The notes below the pieces were generated by a model. It was not told the DNA's origin. It worked only from the letters and a program-made list of their open reading frames with translations, and searched no databases. A program made the translations under genes and the position numbers. A DNA stretch of 64,000 bases. It comes from an uncultured Burkholderiales bacterium (GTDB lineage: Bacteria; Pseudomonadota; Gammaproteobacteria; Burkholderiales; Burkholderiaceae_C). The stretch is taken from contig CAIQBO010000006.1 in NCBI GenBank assembly GCA_903870145.1, forward strand, positions 62,001 through 126,000, written 5' to 3'. Shown piece by piece: positions 1 to 64,000 of the stretch. The stretch's first letter is position 1. Each line of letters starts with the position of its first letter.

Positions 1-954
1 CGCCTGTTGAGCGATCACCCAGCTTGCGCGCAGGCCTTGTCCAAGTACCGCATCAACCCGGGCAATGTGGGCAAAGGCGATAAGCACGACGTGCAGTTTG
101 GCTTGATGGTGCAAGCGGCTTTGCGCTGGGACAAGCCCATCCGAATTGGCGTGAATTGGGGCAGCTTGGACCAAGAGTTACTGGCCGATTTGATGGACAC
201 CAACAGCCGGCGCACCCACCCTTGGCAGGCGCGCCAGGTGATGTACGAGGCACTGATCTCCTCGGCCATCATGTCGGCAGACCTGGCTCACAAAATGGGC
301 ATGTCGCGCTCGCAAATCATGCTTTCTTGCAAAGTCTCAGGCGTGCAAGATTTGATCGCGGTTTACCGTGAGTTGTCCAAACGCACGGACTACCCATTGC
401 ACTTGGGCTTGACCGAAGCCGGCATGGGCACCAAAGGAACTGTGGCTTCCGCAGCAGCCTTGTCCGTCTTGTTGCAAGAAGGGATTGGCGACACGATTCG
501 CGTGTCGTTGACACCTCAGCCTGGCGAGTCCAGAACACAAGAAGTAGTCATCGCATCTGAAATATTGCAATCTTTGGGGCTGCGAATATTCGTGCCCAGC
601 GTGACCGCTTGCCCTGGCTGCGGCAGAACCACCAGCAGCACTTTTCAAGAGTTGGCCAAACAAATTGATGACTTTTTGCGCGCTCAGATGCCAGTCTGGC
701 GAACACGCTACCCGGGTGTGGAAAACTTGAAATTGGCCATCATGGGTTGCATCGTCAACGGACCCGGAGAGAGTAAGCATGCCGACATCGGTATCAGCCT
801 GCCGGGCACCGGAGAAGCCCCTGCAGCCCCCGTTTTCATTGACGGCGAGAAAAAACTCACACTGCGTGGTGACAACATTGCGCAAGAATTTCAAGTGCTG
901 GTAGAGCAATACATTGAAAACCGTTTTGGCGCGAACCAGCCCATTCCCTCTTGA
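1..954 (+). CDS. ispG: 4-hydroxy-3-methylbut-2-enyl diphosphate synthase (flavodoxin-type), 5' end missing
   Basis: This is the C-terminal 317 residues of IspG (GcpE), the cytoplasmic 4Fe-4S enzyme that converts methylerythritol cyclodiphosphate to HMBPP in the MEP isoprenoid pathway. The frame is open at base 1, so the gene starts outside the window; family members are usually 400-430 residues. The CPGCGRT motif (visible residues about 204 and 207) and the Cys in GCIVNGPGE (about 250) are the three cluster ligands. The N-terminal part seen includes NPGNVG and [10 protein letters not shown] of the TIM barrel. The stop codon overlaps the start region of hisS, so the two are translationally coupled, an order common in Burkholderiales. 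The call is secure. Confidence 0.96.
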
Positions 955-2291
955 TGACCATGTCTGAAACTCCAACTTCTCAAGCACTGCCCAAAGCGGC
1001 GGTTTACACCAAACTCAATGCGGTCAAAGGCATGAACGATGTCTTGCCGGCAGAATCGGCACGCTGGGAGTGGCTGGAAGGCGCGGTGCGCGAACTCATG
1101 TCGCGCTATGCCTACCGCAACATTCGAACACCCATAGTCGAGCCTACCGCTTTGTTTGTGCGCGGCTTGGGCGAGGTCACCGACATCGTTGAGAAGGAGA
1201 TGTACTCCTTTGAAGATCGCCTGAACGGCGAAGCCCTGACTTTGCGACCAGAGAGCACCGCCGGAGTGGTTCGAGCAGTGGTCGAGCACAATCTTTTGTA
1301 TGACGGCGGTAAGCGGCTTTATTACATGGGCCCGATGTTTCGCCACGAACGCCCTCAGCGCGGCAGGTACCGGCAGTTTCATCAAATCGGCGCCGAGGTC
1401 TTGGGCTTTTCAGGGCCTGAAGTAGACGCTGAAGTGATCTTGCTGGCGCATGATTTGTGGCAAGCCATTGGCCTGACCGATGTTCGCCTAGAGCTCAACA
1501 GCCTAGGGCAACCCCCTGAACGATTGGCGCATCGCGCGGCTTTGATTGTGCATTTTGAAAAACATGCAGAAAGCTTAGACGAAGACGCCAAGCGGCGCTT
1601 GTACACCAACCCTTTGCGCATCTTGGACAGTAAAAATCCAGCCATGCAAACTGTTGTGGAGGCTGCGCCGCAACTGCTTGATTTTTTAGGGCCTGAGTCT
1701 TTGCAGCATTTCAATGCACTGCGAAGTATTTTGGACGCCAATGGTGTGGCCTACACCTTGAACCCACGCCTTGTGCGAGGCATGGACTATTACAACTTGA
1801 CCGTCTTTGAGTTCATCACCGACCGCTTGGGCGCACAAGGCACGGTCTGTGGCGGCGGGCGTTATGACTATTTGATTGAGCAAGTCGGAGGCAAACCCGC
1901 ACCCGCAGTGGGTTGGGCCTTGGGCGTCGAGCGCGTCTTGGCTTTGCTGCATGAGCAGGGGCAAGCAATGCCCGATGCCTCGCCCGATGCCTACGCCGTG
2001 ATCACGCAGGAACAGAGTTTGCCGATGGTCTTGAAAGCGCTTCGCGCATTGCGAGCGCTTGGCGTGAAGGTGCAAATGCATGCGGGCACTGGGGAGAGCT
2101 TGGGCAGCATGAAATCGCAGTTTAAAAAGGCAGACAGCAGTGGCGCGCAATTCGCCTTGATTTTTGGACCTGATGAAATTGCCGCCAAGGCTGTGACCGT
2201 CAAATCCCTGCGCGATGGCAGTGGCGCCCAACGCCTTGAATCCTTGGATCAAATGGACCATTGGGCGCACAGCCTACAATCCAACCCTTAA
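954..2291 (+). CDS. hisS: histidyl-tRNA synthetase
   Basis: This class II aminoacyl-tRNA synthetase charges tRNA-His in the cytoplasm. At 445 residues it is close to the usual 420-450. KGMNDVLP lies near the N-terminus, motif 2 reads [16 protein letters not shown] (about 126-141), the histidine-specific segment is [14 protein letters not shown] (about 270), and motif 3 lies in GVERVLALL. The C-terminal 100 residues form the anticodon-binding domain. The start is uncertain by a few codons: TTG 951, ATG 954 and ATG 960 are all in frame. ATG 954 shares its first base with the ispG stop (TGATG) and is preferred. The gene lies in the ispG-hisS-yfgM-bamB-der run. Confidence 0.96.
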
Positions 2292-2304
2292 TTCAGACCT
2301 TCTC

Positions 2305-2982
2305 ATGGCAAAACATCTCGATCTCGAAGAACAAGAGCAACTTGACGAACTCAAGCACTTTTGGAAGCAATACGGCAACCTCATCACGTGGCTATTGATC
2401 GCCGTGATGGGCGCCTACGCTGCTTGGAACGGCTACCAATACTGGCAAAACCATCAAGCGGGCAAAGCATCTGCGCTGTTCGATGAGGTCGAGCGTACTG
2501 CCGCCATGGGAGAGTCCGCGCGCTTGGAGCGGGCCTGGTCAGACATGAAAGAAAAATTTCCTTCAACCACCTTTGCCGCGCAATCGGCTTTGCTGGCGGC
2601 CAAATCTTTTCAGCAAACTGATAAATTGGATGCGGCCAAAACGGCTTTGACGTGGGTCATTGAAACCTCTTCAGATGAATCCTTTCCTCAAATCGCACGT
2701 CTTCGCTTGGCCTCTTTGCAGATCGATGCCAAAGCCTATGAAGACGCAAGCAAAACCTTGTCCAAACCTTTTACACCAGCGTTTGCGGGCCTAGGCGCTG
2801 ATTTGCAAGGCGACTTGGCCTTGGCACAGGGTCGCACGAAAGATGCAGCCCCAGCCTACTTGCAAGCATGGAAGCAACTGCAAGACAACGCCGATTACCG
2901 CCGCTTGGTGCAAGCCAAACTCAATGCCCTGGGGGTGGACCCCTTGGCTGCTACAACCAAAAGCAACGAGGCTGCTAAATGA
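2305..2982 (+). CDS. yfgM: YfgM-like membrane-anchored tetratricopeptide protein
   Basis: This is a 225-residue protein of the YfgM/UPF0070 family. In enterobacteria YfgM is an inner-membrane protein facing the periplasm that associates with the SecYEG translocon and PpiD. The sequence shows a charged N-terminus (KHLDLEEQEQLDELKHFWKQYGN), one transmembrane helix at about residues 28-48 (LITWLLIAVMGAYAAW) and an alanine-rich helical repeat region with TPR-like periodicity. The open frame extends 30 codons upstream into hisS. ATG 2305 is preferred because family members begin with a charged helix like MAKHLDLEEQEQ and because 2305 lies just past the hisS stop. The stop overlaps the bamB start (ATGA). 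Function in this organism is inferred from the family. Confidence 0.88.
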   Translation: MAKHLDLEEQEQLDELKHFWKQYGNLITWLLIAVMGAYAAWNGYQYWQNHQAGKASALFDEVERTAAMGESARLERAWSDMKEKFPSTTFAAQSALLAAKSFQQTDKLDAAKTALTWVIETSSDESFPQIARLRLASLQIDAKAYEDASKTLSKPFTPAFAGLGADLQGDLALAQGRTKDAAPAYLQAWKQLQDNADYRRLVQAKLNALGVDPLAATTKSNEAAK

Positions 2983-4085
2983 GACTTCTTGCCCTGCTGT
3001 TGATTTCCCTGCTGGGCGCTTGCTCGAGCACGACCGAAAAACCTGCCCCCACAGCGCTGGCAGAGTTCAACGCCCAAATGGGCATTGAGAAAGTCTGGAC
3101 GCAGCAAATTGGCGCCATCTCCGGCCCCATGACAGCCAGCGTTCAAGGCGAGCAGATTGCCTTGGCATCCAGCACTGGCACAGTTGCCTTGTTGCAGGCG
3201 CAAACAGGCGCTGACCTGTGGCGAATCGATCTGGGCACGCCCTTGTCTGCAGGCATCGGCGGAGACGGACAACGCTTTGCCGTGGTGACCCAAACCAATG
3301 AAGTGGTCACGATGCAGGAAGGCAAAATCATTTGGCGCTTCAAGTTGCCAGCCATTGCCTTGACGTCACCATTGGTCGCTGGCGGGCGAGTTTTTGTCTT
3401 AACGGGTGACAGAACCGTGATCGCCTTGGACGGTGCCTCGGGCCAAAAGCTGTGGGCTCAGCAAAAAAGTGGTGACCCATTGGTACTGCGACAAGCTGGC
3501 ATCTTGAGCGCCATGCAAGACACCTTGGTGGTGGGCCTGTCAGGACGCCTGGTTGGCATGAACCCTGCCAATGGCACTAGTCGCTGGGACGCCGCTGTGG
3601 GCTCATCGCGCGGCACCAACGAGGTCGAGCGTTTGGTCGATTTGGTGGCCGGCATCAGCCGCGTTGACCCCGTTATTTGCGCGCGCTCGTTTCAAACTTC
3701 CGTCAGCTGCGTGGACACTCAGCGAGGCGCAGTTTTATGGACCCGTGCTGCCCAAGGACATCAGGGCATTGATGGCGATGCTGCGTTCGTTTTGGGTACC
3801 GAATCCGATGGCAAGTTGATAGCATGGCACAGGGCAACTGGCCTGCCAGCTTGGCAATCTGAAGCCCTTCGTTTTCGCGGCCTGACTGCCCCCGTTTTAT
3901 CGGGGCGGGCCCTGGTGGTGGGGGATGATTTGGGCTGGGTGCACTGGCTCAACCGAGACAACGGACAAACCTTGAACCGCACCTTGGCCGACGCCTCCGG
4001 TGTGGCCATGCGGCCTGTACGGATAGGCAATATTTGGGTGGTGGTATCCCGCAGCGGCGCTGTGCAAGCTTATCGCGCTGACTGA
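2979..4085 (+). CDS. bamB: outer-membrane assembly lipoprotein BamB
   Basis: BamB is the beta-propeller lipoprotein of the BAM complex, which folds outer-membrane proteins. The product is 368 residues. It has a lipoprotein signal peptide with lipobox LLGAC (Cys15 acylated); Ser at +2 and +3 fits sorting to the outer membrane. The body contains repeated PQQ-like blade motifs such as [21 protein letters not shown] and [10 protein letters not shown]. It overlaps yfgM by 4 bases (ATGA) and lies before der, the usual betaproteobacterial order. Confidence 0.94.
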
Positions 4086-4111
4086 GATATCGATCGATCG
4101 GAAACTCTAAT

Positions 4112-5452
4112 TTGAAACCCGTCCTGGCCTTGGTAGGCCGCCCCAATGTGGGCAAATCCACGCTGTTCAATCGGCTGACCAAAAGCCGAGATGCCATCGT
4201 GGCCGACTTTGCGGGTTTAACGCGTGACAGGCACTACGGCCAAGGCAGTCAGGGTCACTACGAGTACATCGTCATCGATACCGGGGGCTTTGAGCCCGAT
4301 GCCAGCACCGGCATCTATCAAGAAATGGCCAAGCAAACGCGCCAAGCAGTGGCCGAAGCCGATGTGGTTATTTTTGTTGTCGATGCCAGAGCTGGCGTTT
4401 CCGCGCAAGACCACGACATCGGCAAATACTTGCGCCGCATTGGCAAGCCTTGTTTGCTGGTCGCCAACAAGGCCGAGGGCATGCGTGAGGGCGTGCAGCT
4501 GAGCGAGTTCTACGAGCTGGGTTTGGGTGAAGTCATACCCGTGTCTGCGGCCCATGGTCAAGGCATTCGAAGCCTGGTGGAGTTGGCACTGGACCCCTTG
4601 CAGTTGGATAAATTAGAAGAAGAAGCCGCAGTTGACCCCTCCGTTATCAAATTGGCAGTGGCAGGGCGGCCCAATGTGGGCAAATCCACTCTGATCAACA
4701 CCTGGCTGGGTGAGGAGCGCTTGGTCGCGTTTGACATGCCAGGCACCACACGCGACGCCATCACTGTGCCTTTTGAGCGAGATGGCCAAAAATTTGAATT
4801 GATTGACACCGCAGGGCTGCGCCGTAAAGGCAAGGTGTTTGAGGCCATTGAGAAATTTTCAGTGGTCAAAACATTGCAAGCCATCGAGTCAGCCAATGTG
4901 GTCTTGCTGCTGTTAGATGCCACCCAAGGCGTGACGGACCAAGACGCTCACATTGCAGGGTTCATCTTGGACAGCGGAAGGGCCGTGGTTGTGGCCGTGA
5001 ACAAATGGGACGCCGTGGACGAGTACCAACGCCAGTTGGTCGAGCGCTCGATTGAAACGCGTCTTCCTTTCTTGAAGTTCGCCAATCTGCACAATATTTC
5101 AGCCAAGAAGCGCCAAGGTTTGGGTCCTGTTTGGTCCTCGATTGCCCAGGCCCATAAGTCAGCCATGTGCAAAATGTCCACGCCCATTTTGACGCGTTTG
5201 TTGCTTGAAGCGGTTCAATTCCAAAGCCCTCAGCGGGGCGGCATGTTCCGACCCAAATTGCGCTACGCGCACCAAGGCGGCATGAACCCACCGGTGATCG
5301 TGGTGCACGGCAACTCGTTGGAGCATGTCACGCAAGCCTACAAACGCTTTTTGGAAGGCCGCTTTCGCAAGGCCTTCAATTTGTCTGGCACGCCTTTGCG
5401 AATTGAGATGAAAACGTCTCAAAACCCCTATGGAGACAAAGATTCAGACTGA
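4112..5452 (+). CDS. der: ribosome-associated GTPase Der (EngA)
   Basis: Der is an essential GTPase with two tandem G domains that acts in 50S ribosomal subunit maturation. Two G1 P-loops of identical sequence, GRPNVGKST, are visible at about residues 9-17 and about 185-193. Both domains have G3 motifs (DTGGFE, DTAGLR) and G4 motifs (NKAEG, NKWD), and a C-terminal KH-like domain follows (PPVIVVHGN). The length of 446 fits the family. Translation appears to begin at a TTG (4112): [14 protein letters not shown] is the canonical N-terminus and no ATG is nearby. A short intergenic segment rich in GATC/CGATCG lies upstream. Confidence 0.96.
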
Positions 5453-5543
5453 TTTTTAAGGATTTCTGCCTTGAATTGTCGAATTGGTCCATTGTCTGTG
5501 CTAAGGTTAACCCTTAACACAACTTCAAAACACGGAGAATATC

Positions 5544-5795
5544 GTGAACAACAAAGGGCAACTTTTGCAAGATCCCTTCCTCAATGCCTTGCGGCGCGAG
5601 CATGTGCCAGTGTCCATTTACTTGGTCAACGGCATCAAACTCCAGGGCCAAATTGAATCCTTCGACCAATATGTGGTGCTGCTGCGCAACACCGTCACAC
5701 AGATGGTCTACAAGCACGCCATATCGACTATAGTGCCAGCACGCGCGGTCAACCTGAACCCGGATGAGCCAGGCTCCCCCGACAGCCCAGCCTAA
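5544..5795 (+). CDS. hfq: RNA chaperone Hfq
   Basis: Hfq forms a hexameric Sm-like ring that pairs small RNAs with mRNAs. The 83-residue product has the Sm1 motif ([21 protein letters not shown]), the Sm2 motif with VYKHAIST, and the N-terminal helix [16 protein letters not shown]. It has only a short Pro/Asp/Ser tail, as in other betaproteobacteria. The start is GTG 5544 behind a Shine-Dalgarno-like GGAGA. The 91-base gap after der contains a small perfect inverted repeat, GTTAA-CCC-TTAAC (5506-5518), of unknown role. hflX starts 9 bases downstream, as in the hfq-hflXKC clusters of other proteobacteria. Confidence 0.98.
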
Positions 5796-5804
5796 TCGAC
5801 CGTC

Positions 5805-7013
5805 TTGAGCGCTGATTCAACCGTCACAACGCCTGCTTTATTGGTGGGTGTGGATTTTGGTTTGCCCCATTTTGACGCTGAGTTAGAGGAATTGGCTCAA
5901 CTGGCCAACACTGCGGGTCTTCGCCCTGTAGGGAAAATCACCTGCAAGCGCAAAGCACCCGATGCGGCCTTGTTTGTGGGCAGCGGCAAGGCCGATGAAA
6001 TCAAGTTCATGGCCGAGCAGTTGGGTGCACAAGAAATTTTATTTGACCAATCGCTCAGCCCCGCCCAGCAGCGCAACTTAGAGCGGCACTTGGCCATGCC
6101 CGTGAATGACCGCACCTTGCTGATATTGGAAATATTTGCCCAACGTGCACGCAGTCACGAGGGCAAGCTTCAGGTCGAATTGGCGCGCCTGCAGTACCTC
6201 AGCACCCGTTTGGTCAGGCGATGGTCGCACCTGGAGCGCCAACGCGGGGGCATTGGCGCTCGCGGCGGCCCAGGAGAGACCCAAATCGAGTTAGACCGGC
6301 GCATGATCGGCGAGTCCATCAAGCGCACCAAAGAGCGCTTGATCAAAGTCAAAAAACAGCGCAGCACACAGCGGCGTCAACGTGAACGCGCCAATGCCTT
6401 CAACATTTCCTTGGTAGGCTACACCAATGCTGGCAAATCCAGTTTGTTCAACGCCTTGGTCAAGGCGCGTGCCTACGCGGCAGACCAACTTTTTGCCACC
6501 TTGGACACCACCACGCGGCAACTTTACTTGGGCCACAGCGGCAGGTCGGCCTCCGTGTCTGACACAGTGGGCTTCATTCGTGATTTGCCGCATGGTTTGA
6601 TTGACGCCTTTCAAGCCACTTTGCAAGAAGCTGTTGACGCTGATTTGTTGCTTCATGTTGTTGATGCTGCCAACCCCAATTTCCCTGAACAAATGGCCCA
6701 AGTCCAGCGCGTGCTGCACGAAATTGGCGCCGCTGATGTGCCGCAATGGTTGATCTTCAATAAAATTGACAGCTTGCCTCCTGAGCGCCAACCCGTTGTG
6801 ATGCAAGACCTGTACGAAGTCGATGGCATGCCCCTGCAGCGCATTTTTGTCAGCGCCTTGACCGGTGAGGGGGTGCCCCTGGTGCGTGAGTTGCTGGCCC
6901 AAAAAGCCTTGTCCAGCCTTGATGCCGAGAGCCAAGCCCGTGCCATACCCGGGGAAAATTGGGCTCAATTGGATCCAGTGCCCAATGGATTAGGCACAAT
7001 AGAGCCCTGCTGA
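5805..7013 (+). CDS. hflX: ribosome-associated GTPase HflX
   Basis: HflX is a GTPase that binds 50S and 70S ribosomes and splits stalled ribosomes, for example after heat stress. The 402-residue protein has an N-terminal HflX domain (FVGSGKADEIK), the glycine-rich linker RGGIGARGGPGETQIELDRR, a basic coiled region and a G domain with P-loop GYTNAGKSS, G3 DTVGFIRDLP and G4 NKID. The likely start is TTG 5805, because no in-frame ATG comes before the conserved core. It sits between hfq and hflK. The C-terminal tail after the G domain is short and not conserved. Confidence 0.95.
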   Translation: MSADSTVTTPALLVGVDFGLPHFDAELEELAQLANTAGLRPVGKITCKRKAPDAALFVGSGKADEIKFMAEQLGAQEILFDQSLSPAQQRNLERHLAMPVNDRTLLILEIFAQRARSHEGKLQVELARLQYLSTRLVRRWSHLERQRGGIGARGGPGETQIELDRRMIGESIKRTKERLIKVKKQRSTQRRQRERANAFNISLVGYTNAGKSSLFNALVKARAYAADQLFATLDTTTRQLYLGHSGRSASVSDTVGFIRDLPHGLIDAFQATLQEAVDADLLLHVVDAANPNFPEQMAQVQRVLHEIGAADVPQWLIFNKIDSLPPERQPVVMQDLYEVDGMPLQRIFVSALTGEGVPLVRELLAQKALSSLDAESQARAIPGENWAQLDPVPNGLGTIEPC

Positions 7014-7017
7014 TTAA

Positions 7018-8475
7018 ATGATAGACAAGCGAATGAACCTTCACCTCCGTGCCTTTAGCATGACACAGTTACGCCAACGCATTCGCGGCATGTTCAATTT
7101 GAACGACCCCCGCTGGGGCAGGGGTGACGACAAATCTCCCCCTCAGACCTCCGATGGCGCAGCTGCGCCATCGCCCAACGAAGATCAAGCCCACGGGCCG
7201 GCAAATAATGGTGCACCAGGCGCCGCGCCTGAGTCCCCCCGGGCCCAGAACAACCCAAGCCCCGGACGCAACGCGTCGCAATCTGGGCCGCCTGATCTGG
7301 ACGAATTGTGGCGCGATTTGAATAAGAAACTTGGCCAATTTTTTGGCTCCAAAACAGGCGGCCCCTCCAACCGTCCACCCGCAGGCGGGCCACCTCAGAA
7401 TCACAATCCATTGCCGCCATTTTTGCGCAATATTGGCGTGGGAGTGATCTTGGGCGCCTGTCTGCTGATTTGGTTGGGCACCGGGTTTTTCATTGTGCAA
7501 GAGGGTCAACAAGCTGTGATCACACAGTTTGGCAAGTACAAATCCACCGTGGGTGCTGGTTTTAATTGGCGCTTGCCCTACCCTGTGCAACGCCACGAGT
7601 TGGTGTTCGTGACGCAAATTCGATCGGTTGACATTGGTCGCGACAATGTGATCAAGGCCACCGGACTGCGCGAATCGGCCATGCTGACCGAAGATGAAAA
7701 CATTGTTGAAATTAAATTTGCCGTGCAGTACCGATTGAACGATGCGCGCGCGTATTTGTTTGAAAGCAAAAACCCCACCGAAGCCGTGGTTCAAGCGGCT
7801 GAAACCGCAGTGCGCGAGGTGGTGGGCAAAATGAAAATGGACTCGGCGCTGGCTGAAGAGCGCGATCAAATTGCGCCTCGCGTGCGCGCTTTGATGCAAA
7901 GCATTTTGGACCGCTACAAAGTTGGCATTGAAGTCGTTGGCATCAACTTGCAACAAGGCGGTGTGCGCCCTCCAGAGCAAGTTCAAGCCGCATTTGACGA
8001 TGTGCTCAAAGCCGGTCAAGAAAGAGAACGCGCTAAAAATGAGGCGCAAGCCTACGCCAACGATGTGATACCCAGGGCCGTGGGAACTGCATCGCGGTTG
8101 AAAGAAGAGTCGCAGGCTTACCGTGAGCGCATCGTGGCGCAGGCTGAAGGCGATGCGCAACGCTTCAAATCCATCCTGCCTGAATACCAAAAGGCCCCGC
8201 AAGTCACGCGTGACCGCATGTACCTCGATGCCATGCAGCAAATCTACAGCAACGTCACCAAAGTGGTGGTTGACAGCAAACAAGGCTCTAACCTGATGTA
8301 CATGCCCTTGGACAAATTGCTCCAAATGAGCGGCACGTCGGCCCCAAGCGCTGCAGCAACGACCGAAGCGGCAGCACCCCAAAGCCCAATGCCCCCCACC
8401 TCCAACGTTGTCACGCCAGCGGCGGATGCGCGTTCACGTGACAGCCTGCGATCGCGCGATCGCGAAATTCGTTAA
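7018..8475 (+). CDS. hflK: FtsH protease modulator HflK
   Basis: HflK is an SPFH/band-7 membrane protein that, with HflC, forms a cage around the FtsH protease and modulates it. The sequence has a long disordered Pro/Gly/Asn-rich N-terminus, one transmembrane helix (NIGVGVILGACLLIWLGTGF, about 139-158), a band-7 domain (EGQQAVITQFGKY onward) and a coiled-coil stretch rich in Glu/Arg/Ala. The start is uncertain: ATG 7018, 7033, 7060 and 7090 are in frame and none has a strong ribosome-binding site. The longest form is reported. The last codons lie in a 16-bp perfect palindrome (8448-8463) encoding an Arg/Asp/Ser tail. Confidence 0.93.
   Translation: MIDKRMNLHLRAFSMTQLRQRIRGMFNLNDPRWGRGDDKSPPQTSDGAAAPSPNEDQAHGPANNGAPGAAPESPRAQNNPSPGRNASQSGPPDLDELWRDLNKKLGQFFGSKTGGPSNRPPAGGPPQNHNPLPPFLRNIGVGVILGACLLIWLGTGFFIVQEGQQAVITQFGKYKSTVGAGFNWRLPYPVQRHELVFVTQIRSVDIGRDNVIKATGLRESAMLTEDENIVEIKFAVQYRLNDARAYLFESKNPTEAVVQAAETAVREVVGKMKMDSALAEERDQIAPRVRALMQSILDRYKVGIEVVGINLQQGGVRPPEQVQAAFDDVLKAGQERERAKNEAQAYANDVIPRAVGTASRLKEESQAYRERIVAQAEGDAQRFKSILPEYQKAPQVTRDRMYLDAMQQIYSNVTKVVVDSKQGSNLMYMPLDKLLQMSGTSAPSAAATTEAAAPQSPMPPTSNVVTPAADARSRDSLRSRDREIR
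8448..8463. repeat. 16-bp perfect palindrome made of two GCGATCGC units
   Basis: The sequence is GCGATCGC repeated twice in tandem, so the 16 bp are self-complementary. It lies inside the last codons of hflK, 25 bases before hflC. It may be only a low-complexity Arg/Asp tail, but in mRNA it could fold between the two coding regions. No function is assigned. Confidence 0.5.
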
Positions 8476-8487
8476 GGACGCGCCATC

Positions 8488-9423
8488 ATGAATCGAATTG
8501 GATTGTGGATTTCTTCGCTGCTCGTGGTCTTGGTTTTGGCCAGCTCGATGCTGTTTGTGGTTGACCAACGGCAATTTGGCGTGGTCTACGCTTTGGGTCA
8601 AATCAAAGAGGTGATCACGGAGCCGGGCTTGAACATCAAGTTGCCTCCGCCACTGCAAAACGTCACCTACATTGACAAACGCTTGCTCACCTTGGACAGC
8701 CCTGACACCGAGCCCATGTTGACCGCTGAGAAGCAGCGCGTTGTGATCGACTGGTATGTGCGCTGGCGCATCACCGACCCCTTGGCCTACATTCGAAATG
8801 TGGGCCTGGATGAAAAAGCCGGCGCCAATCAATTGAACCGCGTGGTTCGCAATGCGTTCCAAGAAGAAATCAACAAGCGAACGGTGAAAGATTTGTTGTC
8901 TCTCAGCCGTGATGTGCTCATGAACGACGTCAAGCGAGAAGTGCTCGAAAAAGTGCGTGGGGCCAAGCCTTGGGGTGTGGATGTGGTCGATGTGCGCATC
9001 ACACGGGCTGACTATGTGGACGCCATCACCGAGTCAGTCTACAGGCGCATGGAGGCCGAGCGAAAGCGGGTGGCCAATGAATTGCGATCAACAGGCGGTG
9101 CTGAAGGCGAGAAGATTCGCGCTGATGCCGACCGACAACGCGAAGTGACCGTGGCCAATGCCTACCGCGAAGCCCAAAAAATCAAAGGCCAAGGTGATTC
9201 GCAAGCCGCTCGGATTTACAACGAAGCGTTCGGCCGTGACCCTCAATTTGCACAGTTTTACCGAAGCCTTGATGCTTACAAAGCCACGTTCTCGAAAAAG
9301 AGCGATGTGATGGTGCTCGACCCCTCGTCCACCGACTTTTTCAAAACCATGCGCGGTCAGTCGGCGCCGACCGCTCCAACTCCCGCGCCTGCAACGGCTG
9401 CTGGCGCTGCTGTCCGAAAGTAA
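8488..9423 (+). CDS. hflC: FtsH protease modulator HflC
   Basis: HflC is the partner of HflK in the periplasm-facing SPFH complex around FtsH. The protein is 311 residues. A single N-terminal transmembrane helix (IGLWISSLLVVLVLASSMLFVV, about 4-25) leads into a band-7 domain (VDQRQFGVVYALGQIKEV), followed by the helical ERKRVANELRSTGGAEGEKIRADADRQ-type region typical of HflC. The tail is rich in Ala/Pro/Thr. The start ATG 8488 lies 12 bases after hflK behind AAGGA, so the two are co-transcribed. Confidence 0.95.
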   Translation: MNRIGLWISSLLVVLVLASSMLFVVDQRQFGVVYALGQIKEVITEPGLNIKLPPPLQNVTYIDKRLLTLDSPDTEPMLTAEKQRVVIDWYVRWRITDPLAYIRNVGLDEKAGANQLNRVVRNAFQEEINKRTVKDLLSLSRDVLMNDVKREVLEKVRGAKPWGVDVVDVRITRADYVDAITESVYRRMEAERKRVANELRSTGGAEGEKIRADADRQREVTVANAYREAQKIKGQGDSQAARIYNEAFGRDPQFAQFYRSLDAYKATFSKKSDVMVLDPSSTDFFKTMRGQSAPTAPTPAPATAAGAAVRK

Positions 9424-9426
9424 TCG

Positions 9427-9612
9427 TTGCAGGATACATGGCTGACTGCGATTGCCCTCGTGCTGATTTTCGAGGGCATTTTTCCGCTGATCTCACCAGC
9501 GCGCTGGCGGCAAGTTTTCTCCCAATTGATTCAGCTTGATGAGGGCCAAATCCGTTTTTTTGGACTGATCGCGGTGGTGATCGGCCTGTTTCTTTTGACT
9601 TGGCTGCAGTGA
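9427..9612 (+). CDS. DUF2065 (YjeT-like) small membrane protein
   Basis: This 61-residue inner-membrane protein has two predicted helices (TAIALVLIFEGIFPLI and FFGLIAVVIGLFLLTWL) separated by a conserved SPARWRQVFSQL-type loop, which is the pattern of the DUF2065/YjeT family. It lies right behind hflC, as yjeT does in enterobacteria, so it may assist the HflKC-FtsH complex; its biochemical role is unknown. The start is TTG 9427, only 3 bases after the hflC stop, with no clear Shine-Dalgarno. Translational coupling is likely. Confidence 0.85.
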   Translation: MQDTWLTAIALVLIFEGIFPLISPARWRQVFSQLIQLDEGQIRFFGLIAVVIGLFLLTWLQ

Positions 9613-9660
9613 GTGCACTTTGAACCGGTAAAATCACGTTTTTAACACAGCATTCACGCC

Positions 9661-12220
<2,560 letters not shown>

Positions 12221-12271
12221 TTTCAACCCCGCAACGACAAGCTGCGGCATCCATAACCCAGGAGAGACGGC

Positions 12272-12796
12272 ATGCTGACCGAAGACGGTAAACACCTTTA
12301 TGTGAGCTACGACGAATACCACAACCTGATTGAAAAACTGGCCATCAAAATTTTTCATTCAGGTTGGGAGTTCGACACGATTTTGTGTCTTGCTCGCGGC
12401 GGTATGCGGCCTGGCGACATTTTGTCGCGCATTTTCAACAAGCCACTGGCGATCATGTCGACCAGTTCATACCGTGCCGATGCTGGTACGGTTCAAGGCC
12501 ATTTGGACATTGCCCGCTTCATCACCACACCCAAAGGTGAAATTGCAGGGCGCGTGTTGCTGGTAGACGACTTGGCCGATACAGGGCACACCTTGAATGC
12601 TGTGGTCAATTTGCTCAAAACCAATTACAGCCCCATCACTGAACTTCGCACCGCAGTCATTTGGACAAAAGGGGTGTCTGGTTTTCAATCCGACTATTCA
12701 GTGGATTATTTGCCTAGCAACCCCTGGATTCATCAACCCTTTGAGGGCTATGACAGCTTGAGCCCTGAAAAGTTAATTGAAAAATGGAAAGTCTGA
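12272..12796 (+). CDS. purine-type phosphoribosyltransferase
   Basis: This 174-residue type I phosphoribosyltransferase has the PRPP-binding signature VLLVDDLADTGHTL (about 92-105) and an N-terminal CLARGGMRPGDIL loop. Such proteins transfer phosphoribose from PRPP to a nucleobase. The position right after purA suggests a salvage role, and xanthine or hypoxanthine-guanine are the likely bases, but the specificity hood (YLPSNPWIHQPFE) does not let me choose. The start ATG 12272 is preceded by AGGAGAG. The stop is 15 bases before the lyase gene. Confidence 0.85.
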   Translation: MLTEDGKHLYVSYDEYHNLIEKLAIKIFHSGWEFDTILCLARGGMRPGDILSRIFNKPLAIMSTSSYRADAGTVQGHLDIARFITTPKGEIAGRVLLVDDLADTGHTLNAVVNLLKTNYSPITELRTAVIWTKGVSGFQSDYSVDYLPSNPWIHQPFEGYDSLSPEKLIEKWKV

Positions 12797-12811
12797 TCTT
12801 CAAAGGCTGAC

Positions 12812-14050
12812 ATGACGAATGACGCACCAACTCACAATCTAACCGACCTGATTCACCACGCTTACAAGCCGCCGGGCAATTTCGATTCCCCGCAGCCCGG
12901 AGTTTTCAAGGCTTCCACGGTTTATTTTCCAAACGTTGCTGCAATGCGCCAACGCGAATGGAAAGATAAATCGGGCTACACCTACGGCTTGCATGGCACA
13001 CCTACCACCTATGTGCTGGAGGAGAGATTGTGTACATTGGAGGGCGGCTTGCAGTGCCTGCTGGTGCCCAGTGGCTTGGCTGCATTGGCATTGGTGGCCT
13101 TGGCAGTATTGAAAACCGGTGACGAAATTTTATTGCCTGACAATGCGTATGGGCCCAACAAAGCTTTGGCTGAAGGCGAGTTGTTGGCCTTGGGCATAGC
13201 CCATCGTTTTTACGACGCCATGAACCCTGCCGATTTGAAAGCCAAACTGAGCCCGAAAACGCGTTTGGTGTGGCTTGAAGCGCCAGGCTCTGTCACGATG
13301 GAGTTTCCTGATCTTGTGGCTTTGCTGAATATTTGCAAAGCCCATTCAGTGCTAGCTGCATTGGACAATACATGGGGGGCCGGCTTGGCCTTCCAACCCT
13401 TTGATTTGACAGGCGACGGCAGTTGCAGCATTGACATCAGCGCCCATGCATTGACCAAGTACCCCAGCGGTGGAGGCGACGTGTTAATGGGCAGCGTGAT
13501 CACACGAGATGCAGGCTTGCATTTGCAAATCAAAATGACGCACATGCGCTTGGGCCTTGGCGTAGCTGCAAACGACGCTGAGACCCTTTTAAGAGCCTTG
13601 CCGAGCATCGGCTTGCGCTACCAAGCACAAGACCGCTGCGCGCGTGCCTTGGCGCGTTGGTGGCTTGCGCAAAAAGCATGCGTGCAAGTCATGCACCCTG
13701 CCTTGCACGACTCCCCAGGCCACGCCCATTGGCAATCTTTGTGTGCGCCGGATGGGGGTGAGGGTGCAGCGGCTGGCCTGTTCAGTGTGATGCTCAGCCC
13801 CACATTAACGCAGCAGCAAGTCGACAATTTTTGTGACCATTTGAAACTGTTCAAAATAGGCTACAGCTGGGGCGGCCCCGTCAGCTTGGTGGTGCCTTAC
13901 AGCCTGACTTCCATGCGAGCCCAGTGGCCAGAACAGCTGCAGCAAGGCTATTTGGTGCGTTTTTCTACAGGGCTGGAGTCACCGGCTGATTTGATCGCTG
14001 ATTTACATCAATCTGCCCAAGCTTGGCTGGCTGTTGAAGGCGTGGCTTGA
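12812..14050 (+). CDS. metC: cystathionine beta-lyase
   Basis: This fold-type I PLP enzyme of the Cys/Met metabolism family is 412 residues. The Schiff-base lysine is in HALTKYPSGGGDV (Lys216), the PLP-ring Asp in ALDNTWG (Asp185), and the phosphate-binding and substrate region in YTYGLHGTPTTY. The family also includes cystathionine gamma-synthases and methionine gamma-lyases. The TKYPSGGGD form and the C-terminal KIGYSWGG/RFSTGLE segments fit a beta-lyase, which splits cystathionine to homocysteine, pyruvate and ammonia in methionine synthesis. The start ATG 12812 lies 15 bases after the phosphoribosyltransferase gene. Confidence 0.85.
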   Translation: MTNDAPTHNLTDLIHHAYKPPGNFDSPQPGVFKASTVYFPNVAAMRQREWKDKSGYTYGLHGTPTTYVLEERLCTLEGGLQCLLVPSGLAALALVALAVLKTGDEILLPDNAYGPNKALAEGELLALGIAHRFYDAMNPADLKAKLSPKTRLVWLEAPGSVTMEFPDLVALLNICKAHSVLAALDNTWGAGLAFQPFDLTGDGSCSIDISAHALTKYPSGGGDVLMGSVITRDAGLHLQIKMTHMRLGLGVAANDAETLLRALPSIGLRYQAQDRCARALARWWLAQKACVQVMHPALHDSPGHAHWQSLCAPDGGEGAAAGLFSVMLSPTLTQQQVDNFCDHLKLFKIGYSWGGPVSLVVPYSLTSMRAQWPEQLQQGYLVRFSTGLESPADLIADLHQSAQAWLAVEGVA

Positions 14051-14103
14051 CCACAGGCTGCTTCAAACTGATACAGTGGACCCCTTGAACAGAAAGACAT
14101 ACC

Positions 14104-14310
14104 TTGGCAACACCTAACTACGGTTACGAAAAACGGCAAAAAGAATTGGCCAAAAAACGTAAGAAAGAGGACAAACTCAAAGCCAAAGCCGATCGCAAGA
14201 CCGGGCTGCCTGGCGAAGAGGAGGGTGATGCATCACCGGAAGACTCTGACTTGGAAGAAAACGCGGTGACTGGCTTGCCAGGCCCCACGGATCCGCCATC
14301 ACCCACTTGA
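14104..14310 (+). CDS. small lysine-rich protein of unknown function
   Basis: This 68-residue, highly charged protein has an N-terminal half that is strongly basic and helical (YEKRQKELAKKRKKEDKLKAKADRK). The C-terminal half is acidic and Pro/Gly-rich (EEEGDASPEDSDLEEN, then LPGPTDPPSPT). LPG occurs twice. The start would be TTG 14104. The basic half resembles short conserved hypothetical proteins of Burkholderiales that begin with a similar PNYGYEKRQKE motif; that is recollection, not a search. It could bind RNA or ribosomes, but nothing in the sequence proves a function. It ends just before a hairpin terminator. Confidence 0.65.
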   Translation: MATPNYGYEKRQKELAKKRKKEDKLKAKADRKTGLPGEEEGDASPEDSDLEENAVTGLPGPTDPPSPT

Positions 14311-14318
14311 ATCGACCC

Positions 14319-14341
14319 AAACCGGCTTAGGCCGGTTTTTT
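14319..14341. terminator. intrinsic terminator shared by convergent genes
   Basis: The stem AAACCGGC / GCCGGTTT with loop TTAG is followed by TTTTTT on the + strand. The A-rich 5' flank gives a weaker T-run on the - strand, so it can act both ways. The right half of the hairpin encodes the final residues and stop of tesA on the - strand. Confidence 0.8.
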
Positions 14342-15016
14342 CATGGCCAAGGGCAACAACTGCTGCACCTTGGGCCAAACGTTGCGCATCATGAGTGCTT
14401 GCGCCGCCTCATTGGGGTGAATCCGGTCCGATTGAAACCAGCGCAGGGGGTCGGCGTCATCGGCCACACCTTGAAGGAAAAACGGCAGCAAACCAGAACC
14501 CGTTTGCCGCGCCACTTGCTCAAACATCACTTTCATTTTGTCTGCGTAGTCAGCGCCGTAATTGGGCGGCACTTGAATGCCCAAGATCAAAGTTTTGGCG
14601 CCTGCTTTCTGGCTTGCTTTCACCATGACCAACAAGTTTCTTTGTGTCTGGGGCAATGGCAGGCCTCTCAATGCATCATTGCCGCCCAACTCCAGGATGA
14701 CCAATTGCGGACTGTGCAATGTCAGCAGTGCGGGCAAACGCGAGAGGCCCCCCGCCGTGGTGTCGCCGCTGATGCTGGCATTGACAATGGTCAAGTCCCA
14801 CTTGGACTGCTTGGCTTGTTTGTCCATCAAATTGACCCAGCCTGTGCCGCGCGTCAATCCATACTCAGCGCTCAATGAATCACCCAGCACCAAGATCGGT
14901 TTTTCAGAATGTGTGCTGGCTTGTGCGCCCGCACTTGTCAGCGCGCAAAGCCCTGTCAGCCCCAAGCCAAAGGCCAAGCAGTTAAAGTCGCGTCGGTAAA
15001 TCAAAGGTTTTGGCAT
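14327..15016 (-). CDS. tesA: SGNH-family arylesterase / lysophospholipase (TesA-like)
   Basis: This is a 229-residue secreted hydrolase of the GDSL/SGNH family, the group of E. coli TesA (thioesterase I/protease I/lysophospholipase L1). It has a signal peptide ([11 protein letters not shown], then a hydrophobic core ending near AGAQA), block I GDSLSAEYG with the nucleophile Ser, block II Gly in SGDTTAGGL, block III GGND and block V DRIHPNEAAQ with the Asp/His pair. It diverges from the ABC ATPase gene with overlapping start codons (CATG, 15014-15017), echoing the tesA/ybbA pair of E. coli. Its C-terminus KKPA is encoded within a terminator hairpin. The true substrate cannot be told. Confidence 0.9.
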   Translation of the reverse strand: MPKPLIYRRDFNCLAFGLGLTGLCALTSAGAQASTHSEKPILVLGDSLSAEYGLTRGTGWVNLMDKQAKQSKWDLTIVNASISGDTTAGGLSRLPALLTLHSPQLVILELGGNDALRGLPLPQTQRNLLVMVKASQKAGAKTLILGIQVPPNYGADYADKMKVMFEQVARQTGSGLLPFFLQGVADDADPLRWFQSDRIHPNEAAQALMMRNVWPKVQQLLPLAMKKPA

Positions 15017-15692
15017 GTCAGAAAAAATTATTTCGGTCCATCACATCGATAAATCGGTCAGTGATGCCAGTGGCACTTTGCATATTCTGCGCGATATTGA
15101 TTTCTCTTTGTCGGTGGGCGAGACAATGGCCATTTTGGGCGCTTCGGGCTCGGGCAAAAGCACACTTCTGTCGATCATGGCGGGTTTAGACACGCCCAGC
15201 GCAGGCTCGGTCCAAATTGCCGGTCAAAACCTGTTTGACATGAGCGAAGACGAGCGGGCCGCATGGCGGGGTCAACATGTGGGCTTTGTGTTTCAAAGCT
15301 TTCAGTTGATGGGGCACTTGAACGCGCTGGAAAATGTGCAATTGCCGCTTGAATTGGCCGGCGCCAAAGATGCAACGACCAAAGCCAAGGCCATGCTGGA
15401 ACAAGTTGGTTTAGGCCAGCGTATGAAGCATTTTCCAAAAGTCTTAAGCGGAGGTGAGCAGCAGCGTGTTGCTTTGGCACGGGCCTTTGTCATGCGCCCA
15501 CAATTGCTCTTGGCCGATGAGCCCACGGGCAGTTTAGACGCCGAAACAGGCCAAAGCATCATGGACTTGATGCTGGCCCTGAACCAGTCCTTTGCCACCA
15601 CCTTGGTGCTGGTCACCCATGACATGCGCTTGGCACAAAAATGTGAACGATTTATCACCTTAGAGGCCGGTCGCATGCGAAGCGAAGGATAA
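15015..15692 (+). CDS. ABC transporter ATPase, LolD/YbbA type, without a permease gene
   Basis: This 225-residue nucleotide-binding protein has Walker [10 protein letters not shown] (about 43-51), a Q-loop in FVFQSFQLM, signature LSGGEQQR, Walker B LLLADEP and H-loop VTHD. It belongs to the LolD/MacB-type family and is the counterpart of E. coli YbbA, which neighbours tesA. In E. coli a large permease gene (ybbP) follows ybbA; here rlmB follows after 7 bases and no permease is present, so the partner must be elsewhere or lost. The start ATG shares bases with the tesA start. Confidence 0.9.
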
Positions 15693-15699
15693 TCAAGGC

Positions 15700-16437
15700 A
15701 TGTCATCACCTCAAGTTTTATTTGGTTTTCATGCTTTAGGCGTACGCCTTAAAACTGCGCCGCAATCGATTGTTGAAATTTATTTTGAAAGCACTCGGCG
15801 TGACGCCAGAATGCGGCAATTTTTAGATCGCGCCCAAGCTGCTGGGGTTCGATTGATCGAGGCCGACTCAGTGCGCTTGACCAAGTTGGCTGGCAGCCAT
15901 GGCCATCAAGGGGTGGCAGCCAAAGTACAGGCCTTGGCGCAAATACATTCCTTGGACGATTTACTCGACCAAGTGCAAGGCCCGCCCTTGCTTTTGGTCC
16001 TGGATGGCGTGACCGACCCACACAACTTGGGTGCGTGTTTGCGCGTGGCAGATGCTGCAGGAGCGCACGCTGTGATCGCCCCCAAAGACCATGCAGCAGG
16101 CATCAATGCAACTGTGGCCAAAGTGGCCAGCGGGGCGGCTGAAACTGTGCCCTATTTCATGGTCACCAACTTGGCTCGTACTTTGGGGGAGCTCAAAGAG
16201 CGTGCCATTTGGGTTGTGGGCACGAGTGAAGAGGCGCCCAAAAACCTTTACCAAATTGATTTAACCGGGCCGGTGGCTTGGGTGCTAGGCGCCGAAGGGC
16301 CGGGCATGCGGCAGTTGACGCGCAAAACGTGCGATGAATTGGTCAGCATTCCAATGCAAGGCGCAGTGGAAAGCCTGAACGTGTCGGTGGCCAGTGGCGT
16401 GTGTTTGTTCGAGGCTGTGCGCCAACGTTTGGCTTAG
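15700..16437 (+). CDS. rlmB: 23S rRNA (guanosine-2'-O-)-methyltransferase RlmB
   Basis: This is a SpoU-family (SPOUT) methyltransferase of 245 residues that methylates the 2'-O of G2251 in the peptidyl-transferase region of 23S rRNA. An N-terminal substrate-binding domain ([12 protein letters not shown]) precedes the knotted domain with motif 1 [20 protein letters not shown], motif 2 [10 protein letters not shown] and motif 3 [18 protein letters not shown]. The stop overlaps the stop of the convergent chromate transporter gene by three bases, leaving no room for a conventional terminator. Confidence 0.93.
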
Positions 16438-17036
16438 ACCACGCCCAAGGCGCCCAGCAGACCACCTGCCAGCATCAGCCACAGTACATGGTGCTTGGTG
16501 CGCCACACCCACAGGCAGGACAGGCCCGTGAGAAGCCACAACTTCCAGTCGCGGGCGGCATCATTGTGCGCAGCAGTCAGAACCCATCCAGTTGCAACCA
16601 ACAAGGCGATCACGATGGGGGCCATGCCGGCTTTAAAGGCACGCACCGCAATCATGTCCCTGTTGCGGTGAGCCCATCGGGTTGCGCTGTAGGTCAAGAT
16701 GGAGGAGGGCAGCATGATGCCCATCATCGTCAAGAGCACGCCCAGCAAGCCCAGCCACCAAGCGGGCGGCCCCGCAGCCAAGCCACCCCCTGCGTTGAGT
16801 CCAACGTTCCACCCCATTACGGCGACAAACAACACATTGGGCCCAGGGGCCGATTGCGCTAAAGCAATCGAGGAGGAAAATTGCATCTCACTGAGCCAAT
16901 GGGTTTCTTCAACCAAGAAGCGGTGCATCTCTGGTGCGGTGGTGATGGTTCCACCCACGCCGAGCAAAGACAAGCTGGCGAATTGCAAAAAAAGATTCAA
17001 CCAATCTTGGTAGCTCAGGCTCAGCACCATGCTCAT
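16434..17036 (-). CDS. chrA: chromate transporter, C-terminal-type half (ChrA domain 2)
   Basis: This 200-residue membrane protein of the CHR family is encoded right after its partner (17033-17644) with an ATGA overlap, which fixes the start at 17036 although the open frame extends further upstream. It shows the family pattern [27 protein letters not shown] near the N-terminus and the APGPN motif ([17 protein letters not shown]), then several hydrophobic helices. Short-chain CHR proteins work as pairs and are proposed to exchange chromate for sulfate; some family members may serve sulfate or other anions. The end of the gene overlaps rlmB on the other strand. Confidence 0.87.
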
Positions 17037-17644
17037 GCTGAGTCTCCGTGATGAACGATGGCTGACCGCTTCAATCGGACATAAGCATAAGCCATGGCCA
17101 CTGAGCCCAAGCCCAACAATGCCCAGGCCAAAGGCCATCTGAACAAGCCGACAGCCACGAAGGTCAAACTGGAGAAAACCAATGAAACCAAAAGGCCCAT
17201 GGCGTTTTGCGGTAAAGCGGAGGCCAATTTCAAACCCGTTGCAATGATCAAACCAGCAGCGACTGCACCCATTCCTCTCAAAGCCCCTTGCGCAGAGGGC
17301 AGATCTGCAATGCCACCAAACAAAATGGCCATCAACAAAACCAGAACGAGGGGGGCGCAAAGCAAACCGGCCAAGGCCGCCAAAGCGCCAGGCAAACCAA
17401 AATATTTGCCACCGAACATCAAACACAAGTTGACCACATTGGGGCCCGGCATGATTTGCGCAACAGACCACTCTTCAAGAAATTGCACGCGCGTCATCCA
17501 GCGCCGCCGCTCCACCATCTCGTTTTGGACCACGGCCAAGACGCCACCGACACCTTGCAATGCCATGAAGTTGAAGGCTAAAAAAAGCTCTGTTTTGGAG
17601 CCGGGCTCGCGCAAAGCCGTGGTGCCAGGGTTCTGAGGGTGCAT
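17033..17644 (-). CDS. chrA: chromate transporter, N-terminal-type half (ChrA domain 1)
   Basis: This is a 203-residue CHR-family protein, first gene of a split two-gene chromate transporter. The N-terminal motif FMALQGVGGVLAVVQNEMVERRRWMT and the AQIMPGPNVVNLCLMFGGKYFG motif (the PGPN signature) are followed by four to five hydrophobic helices. It pairs with the 200-residue protein downstream; together they match the two halves of a long-chain ChrA. The gene diverges from ygiQ across about 90 bases that must hold both promoters; I see no clear -35/-10 pair there. No chrB or other metal-resistance genes are nearby. Confidence 0.87.
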   Translation of the reverse strand: MHPQNPGTTALREPGSKTELFLAFNFMALQGVGGVLAVVQNEMVERRRWMTRVQFLEEWSVAQIMPGPNVVNLCLMFGGKYFGLPGALAALAGLLCAPLVLVLLMAILFGGIADLPSAQGALRGMGAVAAGLIIATGLKLASALPQNAMGLLVSLVFSSLTFVAVGLFRWPLAWALLGLGSVAMAYAYVRLKRSAIVHHGDSA

Positions 17645-17733
17645 GGCTCAATTATCCATGAGCCCAAAGACCCTTGTGATTCAAAGTCAGCCAAGTCACT
17701 TTAAACTAGCTGTCTTGAACGATTTTGAACTCC

Positions 17734-20025
17734 ATGCCCGCTTTGCTTGACGTTTCTTTTTTTCCGCGCATCGCCAAGCCCTTGAACAGCTACCGCAAAT
17801 TCTGGGCGGCGCGCTTTGGCACGGCCCCATTTTTGCCCATGAACCGCGCGGAAATGAGCCAACTGGGATGGGACAGTTGTGACATTGTGCTGGTCACCGG
17901 TGATGCCTATGTAGATCACCCCAGTTTTGGCATGGCTGTGATTGGTCGCATGCTCGAGTCCCAGGGTTTTCGAGTCGGCATCATTGCGCAGCCTGATTGG
18001 CAAAGTGCCGAACCTTTCAAAGCATTGGGTAAACCCAATTTATTTTGGGGCGTGACAGCGGGCAACATGGACTCCATGATCAACCGTTACACCGCTGATC
18101 GAAAAATCCGCAGCGACGATGCCTACACACCTGGCGATGTGGGCGGCAAGCGACCTGACCGCGCCGCCATTGTTTACAGCCAGCGCTGCCGCGAAGCATT
18201 CCCAGACGTGCCCATTGTGCTGGGTGGCATTGAGGGCTCTTTGCGGCGCATCGCGCACTACGACTATTGGTCTGACAAAGTACGCCGCTCCGTGGTGGTG
18301 GACAGCAAATGCGATCTGCTGCTGTACGGCAATGCAGAGCGTGCTGTGGTTGAAATAGCGCATCGATTGGCTGCACGCGAATCGGTGCATGAGATCACTG
18401 ATGTGCGCGGCACCGCCTTTGTGCAACGCCAAGCACGAGAAGGGTGGTACGAGATTGACTCGACGCAAGTGGACTTTCCAGGGCACATTGAGGCGCATGT
18501 CAACCCGTATTTGATGATCTCTGAGCAGGCCAAAGAACAAGGCGCCTCATGCCTGCGTGAAGACGAAGCACAGGCGACGGCCGATGCACAAAACGCCAGT
18601 ACGGACAGCGGCAAAATTCAGGTTTTGACTTTTGTTCCCAACCCGCAATTGGGGCCACTGGTGGGCAAGGGTTTGCACAAAGTTCCACCTCGCGAGAAAA
18701 GTGTGATTCGCCTGCCCAGTTATGAGCAGGTTAAAAGTAACCCCGTGTTGTACGCGCACGCCAGCCGCGTGCTTCACTTGGAGACCAACCCCGGCAACGC
18801 CCGATGTTTGGTGCAAGCCCATGGGGAAGGCCACACGGCGCGCGACGTTTGGATCAACCCCCCGCCCATCCCTCTGAGCACCGCAGAAATGGACGCCGTG
18901 TTTGACCTGCCTTACGCGCGCAGCCCCCATCCGGTCTATGCCGATGCCAAAGGCTCGCACGACGGCGCCACCAAAATTCCGGCTTGGGAGATGATCCGTT
19001 TCTCGGTCAATATCATGCGCGGCTGTTTTGGGGGCTGCACTTTTTGCTCAATCACCGAGCACGAAGGGCGCATCATTCAAAGCCGCAGCGAAGCTTCGGT
19101 GCTCAAAGAAATTGAAGAAATTCGCGACAAAGTCAAAGGCTTTACCGGTGTGATTTCGGACTTGGGAGGCCCCACGGCCAACATGTACCGCCTGGGCTGC
19201 AAGAGCCCGGAAATCGAAGCGGCCTGCCGCAAACCCAGTTGCGTGTTCCCTGGCATTTGCAACAACTTGACCACTGACCATGCCCCCTTGATTCAGATGT
19301 ACCGCAAGGCGCGTGCTTTGCGCGGCGTGAAAAAAATCTTGATCGGTTCAGGCTTGCGCTATGACCTGGCGGTTCAAAGCCCCGAATACATTCAAGAGTT
19401 GGTCTCGCACCATGTTGGCGGTTATTTGAAAATTGCGCCAGAGCACACAGAATCAGGGCCCTTGGACAAAATGATGAAGCCAGGCATTGGCAGTTATGAC
19501 CGGTTCAAGCAACTCTTTGACAAGTTCAGTGCGCAAGCTGGCAAGAAGCAATTCTTAGTGCCTTACTTCATCGCCGCTCACCCTGGCACCAGCGACGAGG
19601 ACATGATGAACTTGGCGATCTGGCTCAAAAAGAACGGCTTTCGAGCCGACCAAGTGCAAACCTTTTACCCAAGCCCCATGGCCACTGCAACGGCCATGTA
19701 CCACACCTCGCGCAACCCTCTGCGAAAAGTCACGCAAGACAGTGCCAAAGTCGATGTGGTCAAGGGTGAGAAAAGAAGGCGTTTGCATAAAGCGTTTTTG
19801 CGTTACCACGATGCCAAACACTGGCCCTTGCTGCGCGAGGCTTTGAAAGCCATGGGGCGTTCTGACTTGATTGGCAACGGCAAGCAGCATTTGATCCCGA
19901 CCTGGCAGCCCTTGGCGGAACCCTATCAAAGCGCACGCAAGAAAAACAGCACGCGAGGCAACGCGCCTGAAAAAGGGGATTTGCTCACGCAGCACACTGG
20001 GTTGCCACCTCGCAAGAAACGCTGA
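17734..20025 (+). CDS. ygiQ: YgiQ-family radical SAM protein
   Basis: This is a large (763-residue) radical SAM protein of the YgiQ family, of unknown reaction. The N-terminal B12-binding-like region ([33 protein letters not shown]) is highly conserved. The SAM 4Fe-4S motif is CFGGCTFC (CX3CX2C, coding bases near 19020-19045), and further conserved stretches are [12 protein letters not shown] and [14 protein letters not shown]. The basic tail ends in PPRKKR. The frame extends to TTG 17725; ATG 17734 is preferred because it keeps the ATG initiator and the conserved N-terminus follows soon after. It converges on glnD across 34 bases. Confidence 0.9.
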
Positions 20026-20059
20026 GCCGCACCCACTTTGGGCGCGTGGCGCAGGGAAT

Positions 20060-22684
20060 TCACGGCTGGAGCACGTGCAGCAACTCAGTTTCTATTTCAA
20101 TTTGGGCGCGGTTGTGCTGCAAGGCTGCGCCTTCAATCAAGAAACTGTCTTCAACCCGCTCACCCAAAGTACTGATCTTGGCCAACTTCAAACTGATACC
20201 GTGTTTGGCCAGCACAGTGGCCACGCTGTAGAGCAAGCCTAGACGGTCACTGGCGGAAATGCTCAGCAGCCAACTTTGCGCCTTTTCATCGGGGTGCAGT
20301 GCCACACGCGGCGTGATGGGGAAGTTCTTCACGCGCCTTGAAACACGCCCGCGCGTGGGGGCCGGTAAGGGGCCATGGTGGTCAATGGTGTGGGCCAAAT
20401 CGGCCTCAACCATGGTGATCAATTCACGGTAGTGCTCGGGCAACAGCGATGTCACAACTTGAAAAGTATCCAGCGCAAACCCATTGTTTGTGGTGTGAAT
20501 TTTGGCATCCAAAATGCTAAATCCTGCTTGGTCAAAGTGACCGCAAATGCGCGCAAACAAATCGGTTTGATCGGGTGTGTAAACCAGGACTTGGAGCCCT
20601 TCCCCCAATGGTGAGATGCGCGCACGAACGATGCTTTTGATCGCCCCTGCAGAGGGCGTTGAGTGCACTGCATGACGGGAAAGCTGGCGCGCGTGCCAGG
20701 CAATGTCGCCAGCATCGTGGCGCATGAAGTAGCCAACATTCAAGGTGTCCCAAAGGGCTTTTTGGCCATCGTGGGGCTCGGCGTGCAACGCCAATTCAAT
20801 CAAGGCTTCGCGTTTGCGTGATTCAATTTCTGCGTCGGCATCGGGCGCACGACCTCCCAGCGTTCGCAAAGTGAACTTGTAAAGATCTTCGAGTAGCTTG
20901 CCTTTCCAAGCATTCCACACTTTGGGACTGGTGCCGCGTATATCAGCCACGGTGAGCAAATACAAAGCCGTCAGTTGCCTCTCATTGCCAACGCGTTTGG
21001 CAAATGCGGCAATCACCTCAGGGTCGCTCAGGTCTTCTTTCTGCGCAATGTGACTCATGCTCAGATGCTCACTGACCAAAAAAGCGATGAGGTTGGCGTC
21101 TTGCGCAGGCACTTTGTGCTCACGCGAAAAAGACTTGACCTCGGCCACACCGAGTTTAGAGTGATCGCCGCCTCGGCCTTTGGCGATGTCGTGAAACAGA
21201 GCGGCCAAGTAAAGCACGTACGGCTTGTCCCAACCAGCAGCCAACTGAGAGCAAAAGGGGTACTCATGCGCGTGGTCAGCGATGAAAAACCGGCGCACAT
21301 TGCGCAGCACCATCAGAATGTGTTGGTCCACGGTGTACACATGGAACAAGTCATGCTGCATTTGACCGACAATTTTTCGAAACACCCACAGATAACGCCC
21401 CAACACCGAGGTTTGGTTCATCAAGCGCATGGCGTGGGTGATGCCTTGGGGCTGCTGCAAAATCTCTAAGAAAGTTTGCCTGTTAACGGGGTCACGCCGA
21501 AATTGGGCATTCATGACGCCACGCACGTTGTACAAAGCCCGCAATGTTTTGGCAGAAAAACCTTTGACACCATGCGTTTGCTGGTACATCAAAAAGGTTT
21601 GCAAAATAGCGTGCGGGTGCTTTTGATACAGGTCATCACTGGCGACTTCCAAGAGCCCTCTTTTTTCGAAGAAAAATGCATTCAATGGACGAGCTTGATC
21701 GCTTGATTTCTCACGTTTGTTTTGCAAAAAGTCTTCAATATTCAGCAGCAAAATTTGATTCAACTGGGTGACTGCTTTAGCGGCCCAATAATATTGCCGC
21801 ATCAAAACTTCACTGGCTCTTTGCGTCAAGCGCCCATCGGGTGTGGTTTGCGCGGTGTAGCCAAAGGACTCAGCCACCGTGCTTTGCAGATCAAACACCA
21901 GGCGATCTTCACGCCGCTTGGCCAGCAGGTGCAAGCGCGCTCTTATCAAGCCCAAAACCGCTTCATTTCTTTTAATTTTCCGGGCTTCCAGGGGCGTTGC
22001 CAACCCATTACGGGCCAAATCTTCCCAACTCTTGCCCAATCCGGCAGCCCGCGCCACCCACAAAATAATTTGCAAGTCGCGCAAGCCCCCTGGCGACTCT
22101 TTGCAGTTGGGCTCTAAGGCGTAAGGTGTGTCTTCAAATTTGGTGTGCCGTTGCTGCATCTCCAAGGTCTTGGCCACAAAAAAAGCATGAGGGTCAAGCG
22201 CTTTTTGGTAGCTAGTGCAAAATTTTTGATACAAGCTGGCATCACCGGTGATCAAGCGGCTCTCAAGCAAAGAAGTTTGCACGGTGATGTCTTTGGCAGA
22301 TTCCGCCAAGCATTCGCTCAAACTGCGAACACTCGAGCCGATTTCAAGGCCTGCGTCCCAACAGCTTCCGATAAAGCGCTCTAAGCGCGACTTCAACTCA
22401 GGCTTGTCCTCCAAGGAGATGCCATCGGGCAGCAGCACCAGCACATCCACGTCGGAGTAGGGAAACAGTTGGGCTCTGCCGTAGCCCCCCACAGCAACCA
22501 TGGCCTCACCGTCTTGGAATTCTGCAATGCGCCACAGCTCAATGAGCAAAGCGTCGGCCAAACCTGCCAGGCGGTTCAAGGTTTTTTTCAAGCCGCGAGA
22601 CTGTGTCCCGCTGGCAGCAATGCTTTGCAGCAATGCCTGCTGGTTGTTGCGATAAGTCTCTCGCAGCCCCGGCAAGTCAGTCAT
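20060..22684 (-). CDS. glnD: bifunctional uridylyltransferase/uridylyl-removing enzyme GlnD
   Basis: GlnD senses glutamine and controls nitrogen assimilation by uridylylating or deuridylylating PII proteins. The 874 residues match the family (850-900). The nucleotidyltransferase domain shows [22 protein letters not shown] (about 67-88), the HD domain shows [22 protein letters not shown], and two C-terminal ACT domains begin at [19 protein letters not shown] and [17 protein letters not shown]. It lies 7 bases downstream of map, an arrangement known in many proteobacteria. Confidence 0.96.
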
Positions 22685-22691
22685 GAAATGA

Positions 22692-23495
22692 TCAAACTTT
22701 CACAAACGCAGGTATCGGGGGACTGCCTGCCGACAAAGTCAAAACTTCGTAGCCGGCATCGGTGACCAAAATAGTGTGCTCCCACTGTGCAGACAGTGAA
22801 TGGTCTTTGGTGACGATGGTCCAGCCGTCGCCCATTTCTTTGATCTCGCGCTTGCCTGCATTGATCATGGGCTCAATGGTGAACGTCATGCCGGCTTTGA
22901 GCACGTCCAAGGTGCCAGGACGCCCGTAGTGCAAGACTTGGGGCTCCTCATGAAAAACTTGGCCAATCCCATGACCGCAAAATTCTCTGACAATGGAGAA
23001 CCCCAAGTTTTCGGCAAACTTTTGAATGGCCCAGCCAATGTCGCCCAAGTGGGCACCGGGTTTGACTTGCTCAATGCCGTGCCACATGGCATCGTAAGTC
23101 AGGGCGCACAAACGCTTGGCTGCGATGGACGCATCGCCCACAATGAACATGCGGCTGGTATCGCCATGCCATCCGTCTTTGATGACGGTGATGTCAACAT
23201 TCATGATGTCGCCTTTTTTCAATGGCTTGTCATTGGGAATGCCGTGGCAAACTTGGTGGTTGATGGAGGTGCAAATCGATTTGGGATAGGGGCTGTAGCC
23301 GCTGGGTTGGTAATTGAGCGGCGCGGGGATGGTGCCTTGAACCTGGGTCATGAAGTCATGCGCCAGTTTGTCAATTTCATTGGTTGTTACACCCGGTTTG
23401 ATGTGCGGCGTGAGGAAATCCAGCACTTCGGATGCCAGTTTCCCAGCCACGCGCATTCCGGCTACGCCTTGGGCGTCTTTGAAGGTGATTGTCAT
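22692..23495 (-). CDS. map: type I methionine aminopeptidase
   Basis: Map removes the initiator methionine from nascent proteins. The 267-residue protein carries the five metal ligands of the pita-bread fold: two Asp in [19 protein letters not shown], His in [15 protein letters not shown], Glu in TFTIEPM and Glu in QWEHTILVT. The conserved substrate His is in HGIPNDKPL-type context. It diverges from purL over a 135-base region and is the first gene of a map-glnD operon. Confidence 0.96.
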
Positions 23496-23552
23496 GGGGC
23501 AGGATTATCCCATTCAAGACAGAAGTTTGCTCAAGCCACCCCCTACAAGGGT

Positions 23553-23558
23553 TAAAAT
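23553..23558 (+). promoter_or_regulatory. possible -10 element in the map/purL divergent region
   Basis: TAAAAT inside an AT-rich patch (GTTAAAATAAAAG) is the only -10-like sequence upstream of purL. TTGCTC at 23527-23532 could be a -35 but the spacer would be 20 bases, longer than optimal. This would give a leader of about 65 bases before the GTG start of purL. Confidence 0.3.
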
Positions 23559-23630
23559 AAAAGCTCGTTCAAGGCCCCATTCAGCGGCATTTGAGAGAAC
23601 TTTCCCTTTTTGCCTACAAGGCCTCAGTTT

Positions 23631-26600
23631 GTGACACTGCACACCCTCATATTGGACGGCGGCAACGCCCTCAGCGCTTTTCGAACGCAGCAGTTGCTCC
23701 CAGGCTTGCAGCAAATCAGCCCTCAAGCACTGAACGTGTCAGGCCACTTCGTGCATTTGGTGACAAGTTCAGAGGCTTTGCCTGAGCAGGCGACCAAAAT
23801 GCTGCAGGATTTACTCTCCTACGGCGAGCCTGCCATGCAGGCCCATCAGGCAAGCGTTGCCATGCCTGACAGTCACCTCAAAATCTGGGTCTCACCGCGC
23901 CTTGGCACTGTCTCGCCTTGGGCCTCTAAAGCCACTGACATTGCCCACAACTGCGGGCTGAATGTCAAGCGGATTGAACGCTTGACTGAGTTTGTGCTTC
24001 GTTTGCCTGACGGCCAAAGCGCCCAAGACGTGCCTGCTGAAATTCAAGGGCAATGGGCCGATTTACTGCATGACCGCATGACTGAATCGGTGCTTTGGCA
24101 ACGCGAGCAAGCACTGTCCTTGATGACCGAGTTACCGGCCCAGCCCTTGGAGCATGTGGACATCTTGCAAGGCGGCAGGCAAGCGCTTGAGCGTGCCAAT
24201 GTGCAATTTGGTTTGGCATTGGCCGAGGATGAGATTGATTACTTGCTGAGCGCATTTGAAAAGTTGGGCCGCAACCCCAGCGACGTGGAGTTGATGATGT
24301 TTGCACAGGCCAACAGCGAGCACTGTCGGCACAAAATTTTCAACGCCCAATTCACCATTGATGGTGTGTCGCAAAGTCATAGCTTGTTCGGCATGATCCG
24401 CAACACGCATCAGCTGCATCCGCAGCACACGGTGGTGGCGTATTCAGACAACGCATCGGTCATGTCAGGCCATGAGGTTCAAAGATTTGTGGCCAAAGCC
24501 GATGGTGTTTACCGCAAAGAATTTGCGCTGCAACATGTTTTGATGAAAGTTGAAACGCACAACCATCCCACCGCCATTTCCCCTTTTCCAGGGGCTAGTA
24601 CGGGCGCAGGCGGAGAGATTCGCGACGAAGGCGCTACAGGCCGCGGATCCAAGCCCAAAGCAGGAATGACAGGTTTTTCGGTCTCCAAGTTATGGGGCAG
24701 CACCACAGGCAAGCCCGAGCACATGGCCAGCCCTTTGCAGATCATGACCGAAGGCCCCTTGGGCGGCGCAGCCTTTAACAATGAGTTCGGCCGGCCCAAT
24801 TTGTTGGGCTATTTCAGGGAATACGAACAAACCGTTGATGCAGTGCTGCGGGGCTACCACAAGCCCATCATGCTGGCCGGTGGCTTGGGTGTGATCGATG
24901 CCAGCCAAACCCAGAAAATTCAATTCCCAGCAGGCACTTTGCTGCTGCAATTGGGTGGGCCGGGCATGTTGATTGGTATGGGCGGCAGCGCCGCGAGCTC
25001 CATGGCCTCGGGCACCAACGCTGCTGCTTTGGACTTTGATTCAGTTCAGCGTGGCAACCCTGAAATTCAGCGCAGGGCGCAAGAGGTCATCAACCACTGC
25101 TGGGCACTGGGCGCGGAGAACCCCATTTTGGCCATTCACGATGTAGGCGCAGGCGGCCTGTCCAACGCCTTTCCCGAACTGAGCAACGACGCAGGGCGGG
25201 GGGCGCATTTCGATTTGCGCGCGGTGCCGTTGGAAGCCTCTGGTTTATCGCCCAAAGAGATTTGGTCCAACGAAAGCCAAGAGCGTTATGTGATGGCCAT
25301 TGCGCCCGCATCTTTGCCACAATTTCAAGCATTTTGTGTGCGCGAGCGCTGCCCCTTTGCGGTGGTGGGTGTGGCCTCGCAAGAGCGCCAGCTGATGCTG
25401 TCAGACGAGCAACAGCCCAATGCTTCCCAACAGATGCCCGTTGACATGCCCATGGATGTGCTGCTGGGCAAGCCCCCCAAAATGCACCGTGATGTGCAGA
25501 CGGTTCAGCGCAAGGCCAAGCCCATCGACTTCTCAGGTGTCACGTTGCAAGAGGCTGTAATTCAGGTGCTCAGCCACCCCACCGTGGCCTCCAAAAGATT
25601 TTTGATCACCATCGGTGATCGCACCGTAGGAGGCCTGACACACCGCGACCAAATGGTCGGCCCTTGGCAAGTGCCCGTGGCCGATTGCGCCGTCACATTG
25701 GCCGATTACCAAGGTTTTGCAGGGGAGGCCATGAGCCTTGGTGAGCGAACCCCCTTGGCCAGTTTGGATGCGCCAGCTTCAGGCCGCATGGCGGTGGCCG
25801 AGGCCATCACCAATTTGTTGGCCGCCCCCATCGAATTGGACCGGGTCAAGCTCAGTGCCAATTGGATGGCCGCCTGCGGTGAACCCGGTGAGGACGCCGC
25901 GCTGTACGCCACGGTCAAAGCCGTTGGATTGGAGCTGTGTCCTGCGTTGGGCATTTCGATTCCTGTAGGCAAAGACAGTTTGTCCATGCGCACGCAGTGG
26001 ATGCAAGGCGGCGCAGCCCAAAAGGTGACGTCACCTGTCAGCTTGATCGTCAGCGCCTTTGCAAGCTTGAGCGATGTGCGCGGCACCTTCACCCCACAAC
26101 TGGATGCGTCAGTTTTAGACAGCAGTTTGTTGCTGATCGATTTGGGTCAAGGCCAGCAGCGCATGGGCGGCAGCATTTTGAGTCAAGTCATGCACCAGTC
26201 GGGGGATGTTGTGCCCGATTTAGACGCTGCGCAAGATTTGGTTCAATTGGTCAAAGCCATCAACTTGCTGCGAAGCCAAGGCTTGGTTTTGGCCTACCAT
26301 GATCGCAGCGATGGCGGGCTGTTAGCGGCAGTGGCCGAGATGGCCTTCGCGGGGCACGTGGGTGTAGCCTTGAATGTGGATTTGCTGGTGACTCAGGGCG
26401 ACGGCATCACCGACAGCCGAGCGGAACATGGCGATGCCAAAAACTGGGCCAGTCAAATCAGCGTTCGGCGTGACGAATTGACTTTGAGCGCCTTGTTCAA
26501 CGAAGAATTAGGGGTGATTTTGCAGGTGCGCACCGCTGAGCGCGCCGCTGTCATGCAGGTGCTGCGTGATCATGGTTTGTCCAAACACAGTCACGTGATT

Positions 26601-27632
26601 GGCAAAACCCGGCCCTCACATTGCGAGATTCAAAAAGGCGTCGGTGCTTTGAGCATTTGGCGCGATACGCGCGAGATTTTCAGTGCCAATTTGACTGACC
26701 TGCACCAAGTCTGGGACAACGTCAGCTGGAAAATTTGCCAACAACGCGACAACCCCGTTTGCGCCGATGCAGAGCATGCGGCCGTGGGGCGTGAACAAGA
26801 CCCTGGCCTGCACCTTCAATTGAGCTTTGATCCGGCGCAAAATGTGGCTGCACCATGGCTGAATTTGTCGCAGCCCAAAGTGGCAATTTTAAGAGAGCAA
26901 GGCGTCAATTCTCACATTGAAATGGCCTATGCTTTCACACAAGCGGGCTTTCAAGCGCACGATGTGCACATGACCGATTTGCAAAGTGGCCGTGTCAACC
27001 TCCAAGACTTCAAAGGCTTGGTGGCGTGTGGTGGTTTCAGTTATGGCGACACCTTGGGTGCAGGCATTGGCTGGGCGCGCAGCATCACTTTCAATCCAGT
27101 TTTAGCAGAAGGCTTCAAGGCATTTTTTGCACGGCAAGACAGCTTTGCTTTGGGAGTTTGCAACGGTTGCCAGATGTTCGCTGAACTGGCCGACATCATC
27201 CCAGGCGCGCAAGCTTGGCCGCGCTTTACGACCAACCAAAGTGAGCGCTTTGAAGCGCGTTTGTCATTGGTGGAGGTTCTGAACTCCCCCAGCATTTTTT
27301 TGCAAGACATGGCGGGCAGTCGTTTGCCTATCGCAGTAGCGCACGGTGAAGGCTTTGCCAATTTCAAGCACCGGGGCAATGCGGCGCAGGCCTTGGCCTG
27401 CATGCGCTTTGTGAACCACCATGGGGCAGTCACCGAGGACTACCCCTTCAACCCCAACGGCAGTCCTGCTGGTTTGACAGCAGTGACCACAGCCGATGGC
27501 CGCTTCACCGCCATGATGCCGCACCCTGAGCGTGTTTTTCGCAACGTTCAAATGAGCTGGACCAGCGGGGAGATTGGGGCGCACAGCCCATGGCTGCGTT
27601 TGTGGCAAAACGCACGCCGCTGGGTGGGCTGA
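23631..27632 (+). CDS. purL: phosphoribosylformylglycinamidine synthase (single-chain FGAM synthase)
   Basis: PurL converts FGAR, glutamine and ATP to FGAM in purine synthesis. It is the long proteobacterial form (1333 residues) with an N-terminal PurS-like domain, a linker, two synthetase halves ([34 protein letters not shown]; later [14 protein letters not shown]) and a C-terminal class I glutamine amidotransferase with Cys in GVCNGCQMF and His/Glu in the [10 protein letters not shown] region. The frame extends to TTG 23610; GTG 23631 is preferred because family members start with a motif like [18 protein letters not shown]. It ends 6 bases before the convergent PPIase gene. Confidence 0.96.
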
Positions 27633-27638
27633 AGTGGC

Positions 27639-28412
27639 TTACTGAACCTTGGCTTTGGCGCGCAAGTCTTCTTGGAACTTGCCCAGCTTTTGCTGTTGCA
27701 GTTGCTGCGCAATTTGAGGTTTGACTTCTTCCAGTTTGGGCAACTGGGCATCACGAATATCGTCCACTCGAATGATGTGAAAACCAAATTGGCTCTTCAC
27801 AGGCGTCTCGGTCATTTGACCTTTTTCCAACTTCACCATGGCGTTTGAAAACTCCGGAACATAGCTGCCCGCATTGGCCCAATCCAGGTCACCGCCATTG
27901 GCGCCTGAGCCTGGATCTTTAGAGCCCTTTTTGGCCAAATCTTCAAATTTTGCGCCCTTTTTGATGTCGGCGATCAGTGCTTTGGCTTCGTCTTCTTTTT
28001 CCACCAAAATGTGACGCGCACGGTATTCTTTGCCGCCGTTGGCTGCTGCGAACTTGTCATATTCGGTTTTGATTTCGGCGTCAGTGACCGGATTTTTCTT
28101 TTGGAAGTTGGCAAACAACTCGCGAATCAACAGGCTTTGGCGTGCCAACTCGAGTTGGGTTTTGTAGTCTTCTGTGGCATCCAAGCCGCGTTTGCGCGCT
28201 TCTTGCATGAAAATCTCACGAGCAATCAACTCTTCTTTGATTTGACCCAAAATTTCAGGCGTGACGGGCTTGCCAGAGCGCTCAATTTGTTGTTTGAGGG
28301 CTTCTACGCGCGAGCTGGGTACGGGTTTGCCATTCACCACGGCCAAGTTTTGAGCCAAAACAGGAAGGCTCAAGGCTGTGGCCAAGCTCAGGGTCAAGAT
28401 CGAAAATTTCAT
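27639..28412 (-). CDS. periplasmic parvulin-type peptidyl-prolyl isomerase
   Basis: This 257-residue PpiC/SurA-type folding chaperone has a signal peptide (MKFSILTLSLATALSLPVLAQ), an N-terminal helical chaperone part and a parvulin domain with YRARHILVEKEDEAKALIADIKKG, GGDLDWAN and QFGFHIIRVDD. It should act on outer-membrane or exported proteins in the periplasm. The start at 28412 is chosen over an upstream in-frame ATG (28424) because GAGGA lies 5 bases before it and the signal peptide begins there. It is the last gene of the selO-msrB-yciB-bolA-PPIase operon. Confidence 0.92.
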   Translation of the reverse strand: MKFSILTLSLATALSLPVLAQNLAVVNGKPVPSSRVEALKQQIERSGKPVTPEILGQIKEELIAREIFMQEARKRGLDATEDYKTQLELARQSLLIRELFANFQKKNPVTDAEIKTEYDKFAAANGGKEYRARHILVEKEDEAKALIADIKKGAKFEDLAKKGSKDPGSGANGGDLDWANAGSYVPEFSNAMVKLEKGQMTETPVKSQFGFHIIRVDDIRDAQLPKLEEVKPQIAQQLQQQKLGKFQEDLRAKAKVQ

Positions 28413-28447
28413 CGGAATCCTCAAATATCAGGGGGTTAGTGCAGCAA

Positions 28448-28747
28448 TCAAAGAAATTCTATGGCCAAAGCATGGAGGCCTTGGTCCAGGAAATCTTGCA
28501 GCGCATCATACACAAGGCGGTGACGCTGCACCCGGCTGAGTGCGGAAAATTGATCGGAGGCAATGCGAATTCTCAAATGGCTGTTCATGCCAATGGCGTT
28601 GGCGCCTGAATGCCCGGCGTGCTGCGCGCTCTCGTCAAGCACCTCTAAGGTGCTGGTTTGAAAGCGCTTTTCCAATCGTTTGTAAATCAATGGGGCCCAG
28701 GCCTGTGGGACTGAGAAGTCGATGGCGTCTGCAGATTCAGTGTTCAT
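28448..28747 (-). CDS. BolA-family protein
   Basis: This 99-residue BolA/IbaG-type protein has the family pattern [15 protein letters not shown] followed by [27 protein letters not shown] and an LHALAIEFL ending, including the conserved His that can bind an Fe-S cluster with a monothiol glutaredoxin. Members act in Fe-S trafficking or as regulators of envelope genes. The start overlaps the yciB stop (ATGA), so the two are coupled. Which BolA subtype it is cannot be decided from this sequence. Confidence 0.9.
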
Positions 28748-29283
28748 GCTTCAGTCTCATTTTTGGGCAGGTGGCGTGCAATGTAAAAACCGGTGCCCAA
28801 TATAAAGACCAAGGGGAAGACATAGCCCCAGAGCTTGAAGTTGACCCACTCTTCGGTGCTGTAATAAGAGGCTACATAAGCGTTGATGAGCGCCATGAAG
28901 AGGCAGTAAAGTGTCCATGCCACGTTCATGCGGGTCCACACTGGACTTGGCAATTTCAACTGTGCTGACAAAATTGTCTGCAAAAAATTCTTCTTTAAAA
29001 ACACTTGTGAAACAAACAATGCCAGAGCCATGCAGCCATACAGCAGGGTTGGTTTCCATTTGATGAACCGATCGTCATGCAAAAACAAAGTCAAACTGCC
29101 AAAGACCAAAATCAAGACAAGTGTGGCTTTTTGCATCGTGGCCAATTTGCCATCGATTTTGTACATCACCAAGGACTGGACCAATGTGGCAGCCATCAAA
29201 ACTGCAGTGGCAGTGTAAATATCAGCCCATTTATAAGCGCCAAAAAATAGCAGGATCGGAAACAGGTCGAGTAAAAATTTCAT
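28744..29283 (-). CDS. yciB: septation protein A / YciB inner-membrane protein
   Basis: This 179-residue integral membrane protein starts [28 protein letters not shown] and has about five transmembrane helices; [14 protein letters not shown] and WVNFKLWG are family segments. YciB (formerly IspZ) interacts with cell-elongation and division proteins and affects envelope integrity; its exact role is unsettled. It starts 1 base after the msrB stop. bolA next to yciB is a recurrent arrangement in betaproteobacteria. Confidence 0.93.
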
Positions 29284-29284
29284 C

Positions 29285-29698
29285 TCAAGCAGCCGTGAAT
29301 TTCAAAGAGGCAGAATTCATGCAGTATCGCTGGCCCGTGGGCTGGGGGCCATCGTCAAAGAGATGTCCCAAGTGCGCGCCGCATTGAGCGCAAACACTTT
29401 CAACGCGGACCATGCCGTGGCTACGGTCGATTTTCTGCAGGACTGCTTCGGGCTTGGCCGATTGGTAAAAACTTGGCCAACCGCAGCCGGCATCAAATTT
29501 GGTTTCAGAAGCAAACAACCGCGCATCGCAGCACACGCAGTGGTAGTGGCCCGGTTGCCAGTGGTCAGCGTATTTGCCCGTGAAGGCCCGTTCCGTGGCG
29601 GCGCGGCGCGTGACTTCAAAGGCCAACGGCTCAGCGCCTTGTGCGCGCAAATGTTCGCGCCATGCGTCATCGGTTTGGGGCAATGCTTTGTCGGTCAT
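29285..29698 (-). CDS. msrB: peptide-methionine (R)-S-oxide reductase
   Basis: MsrB repairs R-methionine sulfoxide in proteins. The 137-residue product has the zinc motifs CVCC and CAQC, the substrate pocket GCGWPSFYQ and the catalytic Cys in [11 protein letters not shown]. The start 29698 lies 5 bases after the selO stop; a longer frame beginning at 29716 would overlap selO and has no better ribosome-binding site. It sits between selO and yciB, and its pairing with selO suggests a joint oxidative-stress role (inference). Confidence 0.94.
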
Positions 29699-29703
29699 GG
29701 TGT

Positions 29704-31284
29704 TCAAGAGGAGCAACTGATTTCAATGGAGGCCGCCCAATCGGGGGGAAGGCCTGCGTAGCTTTCAAACTCTGGGTGTTCATCAAAGGGGAACTGTAGC
29801 AAGCTGTGCAATCTGTCCACTTCTGAAAAGTCATTATTTTGGGCTTTTTGGATGGCAAGTTCGGCCAAATGGTTGCGCAAAGTGTACTTGGGGTTGGCTT
29901 GCAGCATTCGCTGGGACACATCGCAGCTGTCCTCATGGCTGATTCGGTTCATGTAGCGCAGCTGCCATGCCTGCCAAGCACTGCGGTCTATGAATAAATC
30001 TTGCACGGATTGCCAATTCGGGTCCTGGCTGTTGTTGGAAGCTGCGGCATGGCTTAAGCGGCGCCAAAAAAGAGTGTAATCAACGCGATCCTCGGCCAGC
30101 AGTTGCCATGCATCTTGCTGCAAGGCGCGGTCTTCTTCAGAAATGTCTGCCGGTTGATAGAGCTTGCCCCCGGCAGGGTTGACGCCAGACAAGCCAAGTT
30201 TGGCCAACATGGCGGCGTCGATGGCCTGTGCAAAAGATGTTTTATAAGTTTCTAAAACTTTGACGGCGAGGTCTTGATCTTCAATCAAAGGCATCAAGGC
30301 TTGCGCCAAACAAAACAAATTCCAATACCCCACCTGCGGTTGGCGTTGGTAGGCGTAGCGTCCTTGGTGGTCCGAATGGTTGCAGATGTGCATAGGGTCA
30401 AAGGCGTCCAAGAACTGGAAAGGGCCATAGTCCAAGGTCAAACCCAAGATGCTCATGTTGTCGGTGTTCATCACGCCATGACAAAAGCCGACGGCCTGCC
30501 ACTGCGCCATCAAAGCAGCAGTTTTTTGTGTCACGCAGTGCAGCAAATTGGCATAACGATTTTGGCAAAACCCAGGGCTTTGACTTTCAGGCAAGTGGTG
30601 ATCAATCACAAAATCGGCCAGCAACTTCAAGGCGCTTGAACCTTGATGTGGGGGGGCTGATGAGAAGTGTTCGAAATGTCCAAAGCGAATGAAACTGGGT
30701 GCAGTGCGGGTGACAATCGCAGCTGTTTCGGCAGTCTCCCGAATGACAGACAAAGGTGATCCGGTCAAACACAAGGCGAGGGTGGTGGGTATGCCCAGGC
30801 CTTGCATGGCTTGGCTGCAAAGGTATTCTCGGATGCTTGATCGCAGGACGGCGCGGCCATCGCCCATGCGTGAAAAAGGCGTGCGTCCAGCTCCCTTGAG
30901 TTGCAGCTCCATGCTGCCCGTGGGGGTACGCAATTCGCCCAAGTACAAGGCTCGTCCATCTCCAAGTTGCCCAGCCCATTGACCGAATTGGTGCCCGCTG
31001 TAAACGCTGGCCCAGTGTTGGCTGCCTGGCAAAAGGGCGTTGCCGCTGAAGGCTTGCAATGCTTGGCTGCTCTCCAACCAATCCAATGGCAAGCCCATTT
31101 GCGCCAATAACTCCGTGTTTCGCGCCACCCATACCGGGTTGGGTACAGGCGTGGGATCCACCGCGCAGCCAAAATCGCCGCTCAAATTGGCGAAGCGGTT
31201 GATCCACTGCGGCTGGCGGCTGGTGTGTCGGTCTGTTGAAAAATCTGGCACAGGTGCTTTCGAAGGGCTTGGCATCTTGTACAT
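29704..31284 (-). CDS. selO: protein adenylyltransferase SelO (YdiU)
   Basis: SelO is a pseudokinase-fold enzyme that AMPylates proteins, mitochondrial in eukaryotes, and is linked to redox control. The 526-residue product shows [42 protein letters not shown] (the metal/active-site Asp-Asn pair) and the [15 protein letters not shown] motif. It ends in SCSS: the Cys is third from the C-terminus, the position held by selenocysteine in eukaryotic SelO. The frame extends to 31356. ATG 31284 is preferred because AGGGA lies just before it and the extension would be encoded by a dyad-symmetric intergenic element. It is the first gene of the operon running to the PPIase gene. Confidence 0.92.
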
Positions 31285-31293
31285 TTTCCCTGT

Positions 31294-31341
31294 CTTGCGA
31301 TGAACTCGTGAAAATACGGGTTTTTCGGAGTCGATCGCAAG
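31294..31341. repeat. 48-bp imperfect dyad between selO and the acyl-CoA ligase gene
   Basis: The arms CTTGCGAT (31294-31301) and ATCGCAAG (31334-31341) are perfect complements. Nested inside are ACTC/GAGT and a GAAAA/TTTTT pair around the loop TACGGG, separated by symmetric 2-base and mostly 2-base mismatches. It could be an RNA hairpin or a wide regulator-binding site in the 112-base divergent promoter region. It is not a standard terminator, since no T-run follows. Confidence 0.55.
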
Positions 31342-31396
31342 GCGTGATAAAACCACGCTTCAGATTGAAATTTCACCGAAAAATAAGGGGCATGCC

Positions 31397-33022
31397 ATGT
31401 TGGGTTTGATGCAACAGCAATCTTTGCTGATTTCTTCTTTGATTGAGTTTGCCCAGCGTCACCACGCCGATGGCGAGGTGGTGTCGCGCCGCGTCGAGGG
31501 CGATATTCACCGCTGCACCTGGAGCGATGTGGCCAAGCGGTCACGCCAATTGGCCAATGCACTGGACGCCTCGAACGTTACCATGGGCCAGCGTGTGGCC
31601 ACACTGGCCTGGAATGGCTACCGCCACTTGGAGTTGTATTTTGGGGTCAGCGGCTCAGGTCGCGTCCTGCACACTTTGAACCCGCGCTTGCACCCCGACC
31701 AAGTCGTTTGGATCGCCAACCATGCGGAAGATCAAGTTCTGTGCTTTGACATGAATTTTTTGCCCTTGGTACAAGCCGTGCATGCGCGCTGCACCACTGT
31801 GCGGCATTGGGTCGCAATGTGCGATCCAGATCGGTTGCCAGCCGACAGCGGCATTCCAAACTTGATCAGCTATGAAAACTGGATGGGCCAGCAGGGCACG
31901 CACTACACATGGCCCGATTTAGACGAAAACACCGCCTCGAGCATGTGCTACACCAGCGGCACCACCGGCAACCCCAAAGCAGCGCTTTACAGCCACCGCT
32001 CAACCGTCTTGCACGCCTATGCAGCAGCCCTGCCCGATGTGATGTGTTTGTCTGCGCGCGATGCCATCTTGCCCGTGGTGCCCATGTTTCACGTCAACGC
32101 CTGGGGCATTCCCTACAGCGCTGCCATGACAGGTGCCAAATTGGTTTTTCCGGGGCCGGCCATGGATGGCAAATCAATTTACGAATTGATCGAAGCAGAG
32201 AGGGTGACTTTCGCTGCCGGTGTGCCCACCGTTTGGCAAATGCTGCTGGGACACATGAAGCCTGCAGGCTTGCGATTTTCAACTTTGAAGCGCACTGTGA
32301 TCGGCGGCTCGGCTTGCCCACCGGCCATGATTGACGCCTTTCGCGACGATTACGGGGTCGATGTGCTGCACGCTTGGGGCATGACGGAGATGAGCCCCTT
32401 GGGCACTTTATGCACATTGAAAAACAAGCACTTGGCCTTGCCTGAGCCAGAACAATTGAAATTGCGCCTCAAGCAAGGGCGCGCGATTTTTGGCGTTGAC
32501 ATGAAAATTGTCAACGACGCTGGCGAGACTTTGCCGCACGACGGTAAGACCTACGGCGACTTGCTGGTCAAAGGTCCTTGGGTCATTCGTGAATATTTCA
32601 AACAAGAAGGACCCTCACCCCTGGTCGATGGCTGGTTCCCCACGGGCGATGTGGCCACCATCGACGAAGATGGCTTCATGCAAATCACCGACCGCAGCAA
32701 AGATGTGATCAAGTCCGGTGGCGAATGGATCAGCTCGATCGACATTGAAAACATCGCCATGTCGCACCCTGGCGTGGCCATGGCAGCGTGCATAGGCATG
32801 ACACACCCCAAGTGGGATGAAAGGCCTGTGGTCTGCGTGGTCAAGAGGCCTGATGCAAACTTCAGCGGCGCTGAACTGCTGGCTTTTTACGAAGGCAAAA
32901 CTGCCAAATGGCAAATCCCAGATGATGTGGTGTTTGTCGACGCGATCCCATTGGGCGCTACCGGGAAAATGCTCAAAACCAAACTGCGTGAGCAGCTGAA
33001 AGATTACAAACTGCCCATCTAA
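31397..33022 (+). CDS. medium/long-chain acyl-CoA ligase, DmdB-like
   Basis: This 541-residue member of the adenylate-forming superfamily activates a carboxylic acid to its CoA thioester. It carries the P-loop-like [12 protein letters not shown], the A5 motif [13 protein letters not shown]7 [13 protein letters not shown]8 [15 protein letters not shown] and the catalytic Lys in [13 protein letters not shown]. The N-terminus ([23 protein letters not shown]) resembles 3-methylmercaptopropionyl-CoA ligases (DmdB) and related fatty-acyl ligases. Specificity cannot be settled from motifs. It lies upstream of a Liv-type importer and beta-oxidation genes, which fits CoA activation of an imported acid. 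Confidence 0.85.
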
Positions 33023-33081
33023 CCTGTTTCTCAAGTCAGCAATGGCGCGCCCGAGCTGTCTCATAAAAGATAGCAGTTAGG

Positions 33082-33127
33082 GGCAATTACCTAGTGGTTG
33101 CCTTTTACTTCTCATTTATTCTATAAG
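33082..33127 (+). promoter_or_regulatory. probable sigma-70 promoter with overlapping dyad, for the Liv-type operon
   Basis: TTGCCT (33098-33103) and TATAAG (33122-33127) are spaced by 18 bases and would start transcription near 33134, about 20 bases before the binding-protein ATG. The -35 hexamer is the right arm of an imperfect 21-bp palindrome, GGCAAnnACnnnGTnnTTGCC (33082-33102), a plausible operator. The assignment is by eye. Confidence 0.45.
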
Positions 33128-33152
33128 TTGTTTTAAATTAATTGGAGACTCC

Positions 33153-34433
33153 ATGAAATTCTCGCTGAAAATTGTTGCTGCTTGTGCGGTCCTGCTGTGC
33201 CAATACAGCACTTTTGCGCAAGCGCAAGCCACAGCCAAAGTTGCCAAAGCCCCTGCAGAGACCAGCGGCAAGTTGATCAAAGTGGCCATGATTGAGGGGC
33301 TCTCAGGCCCCTTTGGCCCCGTCGGTCAAAATCAGCTGAAAAGTTACCAATTTGTAGCCGACCGCTTGGCCAATACCGACAAGAACCCGGCTGGTGTCAA
33401 GTTTGAATTCGTGCCCTTTGACAGCAAGAGCTCTCCTCAAGAAGCACTGGTGCAACTCAAGGCTGCGACTGACCAAGGCTTTCGCTACATCACCCAAGGC
33501 AATGGCTCAGCCGTAGCGGGTGCGTTGTCGGATGCAGTGGCCAAGCACAATGAGCGCAATCCAGGCAAGGAAGTGATTTTTCTGAACTACGCGGCAGTCG
33601 ACCCTGCACTGACCAACGAGCGATGCAATTTCTGGCATTTCCGCCTTGACGCAGACACCTCCATGAAGATGGAAGCTTTGACCAGTTTCATGAAGGACGA
33701 CCCCAAGGTCAAAAATATCTACTTGATCAACCAGAATTATTCGCACGGCCACCAAGTTGTGAAGTATTTCAAAGAGGGCATTGCAAGAAAGCGTACCGAC
33801 GTGAAAATTGTGGGTGAAGATTTGCATCCAATTGGTCAAGTCAAAGACTTCTCACCCTACATTGCAAAAATCAAAGCTTCGGGTGCCGACACCGTCCTGA
33901 CTGGGAACTGGGGCACAGACATGACGCTGTTGGTCAAAGCCATGAACGATGCGGGCATGAAGATCGCCCTGTACGTTTACTACGGAGGTGTTTCAGGTAC
34001 ACCCACTGCATTGGCACAAGGATCTGACTGGAATGTCAGTCAGATCGCCATCTCCCACTCGAACTTCTCGGGTGATGAGCAAGCTTTGCGCAATGAATTT
34101 AAGAAAAAATTCAATGATGACTACTACACCTTCCAAACCTACTCCGCAGTGGCCATGTTGTCGCAGGGCATGGCCAATGCCAAGAGCATAGACCCTGTCA
34201 AAGTAGCTGCCGCCATGGAAGACATGACTTTCAAAAACTACAACGGGGAAGTCAAAATGCGCAAGACTGACCACCAGTTGCAGCAACCGCTTTTCATCAG
34301 CAAGTGGACCAAGGCCACCGCCAAAGACCCCTACAGCGAAGAAAATACGGGCTTTAATTTCGCCAATGTGAAAACGATCCCAGCCTATGTGGCATCAACA
34401 CCCACATCGTGCCAAATGAAGCGTCCTTCATGA
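33153..34433 (+). CDS. Liv-type ABC transporter periplasmic binding protein
   Basis: This 426-residue periplasmic binding protein of the type I (Leu/Ile/Val, Peripla_BP_6) class has a signal peptide (MKFSLKIVAACAVLLCQYSTFAQA), then IKVAMIEGLSGPFGPVGQNQLKSYQFVADRLA, the GNGSAVAGALSDAVAKHNE ligand-loop region and LTGNWGTDMTLLVKAM. The family binds branched-chain amino acids, amides, short fatty acids and aromatic acids, so the ligand is open. The neighbouring acyl-CoA ligase and beta-oxidation genes point to a carboxylate rather than an amino acid (inference). GGAGA lies ahead of the start. Confidence 0.9.
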   Translation: MKFSLKIVAACAVLLCQYSTFAQAQATAKVAKAPAETSGKLIKVAMIEGLSGPFGPVGQNQLKSYQFVADRLANTDKNPAGVKFEFVPFDSKSSPQEALVQLKAATDQGFRYITQGNGSAVAGALSDAVAKHNERNPGKEVIFLNYAAVDPALTNERCNFWHFRLDADTSMKMEALTSFMKDDPKVKNIYLINQNYSHGHQVVKYFKEGIARKRTDVKIVGEDLHPIGQVKDFSPYIAKIKASGADTVLTGNWGTDMTLLVKAMNDAGMKIALYVYYGGVSGTPTALAQGSDWNVSQIAISHSNFSGDEQALRNEFKKKFNDDYYTFQTYSAVAMLSQGMANAKSIDPVKVAAAMEDMTFKNYNGEVKMRKTDHQLQQPLFISKWTKATAKDPYSEENTGFNFANVKTIPAYVASTPTSCQMKRPS

Positions 34434-34450
34434 ACTTACAATGAAGAATG

Positions 34451-34474
34451 ATCAGGGCTGCAATATGCCCTGAT
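34451..34474 (+). terminator. stem-loop downstream of the binding-protein gene
   Basis: An 8-bp perfect stem ATCAGGGC / GCCCTGAT with loop TGCAATAT starts 17 bases after the stop codon. The following tract (TTCCCTCTTT) is only partly T-rich, so it may be an mRNA-stabilising 3' hairpin or a weak terminator. Confidence 0.5.
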
Positions 34475-34491
34475 TTCCCTCTTTAACCACT

Positions 34492-34517
34492 GAGGTGCTT
34501 TGTGCGCCTCTTTTTTT
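34492..34517 (+). terminator. terminator-like hairpin immediately before livH
   Basis: The stem GAGGTGC / GCGCCTC (7 bp with one G-U) and loop TTTGT are followed by seven T residues. It ends 6 bases before the preferred livH start codon. The position suggests partial termination that lets the binding protein be made in excess of the membrane subunits. GAGGTG in the stem is also the only Shine-Dalgarno-like sequence nearby. Confidence 0.6.
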
Positions 34518-34523
34518 GTCATC

Positions 34524-35471
34524 ATGGAATTTTTCACCATATCACTGCTCAACAGCATCAGCTACGGCCTGCTGCTGTTCATGTTGAGTTCCGGACTCAC
34601 TTTGATTTTCAGCATGATGGGCGTGCTCAATTTTGCTCATGCAAGCTTTTACATGTTGGGTGCATTTTTTGCATTCACAATTGCAAAACTGATTGGTTTT
34701 TGGCCTGCTTTGATTTTGGCCCCCGTTTTGGTGGGCTTGATTGGCGCCGGGTTTGAACGCTATTTTTTACGCAAAGTGCACGCTTTGGGCCATGTGCCGG
34801 AATTGCTCATCACATTTGGTCTGGCCTTTCTGCTCTTGGAACTGGTGCAATTGATTTGGGGACGGACTTCCGTCGACTACCGAATTCCTCCCGAGTTGGA
34901 CGGCCCCTTGTTTACCGTTTACGGCACGCAGTTCCCTATTTACAAAGCCTTCATGATGATGATGGCATTGCTCATGCTTGCATCTGTCGGCTGGCTTATC
35001 AAACGAACACGCATTGGCCTGGTGATTCAAGCAGCCTTGACACATCCCGAAACTGTAGAAGCGCTGGGCCACAATGTGCCACGCGTTTTCATGCTGGTGT
35101 TTGGGGGGGGCGCTGCACTGGCGGGGTTGGCCGGGGTGATTGGCGGCAATGCTTTTGTCACCGAACCTGGCATGGCTGCAGCGGTGGGCCCTGTTATTTT
35201 TGTGGTTGTGGTGGTCGGTGGATTGGGCTCGCTGGCAGGGGCCTTTTTAGCTTCACTTTTGATTGGCATCGTTCAAACCTTTTCTGTGGGTATCGATGCT
35301 TCATTGCTAAGTGCATTGGCATCCATGAACATGGTTCTCACACCTGACACATTTGGCTACCAAGTGCTGTCCTTGAAAGTTAGTCAAATTGCGCCGATCA
35401 TGCCGTTCCTCTTTCTGGTGCTCATTTTGATCTTCAGACCCAAGGGTTTGATGGGCAAGAGGGAGGGCTGA
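34524..35471 (+). CDS. Liv-type ABC transporter permease (LivH-like)
   Basis: This 315-residue inner-membrane permease of the branched-chain amino-acid transporter family has about eight hydrophobic helices, the early motif GLTLIFSMMGVLNFAHASFYMLGAF and the conserved EAA-like segment ALGHNVPRVFMLVFGGGAALAGLAGVIGG. The start is ambiguous. ATG 34524 (MEFFTISLLNSISYG) fits the family N-terminus but has no ribosome-binding site. TTG 34500 adds eight residues and has GAGGTG upstream, but sits inside the terminator-like hairpin. A LivM-like gene follows after 2 bases. Confidence 0.9.
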   Translation: MEFFTISLLNSISYGLLLFMLSSGLTLIFSMMGVLNFAHASFYMLGAFFAFTIAKLIGFWPALILAPVLVGLIGAGFERYFLRKVHALGHVPELLITFGLAFLLLELVQLIWGRTSVDYRIPPELDGPLFTVYGTQFPIYKAFMMMMALLMLASVGWLIKRTRIGLVIQAALTHPETVEALGHNVPRVFMLVFGGGAALAGLAGVIGGNAFVTEPGMAAAVGPVIFVVVVVGGLGSLAGAFLASLLIGIVQTFSVGIDASLLSALASMNMVLTPDTFGYQVLSLKVSQIAPIMPFLFLVLILIFRPKGLMGKREG

Positions 35472-35473
35472 GC

Positions 35474-36787
35474 ATGGCAAGCAAGCACAGCAGTTCTTCA
35501 CAAGTTTATAAATTCGAACCGATCAACGTCGGTCGATGGCTGATTTGGGGTTTGTTTGCGTTGGTCTTGATCAGCGCGCCTTTGGTTTTCACCTCCAGCT
35601 TGGGGCAAATGATTTTGACCCAAATGGGCATTGTGATCATCATTTGCCTGAGCTACAACATCTTGCTGGGGCAGGGGGGCATGCTCAGTTTCGGGCACGC
35701 TGTTTATTCAGGTCTAGGCTCGTTTGTGGCGATGCACACATTGAATGCCATCACGGCAGGCAGTTTTCTGCTACCAGTCAGTTTGGTGCCTTTGGTAGGT
35801 GGGCTGGCAGGACTCTTTTTTGCTGCGCTGTTTGGCTCTGTCACCGTCAAAACGGCAGGCACGCCCTTTGCCATGATCACGCTTGGAATCGGTGAATTGA
35901 TTTGGGCCATGTCCCTGATTTTTCCTGGTTTTTTTGGTGGCGAAGCCGGTGTCAGTGGCAATCGCATCGCTGGCAGTTCACCTTTTGGCATCACCTTTGG
36001 CCCACAAATTCAGTTGTACTATTTGAGTGCTTTTTATCTTTTCATCTGCACTGCTTTGATGTTTGCCTTCACACGCACGCCCTTGGGCAGAATCTTGAAT
36101 GCAGTTCGAGACAACCCTGAGCGGGTTGAGTTTGTTGGCTACGACACCGAGCGCGTGCGCTACATTGCCTTCATGGTGGCTGGATTTTTTGCCGGTATCG
36201 GCGGGGCCATCGCCGCATTGCATTTCGAAATTGTGACGTCTGAGAATGTCAGTGGTGCTCGCTCAACTGTCTATTTGTTATGGACCTTTTTAGGTGGCGC
36301 TACATTTTTCTTTGGTGCCATCATTGGCGGTGTGATGGCGGTGCTGGCCTTTGTCATGTTCAGTGAACTGACCAAAGCTTGGCTGCTTTATTTGGGCCTC
36401 CTGTTTTTGTTCATGGTCATGTATGCACCCGGCGGTTTTGCTGGCTTGATCATGATGAACTTGCGGGTTGCTTCGTTTGGATTTTTAAGAAAATTGTGGG
36501 TCAGTTACCTGGCCTTGGGAGTGACGGCCATGGTTGCCCTGCTCGGTGCAAGTGTGATGATCGAGATGATTTATCACCTTCAGTTTGATGGCGCGCTGGG
36601 TGATGAACTGAAGTTTTTGTCCATGACCTTCAACGCCAAAAACTTCGACATTTGGTTTGGATCAGGATTCTTGATGCTCACGGGTCTGGGTTTGTTTGAA
36701 CTTTGCCGCAAACAATTTTTGCAAGAATGGGGCGAAATTCAAGAAGACATTGAAAACGAAATCAAACGCAGGCAGGCATTGTCATGA
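35474..36787 (+). CDS. Liv-type ABC transporter permease (LivM-like)
   Basis: This is the second transmembrane subunit, 437 residues, with LSYNILLGQGGMLSFGHAVYSGLGSF, the DNPERVEFVGYDTERVRYIAFMVAGFFAGIGGAIAAL segment typical of LivM, and about ten hydrophobic helices. After the LivM core, a C-terminal part with one or two further hydrophobic stretches (LWVSYLALGVTAMVALLGASVMIEMIY; FLMLTGLGLFELC) ends in a charged tail (EIQEDIENEIKRRQ). The stop overlaps the livG-type gene (ATGA). Confidence 0.9.
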   Translation: MASKHSSSSQVYKFEPINVGRWLIWGLFALVLISAPLVFTSSLGQMILTQMGIVIIICLSYNILLGQGGMLSFGHAVYSGLGSFVAMHTLNAITAGSFLLPVSLVPLVGGLAGLFFAALFGSVTVKTAGTPFAMITLGIGELIWAMSLIFPGFFGGEAGVSGNRIAGSSPFGITFGPQIQLYYLSAFYLFICTALMFAFTRTPLGRILNAVRDNPERVEFVGYDTERVRYIAFMVAGFFAGIGGAIAALHFEIVTSENVSGARSTVYLLWTFLGGATFFFGAIIGGVMAVLAFVMFSELTKAWLLYLGLLFLFMVMYAPGGFAGLIMMNLRVASFGFLRKLWVSYLALGVTAMVALLGASVMIEMIYHLQFDGALGDELKFLSMTFNAKNFDIWFGSGFLMLTGLGLFELCRKQFLQEWGEIQEDIENEIKRRQALS

Positions 36788-37554
36788 GTTACGCTTTAGA
36801 ACTCAAAGACCTTCGGAAAAATTTCGGTCAAACTGAAATCATTCGGGGCGTTAACTTGGCTGTAAAAGCGGGTGAGCGTGTCGCCATCATTGGGCCCAAT
36901 GGGGCCGGAAAATCTACGCTTTTTAATTTGATCAGTGGCCGCTTTGCCCCGACGTCTGGAGACGTTTTTTTGAACGGCACACAACTCAAGGGCAAGAAGC
37001 CATTTGAGATCAATCGGATGGGGCTGTCCAGAAGTTTTCAAATCACCAATATTTTTCCGAAGCTGAGTGTTTTTGAAAACCTGCGTTGCGGCTTGCTGTG
37101 GAGTCTTGGCTACAAATACACTTTTTTCAAGTTTCTGGCGGACTTGGACGATGCCAATGCGCGTACTGATGAGTTGATGGAAATGATCAAGCTCGACAAC
37201 AAACGTGATGTGCTGGCTGTCAATCTGACCTATGCAGAGCAGCGCGCTTTGGAAATTGGCATCACCATTGCCGGTGGGGCTAACGTGATTTTGTTGGACG
37301 AACCTACCGCTGGCATGAGTAAAAGTGAAACCACTCGGTTTATCCGCTTGATCAAAGAAGTCACGGTCGGCAAAACGCTGTTGACGGTCGAGCACGACAT
37401 GGGGGTGGTATTTGGCTTGGCCGATAAAATTGCTGTTTTGGTCTACGGCGAAGTGATTGCCTTTGACACCCCTGAAGCGGTGAGGTCCAACGCCTTGGTG
37501 CAAGAAGCTTACTTGGGTTCACCCGATCAGCAAGATCAGGCCGGGGGACATTGA
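36784..37554 (+). CDS. Liv-type ABC transporter ATPase (LivG-like), degenerate signature
   Basis: This 256-residue ATPase has a normal Walker A GPNGAGKST (about 37-45), Walker B VILLDEPTAG and H-loop VEHDMG. The ABC signature reads LTYAEQR (Leu148-Arg154) instead of LS[GY]GxQ, lacking the key second Gly and the Ser. In a LivF/LivG dimer this signature would face the Walker A of LivF, which is also altered. It overlaps livM by 4 bases and is followed after 1 base by livF. Confidence 0.9.
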   Translation: MSYALELKDLRKNFGQTEIIRGVNLAVKAGERVAIIGPNGAGKSTLFNLISGRFAPTSGDVFLNGTQLKGKKPFEINRMGLSRSFQITNIFPKLSVFENLRCGLLWSLGYKYTFFKFLADLDDANARTDELMEMIKLDNKRDVLAVNLTYAEQRALEIGITIAGGANVILLDEPTAGMSKSETTRFIRLIKEVTVGKTLLTVEHDMGVVFGLADKIAVLVYGEVIAFDTPEAVRSNALVQEAYLGSPDQQDQAGGH

Positions 37555-37555
37555 A

Positions 37556-38251
37556 ATGCTTGTCTTAGATAATTTGCATGCTTTTTATGGCAAAAGCCAT
37601 GTGCTCCATGGTGTGAGCTTTTCAGTGGCTCAGGGCGAAATCGTTGCCTTGCTAGGGCGCAACGGTTCAGGGCGTAGCACAACCGCCAAAGCCATCATGG
37701 GGTCGGTCGATGCGACCGGCTCCGTTCTGTGGCGAGGCCAGCAAATCCGAGGGCTTAAACCCTTCGAAGTTGCTCACCTGGGCCTTGGCTATGTGCCCGA
37801 AAACCGAGATATTTTTCCTAGCCTGACTGTCCATCAGAACTTACTGTTGGGACAAAAAGGCTCCGGAAAAGGAAGTCGCTGGTCGTTTGAGGACATGTAC
37901 ACCTTGTTCCCTCGCTTGCGCGAGCGCCAGCACACAGAGGCCGGCGTTTTATCGGGGGGGGAGCAACAAATGTTAACTTTATGCCGCAGCTTGATGGGCG
38001 ACCCTGACCTGATCATCATTGATGAGCCCACGGAAGGCCTGGCGCCCAAAATTGTCGAGTTGGTCGCCCAGTTTTTGAAAACTTTGCGCGATCGCGGCAT
38101 CAGCGTTTTGTTGATTGAACAAAAATTAACCATCGCCATGCGCATCTCTGATCGAGCCTTGGTCATGGGGCACGGCAGCATTGTTTTCGATGGCAGCCCA
38201 GCAGCTTTGAAGCAAGACAGTTACATCCGCAAGGAGTGGCTGGAAGTTTGA
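37556..38251 (+). CDS. Liv-type ABC transporter ATPase (LivF-like) with Arg in place of the P-loop Lys
   Basis: This 231-residue ATPase has signature LSGGEQQM, Walker B LIIIDEPTEGLAP and Gln where the H-loop His usually lies (IEQ), as is usual for LivF. Walker A is GRNGSGRST: the invariant Lys is Arg40 (codon 37673-37675). Lys-to-Arg at this place normally abolishes or cripples hydrolysis, so this site is probably non-catalytic. The signature is intact and should serve the LivG ATP site. It is the last gene of the importer operon. Confidence 0.9.
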   Translation: MLVLDNLHAFYGKSHVLHGVSFSVAQGEIVALLGRNGSGRSTTAKAIMGSVDATGSVLWRGQQIRGLKPFEVAHLGLGYVPENRDIFPSLTVHQNLLLGQKGSGKGSRWSFEDMYTLFPRLRERQHTEAGVLSGGEQQMLTLCRSLMGDPDLIIIDEPTEGLAPKIVELVAQFLKTLRDRGISVLLIEQKLTIAMRISDRALVMGHGSIVFDGSPAALKQDSYIRKEWLEV

Positions 38252-38308
38252 CCTGGTCACGGGTGCGACATGCACCGCACCTAAAGTTTACGCAAACGCC
38301 TAAAATCT

Positions 38309-38332
38309 AAAAAAGAACGCCCGTTCTTTTTT
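38309..38332. promoter_or_regulatory. 24-bp perfect palindrome upstream of the beta-oxidation genes
   Basis: AAAAAAGAACG-CC-CGTTCTTTTTT is perfectly self-complementary. It lies 57 bases after the livF stop and 29 bases before the FadB-like ATG. It could act as a bidirectional terminator (T-run on both strands) or as a TetR-type operator: TAAAAT at 38301-38306 just upstream could be a -10, putting the palindrome over the start site. Both readings remain open. Confidence 0.6.
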
Positions 38333-38361
38333 GTCTGTATCACCTACTGAGGAACAACAGC

Positions 38362-40473
38362 ATGAGCGCTGAATACAAAGTCCATGGCGACGTGGCCGTG
38401 ATCACGATGAACAACCCACCGGTGAACGGTTTGGGATATTCAACCCGATTGGGCATCACAGATGGCTTGAGCAAAGCCAATGCGGATGCTGCTGTCAAAT
38501 CCATTGTGATCACAGGGGCTGGCAAAGCCTTCTCGGGTGGCGCAGACATCAAAGAGTTCGGAACGCCAAGATCAACGCAAGAGCCTAATTTGCTCAGCGT
38601 CATCCGTGAATGTGAGAAATCAAACAAACCGATACTGGCAGCCATGCACTCGGTTGCCATGGGCGGTGGTTTGGAGTTGGCGCTTGGCTGCCATTACCGC
38701 ATGGCAGCGCCTGGCTGCAAAGTGGCTTTGCCAGAAGTCAAGCTGGGCCTGCTGCCTGGGGCTGGTGGCACGCAGCGCCTGCCGCGTGTCTTGGGCGTTG
38801 AGCCGGCACTGAACATGATCGTCAGCGGAGAGGCCATCAACAGTGAAATGCTGGCCATGCTGCCAGGCCAGAAATTGTTCAACAAAATGGCCAGCTCACC
38901 TGAAACATTGGCGCAAGAGGCGATGGACTATGCACGTGAATTGGCGCAGCAGCATGCAGATGGCAGCCCATTGCCTTTGATCCGTAACTTGCCTTGCAAG
39001 CACCCCCAAGGCGATGCTTACTTTCAGTTTGCGCGCAATATGGTCAAGGGCATGGCCAAAAACTATCCTGCCCCTCCCAAATGCGTGGATGCGGTAGAGG
39101 CAGCCACTCAGAAAAAATTTGACGATGGCATGGCCTTTGAGCGTGAAATTTTCACCAATCTCCTGTTCTCCAATGAGTCACGCGCGTTGCGCCACATCTT
39201 CATGGCCGAACGCGCCGCTTCGAAGATTGCGGATGTGCCTGAAGACACCCCCAAACGCAACATTGCTTCGGTGGCCGTGATCGGCGCTGGCACCATGGGC
39301 GGCGGCATTTCAATGAACTTGTTGAACGCAGGCATTCCGGTCAAGATGCTCGAGATGAAGCAAGAAGCGCTGGACCGCGGCGTGGCCACGATTCGCAAAA
39401 ATTACGAGTCTCAAGTCAAAAAGGGCAAGCTGAAACAAGACAAATACGATCAGCGCATGGCCTTGCTCAGCACCACCTTGAGCTACGACGACATCGGCAG
39501 CGCAGACATGGTCATTGAAGCCGTGTTTGAAGAAATGGGCGTGAAAGAAGCTGTGTTCAAAAAATTGGACGAAGTCATGAAGCCCGGCGCCATCTTGGCC
39601 TCCAACACCTCGACCTTGGATGTGAACAAAATTGCAGCATTCACCAAGCGCCCTCAAGATGTGGTGGGCATGCACTTTTTCAGTCCCGCCAACGTCATGA
39701 AATTGCTTGAAGTGGTGCGCGGCGCGAAAACCAGCAAAGACGTGCTGGCCACCGTCATGACCCTGGGCAAAAAAATCAAAAAAACAACCGTGGTCTCAGG
39801 TGTTTGTGATGGCTTCATTGGCAACCGCATGATCGAGCAATACAGCCGCCAAGCCGGCTTTTTGATTGATGAAGGTTGCACACCTGCGCAAGTCGACAAA
39901 GCTGCTGAGAAGTTCGGCTTTGCCATGGGTCCGTTTCGCATGGGGGACTTGGCTGGCAACGACATTGGCTGGGCCATTCGCAAGCGTCGCACCATCGAGC
40001 GCCCCAACATGAAGTACAGCAAAACAGCAGATTTATTGTGCGAGATGGGCCGCTTTGGTCAAAAAACAGGCGCTGGCTGGTACGACTACCAAACCGGCAA
40101 GCGCGATGCCATTCCCAGTGCCGTGGTGGTCGACATGATCGAGAAACACCGGCAAGCGTGCGGTATCACACCACGCAAAATCGCCGACGAAGAAATCGTG
40201 CAACGCTTGGTCTACGCTTTGGTTAACGAAGCCGCTCACATTTTGGAAGAGGGCATCGCGGGCAAGGCCAGCGACATTGACATGGTTTACTTGACCGGAT
40301 ATGGCTTCCCCATTTGGCGCGGTGGCCCCATGTTGTACGCCGATACAGTGGGCTTGTTCAATGTGGTCCAAAGCATGAAACGCTTTGCCCAAAACCCGCA
40401 CGACGATGCCGCATTTTGGCAACCCGCTCCGCTGTTAGCCCGTTTGGTGGCCGACGGTAAAACCTTCAACTGA
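38362..40473 (+). CDS. bifunctional enoyl-CoA hydratase / 3-hydroxyacyl-CoA dehydrogenase
   Basis: This 703-residue multifunctional beta-oxidation enzyme of the FadB/FadJ or peroxisomal MFE1 type has an N-terminal crotonase domain (about 1-190) with [10 protein letters not shown] (oxyanion hole) and [19 protein letters not shown] (catalytic Glu region). A Rossmann dehydrogenase domain begins near residue 295 ([13 protein letters not shown]), with [17 protein letters not shown] (catalytic His) and [14 protein letters not shown], and two C-terminal dimerisation repeats follow. It forms a two-gene unit with the thiolase 15 bases downstream. Confidence 0.92.
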
Positions 40474-40488
40474 TCAGAGGAAAACACC

Positions 40489-41664
40489 ATGACCAACGCT
40501 GTCATCGTCTCGACTGCACGCACGCCTCTGGCCAAGAGCTGGAAAGGTTCATTCAACATGACCCATGGCGCCACATTGGGTGGCCACGCGGTTCAACACG
40601 CGGTTCAACGCGCCGGCATAGAGGGCGCAGAAGTAGAAGACGTCATCATGGGCTGCGCCAATCCTGAAGGCGCCACCGGGGCCAACATTGCTCGGCAAAT
40701 TGCCTTGCGCGCAGGGCTGCCGATTTCGGTATCCGGCTTGACCGTCAATCGTTTTTGCTCTTCGGGGTTGCAAACCATTGCCTTGGCCGCGCAGCGCATC
40801 ATCGCCGGTGAAGGACAAATCTATGTGGCCGGTGGTGTTGAAAGTATTTCTTGTGTTCAGCAAGAAATGAATCAGCACATGTTTTTTGATTTGGCATTGC
40901 AAAAAGCCAAACCCGAAATTTACTGGAACATGCTGCAAACCGCTGAGCAAGTGGCCAAGCGTTACAAAATTAGCCGTGACCGCATGGACGAATATGGCGC
41001 GGCCAGCCAGCAAAAAGCATGTGCTGCGCAAGCAGCCGGCTTGTTTGATGCGGAGATTGCGCCCATCACAGTCTCAGCCGGCGTGATAGACAAACTCATG
41101 GGCATGATGACCAAACAAGTCACCGTCAGCAAGGACGAGGGCACGCGTGAGGGCACCACGATCGAAGCCATCGCTGGCCTGCGCTCTGCAGTGCCAGGTG
41201 GCCTGATCTCTGCGGGCAATGCCAGTCAGTTTTCTGATGGTGCAGGCGCTTGCGTTTTGATGGACGAGACCCTGGCCGAAAAACGCGGCCTCAAACCACT
41301 GGGCAGGTTTCTCGGTTTTGCGGTGGCTGGTTGTGAGCCTGACGAAATGGGCATTGGCCCTGTGTACGCCGTGCCCAAAGTGCTGGCGCGTTTGGGCCTG
41401 AAAGTCTCCGACATTGATTTGTGGGAACTCAACGAAGCCTTTGCGGTGCAAGTTTTGTATTGCCGCGATACCCTTGGCATACCGCCTGAGCGCTTGAACG
41501 TCAATGGCGGCGCCATTGCGGTAGGCCACCCCTACGGCGTCAGTGGTCAACGTTTAACGGGTCACGCCCTGATCGAAGGCAAGCGCCGAGGCGCCAAACG
41601 TGTTGCGGTGACGATGTGCATCGGTGGCGGCATGGGGGCTTGCGGTATTTTTGAAGTTCTCTGA
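40489..41664 (+). CDS. acetyl-CoA C-acyltransferase (thiolase)
   Basis: This 391-residue thiolase II-fold enzyme has the acyl-accepting Cys90 in [11 protein letters not shown], the His in [17 protein letters not shown] and the C-terminal Cys in [13 protein letters not shown]. Paired with the upstream FadB/FadJ-like gene, it is probably the degradative 3-ketoacyl-CoA thiolase that releases acetyl-CoA. The spacing of 15 bases with GAGGA before the start indicates one transcript, ended by the hairpin at 41682-41721. Confidence 0.93.
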
Positions 41665-41681
41665 TTTGCCATCTCGTCTCT

Positions 41682-41721
41682 AAACGGGCGCCCCGCTAAT
41701 GATGCAGGACGCCCGTTTTTT
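41682..41721 (+). terminator. intrinsic terminator after the thiolase gene
   Basis: The 9-bp perfect stem AAACGGGCG / CGCCCGTTT with a 19-base loop is followed by a run of six T residues. It separates the FadB-thiolase unit from the acyl-CoA dehydrogenase gene. I see no good promoter in the 35 bases left before that gene. Confidence 0.75.
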
Positions 41722-41756
41722 GACTTTGAAGCTTTGATTGACAACGCGGTACACAC

Positions 41757-43643
41757 ATGAGTTTTCGACCTACATTGGAATTTCTGCTGTTTGATTGGCT
41801 CCAAGTCACAGAGCTTCAATCGCGCGAAAGATTTCAGGAGCACACACGCGAGACGTGGGGTGCGGTGCTCGACACCTGCGAGCGCATTGCGCTGGAAAAG
41901 TACGCCCCCTTTAACCGTTTGGTGGACACCCAAGTGCCTGTCTTTGATGGTGAAAAAGTGAGCTTGCCGCAAGCCACGCATGATGCCAACAAGGCCTATG
42001 CGCAATCGGGCATGCTCAGCGCTTCGCAAGACTACGACATTGGCGGCATGCAGTTGCCTTACACGGTGGAAGCCGCAGCCAATGCATTTTTTGCGATGGC
42101 TTCGGTCAGCATGGGCTCGGGCTTGTTGACTGTGGGCAATGCCAATTTGTTGATGGTGCATGGCACGGCAATGCAAAAAGAAGTCTTTGCATTGAATGAA
42201 TTTTCTGGACTGTGGTCCGGCACCATGTGTTTGTCTGAACCGCAAGCGGGCTCCTCATTAAGTGATGTGGCCACCCGCGCAGTCCCTGACGGCCCGGCCT
42301 ATGCATCAGACCCTTTGGGGCCCCGCTTTCGCCTGAAGGGCAACAAGATGTGGATCTCGGCGGGAGAGCACGAGCTGACCGAGAACATCGTTCATTTGGT
42401 CTTGGCCAAAATCCCTGGCCCCAACGGCAAGTTGCCCGCAGGGGTCAAAGGCATTTCATTGTTCATCGTGCCGAAAAAAATGGTGAATGCACAAGGGCAT
42501 TTGACCGGACAGCGCAACGACGTGGCCTTGGCTGGCCTGAATCACAAATGCGGTTGGCACGGCACCACCAACACCTTGCTCAATTTTGGCGAAGGCAAGT
42601 ACCCCGTTAACACCGATGACTGCCAAGGCTTGCAAGGGCAAGATGCCGGTGCGGTGGGCTACTTGGTGGGGCAGCCAGGTCGTGGTTTGTCGTGCATGTT
42701 CCACATGATGAACGAAGCACGCATTGGCGTTGGCATGGCGGCCACCATGCTGGGCATGGCTGGCTATCAGGCCAGTTTAGACTATGCCAGAACTCGCACG
42801 CAAGGTCGTGCGGTATCGGGGTCCCCCACATCTGCTGCAGCGGGAGCCGCAGGTTCGAAGCTTGTGAAAGATGCCGAACAAGCGCCCATTCGCATCATTG
42901 AACACGCCGACATCAAGCGCATGTTGCTGGCTCAGAAATCTTACTGTGAAGCAGCCTTGGCTTTGGAGTTGTATTGCGCACGTCTGGTCGATGAGCATCA
43001 TACTGGCACTGCCGAATCGGCGGATGACGCCCGTTTGCTGCTGGAAATTCTCACGCCCATTGCAAAAAGTTGGCCCAGTGAATGGTGTTTGGAAGCCAAC
43101 AGTTTGGCCATTCAAATCCATGGCGGCTACGGCTACACGCGAGACTTTCCTGTGGAGCAATATTGGCGCGAGAATCGGCTGAACATGATTCACGAAGGAA
43201 CACATGGCATTCAGGCCTTGGATCTACTGGGCCGAAAAGTGTTGATGGAAGAGGGCAGGGCCATGCGTCTTTTGTCCGAGCGCATGCACCAGACCATTGC
43301 GATAGCTGCTCAATGGCCAGACCTTGAAAGTGACGCAAAGAGTTTGAGCCAGGCATTGCAAAAAGTTGTCACTACCACGCAGCAAGCGTGGTCAACCGGG
43401 CAAGCCCATGAAGCATTGGCCAATGCAGTGCCTTATTTGCAAGCATTTGGCCATCTTGTCATTGCCTGGATGTGGCTTGATGTCAACGCCAGATGCAGGG
43501 GTGAGAGTTGCGCCGCTCAGGTTGGCCGACTTGCAGCTTCTCAGTATTTTTTCCGATATGAACTGCCCAAAATCGATGCTTGGTTGAGCGTGGTCAGCCA
43601 TCGCGATTTAACCTGCGCCAATTTGGACGAAGCGTCCTTTTGA
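41757..43643 (+). CDS. large acyl-CoA dehydrogenase (DmdC/FadE-like)
   Basis: This 628-residue flavoprotein dehydrogenase oxidises an acyl-CoA to the 2-enoyl-CoA. It has the FAD/substrate motif MCLSEPQAGSSLSDV (near residue 160), GNKMWISAGEHEL, the central region FHMMNEARIGVGMAATMLGMAGYQASLDYA and the C-terminal dehydrogenase motif IHGGYGYTRDFPVEQYWRENRLNMIHEGTHGIQ with the catalytic Glu. The last about 150 residues are the extra C-terminal domain found in long-form enzymes such as 3-methylmercaptopropionyl-CoA dehydrogenase (DmdC). The DmdB-like ligase upstream makes the parallel notable, but a fatty-acid substrate is just as possible. Confidence 0.87.
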   Translation: MSFRPTLEFLLFDWLQVTELQSRERFQEHTRETWGAVLDTCERIALEKYAPFNRLVDTQVPVFDGEKVSLPQATHDANKAYAQSGMLSASQDYDIGGMQLPYTVEAAANAFFAMASVSMGSGLLTVGNANLLMVHGTAMQKEVFALNEFSGLWSGTMCLSEPQAGSSLSDVATRAVPDGPAYASDPLGPRFRLKGNKMWISAGEHELTENIVHLVLAKIPGPNGKLPAGVKGISLFIVPKKMVNAQGHLTGQRNDVALAGLNHKCGWHGTTNTLLNFGEGKYPVNTDDCQGLQGQDAGAVGYLVGQPGRGLSCMFHMMNEARIGVGMAATMLGMAGYQASLDYARTRTQGRAVSGSPTSAAAGAAGSKLVKDAEQAPIRIIEHADIKRMLLAQKSYCEAALALELYCARLVDEHHTGTAESADDARLLLEILTPIAKSWPSEWCLEANSLAIQIHGGYGYTRDFPVEQYWRENRLNMIHEGTHGIQALDLLGRKVLMEEGRAMRLLSERMHQTIAIAAQWPDLESDAKSLSQALQKVVTTTQQAWSTGQAHEALANAVPYLQAFGHLVIAWMWLDVNARCRGESCAAQVGRLAASQYFFRYELPKIDAWLSVVSHRDLTCANLDEASF

Positions 43644-43681
43644 AAGAGGCGCAGACAATGAATGATTTTAAGGAGATTGAC

Positions 43682-44473
43682 ATGACTCGAAGCGTTCAAC
43701 AACTTTTTGACTTGACCGGGCAAACAGCCTTGGTCACCGGTGGCTCTCGTGGCCTAGGCTTGCAGATGGCGCATGCCTTGGGGGAAGCCGGTGCACGCGT
43801 GATGATCAGCTCACGCAAGGCCGCTGATTTGGAAGACACTGCAACACAGCTTCAAGCTGCCGGCATTGAGACTCAGTGGATCGCCGCAGATTGCGCCAAG
43901 GAAGAAGATCTGAGAAGCCTGGCCGCTCAAACTGTGAGCCGCATGGGCCACATCGATATTTTGATCAACAATGCAGGCGCATCTTGGGGCGCACCGGCAG
44001 AAGATCACCCCGTGCAAGCCTGGGACAAGGTCATGAATTTGAACGTGCGCGGCTATTTCATCTTGTCGCAAGAAGTAGCCAAGTTGAGCATGATTCCACG
44101 GCGCAAAGGACGGATTTTGAACGTGGCCTCGATCGCCGGTTTGGGCGGAAATCCTTCACAAATGCAGACCATTGCCTACAACACATCCAAGGGTGCTGTC
44201 ATCACTTTCACCAAAGCTTTAGCCGGTGAGTGGGGCCATTTCGGCATCACGGTGAACGCCATTTGCCCTGGTTTTTTCCCAAGCAAAATGACGTATGGAC
44301 TGCTCGAAAAACTAGGTGTTGACAATTTGATCGCACACGCCCCCCTCAGGCGTTTGGGCGACGACGAAGACCTCAAGGGCTTGACGCTGCTTTATGCTTC
44401 AGATGCTGGCAAACACATCACTGGGCAGTGGTTGGCAGTCGACGGCGGCGTCAGTTGCATCACTGCCGGTTGA
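43682..44473 (+). CDS. short-chain dehydrogenase/reductase
   Basis: This 263-residue classical SDR has the cofactor motif TGGSRGLG (about 20-27), NNAG, Ser in NVASIAGLGG and the YNTSK catalytic YxxxK, with PGFFPSKM after it. Substrate and cofactor are not determined. The start ATG 43682 has AAGGAG seven bases upstream; an alternative ATG 43658 also has AGAGG. It lies behind the acyl-CoA dehydrogenase (38 bases) and 7 bases before a hotdog thioesterase, so it probably belongs to the same acyl catabolism transcript. Confidence 0.88.
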   Translation: MTRSVQQLFDLTGQTALVTGGSRGLGLQMAHALGEAGARVMISSRKAADLEDTATQLQAAGIETQWIAADCAKEEDLRSLAAQTVSRMGHIDILINNAGASWGAPAEDHPVQAWDKVMNLNVRGYFILSQEVAKLSMIPRRKGRILNVASIAGLGGNPSQMQTIAYNTSKGAVITFTKALAGEWGHFGITVNAICPGFFPSKMTYGLLEKLGVDNLIAHAPLRRLGDDEDLKGLTLLYASDAGKHITGQWLAVDGGVSCITAG

Positions 44474-44480
44474 TTCACTC

Positions 44481-44909
44481 ATGAGTCTTTCATTTGGCGC
44501 ACGCATTCCGTTTGTGGAGCATTTGGGCTTTACTTTGGAATTGTTTGAGAATGGCCATTCTGAAATGCATTACAGGCCGTTGCCCGAGCATCTCAATTCT
44601 TTTGATGTTGCGCACGGCGGCGCTATCATGACATTTTTAGATGTGCTCATGGCCACTGCTGCGCGAAGTGTGGCGCCTGCAATGGGTGTGGTCACGATCG
44701 AGATGAAGACCAGTTTCATGCGGCCCGTGATCTCACATGACAATGAAAACTTGGTTGGCAAGGGCGTGCTGTTGCACCGAACAAAATCCATGGCTTTCAC
44801 AGAAAGCAAAGTTTTTGACGCTCAAGGCCAGATATGCGCTCACGCTACGGGCACCTTCAAATATATGCCACGCCCCCAGACACCTGCCTCTCAAATATCA
44901 ACCGATTGA
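44481..44909 (+). CDS. PaaI-type hotdog thioesterase
   Basis: This 142-residue hotdog-fold acyl-CoA thioesterase has HLNSFDVAHGGAIMTFLDVLMATAARS, the family's catalytic helix with the Asn/Asp and His-Gly-Gly motif, and VTIEMKTSFMRPV on the long strand. It would hydrolyse a CoA thioester and may release CoA from dead-end intermediates of the pathway. The longer frame beginning at 44394 lies inside the SDR gene; ATG 44481 is chosen because it follows the SDR stop by 7 bases. Confidence 0.85.
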   Translation: MSLSFGARIPFVEHLGFTLELFENGHSEMHYRPLPEHLNSFDVAHGGAIMTFLDVLMATAARSVAPAMGVVTIEMKTSFMRPVISHDNENLVGKGVLLHRTKSMAFTESKVFDAQGQICAHATGTFKYMPRPQTPASQISTD

Positions 44910-44942
44910 TTATTAACTTAACTTTTATTCTGGAAACAAATC

Positions 44943-45959
44943 ATGGCTCAAAATTTCCAAATCGTTTTAGACAGTCGCCCACAAGGCGAGGCACAGGCGA
45001 GCAACTTTAAAATTGTGAACTGCGACACACCCTCGCTCCAAGACGGTCAAGTATTAGTCCGTCATCATTTTTTGAGCCTGGATCCCTATATGCGAGGGCG
45101 CATGAACGACAACAAAAGTTATGCGCAACCTCAAGCAATAGGTGAAGTCATGATCGGCGGCACAGTAGGTGAAGTGGTAGAGAGCCGCCACCCCAAATTC
45201 AAAGCGGGTGATACCGTCGTGGGCATGGGCGGTTGGCAAAACTACAGCGTTGTTGACGGCAATGCCATGGGGGCCTTGCGCAAAGTCAACACCACACAGG
45301 TGCCCATGAGCCACTATCTCGGTGCAGTAGGCATGCCCGGCGTCACCGCTTGGTATGGCTTGGTCAAAATCATTGCCCCAAAAGCCGGTGAAACTTTAAC
45401 CGTCAGCGCAGCCAGTGGCGCTGTGGGCAGTGCCTTTGGCGCGTTGGCCAAGGCCCGAGGTTGCCGTGTGGTCGGCATTGCGGGGGGCAAAGAAAAATGT
45501 GATTACGTGGTCAAGGAATTGGGTTTTGATGAATGCATTGACTACAAAGAGCATGCTGACTACATCTCCTTGTCCAAAGCCTTGAAACTGGCTTGCCCCA
45601 AGGGCATTGATGGGCATTTTGAAAATGTCGGCGGCATGGTGTTGGACGCCGTGATGCTGCGCAGCAATGCGTTTTCTCGGATCGCGGTGTGCGGCATGAT
45701 CGCTGGCTACAACGGCGCGCCTTTGCCCATGCACACTCCGTCTCTGATTTTGATCAACCGCATGAAGATCGAAGGCTTCATTGTGAGCGAGCACATGGAA
45801 GTTTGGCCTGAGGCTTTGCAAGAATTAGGCGCAATGGTGGGCGGCGGACAGCTTCGTCCAAGAGAATCTGTTGCAATGGGTTTGGCTGCAGCGCCCGAGG
45901 CCTTCTTGGGTTTGCTGAAAGGCAAAAATTTTGGCAAGCAATTGGTCAAGCTGATTTAA
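44943..45959 (+). CDS. zinc-independent NADP-dependent oxidoreductase (MDR, leukotriene B4 dehydrogenase-like)
   Basis: This 338-residue medium-chain reductase lacks the zinc ligands of alcohol dehydrogenases. It has LSLDPYMRGRMND, AVGMPGVTAWYGL, the cofactor motif SAASGAVGSAFGALAKARGCRVVGIAGG and HFENVGG, the pattern of prostaglandin/leukotriene and curcumin-type double-bond reductases. It may reduce an enone or enoyl intermediate or an electrophilic aldehyde. It follows the thioesterase after 33 bases of AT-rich DNA that could hold a weak promoter. Confidence 0.87.
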   Translation: MAQNFQIVLDSRPQGEAQASNFKIVNCDTPSLQDGQVLVRHHFLSLDPYMRGRMNDNKSYAQPQAIGEVMIGGTVGEVVESRHPKFKAGDTVVGMGGWQNYSVVDGNAMGALRKVNTTQVPMSHYLGAVGMPGVTAWYGLVKIIAPKAGETLTVSAASGAVGSAFGALAKARGCRVVGIAGGKEKCDYVVKELGFDECIDYKEHADYISLSKALKLACPKGIDGHFENVGGMVLDAVMLRSNAFSRIAVCGMIAGYNGAPLPMHTPSLILINRMKIEGFIVSEHMEVWPEALQELGAMVGGGQLRPRESVAMGLAAAPEAFLGLLKGKNFGKQLVKLI

Positions 45960-46016
45960 CTGCCAGGACATTTTTCAACTCTGGCGATTCACCAAGCTCG
46001 AAAGCACATTTCTTAT

Positions 46017-46952
46017 ATGTCCGATCTGATTTTGCACCATTACCCCACATCGCCGTTCGCTGAAAAAGTGCGTTTGATTCTGGGCTTTAAAGGTCTGGCG
46101 TGGAAAAGTGTGTTCATTCCGATGATCATGCCCAAGCCCGATGTGATCGCATTGACAGGCGGTCATCGTCGTACACCGCTGCTGCAAATTGGCGCAGATA
46201 TTTACTGCGACACCGCCTTAATTGCACAGGTGCTTGAAGACGCAGCGCCTTTGCCCAGTTTGTATCCCAAGCCGATCAGCGCCGTATCGCGCGTGGTCGC
46301 GCAATGGGCAGACAGTCAGATATTTGCCAGCGCCATGGCCTACAATTTTCAAGCTGCCGGAGTGGCGCAGGTTTTTGCGGGCGCAGCACCCGAAGTGATC
46401 AAGGCCTTTGTTGACGACCGCGCAGCCATGCGGGGCGGCGCCAAGCGCATGGCCGTTGCGGAGGCCACCAGCGCTTACCAAAATCAACTCCAATGCTTGT
46501 CAGAAATGCTAGGGACCAAGCCATTTTTACTCGGCGATGCACCCAGCATTGCAGACTTTTCCGCTTACCACCCCTTGTGGTTTACCGCAGAGCGAACCCC
46601 CGTCATGGCCGGCATCTTGCAAGCAACGCCAGGTCTCTTGGTTTGGATGGCCCGCATGAAAGGCTTTGGACACGGCAGCAGCACTCGCATGAGCTCTGAG
46701 GAGGCATTGCAGTGCGCCAAGCAAGCCACCCCATTGGCAGTTGACGAGGAGGAGTTTCATGACACGCATGGCATTGCCCTGGGATCCGAAGTGACCGTGA
46801 CCGCCGATCACTTTGGTTTAGAGCCTAGCCTGGGAATATTGATCGCTGCAACGGCAACCCGCTTGACCTTGAAGCGAGTTGACCCTCGCGCTGGCACGGT
46901 GCATGTGCACTTTCCTCGCAATGGTTTTATTTTGAAAAAGGCAAATGCATGA
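46017..46952 (+). CDS. glutathione S-transferase-like protein with C-terminal extension
   Basis: This 311-residue protein starts with a thioredoxin-fold GST N-domain (LILHHYPTSPFAEKVRLILGFKGL), which includes the SPFAxKVR active-site turn, and CDTALIAQVLE. An all-helical C-domain follows to about residue 225 (LLGDAPSIADFSAYHPLWF). The last about 80 residues (GSEVTVTADHFGLEPSLG to RNGFILKK) are beta-rich and not part of a normal GST. The following SDR start overlaps its stop (ATGA). Function is unknown; a role in removing electrophiles is a guess from the family. Confidence 0.82.
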   Translation: MSDLILHHYPTSPFAEKVRLILGFKGLAWKSVFIPMIMPKPDVIALTGGHRRTPLLQIGADIYCDTALIAQVLEDAAPLPSLYPKPISAVSRVVAQWADSQIFASAMAYNFQAAGVAQVFAGAAPEVIKAFVDDRAAMRGGAKRMAVAEATSAYQNQLQCLSEMLGTKPFLLGDAPSIADFSAYHPLWFTAERTPVMAGILQATPGLLVWMARMKGFGHGSSTRMSSEEALQCAKQATPLAVDEEEFHDTHGIALGSEVTVTADHFGLEPSLGILIAATATRLTLKRVDPRAGTVHVHFPRNGFILKKANA

Positions 46953-47851
46953 TCCGCAACTTTAAAAACAAAACTGCGGTGCTGACCGGTGCCGCATCGG
47001 GTTTTGGTCTGGCTTGCGCACGCATTGCAGCGAACTTGGGCATGAATGTGGTTTTGGCCGATGTGCAGCAAGACGCCCTCGATTTGGCCGAAGCCGAAAT
47101 CAAGGCCATGGGCGCGCAAGTTTTGGCGTACCGCGTGGATGTCTCGAGTGCCCAAGAAATGCAAGCACTGGCCGATGCGGTCCAAGCTCGTTTTGGCGCA
47201 CCCCATTTGGTCTTCAACAATGCAGGTGTCGGATCAGGGGGCTTGATTTGGGAAAATTCGGTGGCCGATTGGCAATGGGTATTGGGTGTCAATGTCTGGG
47301 GGGTGGTGCACGGCGTTCGATTGTTCACGCCCATGATGCTGGAGGCTTCGCACAAAGACCCTGACTACGAAGGTCACATTGTCAACACAGCCAGCATGGC
47401 TGGTTTGCTCACTGCCCCCAATATGGGCATTTACAACGTCAGCAAACACGCCGTAGTGGCTCTGACAGAAACTTTGTACCAAGACTTGAAGTTGGTCAAT
47501 GACCGCATCAGTGCCAGTGTGTTGTGCCCCTACTTTGTGCCTACCGGCATCACGCAAAGTCATCGCAATCGACCCGCTAACCAGGCCCACGAAAAGCCCA
47601 CACCAAGCCAGTTGATTGGGCAAGCCATGAGCGACAAAGCCGTTCACAGCGGCAAAGTCTCAGCCGTGGAAGTGGCGCAAATGGTTTTTGACGCGGTGGC
47701 GCAAGATCAGTTCTACATCTACAGCCACCCTCAAGCTTTGGGCAATGTGCAAAGCCGCATGCAGGCCATTGTGGCGCAAGAAAACCCACCCAATCCATTT
47801 GCTGCACGCCCAGATATTGGTGAAAAACTCAAGGCCGCTTTGAAAACTTGA
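46949..47851 (+). CDS. short-chain dehydrogenase/reductase
   Basis: This 300-residue SDR has the cofactor loop TGAASGFG, Asp in VVLADVQ suggesting NAD preference, NNAG, Ser in NTASMAGL and the YNVSK YxxxK motif. It has an extended C-terminus (HPQALGNVQSRMQAIVAQENPP). Such enzymes with VPTGITQSHRNRP segments are often annotated as oxidoreductases without a known substrate. It is translationally coupled to the GST-like gene and ends the catabolic block; tex follows after 60 bases. Confidence 0.87.
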   Translation: MIRNFKNKTAVLTGAASGFGLACARIAANLGMNVVLADVQQDALDLAEAEIKAMGAQVLAYRVDVSSAQEMQALADAVQARFGAPHLVFNNAGVGSGGLIWENSVADWQWVLGVNVWGVVHGVRLFTPMMLEASHKDPDYEGHIVNTASMAGLLTAPNMGIYNVSKHAVVALTETLYQDLKLVNDRISASVLCPYFVPTGITQSHRNRPANQAHEKPTPSQLIGQAMSDKAVHSGKVSAVEVAQMVFDAVAQDQFYIYSHPQALGNVQSRMQAIVAQENPPNPFAARPDIGEKLKAALKT

Positions 47852-47911
47852 TTTGTGCAGCCTGCAGTGTGTCAAACTCGCTGACTTTGTCGCAGTGAGT
47901 TCTCCCTAGAA

Positions 47912-50257
47912 ATGCAAAAGATCATTAGCCAACTGGCCCTTGAAATCAAAGTTCGGCCTGAGCAAGTCCATGCCACAGTTGGATTGCTGGATGGCGGTGC
48001 AACGGTGCCATTCATTGCACGTTACCGCAAAGAAGTCACAGGGGGTCTGGACGACATTCAATTGCGCGAGTTGGAGTACCGCCTGGGTTATTTGCGAGAA
48101 ATGAAAGAGCGGCGAGTCAGCATTGTCAAAAGCATTCAAGAGCAAGGCAAGATGACGCCCGAGTTGCTCCAGGCCATTGAAGATGCTGCCACCAAGCAAG
48201 ACCTTGAAGACTTGTATTTGCCCTACAAACCCAAGCGCCGAACCAAGGGCATGATCGCGCGTGAAGCAGGCATCGAGCCTTTGGCCGATGCACTTTGGCT
48301 CAACCCCAACCTGAACCCCACGCAGGAAGCACAAGCTTATTTGAAACCTGCAGATGCCATTGAGGGTGCAGATTTTTCAACTTTGACTGCGGTAATAGAT
48401 GGGGTGCGCGATATCTTGTCAGAGCGCTGGGCTGAGGATGCCAGTTTGATTCAAACACTGCGCGAGTGGCTCTGGCGAGAGGCCATGTTTTCTAGCAAAT
48501 TGGCCACGGGCAAAGATGAAAATTTGGCAGAAGTGGCCAAATTTCGCGATTATTTTGACTACAGCGAACCCATCCACAAAGTGCCATCGCACCGCGCATT
48601 GGCCGTCTTTCGGGGCCGCGCCTTGGAACTGCTGGATGCCAAGTTGATATTGTCAGAGCCCCTGAGTGACCCGCCCAGTTCCACTGCCCTGGCGGAAGGA
48701 CGCATTGCAGTGCATTTGAATTGGTCGCATGCTGACAGACCATCGGATGATTTGATTCGAAAATGTATTTTGTGGACTTGGCGTGTGAAGCTCAGCTTGT
48801 CTTTAGAGCGCGACCTGTTTGCCAAGCTGCGCGAAGCAGCTGAAAAAGTAGCCATCAAAGTTTTTGCTGACAATTTGCGAGACTTGCTGCTGGCTGCGCC
48901 TGCTGGCCCTCGCGTGGTTTTGGGTCTGGACCCCGGTATACGCACCGGTGTGAAAGTCGCTGTGGTCGACGCCACTGGCAAATTGCTTGAAACTGCAACT
49001 GTTTTTCCGCACGAACCGCGCCGGGATTGGGACGGTGCTCTGCACACACTGGCTTTGTGCTGTAAGCGCCACGGCGTGAATTTGATTGCCATTGGCAACG
49101 GCACCGCCAGTCGTGAGACCGACAAACTTGCGGCTGATTTGATCGCGCAATTGTCTGCGGCATCCGGCGTGACGGACATTCAAAAAGTCGTGGTGAGCGA
49201 GGCGGGCGCCTCAGTTTATTCAGCCAGTGAATTTGCCAGCCAAGAAATGCCCGATGTGGATGTGAGCTTGCGCGGCGCCGCCAGCATTGCCAGAAGACTG
49301 CAAGACCCCTTGGCTGAGTTGGTCAAGATTGACCCCAAATCGATTGGCGTGGGGCAGTACCAGCACGATGTGAACCAAAGCGATTTGGCCCGCAGCCTCG
49401 AAGCCGTGGTGGAAGACTGCGTGAATGCGGTGGGTGTTGACTTGAACATGGCCAGCGTGCCCCTGCTGTCCAGGGTCTCGGGCTTGTCAGCCACTGTGGC
49501 CAAATCGGTGGTGCGTTGGCGCGAAGCCAATGGTGCTTTCAAATGCCGCCAAGATCTGCTGAAAGTCTCTGGTTTAGGGGCTAAAACGTTTGAACAAAGC
49601 GCCGGATTTTTGCGCATTCGTGATGGCCAAAACCCGTTGGACATGACCGGCGTTCACCCCGAGACATACCCTGTTGTGCAAGCCATTTTGGACAAAGTTG
49701 CACAACCTGTTCAAGCATTGATGGGCCGTGCGGACATGCTCCAAACATTGCGCCCCGAGTTGTTTGCCAACGCGCAATTTGGGGTCATCACGGTCAAAGA
49801 TATTTTGACTGAACTGGAAAAACCAGGTCGTGACCCCAGACCCGATTTCAAGGTGGCACGCTTTAACGAAGGTGTCAATGACATCCGCGATCTGAAAGAA
49901 GGCATGGAGCTCGAAGGCACCGTGAGCAACGTGGCCGCCTTCGGTGCATTTATCGACTTGGGTGTTCACCAAGACGGCTTGGTGCACGTGAGCCAGTTGA
50001 GCCACAAATTTGTGACCGATGCACGTGAGGTGGTCAAAACCGGCGACATTGTCAAAGTGCGCGTGACTGAAGTGGACGTGGCACGAAAGCGCATTGGCTT
50101 GACCATGAAACTGGGGCAGGCACCTCGCAGTTCAAGCGACCGTCCACGCGAAAATCGATACGAAGGGGCAGGGCGCAAGTCGCCCACAGCAGCACCTGTG
50201 CAAGGGCAAAGCGCCATGGCTTCGGCCTTTGCCAAACTTCAAACACAGCGCAAATAA
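47912..50257 (+). CDS. tex: RNA-binding transcription accessory protein Tex
   Basis: Tex (YhgF) is a modular nucleic-acid-binding protein of 781 residues related to eukaryotic Spt6. The N-terminal helical region shows TVPFIARYRKEVTGGLDD, the YqgF-like RNase H domain shows LGLDPGIRTGVKVAVVDATG, the helix-hairpin-helix part shows VNAVGVDLNMASVPLLSRVSGL, and the C-terminal S1 domain shows GMELEGTVSNVAAFGAFIDLGVHQDGLVHVSQLS. A basic Ser/Arg tail follows. Its roles in transcription and toxin expression are known from Bordetella and Pseudomonas. Confidence 0.95.
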   Translation: MQKIISQLALEIKVRPEQVHATVGLLDGGATVPFIARYRKEVTGGLDDIQLRELEYRLGYLREMKERRVSIVKSIQEQGKMTPELLQAIEDAATKQDLEDLYLPYKPKRRTKGMIAREAGIEPLADALWLNPNLNPTQEAQAYLKPADAIEGADFSTLTAVIDGVRDILSERWAEDASLIQTLREWLWREAMFSSKLATGKDENLAEVAKFRDYFDYSEPIHKVPSHRALAVFRGRALELLDAKLILSEPLSDPPSSTALAEGRIAVHLNWSHADRPSDDLIRKCILWTWRVKLSLSLERDLFAKLREAAEKVAIKVFADNLRDLLLAAPAGPRVVLGLDPGIRTGVKVAVVDATGKLLETATVFPHEPRRDWDGALHTLALCCKRHGVNLIAIGNGTASRETDKLAADLIAQLSAASGVTDIQKVVVSEAGASVYSASEFASQEMPDVDVSLRGAASIARRLQDPLAELVKIDPKSIGVGQYQHDVNQSDLARSLEAVVEDCVNAVGVDLNMASVPLLSRVSGLSATVAKSVVRWREANGAFKCRQDLLKVSGLGAKTFEQSAGFLRIRDGQNPLDMTGVHPETYPVVQAILDKVAQPVQALMGRADMLQTLRPELFANAQFGVITVKDILTELEKPGRDPRPDFKVARFNEGVNDIRDLKEGMELEGTVSNVAAFGAFIDLGVHQDGLVHVSQLSHKFVTDAREVVKTGDIVKVRVTEVDVARKRIGLTMKLGQAPRSSSDRPRENRYEGAGRKSPTAAPVQGQSAMASAFAKLQTQRK

Positions 50258-50260
50258 ACC

Positions 50261-51376
50261 ATGAAGGCGCTTGCCATCTATGCGGGGCCCAAAGCGCGAG
50301 AGCACCTTCAACGCTATGGCTTTTTGCCCCAGCATGTGGGTGTGATTCCAGGCGCAGCAGGTGGGCCCAAAGGTTTGATTTTGGGCCCCTTGGACCGTTT
50401 TATTTTTGGCCAGTGGCTGCCTCAGAGTCATCAATTTGTTGATTTGGTTGGCGCATCGATTGGCGCTTGGCGCATGGCCACAGCTTGTTTGAATGACTCG
50501 GCCCATGCGCTTGTGCGCTTAGAAAAAGATTACATCGCACAACATTACGAGCTTGCGCCGGGTCAACGAAAACCTTCCGCCCATCAAGTCAGTCAGGCCT
50601 TTGTTGAGAACTTGAATTTGTTTTATGGCGATCGCATTCAAGAAGTCTTGAGTCACCCACGCTACCGACTGCACATCCTGACTTCGTACGGCAAAGGCTT
50701 GCTGCACCGTGAGCATGCGCTTCGAACACCGCTGGGTTACGCCTGTGCCTTTGCGGCCAACGCCATGCACCGACCGTGGATGGGGCGTTACTTGGAACGG
50801 GTGGTTTTTTCAGGCTTGGAAGGGGTGCAAAAATCGCCTCACCCTTTGCCATTTTCAGCGCAAGACTACCCGACGCAGCAAATCGCTTTGACCGAGGGCA
50901 ATTTCATGGCCGCCTTGCAAGCGAGTTGCTCAATTCCCTTCGTGTTGGAGGCGGTCCATGACATTTCAGGCGCGCCACGTGGAGCGTATTGGGACGGCGG
51001 CATCACCGATTACCACTTGCATTTGAATTGGCAAAACCATACAGACGGCCCCACAGATGAAAGTCAACGTGCCTTGGTGCTGTACCCTCATTTTCAAAAA
51101 TCAGTGATTCCGGGTTGGCTGGACAAAACGCTCAAGTGGCGCCATGGTGCCAGCTCGTTTTTAGATCACACGGTGGTGTTAGCCCCCAAGCCGCAATGGG
51201 TACAGACGCTGCCTCAAAACAAGCTGCCTGACCGCCAAGACTTCGTTACCTATGCAGACGATTTCCCAGGCCGCGTGCGCGTTTGGCAAAGCGCTGTGCA
51301 AGCCAGTCAGCAACTGGCTGATGAATTTGCACAATGGCTTGAAAAGCCTGATCTTTCAGAAATTCAATCGCTTTGA
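50261..51376 (+). CDS. patatin-like phospholipase
   Basis: This is a 371-residue patatin-family hydrolase. The oxyanion Gly-rich turn is PGAAGGPKG (residues 30-38), the nucleophile is in VGASIGAW (Ser66, GxSxG), and the dyad Asp is in YWDGGITDY (about 245). No signal peptide is seen, so it is probably cytoplasmic. It starts 3 bases after tex and may be co-transcribed. The substrate (a phospholipid or a lysophospholipid) is not known. Confidence 0.85.
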   Translation: MKALAIYAGPKAREHLQRYGFLPQHVGVIPGAAGGPKGLILGPLDRFIFGQWLPQSHQFVDLVGASIGAWRMATACLNDSAHALVRLEKDYIAQHYELAPGQRKPSAHQVSQAFVENLNLFYGDRIQEVLSHPRYRLHILTSYGKGLLHREHALRTPLGYACAFAANAMHRPWMGRYLERVVFSGLEGVQKSPHPLPFSAQDYPTQQIALTEGNFMAALQASCSIPFVLEAVHDISGAPRGAYWDGGITDYHLHLNWQNHTDGPTDESQRALVLYPHFQKSVIPGWLDKTLKWRHGASSFLDHTVVLAPKPQWVQTLPQNKLPDRQDFVTYADDFPGRVRVWQSAVQASQQLADEFAQWLEKPDLSEIQSL

Positions 51377-51396
51377 CGTCAGCATTGAATTGACGT
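51376..51396. terminator. weak hairpin between convergent patatin and Fe-ADH genes
   Basis: ACGTCA / TGACGT is a 6-bp perfect inverted repeat with a 9-base loop placed over the stop codon of the patatin gene. There is no T-run on either strand, so an intrinsic terminator is doubtful. Confidence 0.3.
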
Positions 51397-51404
51397 GAGA
51401 AGTG

Positions 51405-52541
51405 TTACATGGATGTTTGCAACATGTCCAAGTAGTCTTCGGGGCTGGCAATGCGCGGGTTGGTTTGATGGCAATGGTCGGCCATTGCGCCGCGGATCAC
51501 TGCGTCAAACTGTGACGCATTAACGCCCATGGCAGCCAGCCCATGGGGCAAACCCAACCTGGCGTTCATGTCCACAATGGCCTGAGGAATGTCTGAGCCA
51601 CTTTGCAAGCCCATGGCCTGCGCCATGCGGTTCAAGCGATTTTCTTTTTGAACCGATTCGGCACTGGCATTGAAACGCAGCACTGCGGGCAAAAACATGG
51701 CGTTCAAGGTGCCGTGGTGCAGACGAGGGTTCACACCGCCCAAACTGTGGCTCAAAGAATGCACGCAGCCCAAACCTTTTTGAAAGGCCATGGCCCCTTG
51801 CATGGAGGCGCTCATCAAATTCATCCGTGCCTCACGATCTTGGCCATTTTTTGTAGCGCGCTCGATGTGCGCCCAAGCTCTTTGCAGGCCATCCAGGCCA
51901 ATGCCATCCGCAGGGGGGTTAAAGGGCGGGGCCATGAACGTTTCCATGCAGTGGGCTATCGCGTCCATGCCGGTGGCAGCGGTCAAGCCAGGAGGCAAAC
52001 CCAGGGTCAATTCAGGATCGCAAATAGCCGCTTTGGGCACGAGGAACCAAGAATGGAATCCGAGTTTTCGGCCGTCGTCCACAATCAAAATAGCGCCTCG
52101 CGCGACTTCACTGCCCGTGCCGCTGGTGGTGGGCACCGCAATGATGGGCGCCACGCGGTCAGTGATTTTGAGCGAGCCTCCTTCAATCGTGGCATAGGTC
52201 TTCATGGGGCCTTCATGGCTGACTGCAATGGCGACACATTTGGCGCAATCGATCGAAGAGCCACCGCCCACAGCTATCAAGCCATCGCAATGCTCGGCCA
52301 GGTAAATGGCGCTGGCAGCGCGCACCGCAGCTTCCGTGGGGTTAGACGGGGTTTGGTCAAAAATCGCCAGCTTCATGCCCGGCAAGGCCTCCAAAGCCTT
52401 TTGCAAAACGCCTGCCGCTTTGACGCCCGCATCGGTCACGATCAGTGGCCGCTCGATGCCCACACGTGCGCATTCTTGCGCCAACAATTGAATGGCGCCA
52501 AAATCTATTTGGATTTGGGTAACGTAGTTGATAAAGGCCAT
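51405..52541 (-). CDS. iron-containing alcohol dehydrogenase
   Basis: This is a group III, Fe-dependent alcohol dehydrogenase of 378 residues. The NAD-binding motif is GGGSSID (about 99-105), the AVPTTSGTGSEV loop follows, and the metal site is GCVHSLSHSLGGVNPRLHHG with conserved His residues. The class oxidises or reduces many short alcohols and aldehydes, and the real substrate cannot be inferred. It is convergent with the patatin gene and divergent from the thioesterase-GNAT gene; the roughly 90-base gap at 52542-52629 shows no clear promoter. Confidence 0.92.
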   Translation of the reverse strand: MAFINYVTQIQIDFGAIQLLAQECARVGIERPLIVTDAGVKAAGVLQKALEALPGMKLAIFDQTPSNPTEAAVRAASAIYLAEHCDGLIAVGGGSSIDCAKCVAIAVSHEGPMKTYATIEGGSLKITDRVAPIIAVPTTSGTGSEVARGAILIVDDGRKLGFHSWFLVPKAAICDPELTLGLPPGLTAATGMDAIAHCMETFMAPPFNPPADGIGLDGLQRAWAHIERATKNGQDREARMNLMSASMQGAMAFQKGLGCVHSLSHSLGGVNPRLHHGTLNAMFLPAVLRFNASAESVQKENRLNRMAQAMGLQSGSDIPQAIVDMNARLGLPHGLAAMGVNASQFDAVIRGAMADHCHQTNPRIASPEDYLDMLQTSM

Positions 52542-52629
52542 GGCGTCTCCGTGACAATGAAATGATCTGAGCTCGGGTTAGGATCAAGCCTGACTCTAAT
52601 TTAACATTGACCTTGGCCAACTGACCTGT

Positions 52630-53514
52630 ATGAAAAGAAGTAACTATCGATTTTTTCACCGCTTGCGCGTGCGCTGGGTCGAGGTGGACATGCAAAAAAT
52701 TGTCTTCAATGGCCATTACTTGATGTATTTTGACTCTGCCATCAGCGGCTATTGGAGTCATTTGGCGCTGCCTTATGAAACTGCCTTTCAAGCCTTGGGC
52801 GGGGAGATGTACGTTAAAAAAGCCACTGTGCAATACCATGCCTCAGCTTTGATGGACGACAACCTCGACATTGGCATGAAGTGCAGCAAAGTGGGCAATT
52901 CGTCCATGGTCTTTAACGCCGACATTTTCAGGGGTGACAAACTGCTCATCTCGGGTGAGTTGATATATGTTTTTGCAGACCCTATTCAACAAACCTCCAA
53001 GCCTGTGCCACAAGCGCTACGGCATATTTTAGAAGGCTACGAAGCCGGTGAATCCATGGTGGAATTGAAAACCGGCTCATGGCACGACATGCAAGCGCTG
53101 GCGTCACCCCTGCGCATTGACGTGTTCGTGAAAGAGCAGGAAGTGCCCATCGAACTGGAGTGGGACGAACTTGACGCCACCGCATTGCATGCAGTGGTGA
53201 TCAATCGTCTTGGCCAAGGCGTGGCCACGGGGCGCCTCTTGCAAGCTGCGCCGGGTGTGGCTCAAATCGGCCGAATGGCCGTGCACAAAGCCCTTCGCGG
53301 CAGCAGTTTAGGCCAGCAAGTGATGTTGGCTTTAGAGCAAGCAGCGCATGCGCGAGGCGATGTCAAAGTGATGCTGCATGCCCAGCGCAGCGCCGAAGGC
53401 TTCTACCATCGATTGGGTTATGTGGCCCATGGGGAGGCATTTGACGACGCTGGCATTGAGCACATTGAAATGTCAAAAAACCTCACTGCAAGCAACGCAG
53501 TTCAAAGCGCTTAA
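52630..53514 (+). CDS. fusion of a YbgC/FadM-type thioesterase and a GNAT acetyltransferase
   Basis: This is a 294-residue two-domain protein. Residues about 8-135 are a 4HBT hotdog thioesterase (RVRWVEVDMQKIVFNGHYLMYFDSAISGYW, with the catalytic Asp in VDM). Residues about 150-285 are a GNAT domain (IGRMAVHKALRGSSLGQQVMLALEQAA, then FYHRLGYVAHGEAFDDAGIEHIEM) like the small YjcF/ElaA-type acetyltransferases. No stop or frameshift separates the halves. The stop overlaps the ygfZ stop on the other strand. A shared acyl-CoA/CoA pool is a possible link between the domains, but no substrate is known. Confidence 0.85.
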   Translation: MKRSNYRFFHRLRVRWVEVDMQKIVFNGHYLMYFDSAISGYWSHLALPYETAFQALGGEMYVKKATVQYHASALMDDNLDIGMKCSKVGNSSMVFNADIFRGDKLLISGELIYVFADPIQQTSKPVPQALRHILEGYEAGESMVELKTGSWHDMQALASPLRIDVFVKEQEVPIELEWDELDATALHAVVINRLGQGVATGRLLQAAPGVAQIGRMAVHKALRGSSLGQQVMLALEQAAHARGDVKVMLHAQRSAEGFYHRLGYVAHGEAFDDAGIEHIEMSKNLTASNAVQSA

Positions 53515-54467
53515 ATATCTTCAAGCAAGGGGTAGGGCAGGGGCATCAGCGTGAGCTGGGGCCCGCTTGCTGAGCCTGCATGCAAGAGGTCTTGGTTGCT
53601 GCTGGTTTGCAATGAAACAATGGCATAAGAGCCCATGTGCTGTGCATCAGCAGGCAATGCCAGCGCGCTCATGGCCACACTGCCGCAAGCTTGTTCGGGG
53701 TCTTGCGCTGTGAAGATCTCTTGACCGGCTTGGAGTATCGCCGTGGACTTTGCGATATATCCGCGCCGCTTCAAAGTACCGCGGAACTGGCTTCGGGCCA
53801 CGACCTCTTGCCCGGGGTAGCACCCCTTTTTGAAGTTGACACCGCCGACCGATTCAAAGTTGAGCATTTGCGGCACGTAAGCATCCACCACGGGAGCGCT
53901 CACCACGGCCACACCCGCAAGCACTTCAGACAAGCGCCATGCCTGCGCAGACAGCTCTGGGCCCTCTGGTGGCGTGCTGCCTGCGGGGGCCAGCCATAGG
54001 GCCCTGAAAAGGCCGCCAGCGGGGTGCAATGCGACAAGCTGCGCTTGATTTTGAACCACTGCGGTCCAAGGTGGTGCATCTGAGGCTGTCCCGAAAAATG
54101 AAAGCCCCGCGCTGCCCAAAAGCCCACAACACATAAATTCATCGCTGGCGTTGCTCAGTTTGACCTTGGCCCGCATCACAAACATGGACAAACGCTGGAG
54201 GGTGGCTGCCAACAAATCTTGACGGCAGACCAGGGCAAATCGCTCGGGGCTTAACTTGAACACCACAAAGCTCGCTTGCATGCGCCCCTTGGCAGAACAA
54301 AATGCAGCCAGGCGTGCATGGCCCACCGGCATCAACAGCACATCTTGGCTCAATTGACCTTGCAAAAAAGTGCCGGCATCGGGCCCATCGGCCAATATCA
54401 CGCCGTCATCAGGGACGATGGCAAAGCCGGTCAGGGAAGAATTCAAAAAGGGATGGATGTCGTGCAT
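53511..54467 (-). CDS. ygfZ: folate-binding protein YgfZ (Fe-S cluster repair)
   Basis: YgfZ is a tetrahydrofolate-binding protein related to the T-protein of the glycine cleavage system and needed for full activity of some Fe-S enzymes. The 318-residue product has the signature KKGCYPGQEVVAR (the K-G-C-Y-x-G-Q-E motif) near residue 220 and GTFLQGQLSQDV near residue 31. The open frame extends to 54551, overlapping the mltG start. ATG 54467 is chosen because family members begin close to this point. It diverges from mltG over 35 bases, the usual arrangement in this group. Confidence 0.92.
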   Translation of the reverse strand: MHDIHPFLNSSLTGFAIVPDDGVILADGPDAGTFLQGQLSQDVLLMPVGHARLAAFCSAKGRMQASFVVFKLSPERFALVCRQDLLAATLQRLSMFVMRAKVKLSNASDEFMCCGLLGSAGLSFFGTASDAPPWTAVVQNQAQLVALHPAGGLFRALWLAPAGSTPPEGPELSAQAWRLSEVLAGVAVVSAPVVDAYVPQMLNFESVGGVNFKKGCYPGQEVVARSQFRGTLKRRGYIAKSTAILQAGQEIFTAQDPEQACGSVAMSALALPADAQHMGSYAIVSLQTSSNQDLLHAGSASGPQLTLMPLPYPLLEDI

Positions 54468-54502
54468 GGCTGAATTATCATCGTAGCTTGAATACCTAAA
54501 GG

Positions 54503-55612
54503 ATGCAGGGTTTGATAAGCAGGGGGCAAAAGTCAAAAAAATCAAGGGCAAGCCACTCGGCTCGGGTTTGGCCTAGGGCTTTGGCTTTTTTGGGGGTTTC
54601 TTTACTGCTTGTCTTGGCTTTGGGCGTGAGTTGGTTGTACCAGCCCATGGGCTTTCAAATCAAGCCCACTGACAGCAATTCGCCCAGCGCGGGGGGGTCA
54701 GTTCTGGACTTGTCCATCGAGTCTGGCACCTCACCACGAGGCGTTGCGCAGGCCGTGGTGCAAGCGGGGGCTGACACATCCGCCCAACTCCTGTTGCTCT
54801 GGTTCAAAGCTTCGGGACAAGCGCGCGCCATCAAAGCCGGAAGCTATGAAATCAGCCTGAACATGAGCCCTAAAATGTTGCTCAACATGTTGGTTCGCGG
54901 CGAGGAAACTTTGCGCAGCTTGACGGTGGTGGAAGGCTGGAATTTCAAGCAATTGCGACAAGCCATGGCCAAGGCTGATTCACTCAAACCGAGCACACTC
55001 TCGATCTCAGATGCACAGATCATGAAAGAGCTGGGCAGGCCGCAATTGCACCCTGAGGGGCGTTTTTACCCCGACACCTACACCTACGCCAAGGGCGCCA
55101 CCGATTTGAGCGTGCTCAAGCGTGCCATGGCCGCCATGGACCGCCATTTGGACCGAGCGTGGGCACAACGTCACCCCAGTGCAGCGGTGAAAACGCCCGA
55201 AGAGGCCTTGATCTTGGCCAGCATTGTAGAAAAGGAAACTGGCAAAGCGGCCGACCGGGCCATGATTTCTGGTGTCTTTAACAACCGATTGCGCATAGGC
55301 ATGCGCCTGCAAACTGACCCCACGGTGATCTACGGTTTGGGCAGCACGTTTGATGGCAATTTAAGGCGCTCAGATTTGCGCCAAGACACGCCCTACAACA
55401 CATACACGCGCGATGGATTGCCGCCATCCCCCATTGCCATGCCGGGCAAAGCCGCCCTCATGGCCGCGGTGCAACCCGCGGCAACACAAGCCCTTTATTT
55501 TGTGGCGCGTGGTGATGGCAGCAGCCATTTCAGTCAAGAATTGAGCGAGCACAATCGCGCTGTCAACAGGTACCAAAGAGGCATGAGCTTGGAGCTTGCG
55601 CCAAGCAGGTGA
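54503..55612 (+). CDS. mltG: endolytic peptidoglycan transglycosylase MltG
   Basis: MltG (YceG) cuts nascent glycan strands at the membrane and sets their length. The 369-residue product has a basic cytoplasmic tail, one transmembrane helix (ALAFLGVSLLLVLALGVSWLYQP, about 27-49) and a LysM-like subdomain. The catalytic Glu lies in ILASIVEKETG, followed by GVFNNRLRIGMRLQTDPTVIYGLG and PYNTYTRDGLPPSPI. The start ATG 54503 lies only just after AAAGG. tmk, holB and tatD follow without significant gaps. Confidence 0.93.
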   Translation: MQGLISRGQKSKKSRASHSARVWPRALAFLGVSLLLVLALGVSWLYQPMGFQIKPTDSNSPSAGGSVLDLSIESGTSPRGVAQAVVQAGADTSAQLLLLWFKASGQARAIKAGSYEISLNMSPKMLLNMLVRGEETLRSLTVVEGWNFKQLRQAMAKADSLKPSTLSISDAQIMKELGRPQLHPEGRFYPDTYTYAKGATDLSVLKRAMAAMDRHLDRAWAQRHPSAAVKTPEEALILASIVEKETGKAADRAMISGVFNNRLRIGMRLQTDPTVIYGLGSTFDGNLRRSDLRQDTPYNTYTRDGLPPSPIAMPGKAALMAAVQPAATQALYFVARGDGSSHFSQELSEHNRAVNRYQRGMSLELAPSR

Positions 55613-55642
55613 CAATTGACACTTTTACAAACAAATATTTTT

Positions 55643-56284
55643 ATGAGCCGCGCTTGGTTTATCACTTTTGAAGGCATAGATGGTGCCGGAAAATCAACCC
55701 ACATTGAAGGCTTGGCGGATTGGTTTCGCTCGCAAGGGCGTCAAGTCACATTGACCCGCGAGCCAGGTGGAACGCCGCTGTCTGAGAAATTGCGTGAATT
55801 GGTTTTGCACCAAGCCATGGACCCCTTGACCGAAGCGCTGCTCATGTTTGCAGCCCGCCGTGAACATTTGCTGCAAGTCATCGAGCCTGCGCTGGCCCGC
55901 GCTGATGTTGTCTTGTGTGACCGCTTCACCGATGCCACCTTTGCTTACCAAGGTGGGGGCAGGGGGTTTGATTGGAGGGTGCTGCAAACGCTGGAGCAAT
56001 GGGTGCAACACCTGCCCCCTGCTGCCGACCTGCGTCAGCCCGATCTGACTGTGTGGTTTGACCTGCCGCCCGAGGTCGCAGCCCAACGTTTGTCCAGTGC
56101 CCGTGTGCCCGATAAATTTGAAGCCCAACCCGTAGAATTTTTCCGTCAAGTGCGCGCCGCTTACGCCAAACGCATGCAGGAAATGCCGCAAAGATTCGCA
56201 CGCATTGCAGCCGACCAAGACCGCCCCAGCGTTTGGCGCGATGTGTTGCAATCCGTCGCAGAAAGAGTGCATGAGTCGCGCTGA
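55643..56284 (+). CDS. tmk: thymidylate kinase
   Basis: Tmk phosphorylates dTMP to dTDP. It has P-loop [11 protein letters not shown] near the N-terminus, the substrate motif [29 protein letters not shown] and the LID region [14 protein letters not shown]. The length of 213 fits. The open frame can start at TTG 55616, which has AGGTGA just upstream. ATG 55643 is preferred because [13 protein letters not shown] is the family N-terminus, although no ribosome-binding site is visible before it. It follows mltG closely and overlaps holB by 14 bases. Confidence 0.95.
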
Positions 56285-57293
56285 ATTGGCCCCTTGGATT
56301 GCGGCTCAAAACTTGGCGCTGCTTCAGCAAAATGGCCACGCTTGGCTGTTGCACGGGCCTTCGGGCCTGGGTCAATATGAATTGGCTTTGTCCATGGTGC
56401 GCGCTTGGTTGTGTGAGGCACCTGATTCTGTGCAGCAAGGCGCTTGCGCTCAATGCCCCAGTTGCCATGCCATCGAAGTGCGCGCTCATGCGGATTTATG
56501 TGTCCTGATGCCAGAGACCGTGATGCTGGAGCTGGGCTGGCCATTGAGTGAAAAAGCGCAAAACGAAATTGATGAAAAAAAACGCAAACCCAGTCGTGAA
56601 ATTCGCATCGAAGCCATGCGAGATGCCATCGAGTTTTCTCAGCGCACCAATGCCCGCGGGCAAGGCAAAGCGGTGCTGGTTTACCCAGCAGAACGCATGA
56701 ACCACGTGACTGCCAATGCCTTGCTTAAAACTTTGGAAGAGCCCCCGGGCGATGTCAAGTTTGTATTGGCAACACACGCTGCCCACCAACTTCTGCCGAC
56801 CATTCGAAGCCGTTGCCTGGCCCACACCATGCGTTGGCCAATTGGCTCTGAGGCCTTGAGCTGGCTTGCAGCACAAGGCTTTTCTGCGCATGACGCTCAG
56901 GTGCTCCTGCAGGCAGCAGGCGGGCGCGCAGACGATGTTTTGCGTCATGTGGCATTGGGCCAATCACCGGCTTGGTGGGCTGCATTTCCCAAAGCCATGG
57001 CGCAGGGTGATGCAGCGTGCCTGGCCAACTTGCCACCTGCAGAAGTGATCGATGCTTTGCAAAAATTGTGTCATGATGTTTTGATGCGCGAAAGCGGCGT
57101 TGCCACGCGGTTCTTCAGCCAGCAAGACTTGCCCCATGTGCACCCGAGCTTGGCCACATTGACCGCATGGTTCAAGCGCTTGAGCCTTGCCGCACGAACA
57201 GCCGAGCACCCCTTCAATGCTAGCTTGATGCTCGAAGCTTTGAGCTCTGAGGCCAGCCAAACTTTACGTGCCAGTGCAGCACGAACAAGCTGA
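56271..57293 (+). CDS. holB: DNA polymerase III delta' subunit
   Basis: HolB is the clamp-loader subunit delta'. The 340-residue product has a degenerate P-loop, GPSGLGQYE, in which the Lys is replaced by Gln; delta' is normally inactive as an ATPase. The zinc site is CAQCPSC with an upstream Cys, and [15 protein letters not shown] and IRSRC (sensor/arginine-finger region) follow. The start ATG 56271 overlaps tmk; a longer frame from 56205 lies inside tmk. The tatD start overlaps the stop (TGATG). A pilZ gene often found between holB and tatD in betaproteobacteria is absent. Confidence 0.92.
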
Positions 57294-58108
57294 TGTACAC
57301 CGACTCCCACTGCCATTTGTCTGCCCCCTCACTCATGAGCCAAATGAGCGATGTTCGAAGCGCCATGCAAGCGGCGCAAGTCACGCGCGCGCTGTGCATT
57401 TGCACCACCATGGAAGAGTTTGACGCTGTGCATGGCTTGGCATTGGCCTACGATAATTTCTGGTGCACGGTGGGTGTGCACCCCGACAATGAAAATGTGC
57501 ACGAACCGACAATGGATGAGTTGCTTGAAAAGGCGAAAAACCACAAGGTTTTGGCTGTCGGTGAGACTGGTTTGGACTACTACCAAATGCAAGAGCGCAA
57601 AGGCGGCCGATCGGTGATCGACATGGAATGGCAGCGCGAGCGTTTTCGCACGCACATCCGCGCTGCTCGCAGCGCCCAATTGCCACTGGTGATTCACACC
57701 CGTGACGCTTCGGCGGACACATTGGCGATTTTGAAAGAAGAGGGTGAAATCGGAGATGCGCAGTCTGCTGGCGGGGTTTTCCACTGCTTTACCGAATCCA
57801 AGGAAGTTGCGCGCGCAGCCTTGGACATGGGCTTTTATATTTCTTTTTCAGGCATTTTGACCTTCAAATCTGCACAGGATTTGAGAGATGTTGCCAAATG
57901 GGTGCCGGATGACCGCTTATTGATAGAAACCGACAGCCCATATTTGGCCCCTGTGCCATACCGAGGCAAGACCAATACACCTGCCTATGTGCCTTTTGTT
58001 GCGCAGCAATTGGCAGATATCAGGTCCACCGATGCCCACAGCATCGGGCGCCTGACAGATCTGAATTTTGATCGGCTTTTCACTAAGCTATCAGCCATTT
58101 TGTCCTAG
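57293..58108 (+). CDS. tatD: TatD-family metal-dependent hydrolase
   Basis: This is a 271-residue TIM-barrel nuclease/hydrolase of the TatD family. The metal ligands are visible as DSHCH near the N-terminus, Glu in VGETGLDYY, His in LVIHTRD, His in VFHCF and Asp in LIETDSPYLAP. TatD proteins are 3'-5' exonucleases implicated in DNA repair. The start shares a base with the holB stop, so it is translationally coupled. An ankyrin protein gene follows after 21 bases of AT-rich DNA. Confidence 0.94.
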   Translation: MYTDSHCHLSAPSLMSQMSDVRSAMQAAQVTRALCICTTMEEFDAVHGLALAYDNFWCTVGVHPDNENVHEPTMDELLEKAKNHKVLAVGETGLDYYQMQERKGGRSVIDMEWQRERFRTHIRAARSAQLPLVIHTRDASADTLAILKEEGEIGDAQSAGGVFHCFTESKEVARAALDMGFYISFSGILTFKSAQDLRDVAKWVPDDRLLIETDSPYLAPVPYRGKTNTPAYVPFVAQQLADIRSTDAHSIGRLTDLNFDRLFTKLSAILS

Positions 58109-58129
58109 AATTCACTTTAATTAAACTGA

Positions 58130-58759
58130 ATGTTAAACTTTAAATTGATTAAAAAATATGTTGTTTTAATTGGTTTTTTAATTTCATTTTCTGCTAATTC
58201 AGGCTCTTACGAGGATTTTTTCAAGGCACTTAAAACCAACGATCTGAACGTGGCCCGCCAACTCCTGGTGCGCGGTTTTGATCCCAATACGGTCGATTTA
58301 GAAGGCCGCGCAGCTTTGCTGGTGGCTTGGCGCTTCGAATCTTTGGGGGTTTTAGACCTGTTGCTGGACTGGCCCGGCACCAAAGCCGAAGTGCGCAATG
58401 AACTGGACGAAAGCTTGCTGATGTTGGCAGCACTGAAAGGACAAACCAACCTGGTCCAAAAGCTAATCAGCCGCGATGCTGATGTCAATAAGCCGGGCTG
58501 GGCGCCTTTGCATTACGCAGCCACGGGCGGTCACCCTCAAATCATTCAATTGCTACTGGATCAAAGCGCCTACATTGACGCTGAATCACCCAATGGAACA
58601 ACGCCCTTGATGATGGCCGCACGCTATGGCAATGCCGCTTGCGTCAAACTGCTACTTGACGAAGGCGCAGACGTGCTGTTGAAGAACCAATTGGGCTTAA
58701 CTGCACTGGACTTTGCCCATGCCGGCAATCGCCCTGACGCGATTGCATTGCTTCGATAA
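58130..58759 (+). CDS. secreted ankyrin-repeat protein
   Basis: This 209-residue protein has a signal peptide or N-terminal anchor (MLNFKLIKKYVVLIGFLISFSANSGS) and about five ankyrin repeats from residue 30 to the end, such as GWAPLHYAATGGHPQIIQLLLDQSAYIDAES and GTTPLMMAARYGNAACVKLLLDEGAD. The first 25 codons are very AT-rich (AAATTGATTAAAAAA and TTAATTTCATTTTCTG) compared with neighbouring genes, while the repeats look ordinary. Repeats of this sort mediate protein binding; partner and role are unknown. The stop codon is 2 bases before the dif-like site. Confidence 0.82.
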   Translation: MLNFKLIKKYVVLIGFLISFSANSGSYEDFFKALKTNDLNVARQLLVRGFDPNTVDLEGRAALLVAWRFESLGVLDLLLDWPGTKAEVRNELDESLLMLAALKGQTNLVQKLISRDADVNKPGWAPLHYAATGGHPQIIQLLLDQSAYIDAESPNGTTPLMMAARYGNAACVKLLLDEGADVLLKNQLGLTALDFAHAGNRPDAIALLR

Positions 58760-58760
58760 T

Positions 58761-58788
58761 ACTTCATACGATGTATATTATGTTAAGT
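58761..58788. other. dif-like XerC/XerD recombination site
   Basis: The 28-bp site is ACTTCATACGA (XerC-side arm), TGTATA (central hexamer) and TTATGTTAAGT (XerD-side arm). The centre and XerD arm agree with E. coli dif at 16 of 17 positions; the XerC arm is divergent, as it often is between lineages. It shows partial dyad symmetry (7 of 11 arm positions). It lies at the point where gene orientation switches from mostly + to all -. The comparison with E. coli dif is from memory. XerC and XerD are not encoded in the window. Confidence 0.72.
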
Positions 58789-58858
58789 TAAATATACGCC
58801 GCGGAGTTGCAATCAATCACATGAGCTCAAAGTAGCCCCACCACTGGCTTGGGGAATG

Positions 58859-61333
58859 TCAATCAACCGATAGCGCCTGGCGATGCACTGCAGGCACATC
58901 CTTGAGCTTGAGCGGTCGCAATTGAACCTGCGCCCATTCATCGCGCATGCTTTGATAGCGGCGCGAAAAAGGATGGCCACTTTGGCCGGCTTGGTAAATG
59001 AACTCCGAGTTCTCCAGATTGGACAAGTCATAAACAGCACGCATCGAGGCGGCATGACGGCTGGCAAACGGCATGCTGGCACTGTTGGTCCAGTACTGGC
59101 CCACGTTGACTGTGAATGCATCGCCCGCACTGGGCACGCTCACATCAAACCAAGGTGCAAAAGCTTTGACGTTGCCAAAAGGCTTGTGGCTGCTCAAGGC
59201 CGGATGTGCTTGGCCCCAGTTCCAAAGGCTTGGATCGCGCCCTTGCATGCTAACAATGCGATCCAAAGCACTGTCAAAAGCGGCATTCATCTGCGCCTGG
59301 CAGCCTTTATTGCCACACCAGGCAGGATCGTTGCGCTCCAAAATGCCTTCGACAGCAGCTCGAAAATGGCGCTTGCCAAACAATGCTTTGAACCGAGCTT
59401 CGCCCAATTTGGGCTTGATCAAAGCTTGGGTCAACTCGTCTGCCCACACGGCATAAATCAATGCCGCTGCGGATTCACGGGACATTTCACCTTTAAAGGT
59501 GGAGAGCAAAGCCTTGGCTTTTGGCGCCAGTGCATGGGACGACTCCAGCTTTTTCATGGCGGGTAACAAGCGCACAGCAGCCAAAGACAATGCATCACCC
59601 TGAATACTTTTCATGCTGCTCACATTGTGAATGGGTTTGTCTTTGAGCAATGCGGTGATTCGGTCAAAACGCTCTGGGTTGGTCCAGTCGTGGCCAATGA
59701 AGTGTTTGTAGCCTGAGGGCAATATGTTTTGGTTGGCGGTGGCCAAGCCCCCTGTTGCTTGAATTTGTGCCGTAGATTGCTCAGGTGTTTTCTCATAAGG
59801 CAACCACCCTTGCCAATCGTATTTCGCAAGCCAACCTGGCGCAGGCGCCAAGCCTTGGAGGTCATTGGTAGCATGCCTGATTGGCACTTTGCCAACGGCT
59901 TTGAACAACACTTGGCCGCGCGTATCGGCCATCACAACGCTTTGCATGGGCGCTAGATGATCTGCATAGGCAACTTTCAAATCATCCACCGATTTGGCAA
60001 AGTTAGCATTCATGCCCGCTAACACGGTGCGATTGTCTGGGTCTAAGGCAGACCATTTCAAAGCCACCGCATAACGGTCCATATTCAAAAATGATCGATA
60101 GATTGGCTGCACATCGCTGATGACTGGGCCATGCCGTGTTGTGCGAACGGTGATGCGCTCATCGCCCTGCCCTTTGATTTTAAAAACTTCTTCGCGTGTC
60201 TGAAATGCCTGCGGACCGTCAATGCCTTTGTACTGTGTGCTGGTTAAATTTTGACCTGGGTTTGAAGCGAGAATCAACTCTTCCAAATACAAATCTTGCA
60301 CATCCGGGCCGGTGTTGGTAAAGCCCCAAGCCACTTGGTCGGTGCGACCCAAAACCACGAATGGAAGTCCTGGCAAACTCGCACCCACCACCTCCAAGGC
60401 CGCATGCGCTGTGCCATCTGGGAATTTTCCTGCGGGTGCATGCAAGCCCACAAAATACCAAATTGCAGCAGCGCTCAAGCCCAGATGAGGGTCATTGGCC
60501 AACAAGGCTTGTCCGCTTTGCGTACGCGAGCCAGGCAGCACCCAGTTGTTACTTCCTTTTCCTTCCACAACGCCAAAATCCAAAGTGCTGTCTTGTGTTG
60601 CGTTGAATGCAACACCAGGCTTGGCATAAACGCCTAAGCTGGCATAAAGGCCTGCCAAATCAACAGATGTGCCTTTGCTCAGACCTGGGTAAGGCGGAAT
60701 CAATTGCCACAACTCGTCGGTGCTCAAGACTTGCGCAGACATCAAACGCGCGAACTCTTGACCCCAGTTGCCGCCCAAGTCCAAGGCCATCATCAAACTC
60801 CAGGCCACGCTGTCTACAGGCGTCCAAGCAGGTGCAGAAAGGCCAGGATTCAAACCCAAAAGAACAAACTCTGGCGCGCGCCACTGACCACTGTCGTAGC
60901 CGGCTTGAATGCCTTGAGAATAGGCTTGCAATGCCAGTTTTGCATTGGCGGGCAATCGGTCGTATTGCGCTTGGGCTGTTTGCACAATGCCCAGGGTTCG
61001 TATCAACTTGTCAGTGTCCAAGGTGCTGGGGCCAAACCAAGCTGACAACTCGCCATGCATCAATTGACGGTTAAACGCCAACTGCCAACCGCGTTCTTGC
61101 GCATGCACCAAGCCCAGTGCACGCCACGCGTCCATGGGGGTGGCAGCGTGAATGTGCGTGACATCAGAGGTATCGCGCACAACTTGCACCGGCGCAGAAA
61201 TGCCGGCCAATTTGAACTGCCCATCGAGCAAGGGCATAGAGCGCAGCAAGTACACATTGAGAACACCCCAAATCAAGAGCAGCAACATGACCAAGGCCAG
61301 GACGGATCGAAGCAACCATTTTTGAATTTTCAT
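58859..61333 (-). CDS. penicillin acylase-family (Ntn) hydrolase
   Basis: This 824-residue N-terminal-nucleophile amidohydrolase belongs to the penicillin/acyl-homoserine-lactone acylase family. A membrane anchor or signal (LLRSVLALVMLLLLIWGVLNVYLL, residues 7-30) precedes an alpha-chain region. The autoprocessing site is GKGSNNW, giving Ser261 as the N-terminal nucleophile of the beta chain. Conserved beta-chain parts include LANDPHLGL and AWGFTNTGPDVQDLYLE. Substrates could be acyl-homoserine lactones, other N-acyl amides or beta-lactams. It is the first gene right of the dif-like site, on the - strand. Confidence 0.9.
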   Translation of the reverse strand: MKIQKWLLRSVLALVMLLLLIWGVLNVYLLRSMPLLDGQFKLAGISAPVQVVRDTSDVTHIHAATPMDAWRALGLVHAQERGWQLAFNRQLMHGELSAWFGPSTLDTDKLIRTLGIVQTAQAQYDRLPANAKLALQAYSQGIQAGYDSGQWRAPEFVLLGLNPGLSAPAWTPVDSVAWSLMMALDLGGNWGQEFARLMSAQVLSTDELWQLIPPYPGLSKGTSVDLAGLYASLGVYAKPGVAFNATQDSTLDFGVVEGKGSNNWVLPGSRTQSGQALLANDPHLGLSAAAIWYFVGLHAPAGKFPDGTAHAALEVVGASLPGLPFVVLGRTDQVAWGFTNTGPDVQDLYLEELILASNPGQNLTSTQYKGIDGPQAFQTREEVFKIKGQGDERITVRTTRHGPVISDVQPIYRSFLNMDRYAVALKWSALDPDNRTVLAGMNANFAKSVDDLKVAYADHLAPMQSVVMADTRGQVLFKAVGKVPIRHATNDLQGLAPAPGWLAKYDWQGWLPYEKTPEQSTAQIQATGGLATANQNILPSGYKHFIGHDWTNPERFDRITALLKDKPIHNVSSMKSIQGDALSLAAVRLLPAMKKLESSHALAPKAKALLSTFKGEMSRESAAALIYAVWADELTQALIKPKLGEARFKALFGKRHFRAAVEGILERNDPAWCGNKGCQAQMNAAFDSALDRIVSMQGRDPSLWNWGQAHPALSSHKPFGNVKAFAPWFDVSVPSAGDAFTVNVGQYWTNSASMPFASRHAASMRAVYDLSNLENSEFIYQAGQSGHPFSRRYQSMRDEWAQVQLRPLKLKDVPAVHRQALSVD

Positions 61334-61372
61334 GATGCGTATGCTGACAGTGGGTTGAAAATTGGGTGAAAC

Positions 61373-62281
61373 TTAAACGTGACCCCACACCAAAAACGCA
61401 TCGCGTCCTTGCGTGGCCAAATCCACTTTGGCACCCACCGGCAGCAAGACCTTGGTAGGCACATGGCCAAACGGCAATCCCGTCAAAATGGGCGCCTTGA
61501 TGAGTTGTCGCAAGCGCTCGATCACGGTATTCAATTTAAAACCTTTGTCATGTGGCACCAACTTGTAATGGGTGAACTGCCCAAACAAAATGGCTTTTTG
61601 CTGCGCTAAAACACCGGCATTGAGCAACTGCGTGAGCATGCGTTCAATGCGGTAAGGGTGCTCGCCCACATCTTCTAAAAACAAAATGCCACCTTTGATT
61701 TTTGGAAAATAAGGGGTTCCCAAAAGCGATGTCAAAACAGACAAATTACCACCCCATAAAGTAGCGTTGTTGACACTGACTTGCAAGTTGGCTTCAAGCG
61801 CTGGCAAACGCCAACCCGTGCCCTCCCCTTGCTGTAGCAACAAGTCATCAAAGCAGGCCTGCATGATCTCGTCAGGCGCGCCTTCACAACCAAAATCTTC
61901 CCCCAAGTTAGGGCCTTGCCAGGTGATACTTTTGGCTTGAGAAAAAACAGCCAGCTGAAAAGCGGTGAAGTCACTCAAGCCAACAAACTGTGTTCCCTTG
62001 TCGATGGCTTTGCTGATTCGTTTGTAGGGCAATTGCGTCAGCAAGCGGGTCAGGCCATAGCCTCCCCGCGTAATCATGGCCACGTCAGCGCCACTTTGTG
62101 CAGCGCGTGCGATGGCAGCCACGCGTGTGGCATCGTCCCCAGCAAAACGCATGCTGCTGCCCAAGGCGCTTGGATCGACTTCGACTTCATGACCTTGCGC
62201 TTTCAAGCGTTGCAGTCCACGCCTGAAAGCCGCTTTGTCTCGCACCGCGCTGGAGGGGGAAAAAATATAAATGTGGCTCAT
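61373..62281 (-). CDS. ldcA: LD-carboxypeptidase (peptidase S66)
   Basis: This 302-residue cytoplasmic peptidase of the S66 family (LdcA) removes the terminal D-alanine from murein tetrapeptides during recycling. It shows IYIFSPSSAV near the N-terminus, the RGGYGLTRLL loop, the nucleophile Ser in FVGLSDFTAFQLA, Glu in LFLEDVGEHPYRIERML, and the His of LPFGHVPTKVLLPVG. The start overlaps the stop of the tadA-dehalogenase gene (ATGA), so the three - strand genes at the right end form an operon. Confidence 0.92.
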   Translation of the reverse strand: MSHIYIFSPSSAVRDKAAFRRGLQRLKAQGHEVEVDPSALGSSMRFAGDDATRVAAIARAAQSGADVAMITRGGYGLTRLLTQLPYKRISKAIDKGTQFVGLSDFTAFQLAVFSQAKSITWQGPNLGEDFGCEGAPDEIMQACFDDLLLQQGEGTGWRLPALEANLQVSVNNATLWGGNLSVLTSLLGTPYFPKIKGGILFLEDVGEHPYRIERMLTQLLNAGVLAQQKAILFGQFTHYKLVPHDKGFKLNTVIERLRQLIKAPILTGLPFGHVPTKVLLPVGAKVDLATQGRDAFLVWGHV

Positions 62282-63681
62282 TGCATTGAATCAAAAAAAG
62301 TAACAGCAACTGGGGCAATGTGTTCGCCGTGTTCTTGCACGAAATGGCCAGCCTTCTCAAGCAGCAGCACTTCTTCACAACCGTTAATTTGCGCCTTCAA
62401 TGCACGCATGACTGTCTCGCCCAAGACAGGGTCTTGCTGACCAATCGCCATGAGACTTTGACCTGTCCATTTTGTTTGCCAAAATTCGCGCGCTTGGCGC
62501 GACAGCTCAGCGCCTGGGCTGTCCGAAAACTCGGGCACCAAATTGGGAAATGTGCGCAGCGCAGCTCTGTGACCACTGTCGGGGAAAGGGACGTTGTAGG
62601 CTTGCCATTGCGCGGGGCTCATTTGCGGATTACCCCTAGCGAACAATCGGCCCACGTCAAACTCCGGGTTCTTGCTGCACCACTCGCGCCAGGCCAGAAA
62701 ACCTGGGGACAAGGGCACATCACCGGTGGCCAGTAAGGTGTTCATCACCAACAAACCTGCGTAGCGATCGGGCTGCTCCATGGGCAAGGTCAGGCCTAAA
62801 ATGCCCCCCCAATCTTGCACCACCAAGACAATGCGCTTCAAGTCCAAACGATCAACCAACTCCAACAAAACTTGGCGGTGAAACTGAAATTGGTGGAAGC
62901 TGTCTTTTTTCGGCTTGTCGCTCTTGCCAAAGCCGATCATGTCCGGCGCGATCACGCGGTGGCCGGCTTGAGTCCAGATGGGAATCATTTTTCGGTACAA
63001 ATAACTCCAAGCGGGGTTGCCGTGCAGGCACAGGTAAGTCAACTTTGAGCCCTGCTCGCCCACATAGAGGTAGTGCATGCGCAAGCCCTTGAGACTTGGC
63101 AAATCGCTCACGTAGTTGGCTGGCCAAGGATAGTCGGGCAAGTTGTCAAAGCGTTCATCGGGGGTTCTGAGCGCGTCATCGCGCAAAGGGCTGGCGTTGC
63201 CCCGCATGGCTTGCCTGATGGGTTGAAAAAATTCGCGCAACAGTTTGGCTGACTCATCTGCCAATACCCCACCCAGCACTTGGGTTTGGTGGTTCAACGC
63301 CGTTTGCTCAAACAAGTTCAGAACTGAGCCAGCCGCACCCGTGCGGGGCTCTGCAGCGCCGTAAATCACGCGGTCTAATCGTGCGTGAAAAACAGCGCCG
63401 GCGCACATGGTGCAAGGCTCGAGCGTGACGTACAAATCACAACCCTCTAAGCGGTGGTTGCCAAGCGCTTTGGCAGCCGCGCGCAAGGCCACCACTTCAG
63501 CATGGGCTGTAGGGTCTTGGCTGGCGATGGTTTGATTGAAACCGCTGCCGACCACCTGGCCCCCTTTGACCACCACGGCACCGACTGGCACCTCACCGCA
63601 AGCTGCTGCCAATTGGGCCTGGGCCAAGGCTTGATGCATCCAGTGCTCAGCCTGCAATGCGCCTTCGCCGAGTTGATTCAT
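62278..63681 (-). CDS. tadA: fusion of tRNA adenosine deaminase (TadA) and haloalkane dehalogenase-like alpha/beta hydrolase
   Basis: This is a 467-residue two-domain protein. Residues 1-155 are a CDA-fold deaminase with zinc motif HAE (His60, Glu62) and PCTMC (Cys90, Cys93) plus the TadA-type ATGAAGSVLNLF-like segment RTGAAGSVLNLF. TadA makes inosine at position 34 of tRNA-Arg. From about residue 180 an alpha/beta hydrolase follows with HGNPAWSYLYR (Asn222), VVQDWGG (nucleophile Asp290 and Trp291), GQQDPVLG (Asp417) and KAGHFVQE (His446), the full set of a haloalkane dehalogenase. No stop or shift separates them. The start 63681 overlaps the upstream stop (ATGA). Confidence 0.88.
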   Translation of the reverse strand: MNQLGEGALQAEHWMHQALAQAQLAAACGEVPVGAVVVKGGQVVGSGFNQTIASQDPTAHAEVVALRAAAKALGNHRLEGCDLYVTLEPCTMCAGAVFHARLDRVIYGAAEPRTGAAGSVLNLFEQTALNHQTQVLGGVLADESAKLLREFFQPIRQAMRGNASPLRDDALRTPDERFDNLPDYPWPANYVSDLPSLKGLRMHYLYVGEQGSKLTYLCLHGNPAWSYLYRKMIPIWTQAGHRVIAPDMIGFGKSDKPKKDSFHQFQFHRQVLLELVDRLDLKRIVLVVQDWGGILGLTLPMEQPDRYAGLLVMNTLLATGDVPLSPGFLAWREWCSKNPEFDVGRLFARGNPQMSPAQWQAYNVPFPDSGHRAALRTFPNLVPEFSDSPGAELSRQAREFWQTKWTGQSLMAIGQQDPVLGETVMRALKAQINGCEEVLLLEKAGHFVQEHGEHIAPVAVTFFDSMQ

Positions 63682-64000
63682 TTTGCGGTTGACCCTAAGC
63701 CCATTTGCCGCATCCAAGCGGCCAAGCCTTGCGCATTGGCATCGCCTTGGTCATAGGCATGCAGCATGGCCGCATGCGATTCTGGGCGGTGCTGATTGAC
63801 TTTGACTTTGCATTGCCACTGTGTGATTTTCAGCTCAAAGGCCACAATGCCCGACAACATTTTTTCGGTGTAGTCCTGCGGCAAGCCACGCCATTGGGCA
63901 GCGTAAGAAGGTTCGTGGTCTGCAATCAACTGTTTTAACAGGGCATCTTTGACAGCGGGGTCATCGAGCACCACGGCCTGCACGTGGCAGTGCAGTGCAA
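63678..64000 (-). CDS. PaiB-like FMN-binding protein, N-terminal part outside the window
   Basis: The last 106 residues of a gene whose start lies beyond base 64000. The sequence HVQAVVLDDPAVKDALLKQL, YAAQWRGLPQDYTEKMLSGIVAFELKITQ and KVNQHRPES matches the C-terminal half of PaiB-family proteins, FMN-split-barrel regulators or oxidases known from Bacillus and Proteobacteria. The frame is open to the window edge without an upstream stop. The stop overlaps the tadA-fusion start by 4 bases, so the two are co-transcribed. Confidence 0.8.
   Translation of the reverse strand, partial: ALHCHVQAVVLDDPAVKDALLKQLIADHEPSYAAQWRGLPQDYTEKMLSGIVAFELKITQWQCKVKVNQHRPESHAAMLHAYDQGDANAQGLAAWMRQMGLGSTAK

Follow-up and report, generated by a model that had tools for sequence, protein, structure and literature searches.

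Two described dif sites are the nearest counterparts of the one reported here. That of Escherichia coli has a XerC arm with the inner end ATAA and a dyad of 6 of 11 bases, carried mainly by the inner CATAA/TTATG; that of Rhodoferax ferrireducens comes from a species of the same family as the source genome. The table of Carnoy and Roten 2009 (PMC2731167) places the dif of R. ferrireducens DSM 15236 at 12,767 b from the GC-skew maximum, and the sequence entered there shares 27 of its 28 bases with the present site, the one difference lying at position 5 of the XerC arm (C here, G there). As a near-identical site is already published in that table, the present one belongs to a known kind. Where the same paper deals with palindromes, it describes the palindromic bases of dif as frequently the inner ones, a tendency from which the present site, with its dyad in the outer arms, departs. 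A search of a library of open papers found none that treats dif and XerC in Limnohabitans, or the dif site and XerD in Comamonadaceae.

The site, its neighbours and the recombination machinery

The window, by which we mean the whole stretch of 64,000 bases that was analysed, corresponds to positions 62001-126000 of contig C6 in a draft genome of 2,887,910 bases and 66 contigs, from a freshwater bacterium that is probably a Limnohabitans. At 58761-58788 of its plus strand lies the 28-base sequence ACTTCATACGATGTATATTATGTTAAGT, laid out as ACTTCATACGA-TGTATA-TTATGTTAAGT (11-6-11), which we regard as almost certainly the chromosomal dif, with the XerC arm on the left and the XerD arm on the right, at which dimers would be resolved with the aid of FtsK. 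This identification draws on the sequence itself, its uniqueness in the draft, the switch in GC skew, the polarity of octamers, the genes for three proteins and conservation in relatives. The site is non-coding and falls between the stop of the ankyrin-repeat gene (TAA, 58757-58759) and the stop, at 58859, of the convergent acylase gene (Table 1); a single base separates it from the TAA, where the earlier note had counted two.

Table 1. Features at and around the dif site, with the islands found at the same locus in two relatives
Feature	Location	Strand	Remarks
tatD-type hydrolase gene	57293..58108	+	TIGR00010 E 1.6e-78; precedes the ankyrin gene and belongs to the conserved neighbourhood
Ankyrin-repeat protein gene	58130..58759	+	Pfam Ank_2 E 8e-61; conserved XerC-side neighbour of dif
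XerC-binding arm of dif, ACTTCATACGA	58761..58771	+	inner end ACGA, family type; identical or near-variant arms in relatives
Central region of dif, TGTATA	58772..58777	+	same as the E. coli centre
XerD-binding arm of dif, TTATGTTAAGT	58778..58788	+	one base off E. coli TTATGTTAAAT
Penicillin-amidase family (acylase) gene	58859..61333	-	Pfam Penicil_amidase E 2e-186; neighbour on the XerD side
G013 island	G013:C10:667063-741542 (L045-L049)		about 74.5 kb between two half sites; lies on the side of the ankyrin gene that faces the acylase gene
G054 island	G054:C2:247017-325140 (L050-L054)		about 78 kb between two dif-like sites

Set against the E. coli site, the present one has the same layout, an identical centre and 10 of 11 bases of the XerD arm, and the agreement claimed earlier for centre and XerD arm together, 16 of 17 positions, is borne out. 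The XerC arm, in contrast, shares only 4 of 11 bases. The partial dyad that had been reported between the two arms is likewise present, at 7 of 11 positions, mainly in the outer ACTT/AAGT, whereas that of E. coli is mainly inner.

Two Phage_integrase proteins are encoded in the genome (E <= 0.001). The first is XerD (TIGR02225, 354 bits against a cut-off of 329.6), and the second has XerC as its best family, with 320 bits for TIGR02224, 15 bits under the cut-off of 335. There is also one FtsK with a gamma domain (FtsK_gamma E 3.7e-28). By analogy with what is established for E. coli and Vibrio, from which we infer binding, strand order and activation by FtsK at dif, XerC would be bound at the left arm and XerD at the right one, and FtsK, loaded on GGGNAGGG-type octamers aimed at dif, would bring together at the septum the two dif sites that a chromosome dimer contains. 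Its gamma domain would then trigger XerD to exchange the first pair of strands, and XerC would finish the crossover to give monomers. The site is an ordinary one and, apart from the arm type of its family, confirms textbook biology.

Uniqueness of the site and the replication terminus

Within the window, the right 17 bases (TGTATATTATGTTAART) have one match at up to 3 mismatches, with 0 mismatches, and a second half site at that threshold is absent; in shuffled versions of the window, the mean number of matches was 0.03, and 3 of 100 shuffles contained one. The full 28-mer, searched with up to 3 mismatches, has a single match in the draft genome and none in the control, and the only other half-site match at up to 3 mismatches lies on contig C40 and has 3 mismatches, the reversed-pattern control giving 2. 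The assembly, reported to be 99.99% complete, thus holds one dif, and the search for a better match that the earlier note had proposed returned none elsewhere in the 2.89-Mb draft with either the 28-mer or the half site.

The cumulative GC skew of contig C6 (162,013 b) reaches its maximum at 119,911, which is 850 b from dif at 120,761; the skew averages +0.026 on the left and -0.034 on the right, and when 2-kb blocks were shuffled, an equally strong change point arose in 0 of 5000 trials. The KOPS-type octamer GGGCAGGG points toward dif in 12 cases on this contig and away from it in 1, and the polarity of all GGGNAGGG octamers is weaker (15 toward, 8 away), so that it is GGGCAGGG that carries the octamer bias there. 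On this contig dif marks the replication terminus and gives the window its orientation: left of 58.8 kb the leading strand is plus, right of it minus.

Because the source genome is a draft in 66 contigs, for which the skew is that of contig C6 rather than of the whole chromosome, a relative of the same genus (G006), assembled as one contig of 2,948,795 b (2.95 Mb), was sampled in 40 windows of 20 kb. The skew is positive in all 21 sampled windows from 367 kb to 1.82 Mb, before dif, about zero in the window that holds dif and negative in all 13 later ones. The octamer GGGCAGGG follows the same division, with 19 plus and 1 minus copies before dif and 1 plus and 15 minus copies after it. The dif of this relative lies at 1,829,354. 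The local skew maximum, computed over 60 kb, is 5.3 kb off at 1,834,647, and dnaA, at 260,574, is separated from dif by 53% of the chromosome. In the remaining five windows, which sample 1 to 314 kb, the sign of the skew varies, the two below 93 kb being positive and the next three negative, and the octamer count is 1 plus and 2 minus; the switch on the origin side falls between 314 and 367 kb, as against 261 kb for dnaA. The skew test proposed earlier, made in part on contig C6 and on the sampled relative, came out in favour of the site, and the earlier reading of the site as the chromosomal dif at the terminus is supported by skew and octamer polarity as well as by uniqueness, machinery genes and conservation. 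Counting against that reading are the draft state of the source genome, the genomes and ankyrin loci described below in which no dif match was obtained, the XerC score under its cut-off, the weaker polarity of the full set of GGGNAGGG octamers and, in the relative, the mixed skew below 314 kb and the distance between dnaA and the switch on the origin side.

Conservation of the locus and islands at dif in relatives

At up to 2 mismatches, the XerD half is present in 51 of 60 genomes of the genus, the source genome included, and in 33 of the 36 of good quality, again with the source counted; 9 of the 60 (3 of the 36) are unmatched at this threshold. Full sites were read in 29 of the 50 matching relatives, those with fetched loci, and the XerC arm ends internally in ACGA in 25 of them, in ACAA in 2 and otherwise in 2, both of which are island ends with a foreign arm. 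The 20 bases on either side of dif mostly differ among these relatives, and conservation of the site, the remaining point that had been put forward for checking, is thus seen against largely diverged flanks. Among 29 same-genus loci that extend about 1.5 kb to each side, homologues of tatD and the ankyrin gene accompany the site at 21, and a homologue of the acylase (penicillin-amidase family) at 13.

The association with the ankyrin gene was also surveyed from the gene itself, with the best 80 kept of 307 stretches that encode a relative of the ankyrin protein, in records named Limnohabitans, Rhodoferax, Variovorax, Ramlibacter, Polaromonas, Tibeticola and others. A dif-like site (XerD half with up to 3 mismatches) follows within 1 kb downstream at 45 of these best 80 loci, as against 1 of the best 80 in the opposite-strand control, and is absent from that interval at 35 of the best 80, among them both Polaromonas loci; 6 of the best 80 have less than 400 b downstream. 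In one record, titled as an Akkermansia muciniphila MAG (L166), a dif of the family type follows the ankyrin gene, and the title is probably a mislabel.

Two relatives, G013 and G054, carry at this locus islands of 75-78 kb with conjugation genes, each between two dif-like sites (Table 1). In both, the XerC arm is of the native type at the site adjacent to the ankyrin gene and foreign at the far site. The acylase gene of G013 lies 2.5 kb beyond the far site, past another open frame, and that of G054 was matched in part, 6.5 kb beyond the far site, where the fetched sequence ends. Ten proteins per island were scanned against Pfam, and nine from both islands against NCBIfam. The G013 island encodes VirB4, TrbI, a VirD4-type protein, an ArdC-type polyvalent protein and a restriction enzyme of a XamI-type restriction-modification system, together with a second, full-length XerD (361 bits, above the cut-off) that is 81% identical to the host XerD, also present, and an additional weaker Xer-like recombinase. 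The G054 island encodes a MobH relaxase, TraD and topoisomerase III, as well as two Xer-like tyrosine recombinases that score below all curated cut-offs.

These islands resemble the gonococcal genetic island, likewise an element at dif and an IMEX, as described in the sections of PMC5357621 that treat it. According to the same sections, the divergent arm of the gonococcal element is that of XerD, whereas in G013 and G054 it is that of XerC, and the elements treated there exploit the Xer proteins of the host, whereas the G013 island brings a XerD of its own. Judged by titles and the openings of abstracts, no paper on dif islands with their own XerD was recognised in the open library searched. 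The source genome differs from IMEX, as that paper presents them, in showing, in its draft assembly, a single dif and no flanking pair; an IMEX attachment site would need two dif-like copies flanking an insert, and was rejected as a description of the present site.

Such islands bear on the question of whether the 28 bases might be a mimic of dif, left behind by a phage or island that integrates there, rather than the host's own site. That relatives use dif for insertion, with a second half site and foreign left arm 75-78 kb away in G013 and G054, lends this explanation some ground. We nevertheless consider it very improbable, given the single copy in the draft genome, the XerC arm usual for the family, the conserved tatD-ankyrin-dif-acylase neighbourhood and a window that has no second half site at up to 3 mismatches.

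Further traces of insertion at dif were noted in other genomes. In G059, a foreign-arm site (C16:25387) stands beside an end sequence that by eye is like that of G054, and a site of the native type is on another contig. Pairs of dif-like half sites in the same orientation, about 7-12 kb apart and with one foreign XerC arm, occur among the matches listed in the order-wide scan (G181:C1, G219:C2 and G063:C1), and similar pairs with the same spacing of about 7-12 kb in the family sample (G283:C16 and G302:C1). A spacing of 7-12 kb would fit insertions of the filamentous-phage type at dif.

The XerC arm in the family

In the sample of the family, a dif match was obtained in 86 of 130 genomes and none in the other 44, with a pattern that was different from, and partly stricter than, that used for the genus. 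The table drawn from it keeps 89 rows (85 genomes, of which four contribute two rows each) and is conditioned on a match of the XerD half. Ten rows judged unlikely to be sites were removed by hand (four from G281, two from G379 and one each from G320, G314, G285 and G376), one of the G281 rows having an ACGA arm and possibly being real. The XerC arm ends internally in ACGA at 50 of the 89 sites, in ACAA at 29, in ATAA at 1 (G312, a member of the family) and otherwise at 9. ACGA or ACAA is thus found at 79 of the 89 tabulated sites, in contrast to the ATAA of E. coli. The arm is the normal form for the family and no peculiarity of the source genome, so the earlier description of it as diverged holds with respect to E. 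coli, from which 7 of 11 bases differ, and fails with respect to the family.

The same seven differences could be taken to mean that the site is a degenerate and inactive dif, with a decayed XerC arm and dimers resolved elsewhere. This has even less to recommend it than a mimic left by a mobile element and is most unlikely, since relatives keep the same arm or a near variant despite mostly diverged flanks, the table of 89 family sites holds 5, the present one among them, that agree in all 28 bases, and the draft holds no better candidate. Chance resemblance within an AT-rich gap can be dismissed as negligible: chance does produce half sites with 2 mismatches in many genomes, as the controls of the order-wide scan indicate, but the present one has zero mismatches, against 0.03 matches expected even at 3, and its position, octamer polarity and synteny, and the conservation of the XerD half in the genus, speak against it.

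The difference of the family's dif from E. coli in the XerC half, seen on the sample, matters for searches that query genomes with the E. coli dif. One possible, though rather doubtful, reading is that in the Comamonadaceae the inner XerC arm was recoded from ATAA to ACGA or ACAA (a direction that we infer), that the dyad moved to the outer arm and that XerC recognition changed to match, the locus being in addition a place where conjugative islands, one of them with its own XerD, insert repeatedly. The family arm type is seen on the sample, and a matching change in XerC was not seen in the alignment. In that alignment, of XerC from 30 genomes picked by their arm (18 with AC and 12 with AT inner arms), 0 of 293 scored columns showed the residue typical of the arm group in each of the three out-of-lineage genomes (G065, G113 and G312), in what is a small and hand-picked sample. 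As no column tracks the arm in all three, differences such as those near XerC residues 241-250 may reflect lineage alone.

The order-wide scan matched 164 of 200 genomes, with controls that also match often in some genomes, and serves here as a source of examples only. Among the matches listed there, G065 and G113, both outside the family, have ACGA arms, and many rows from other families, uncounted, have arms of the CATAA type.
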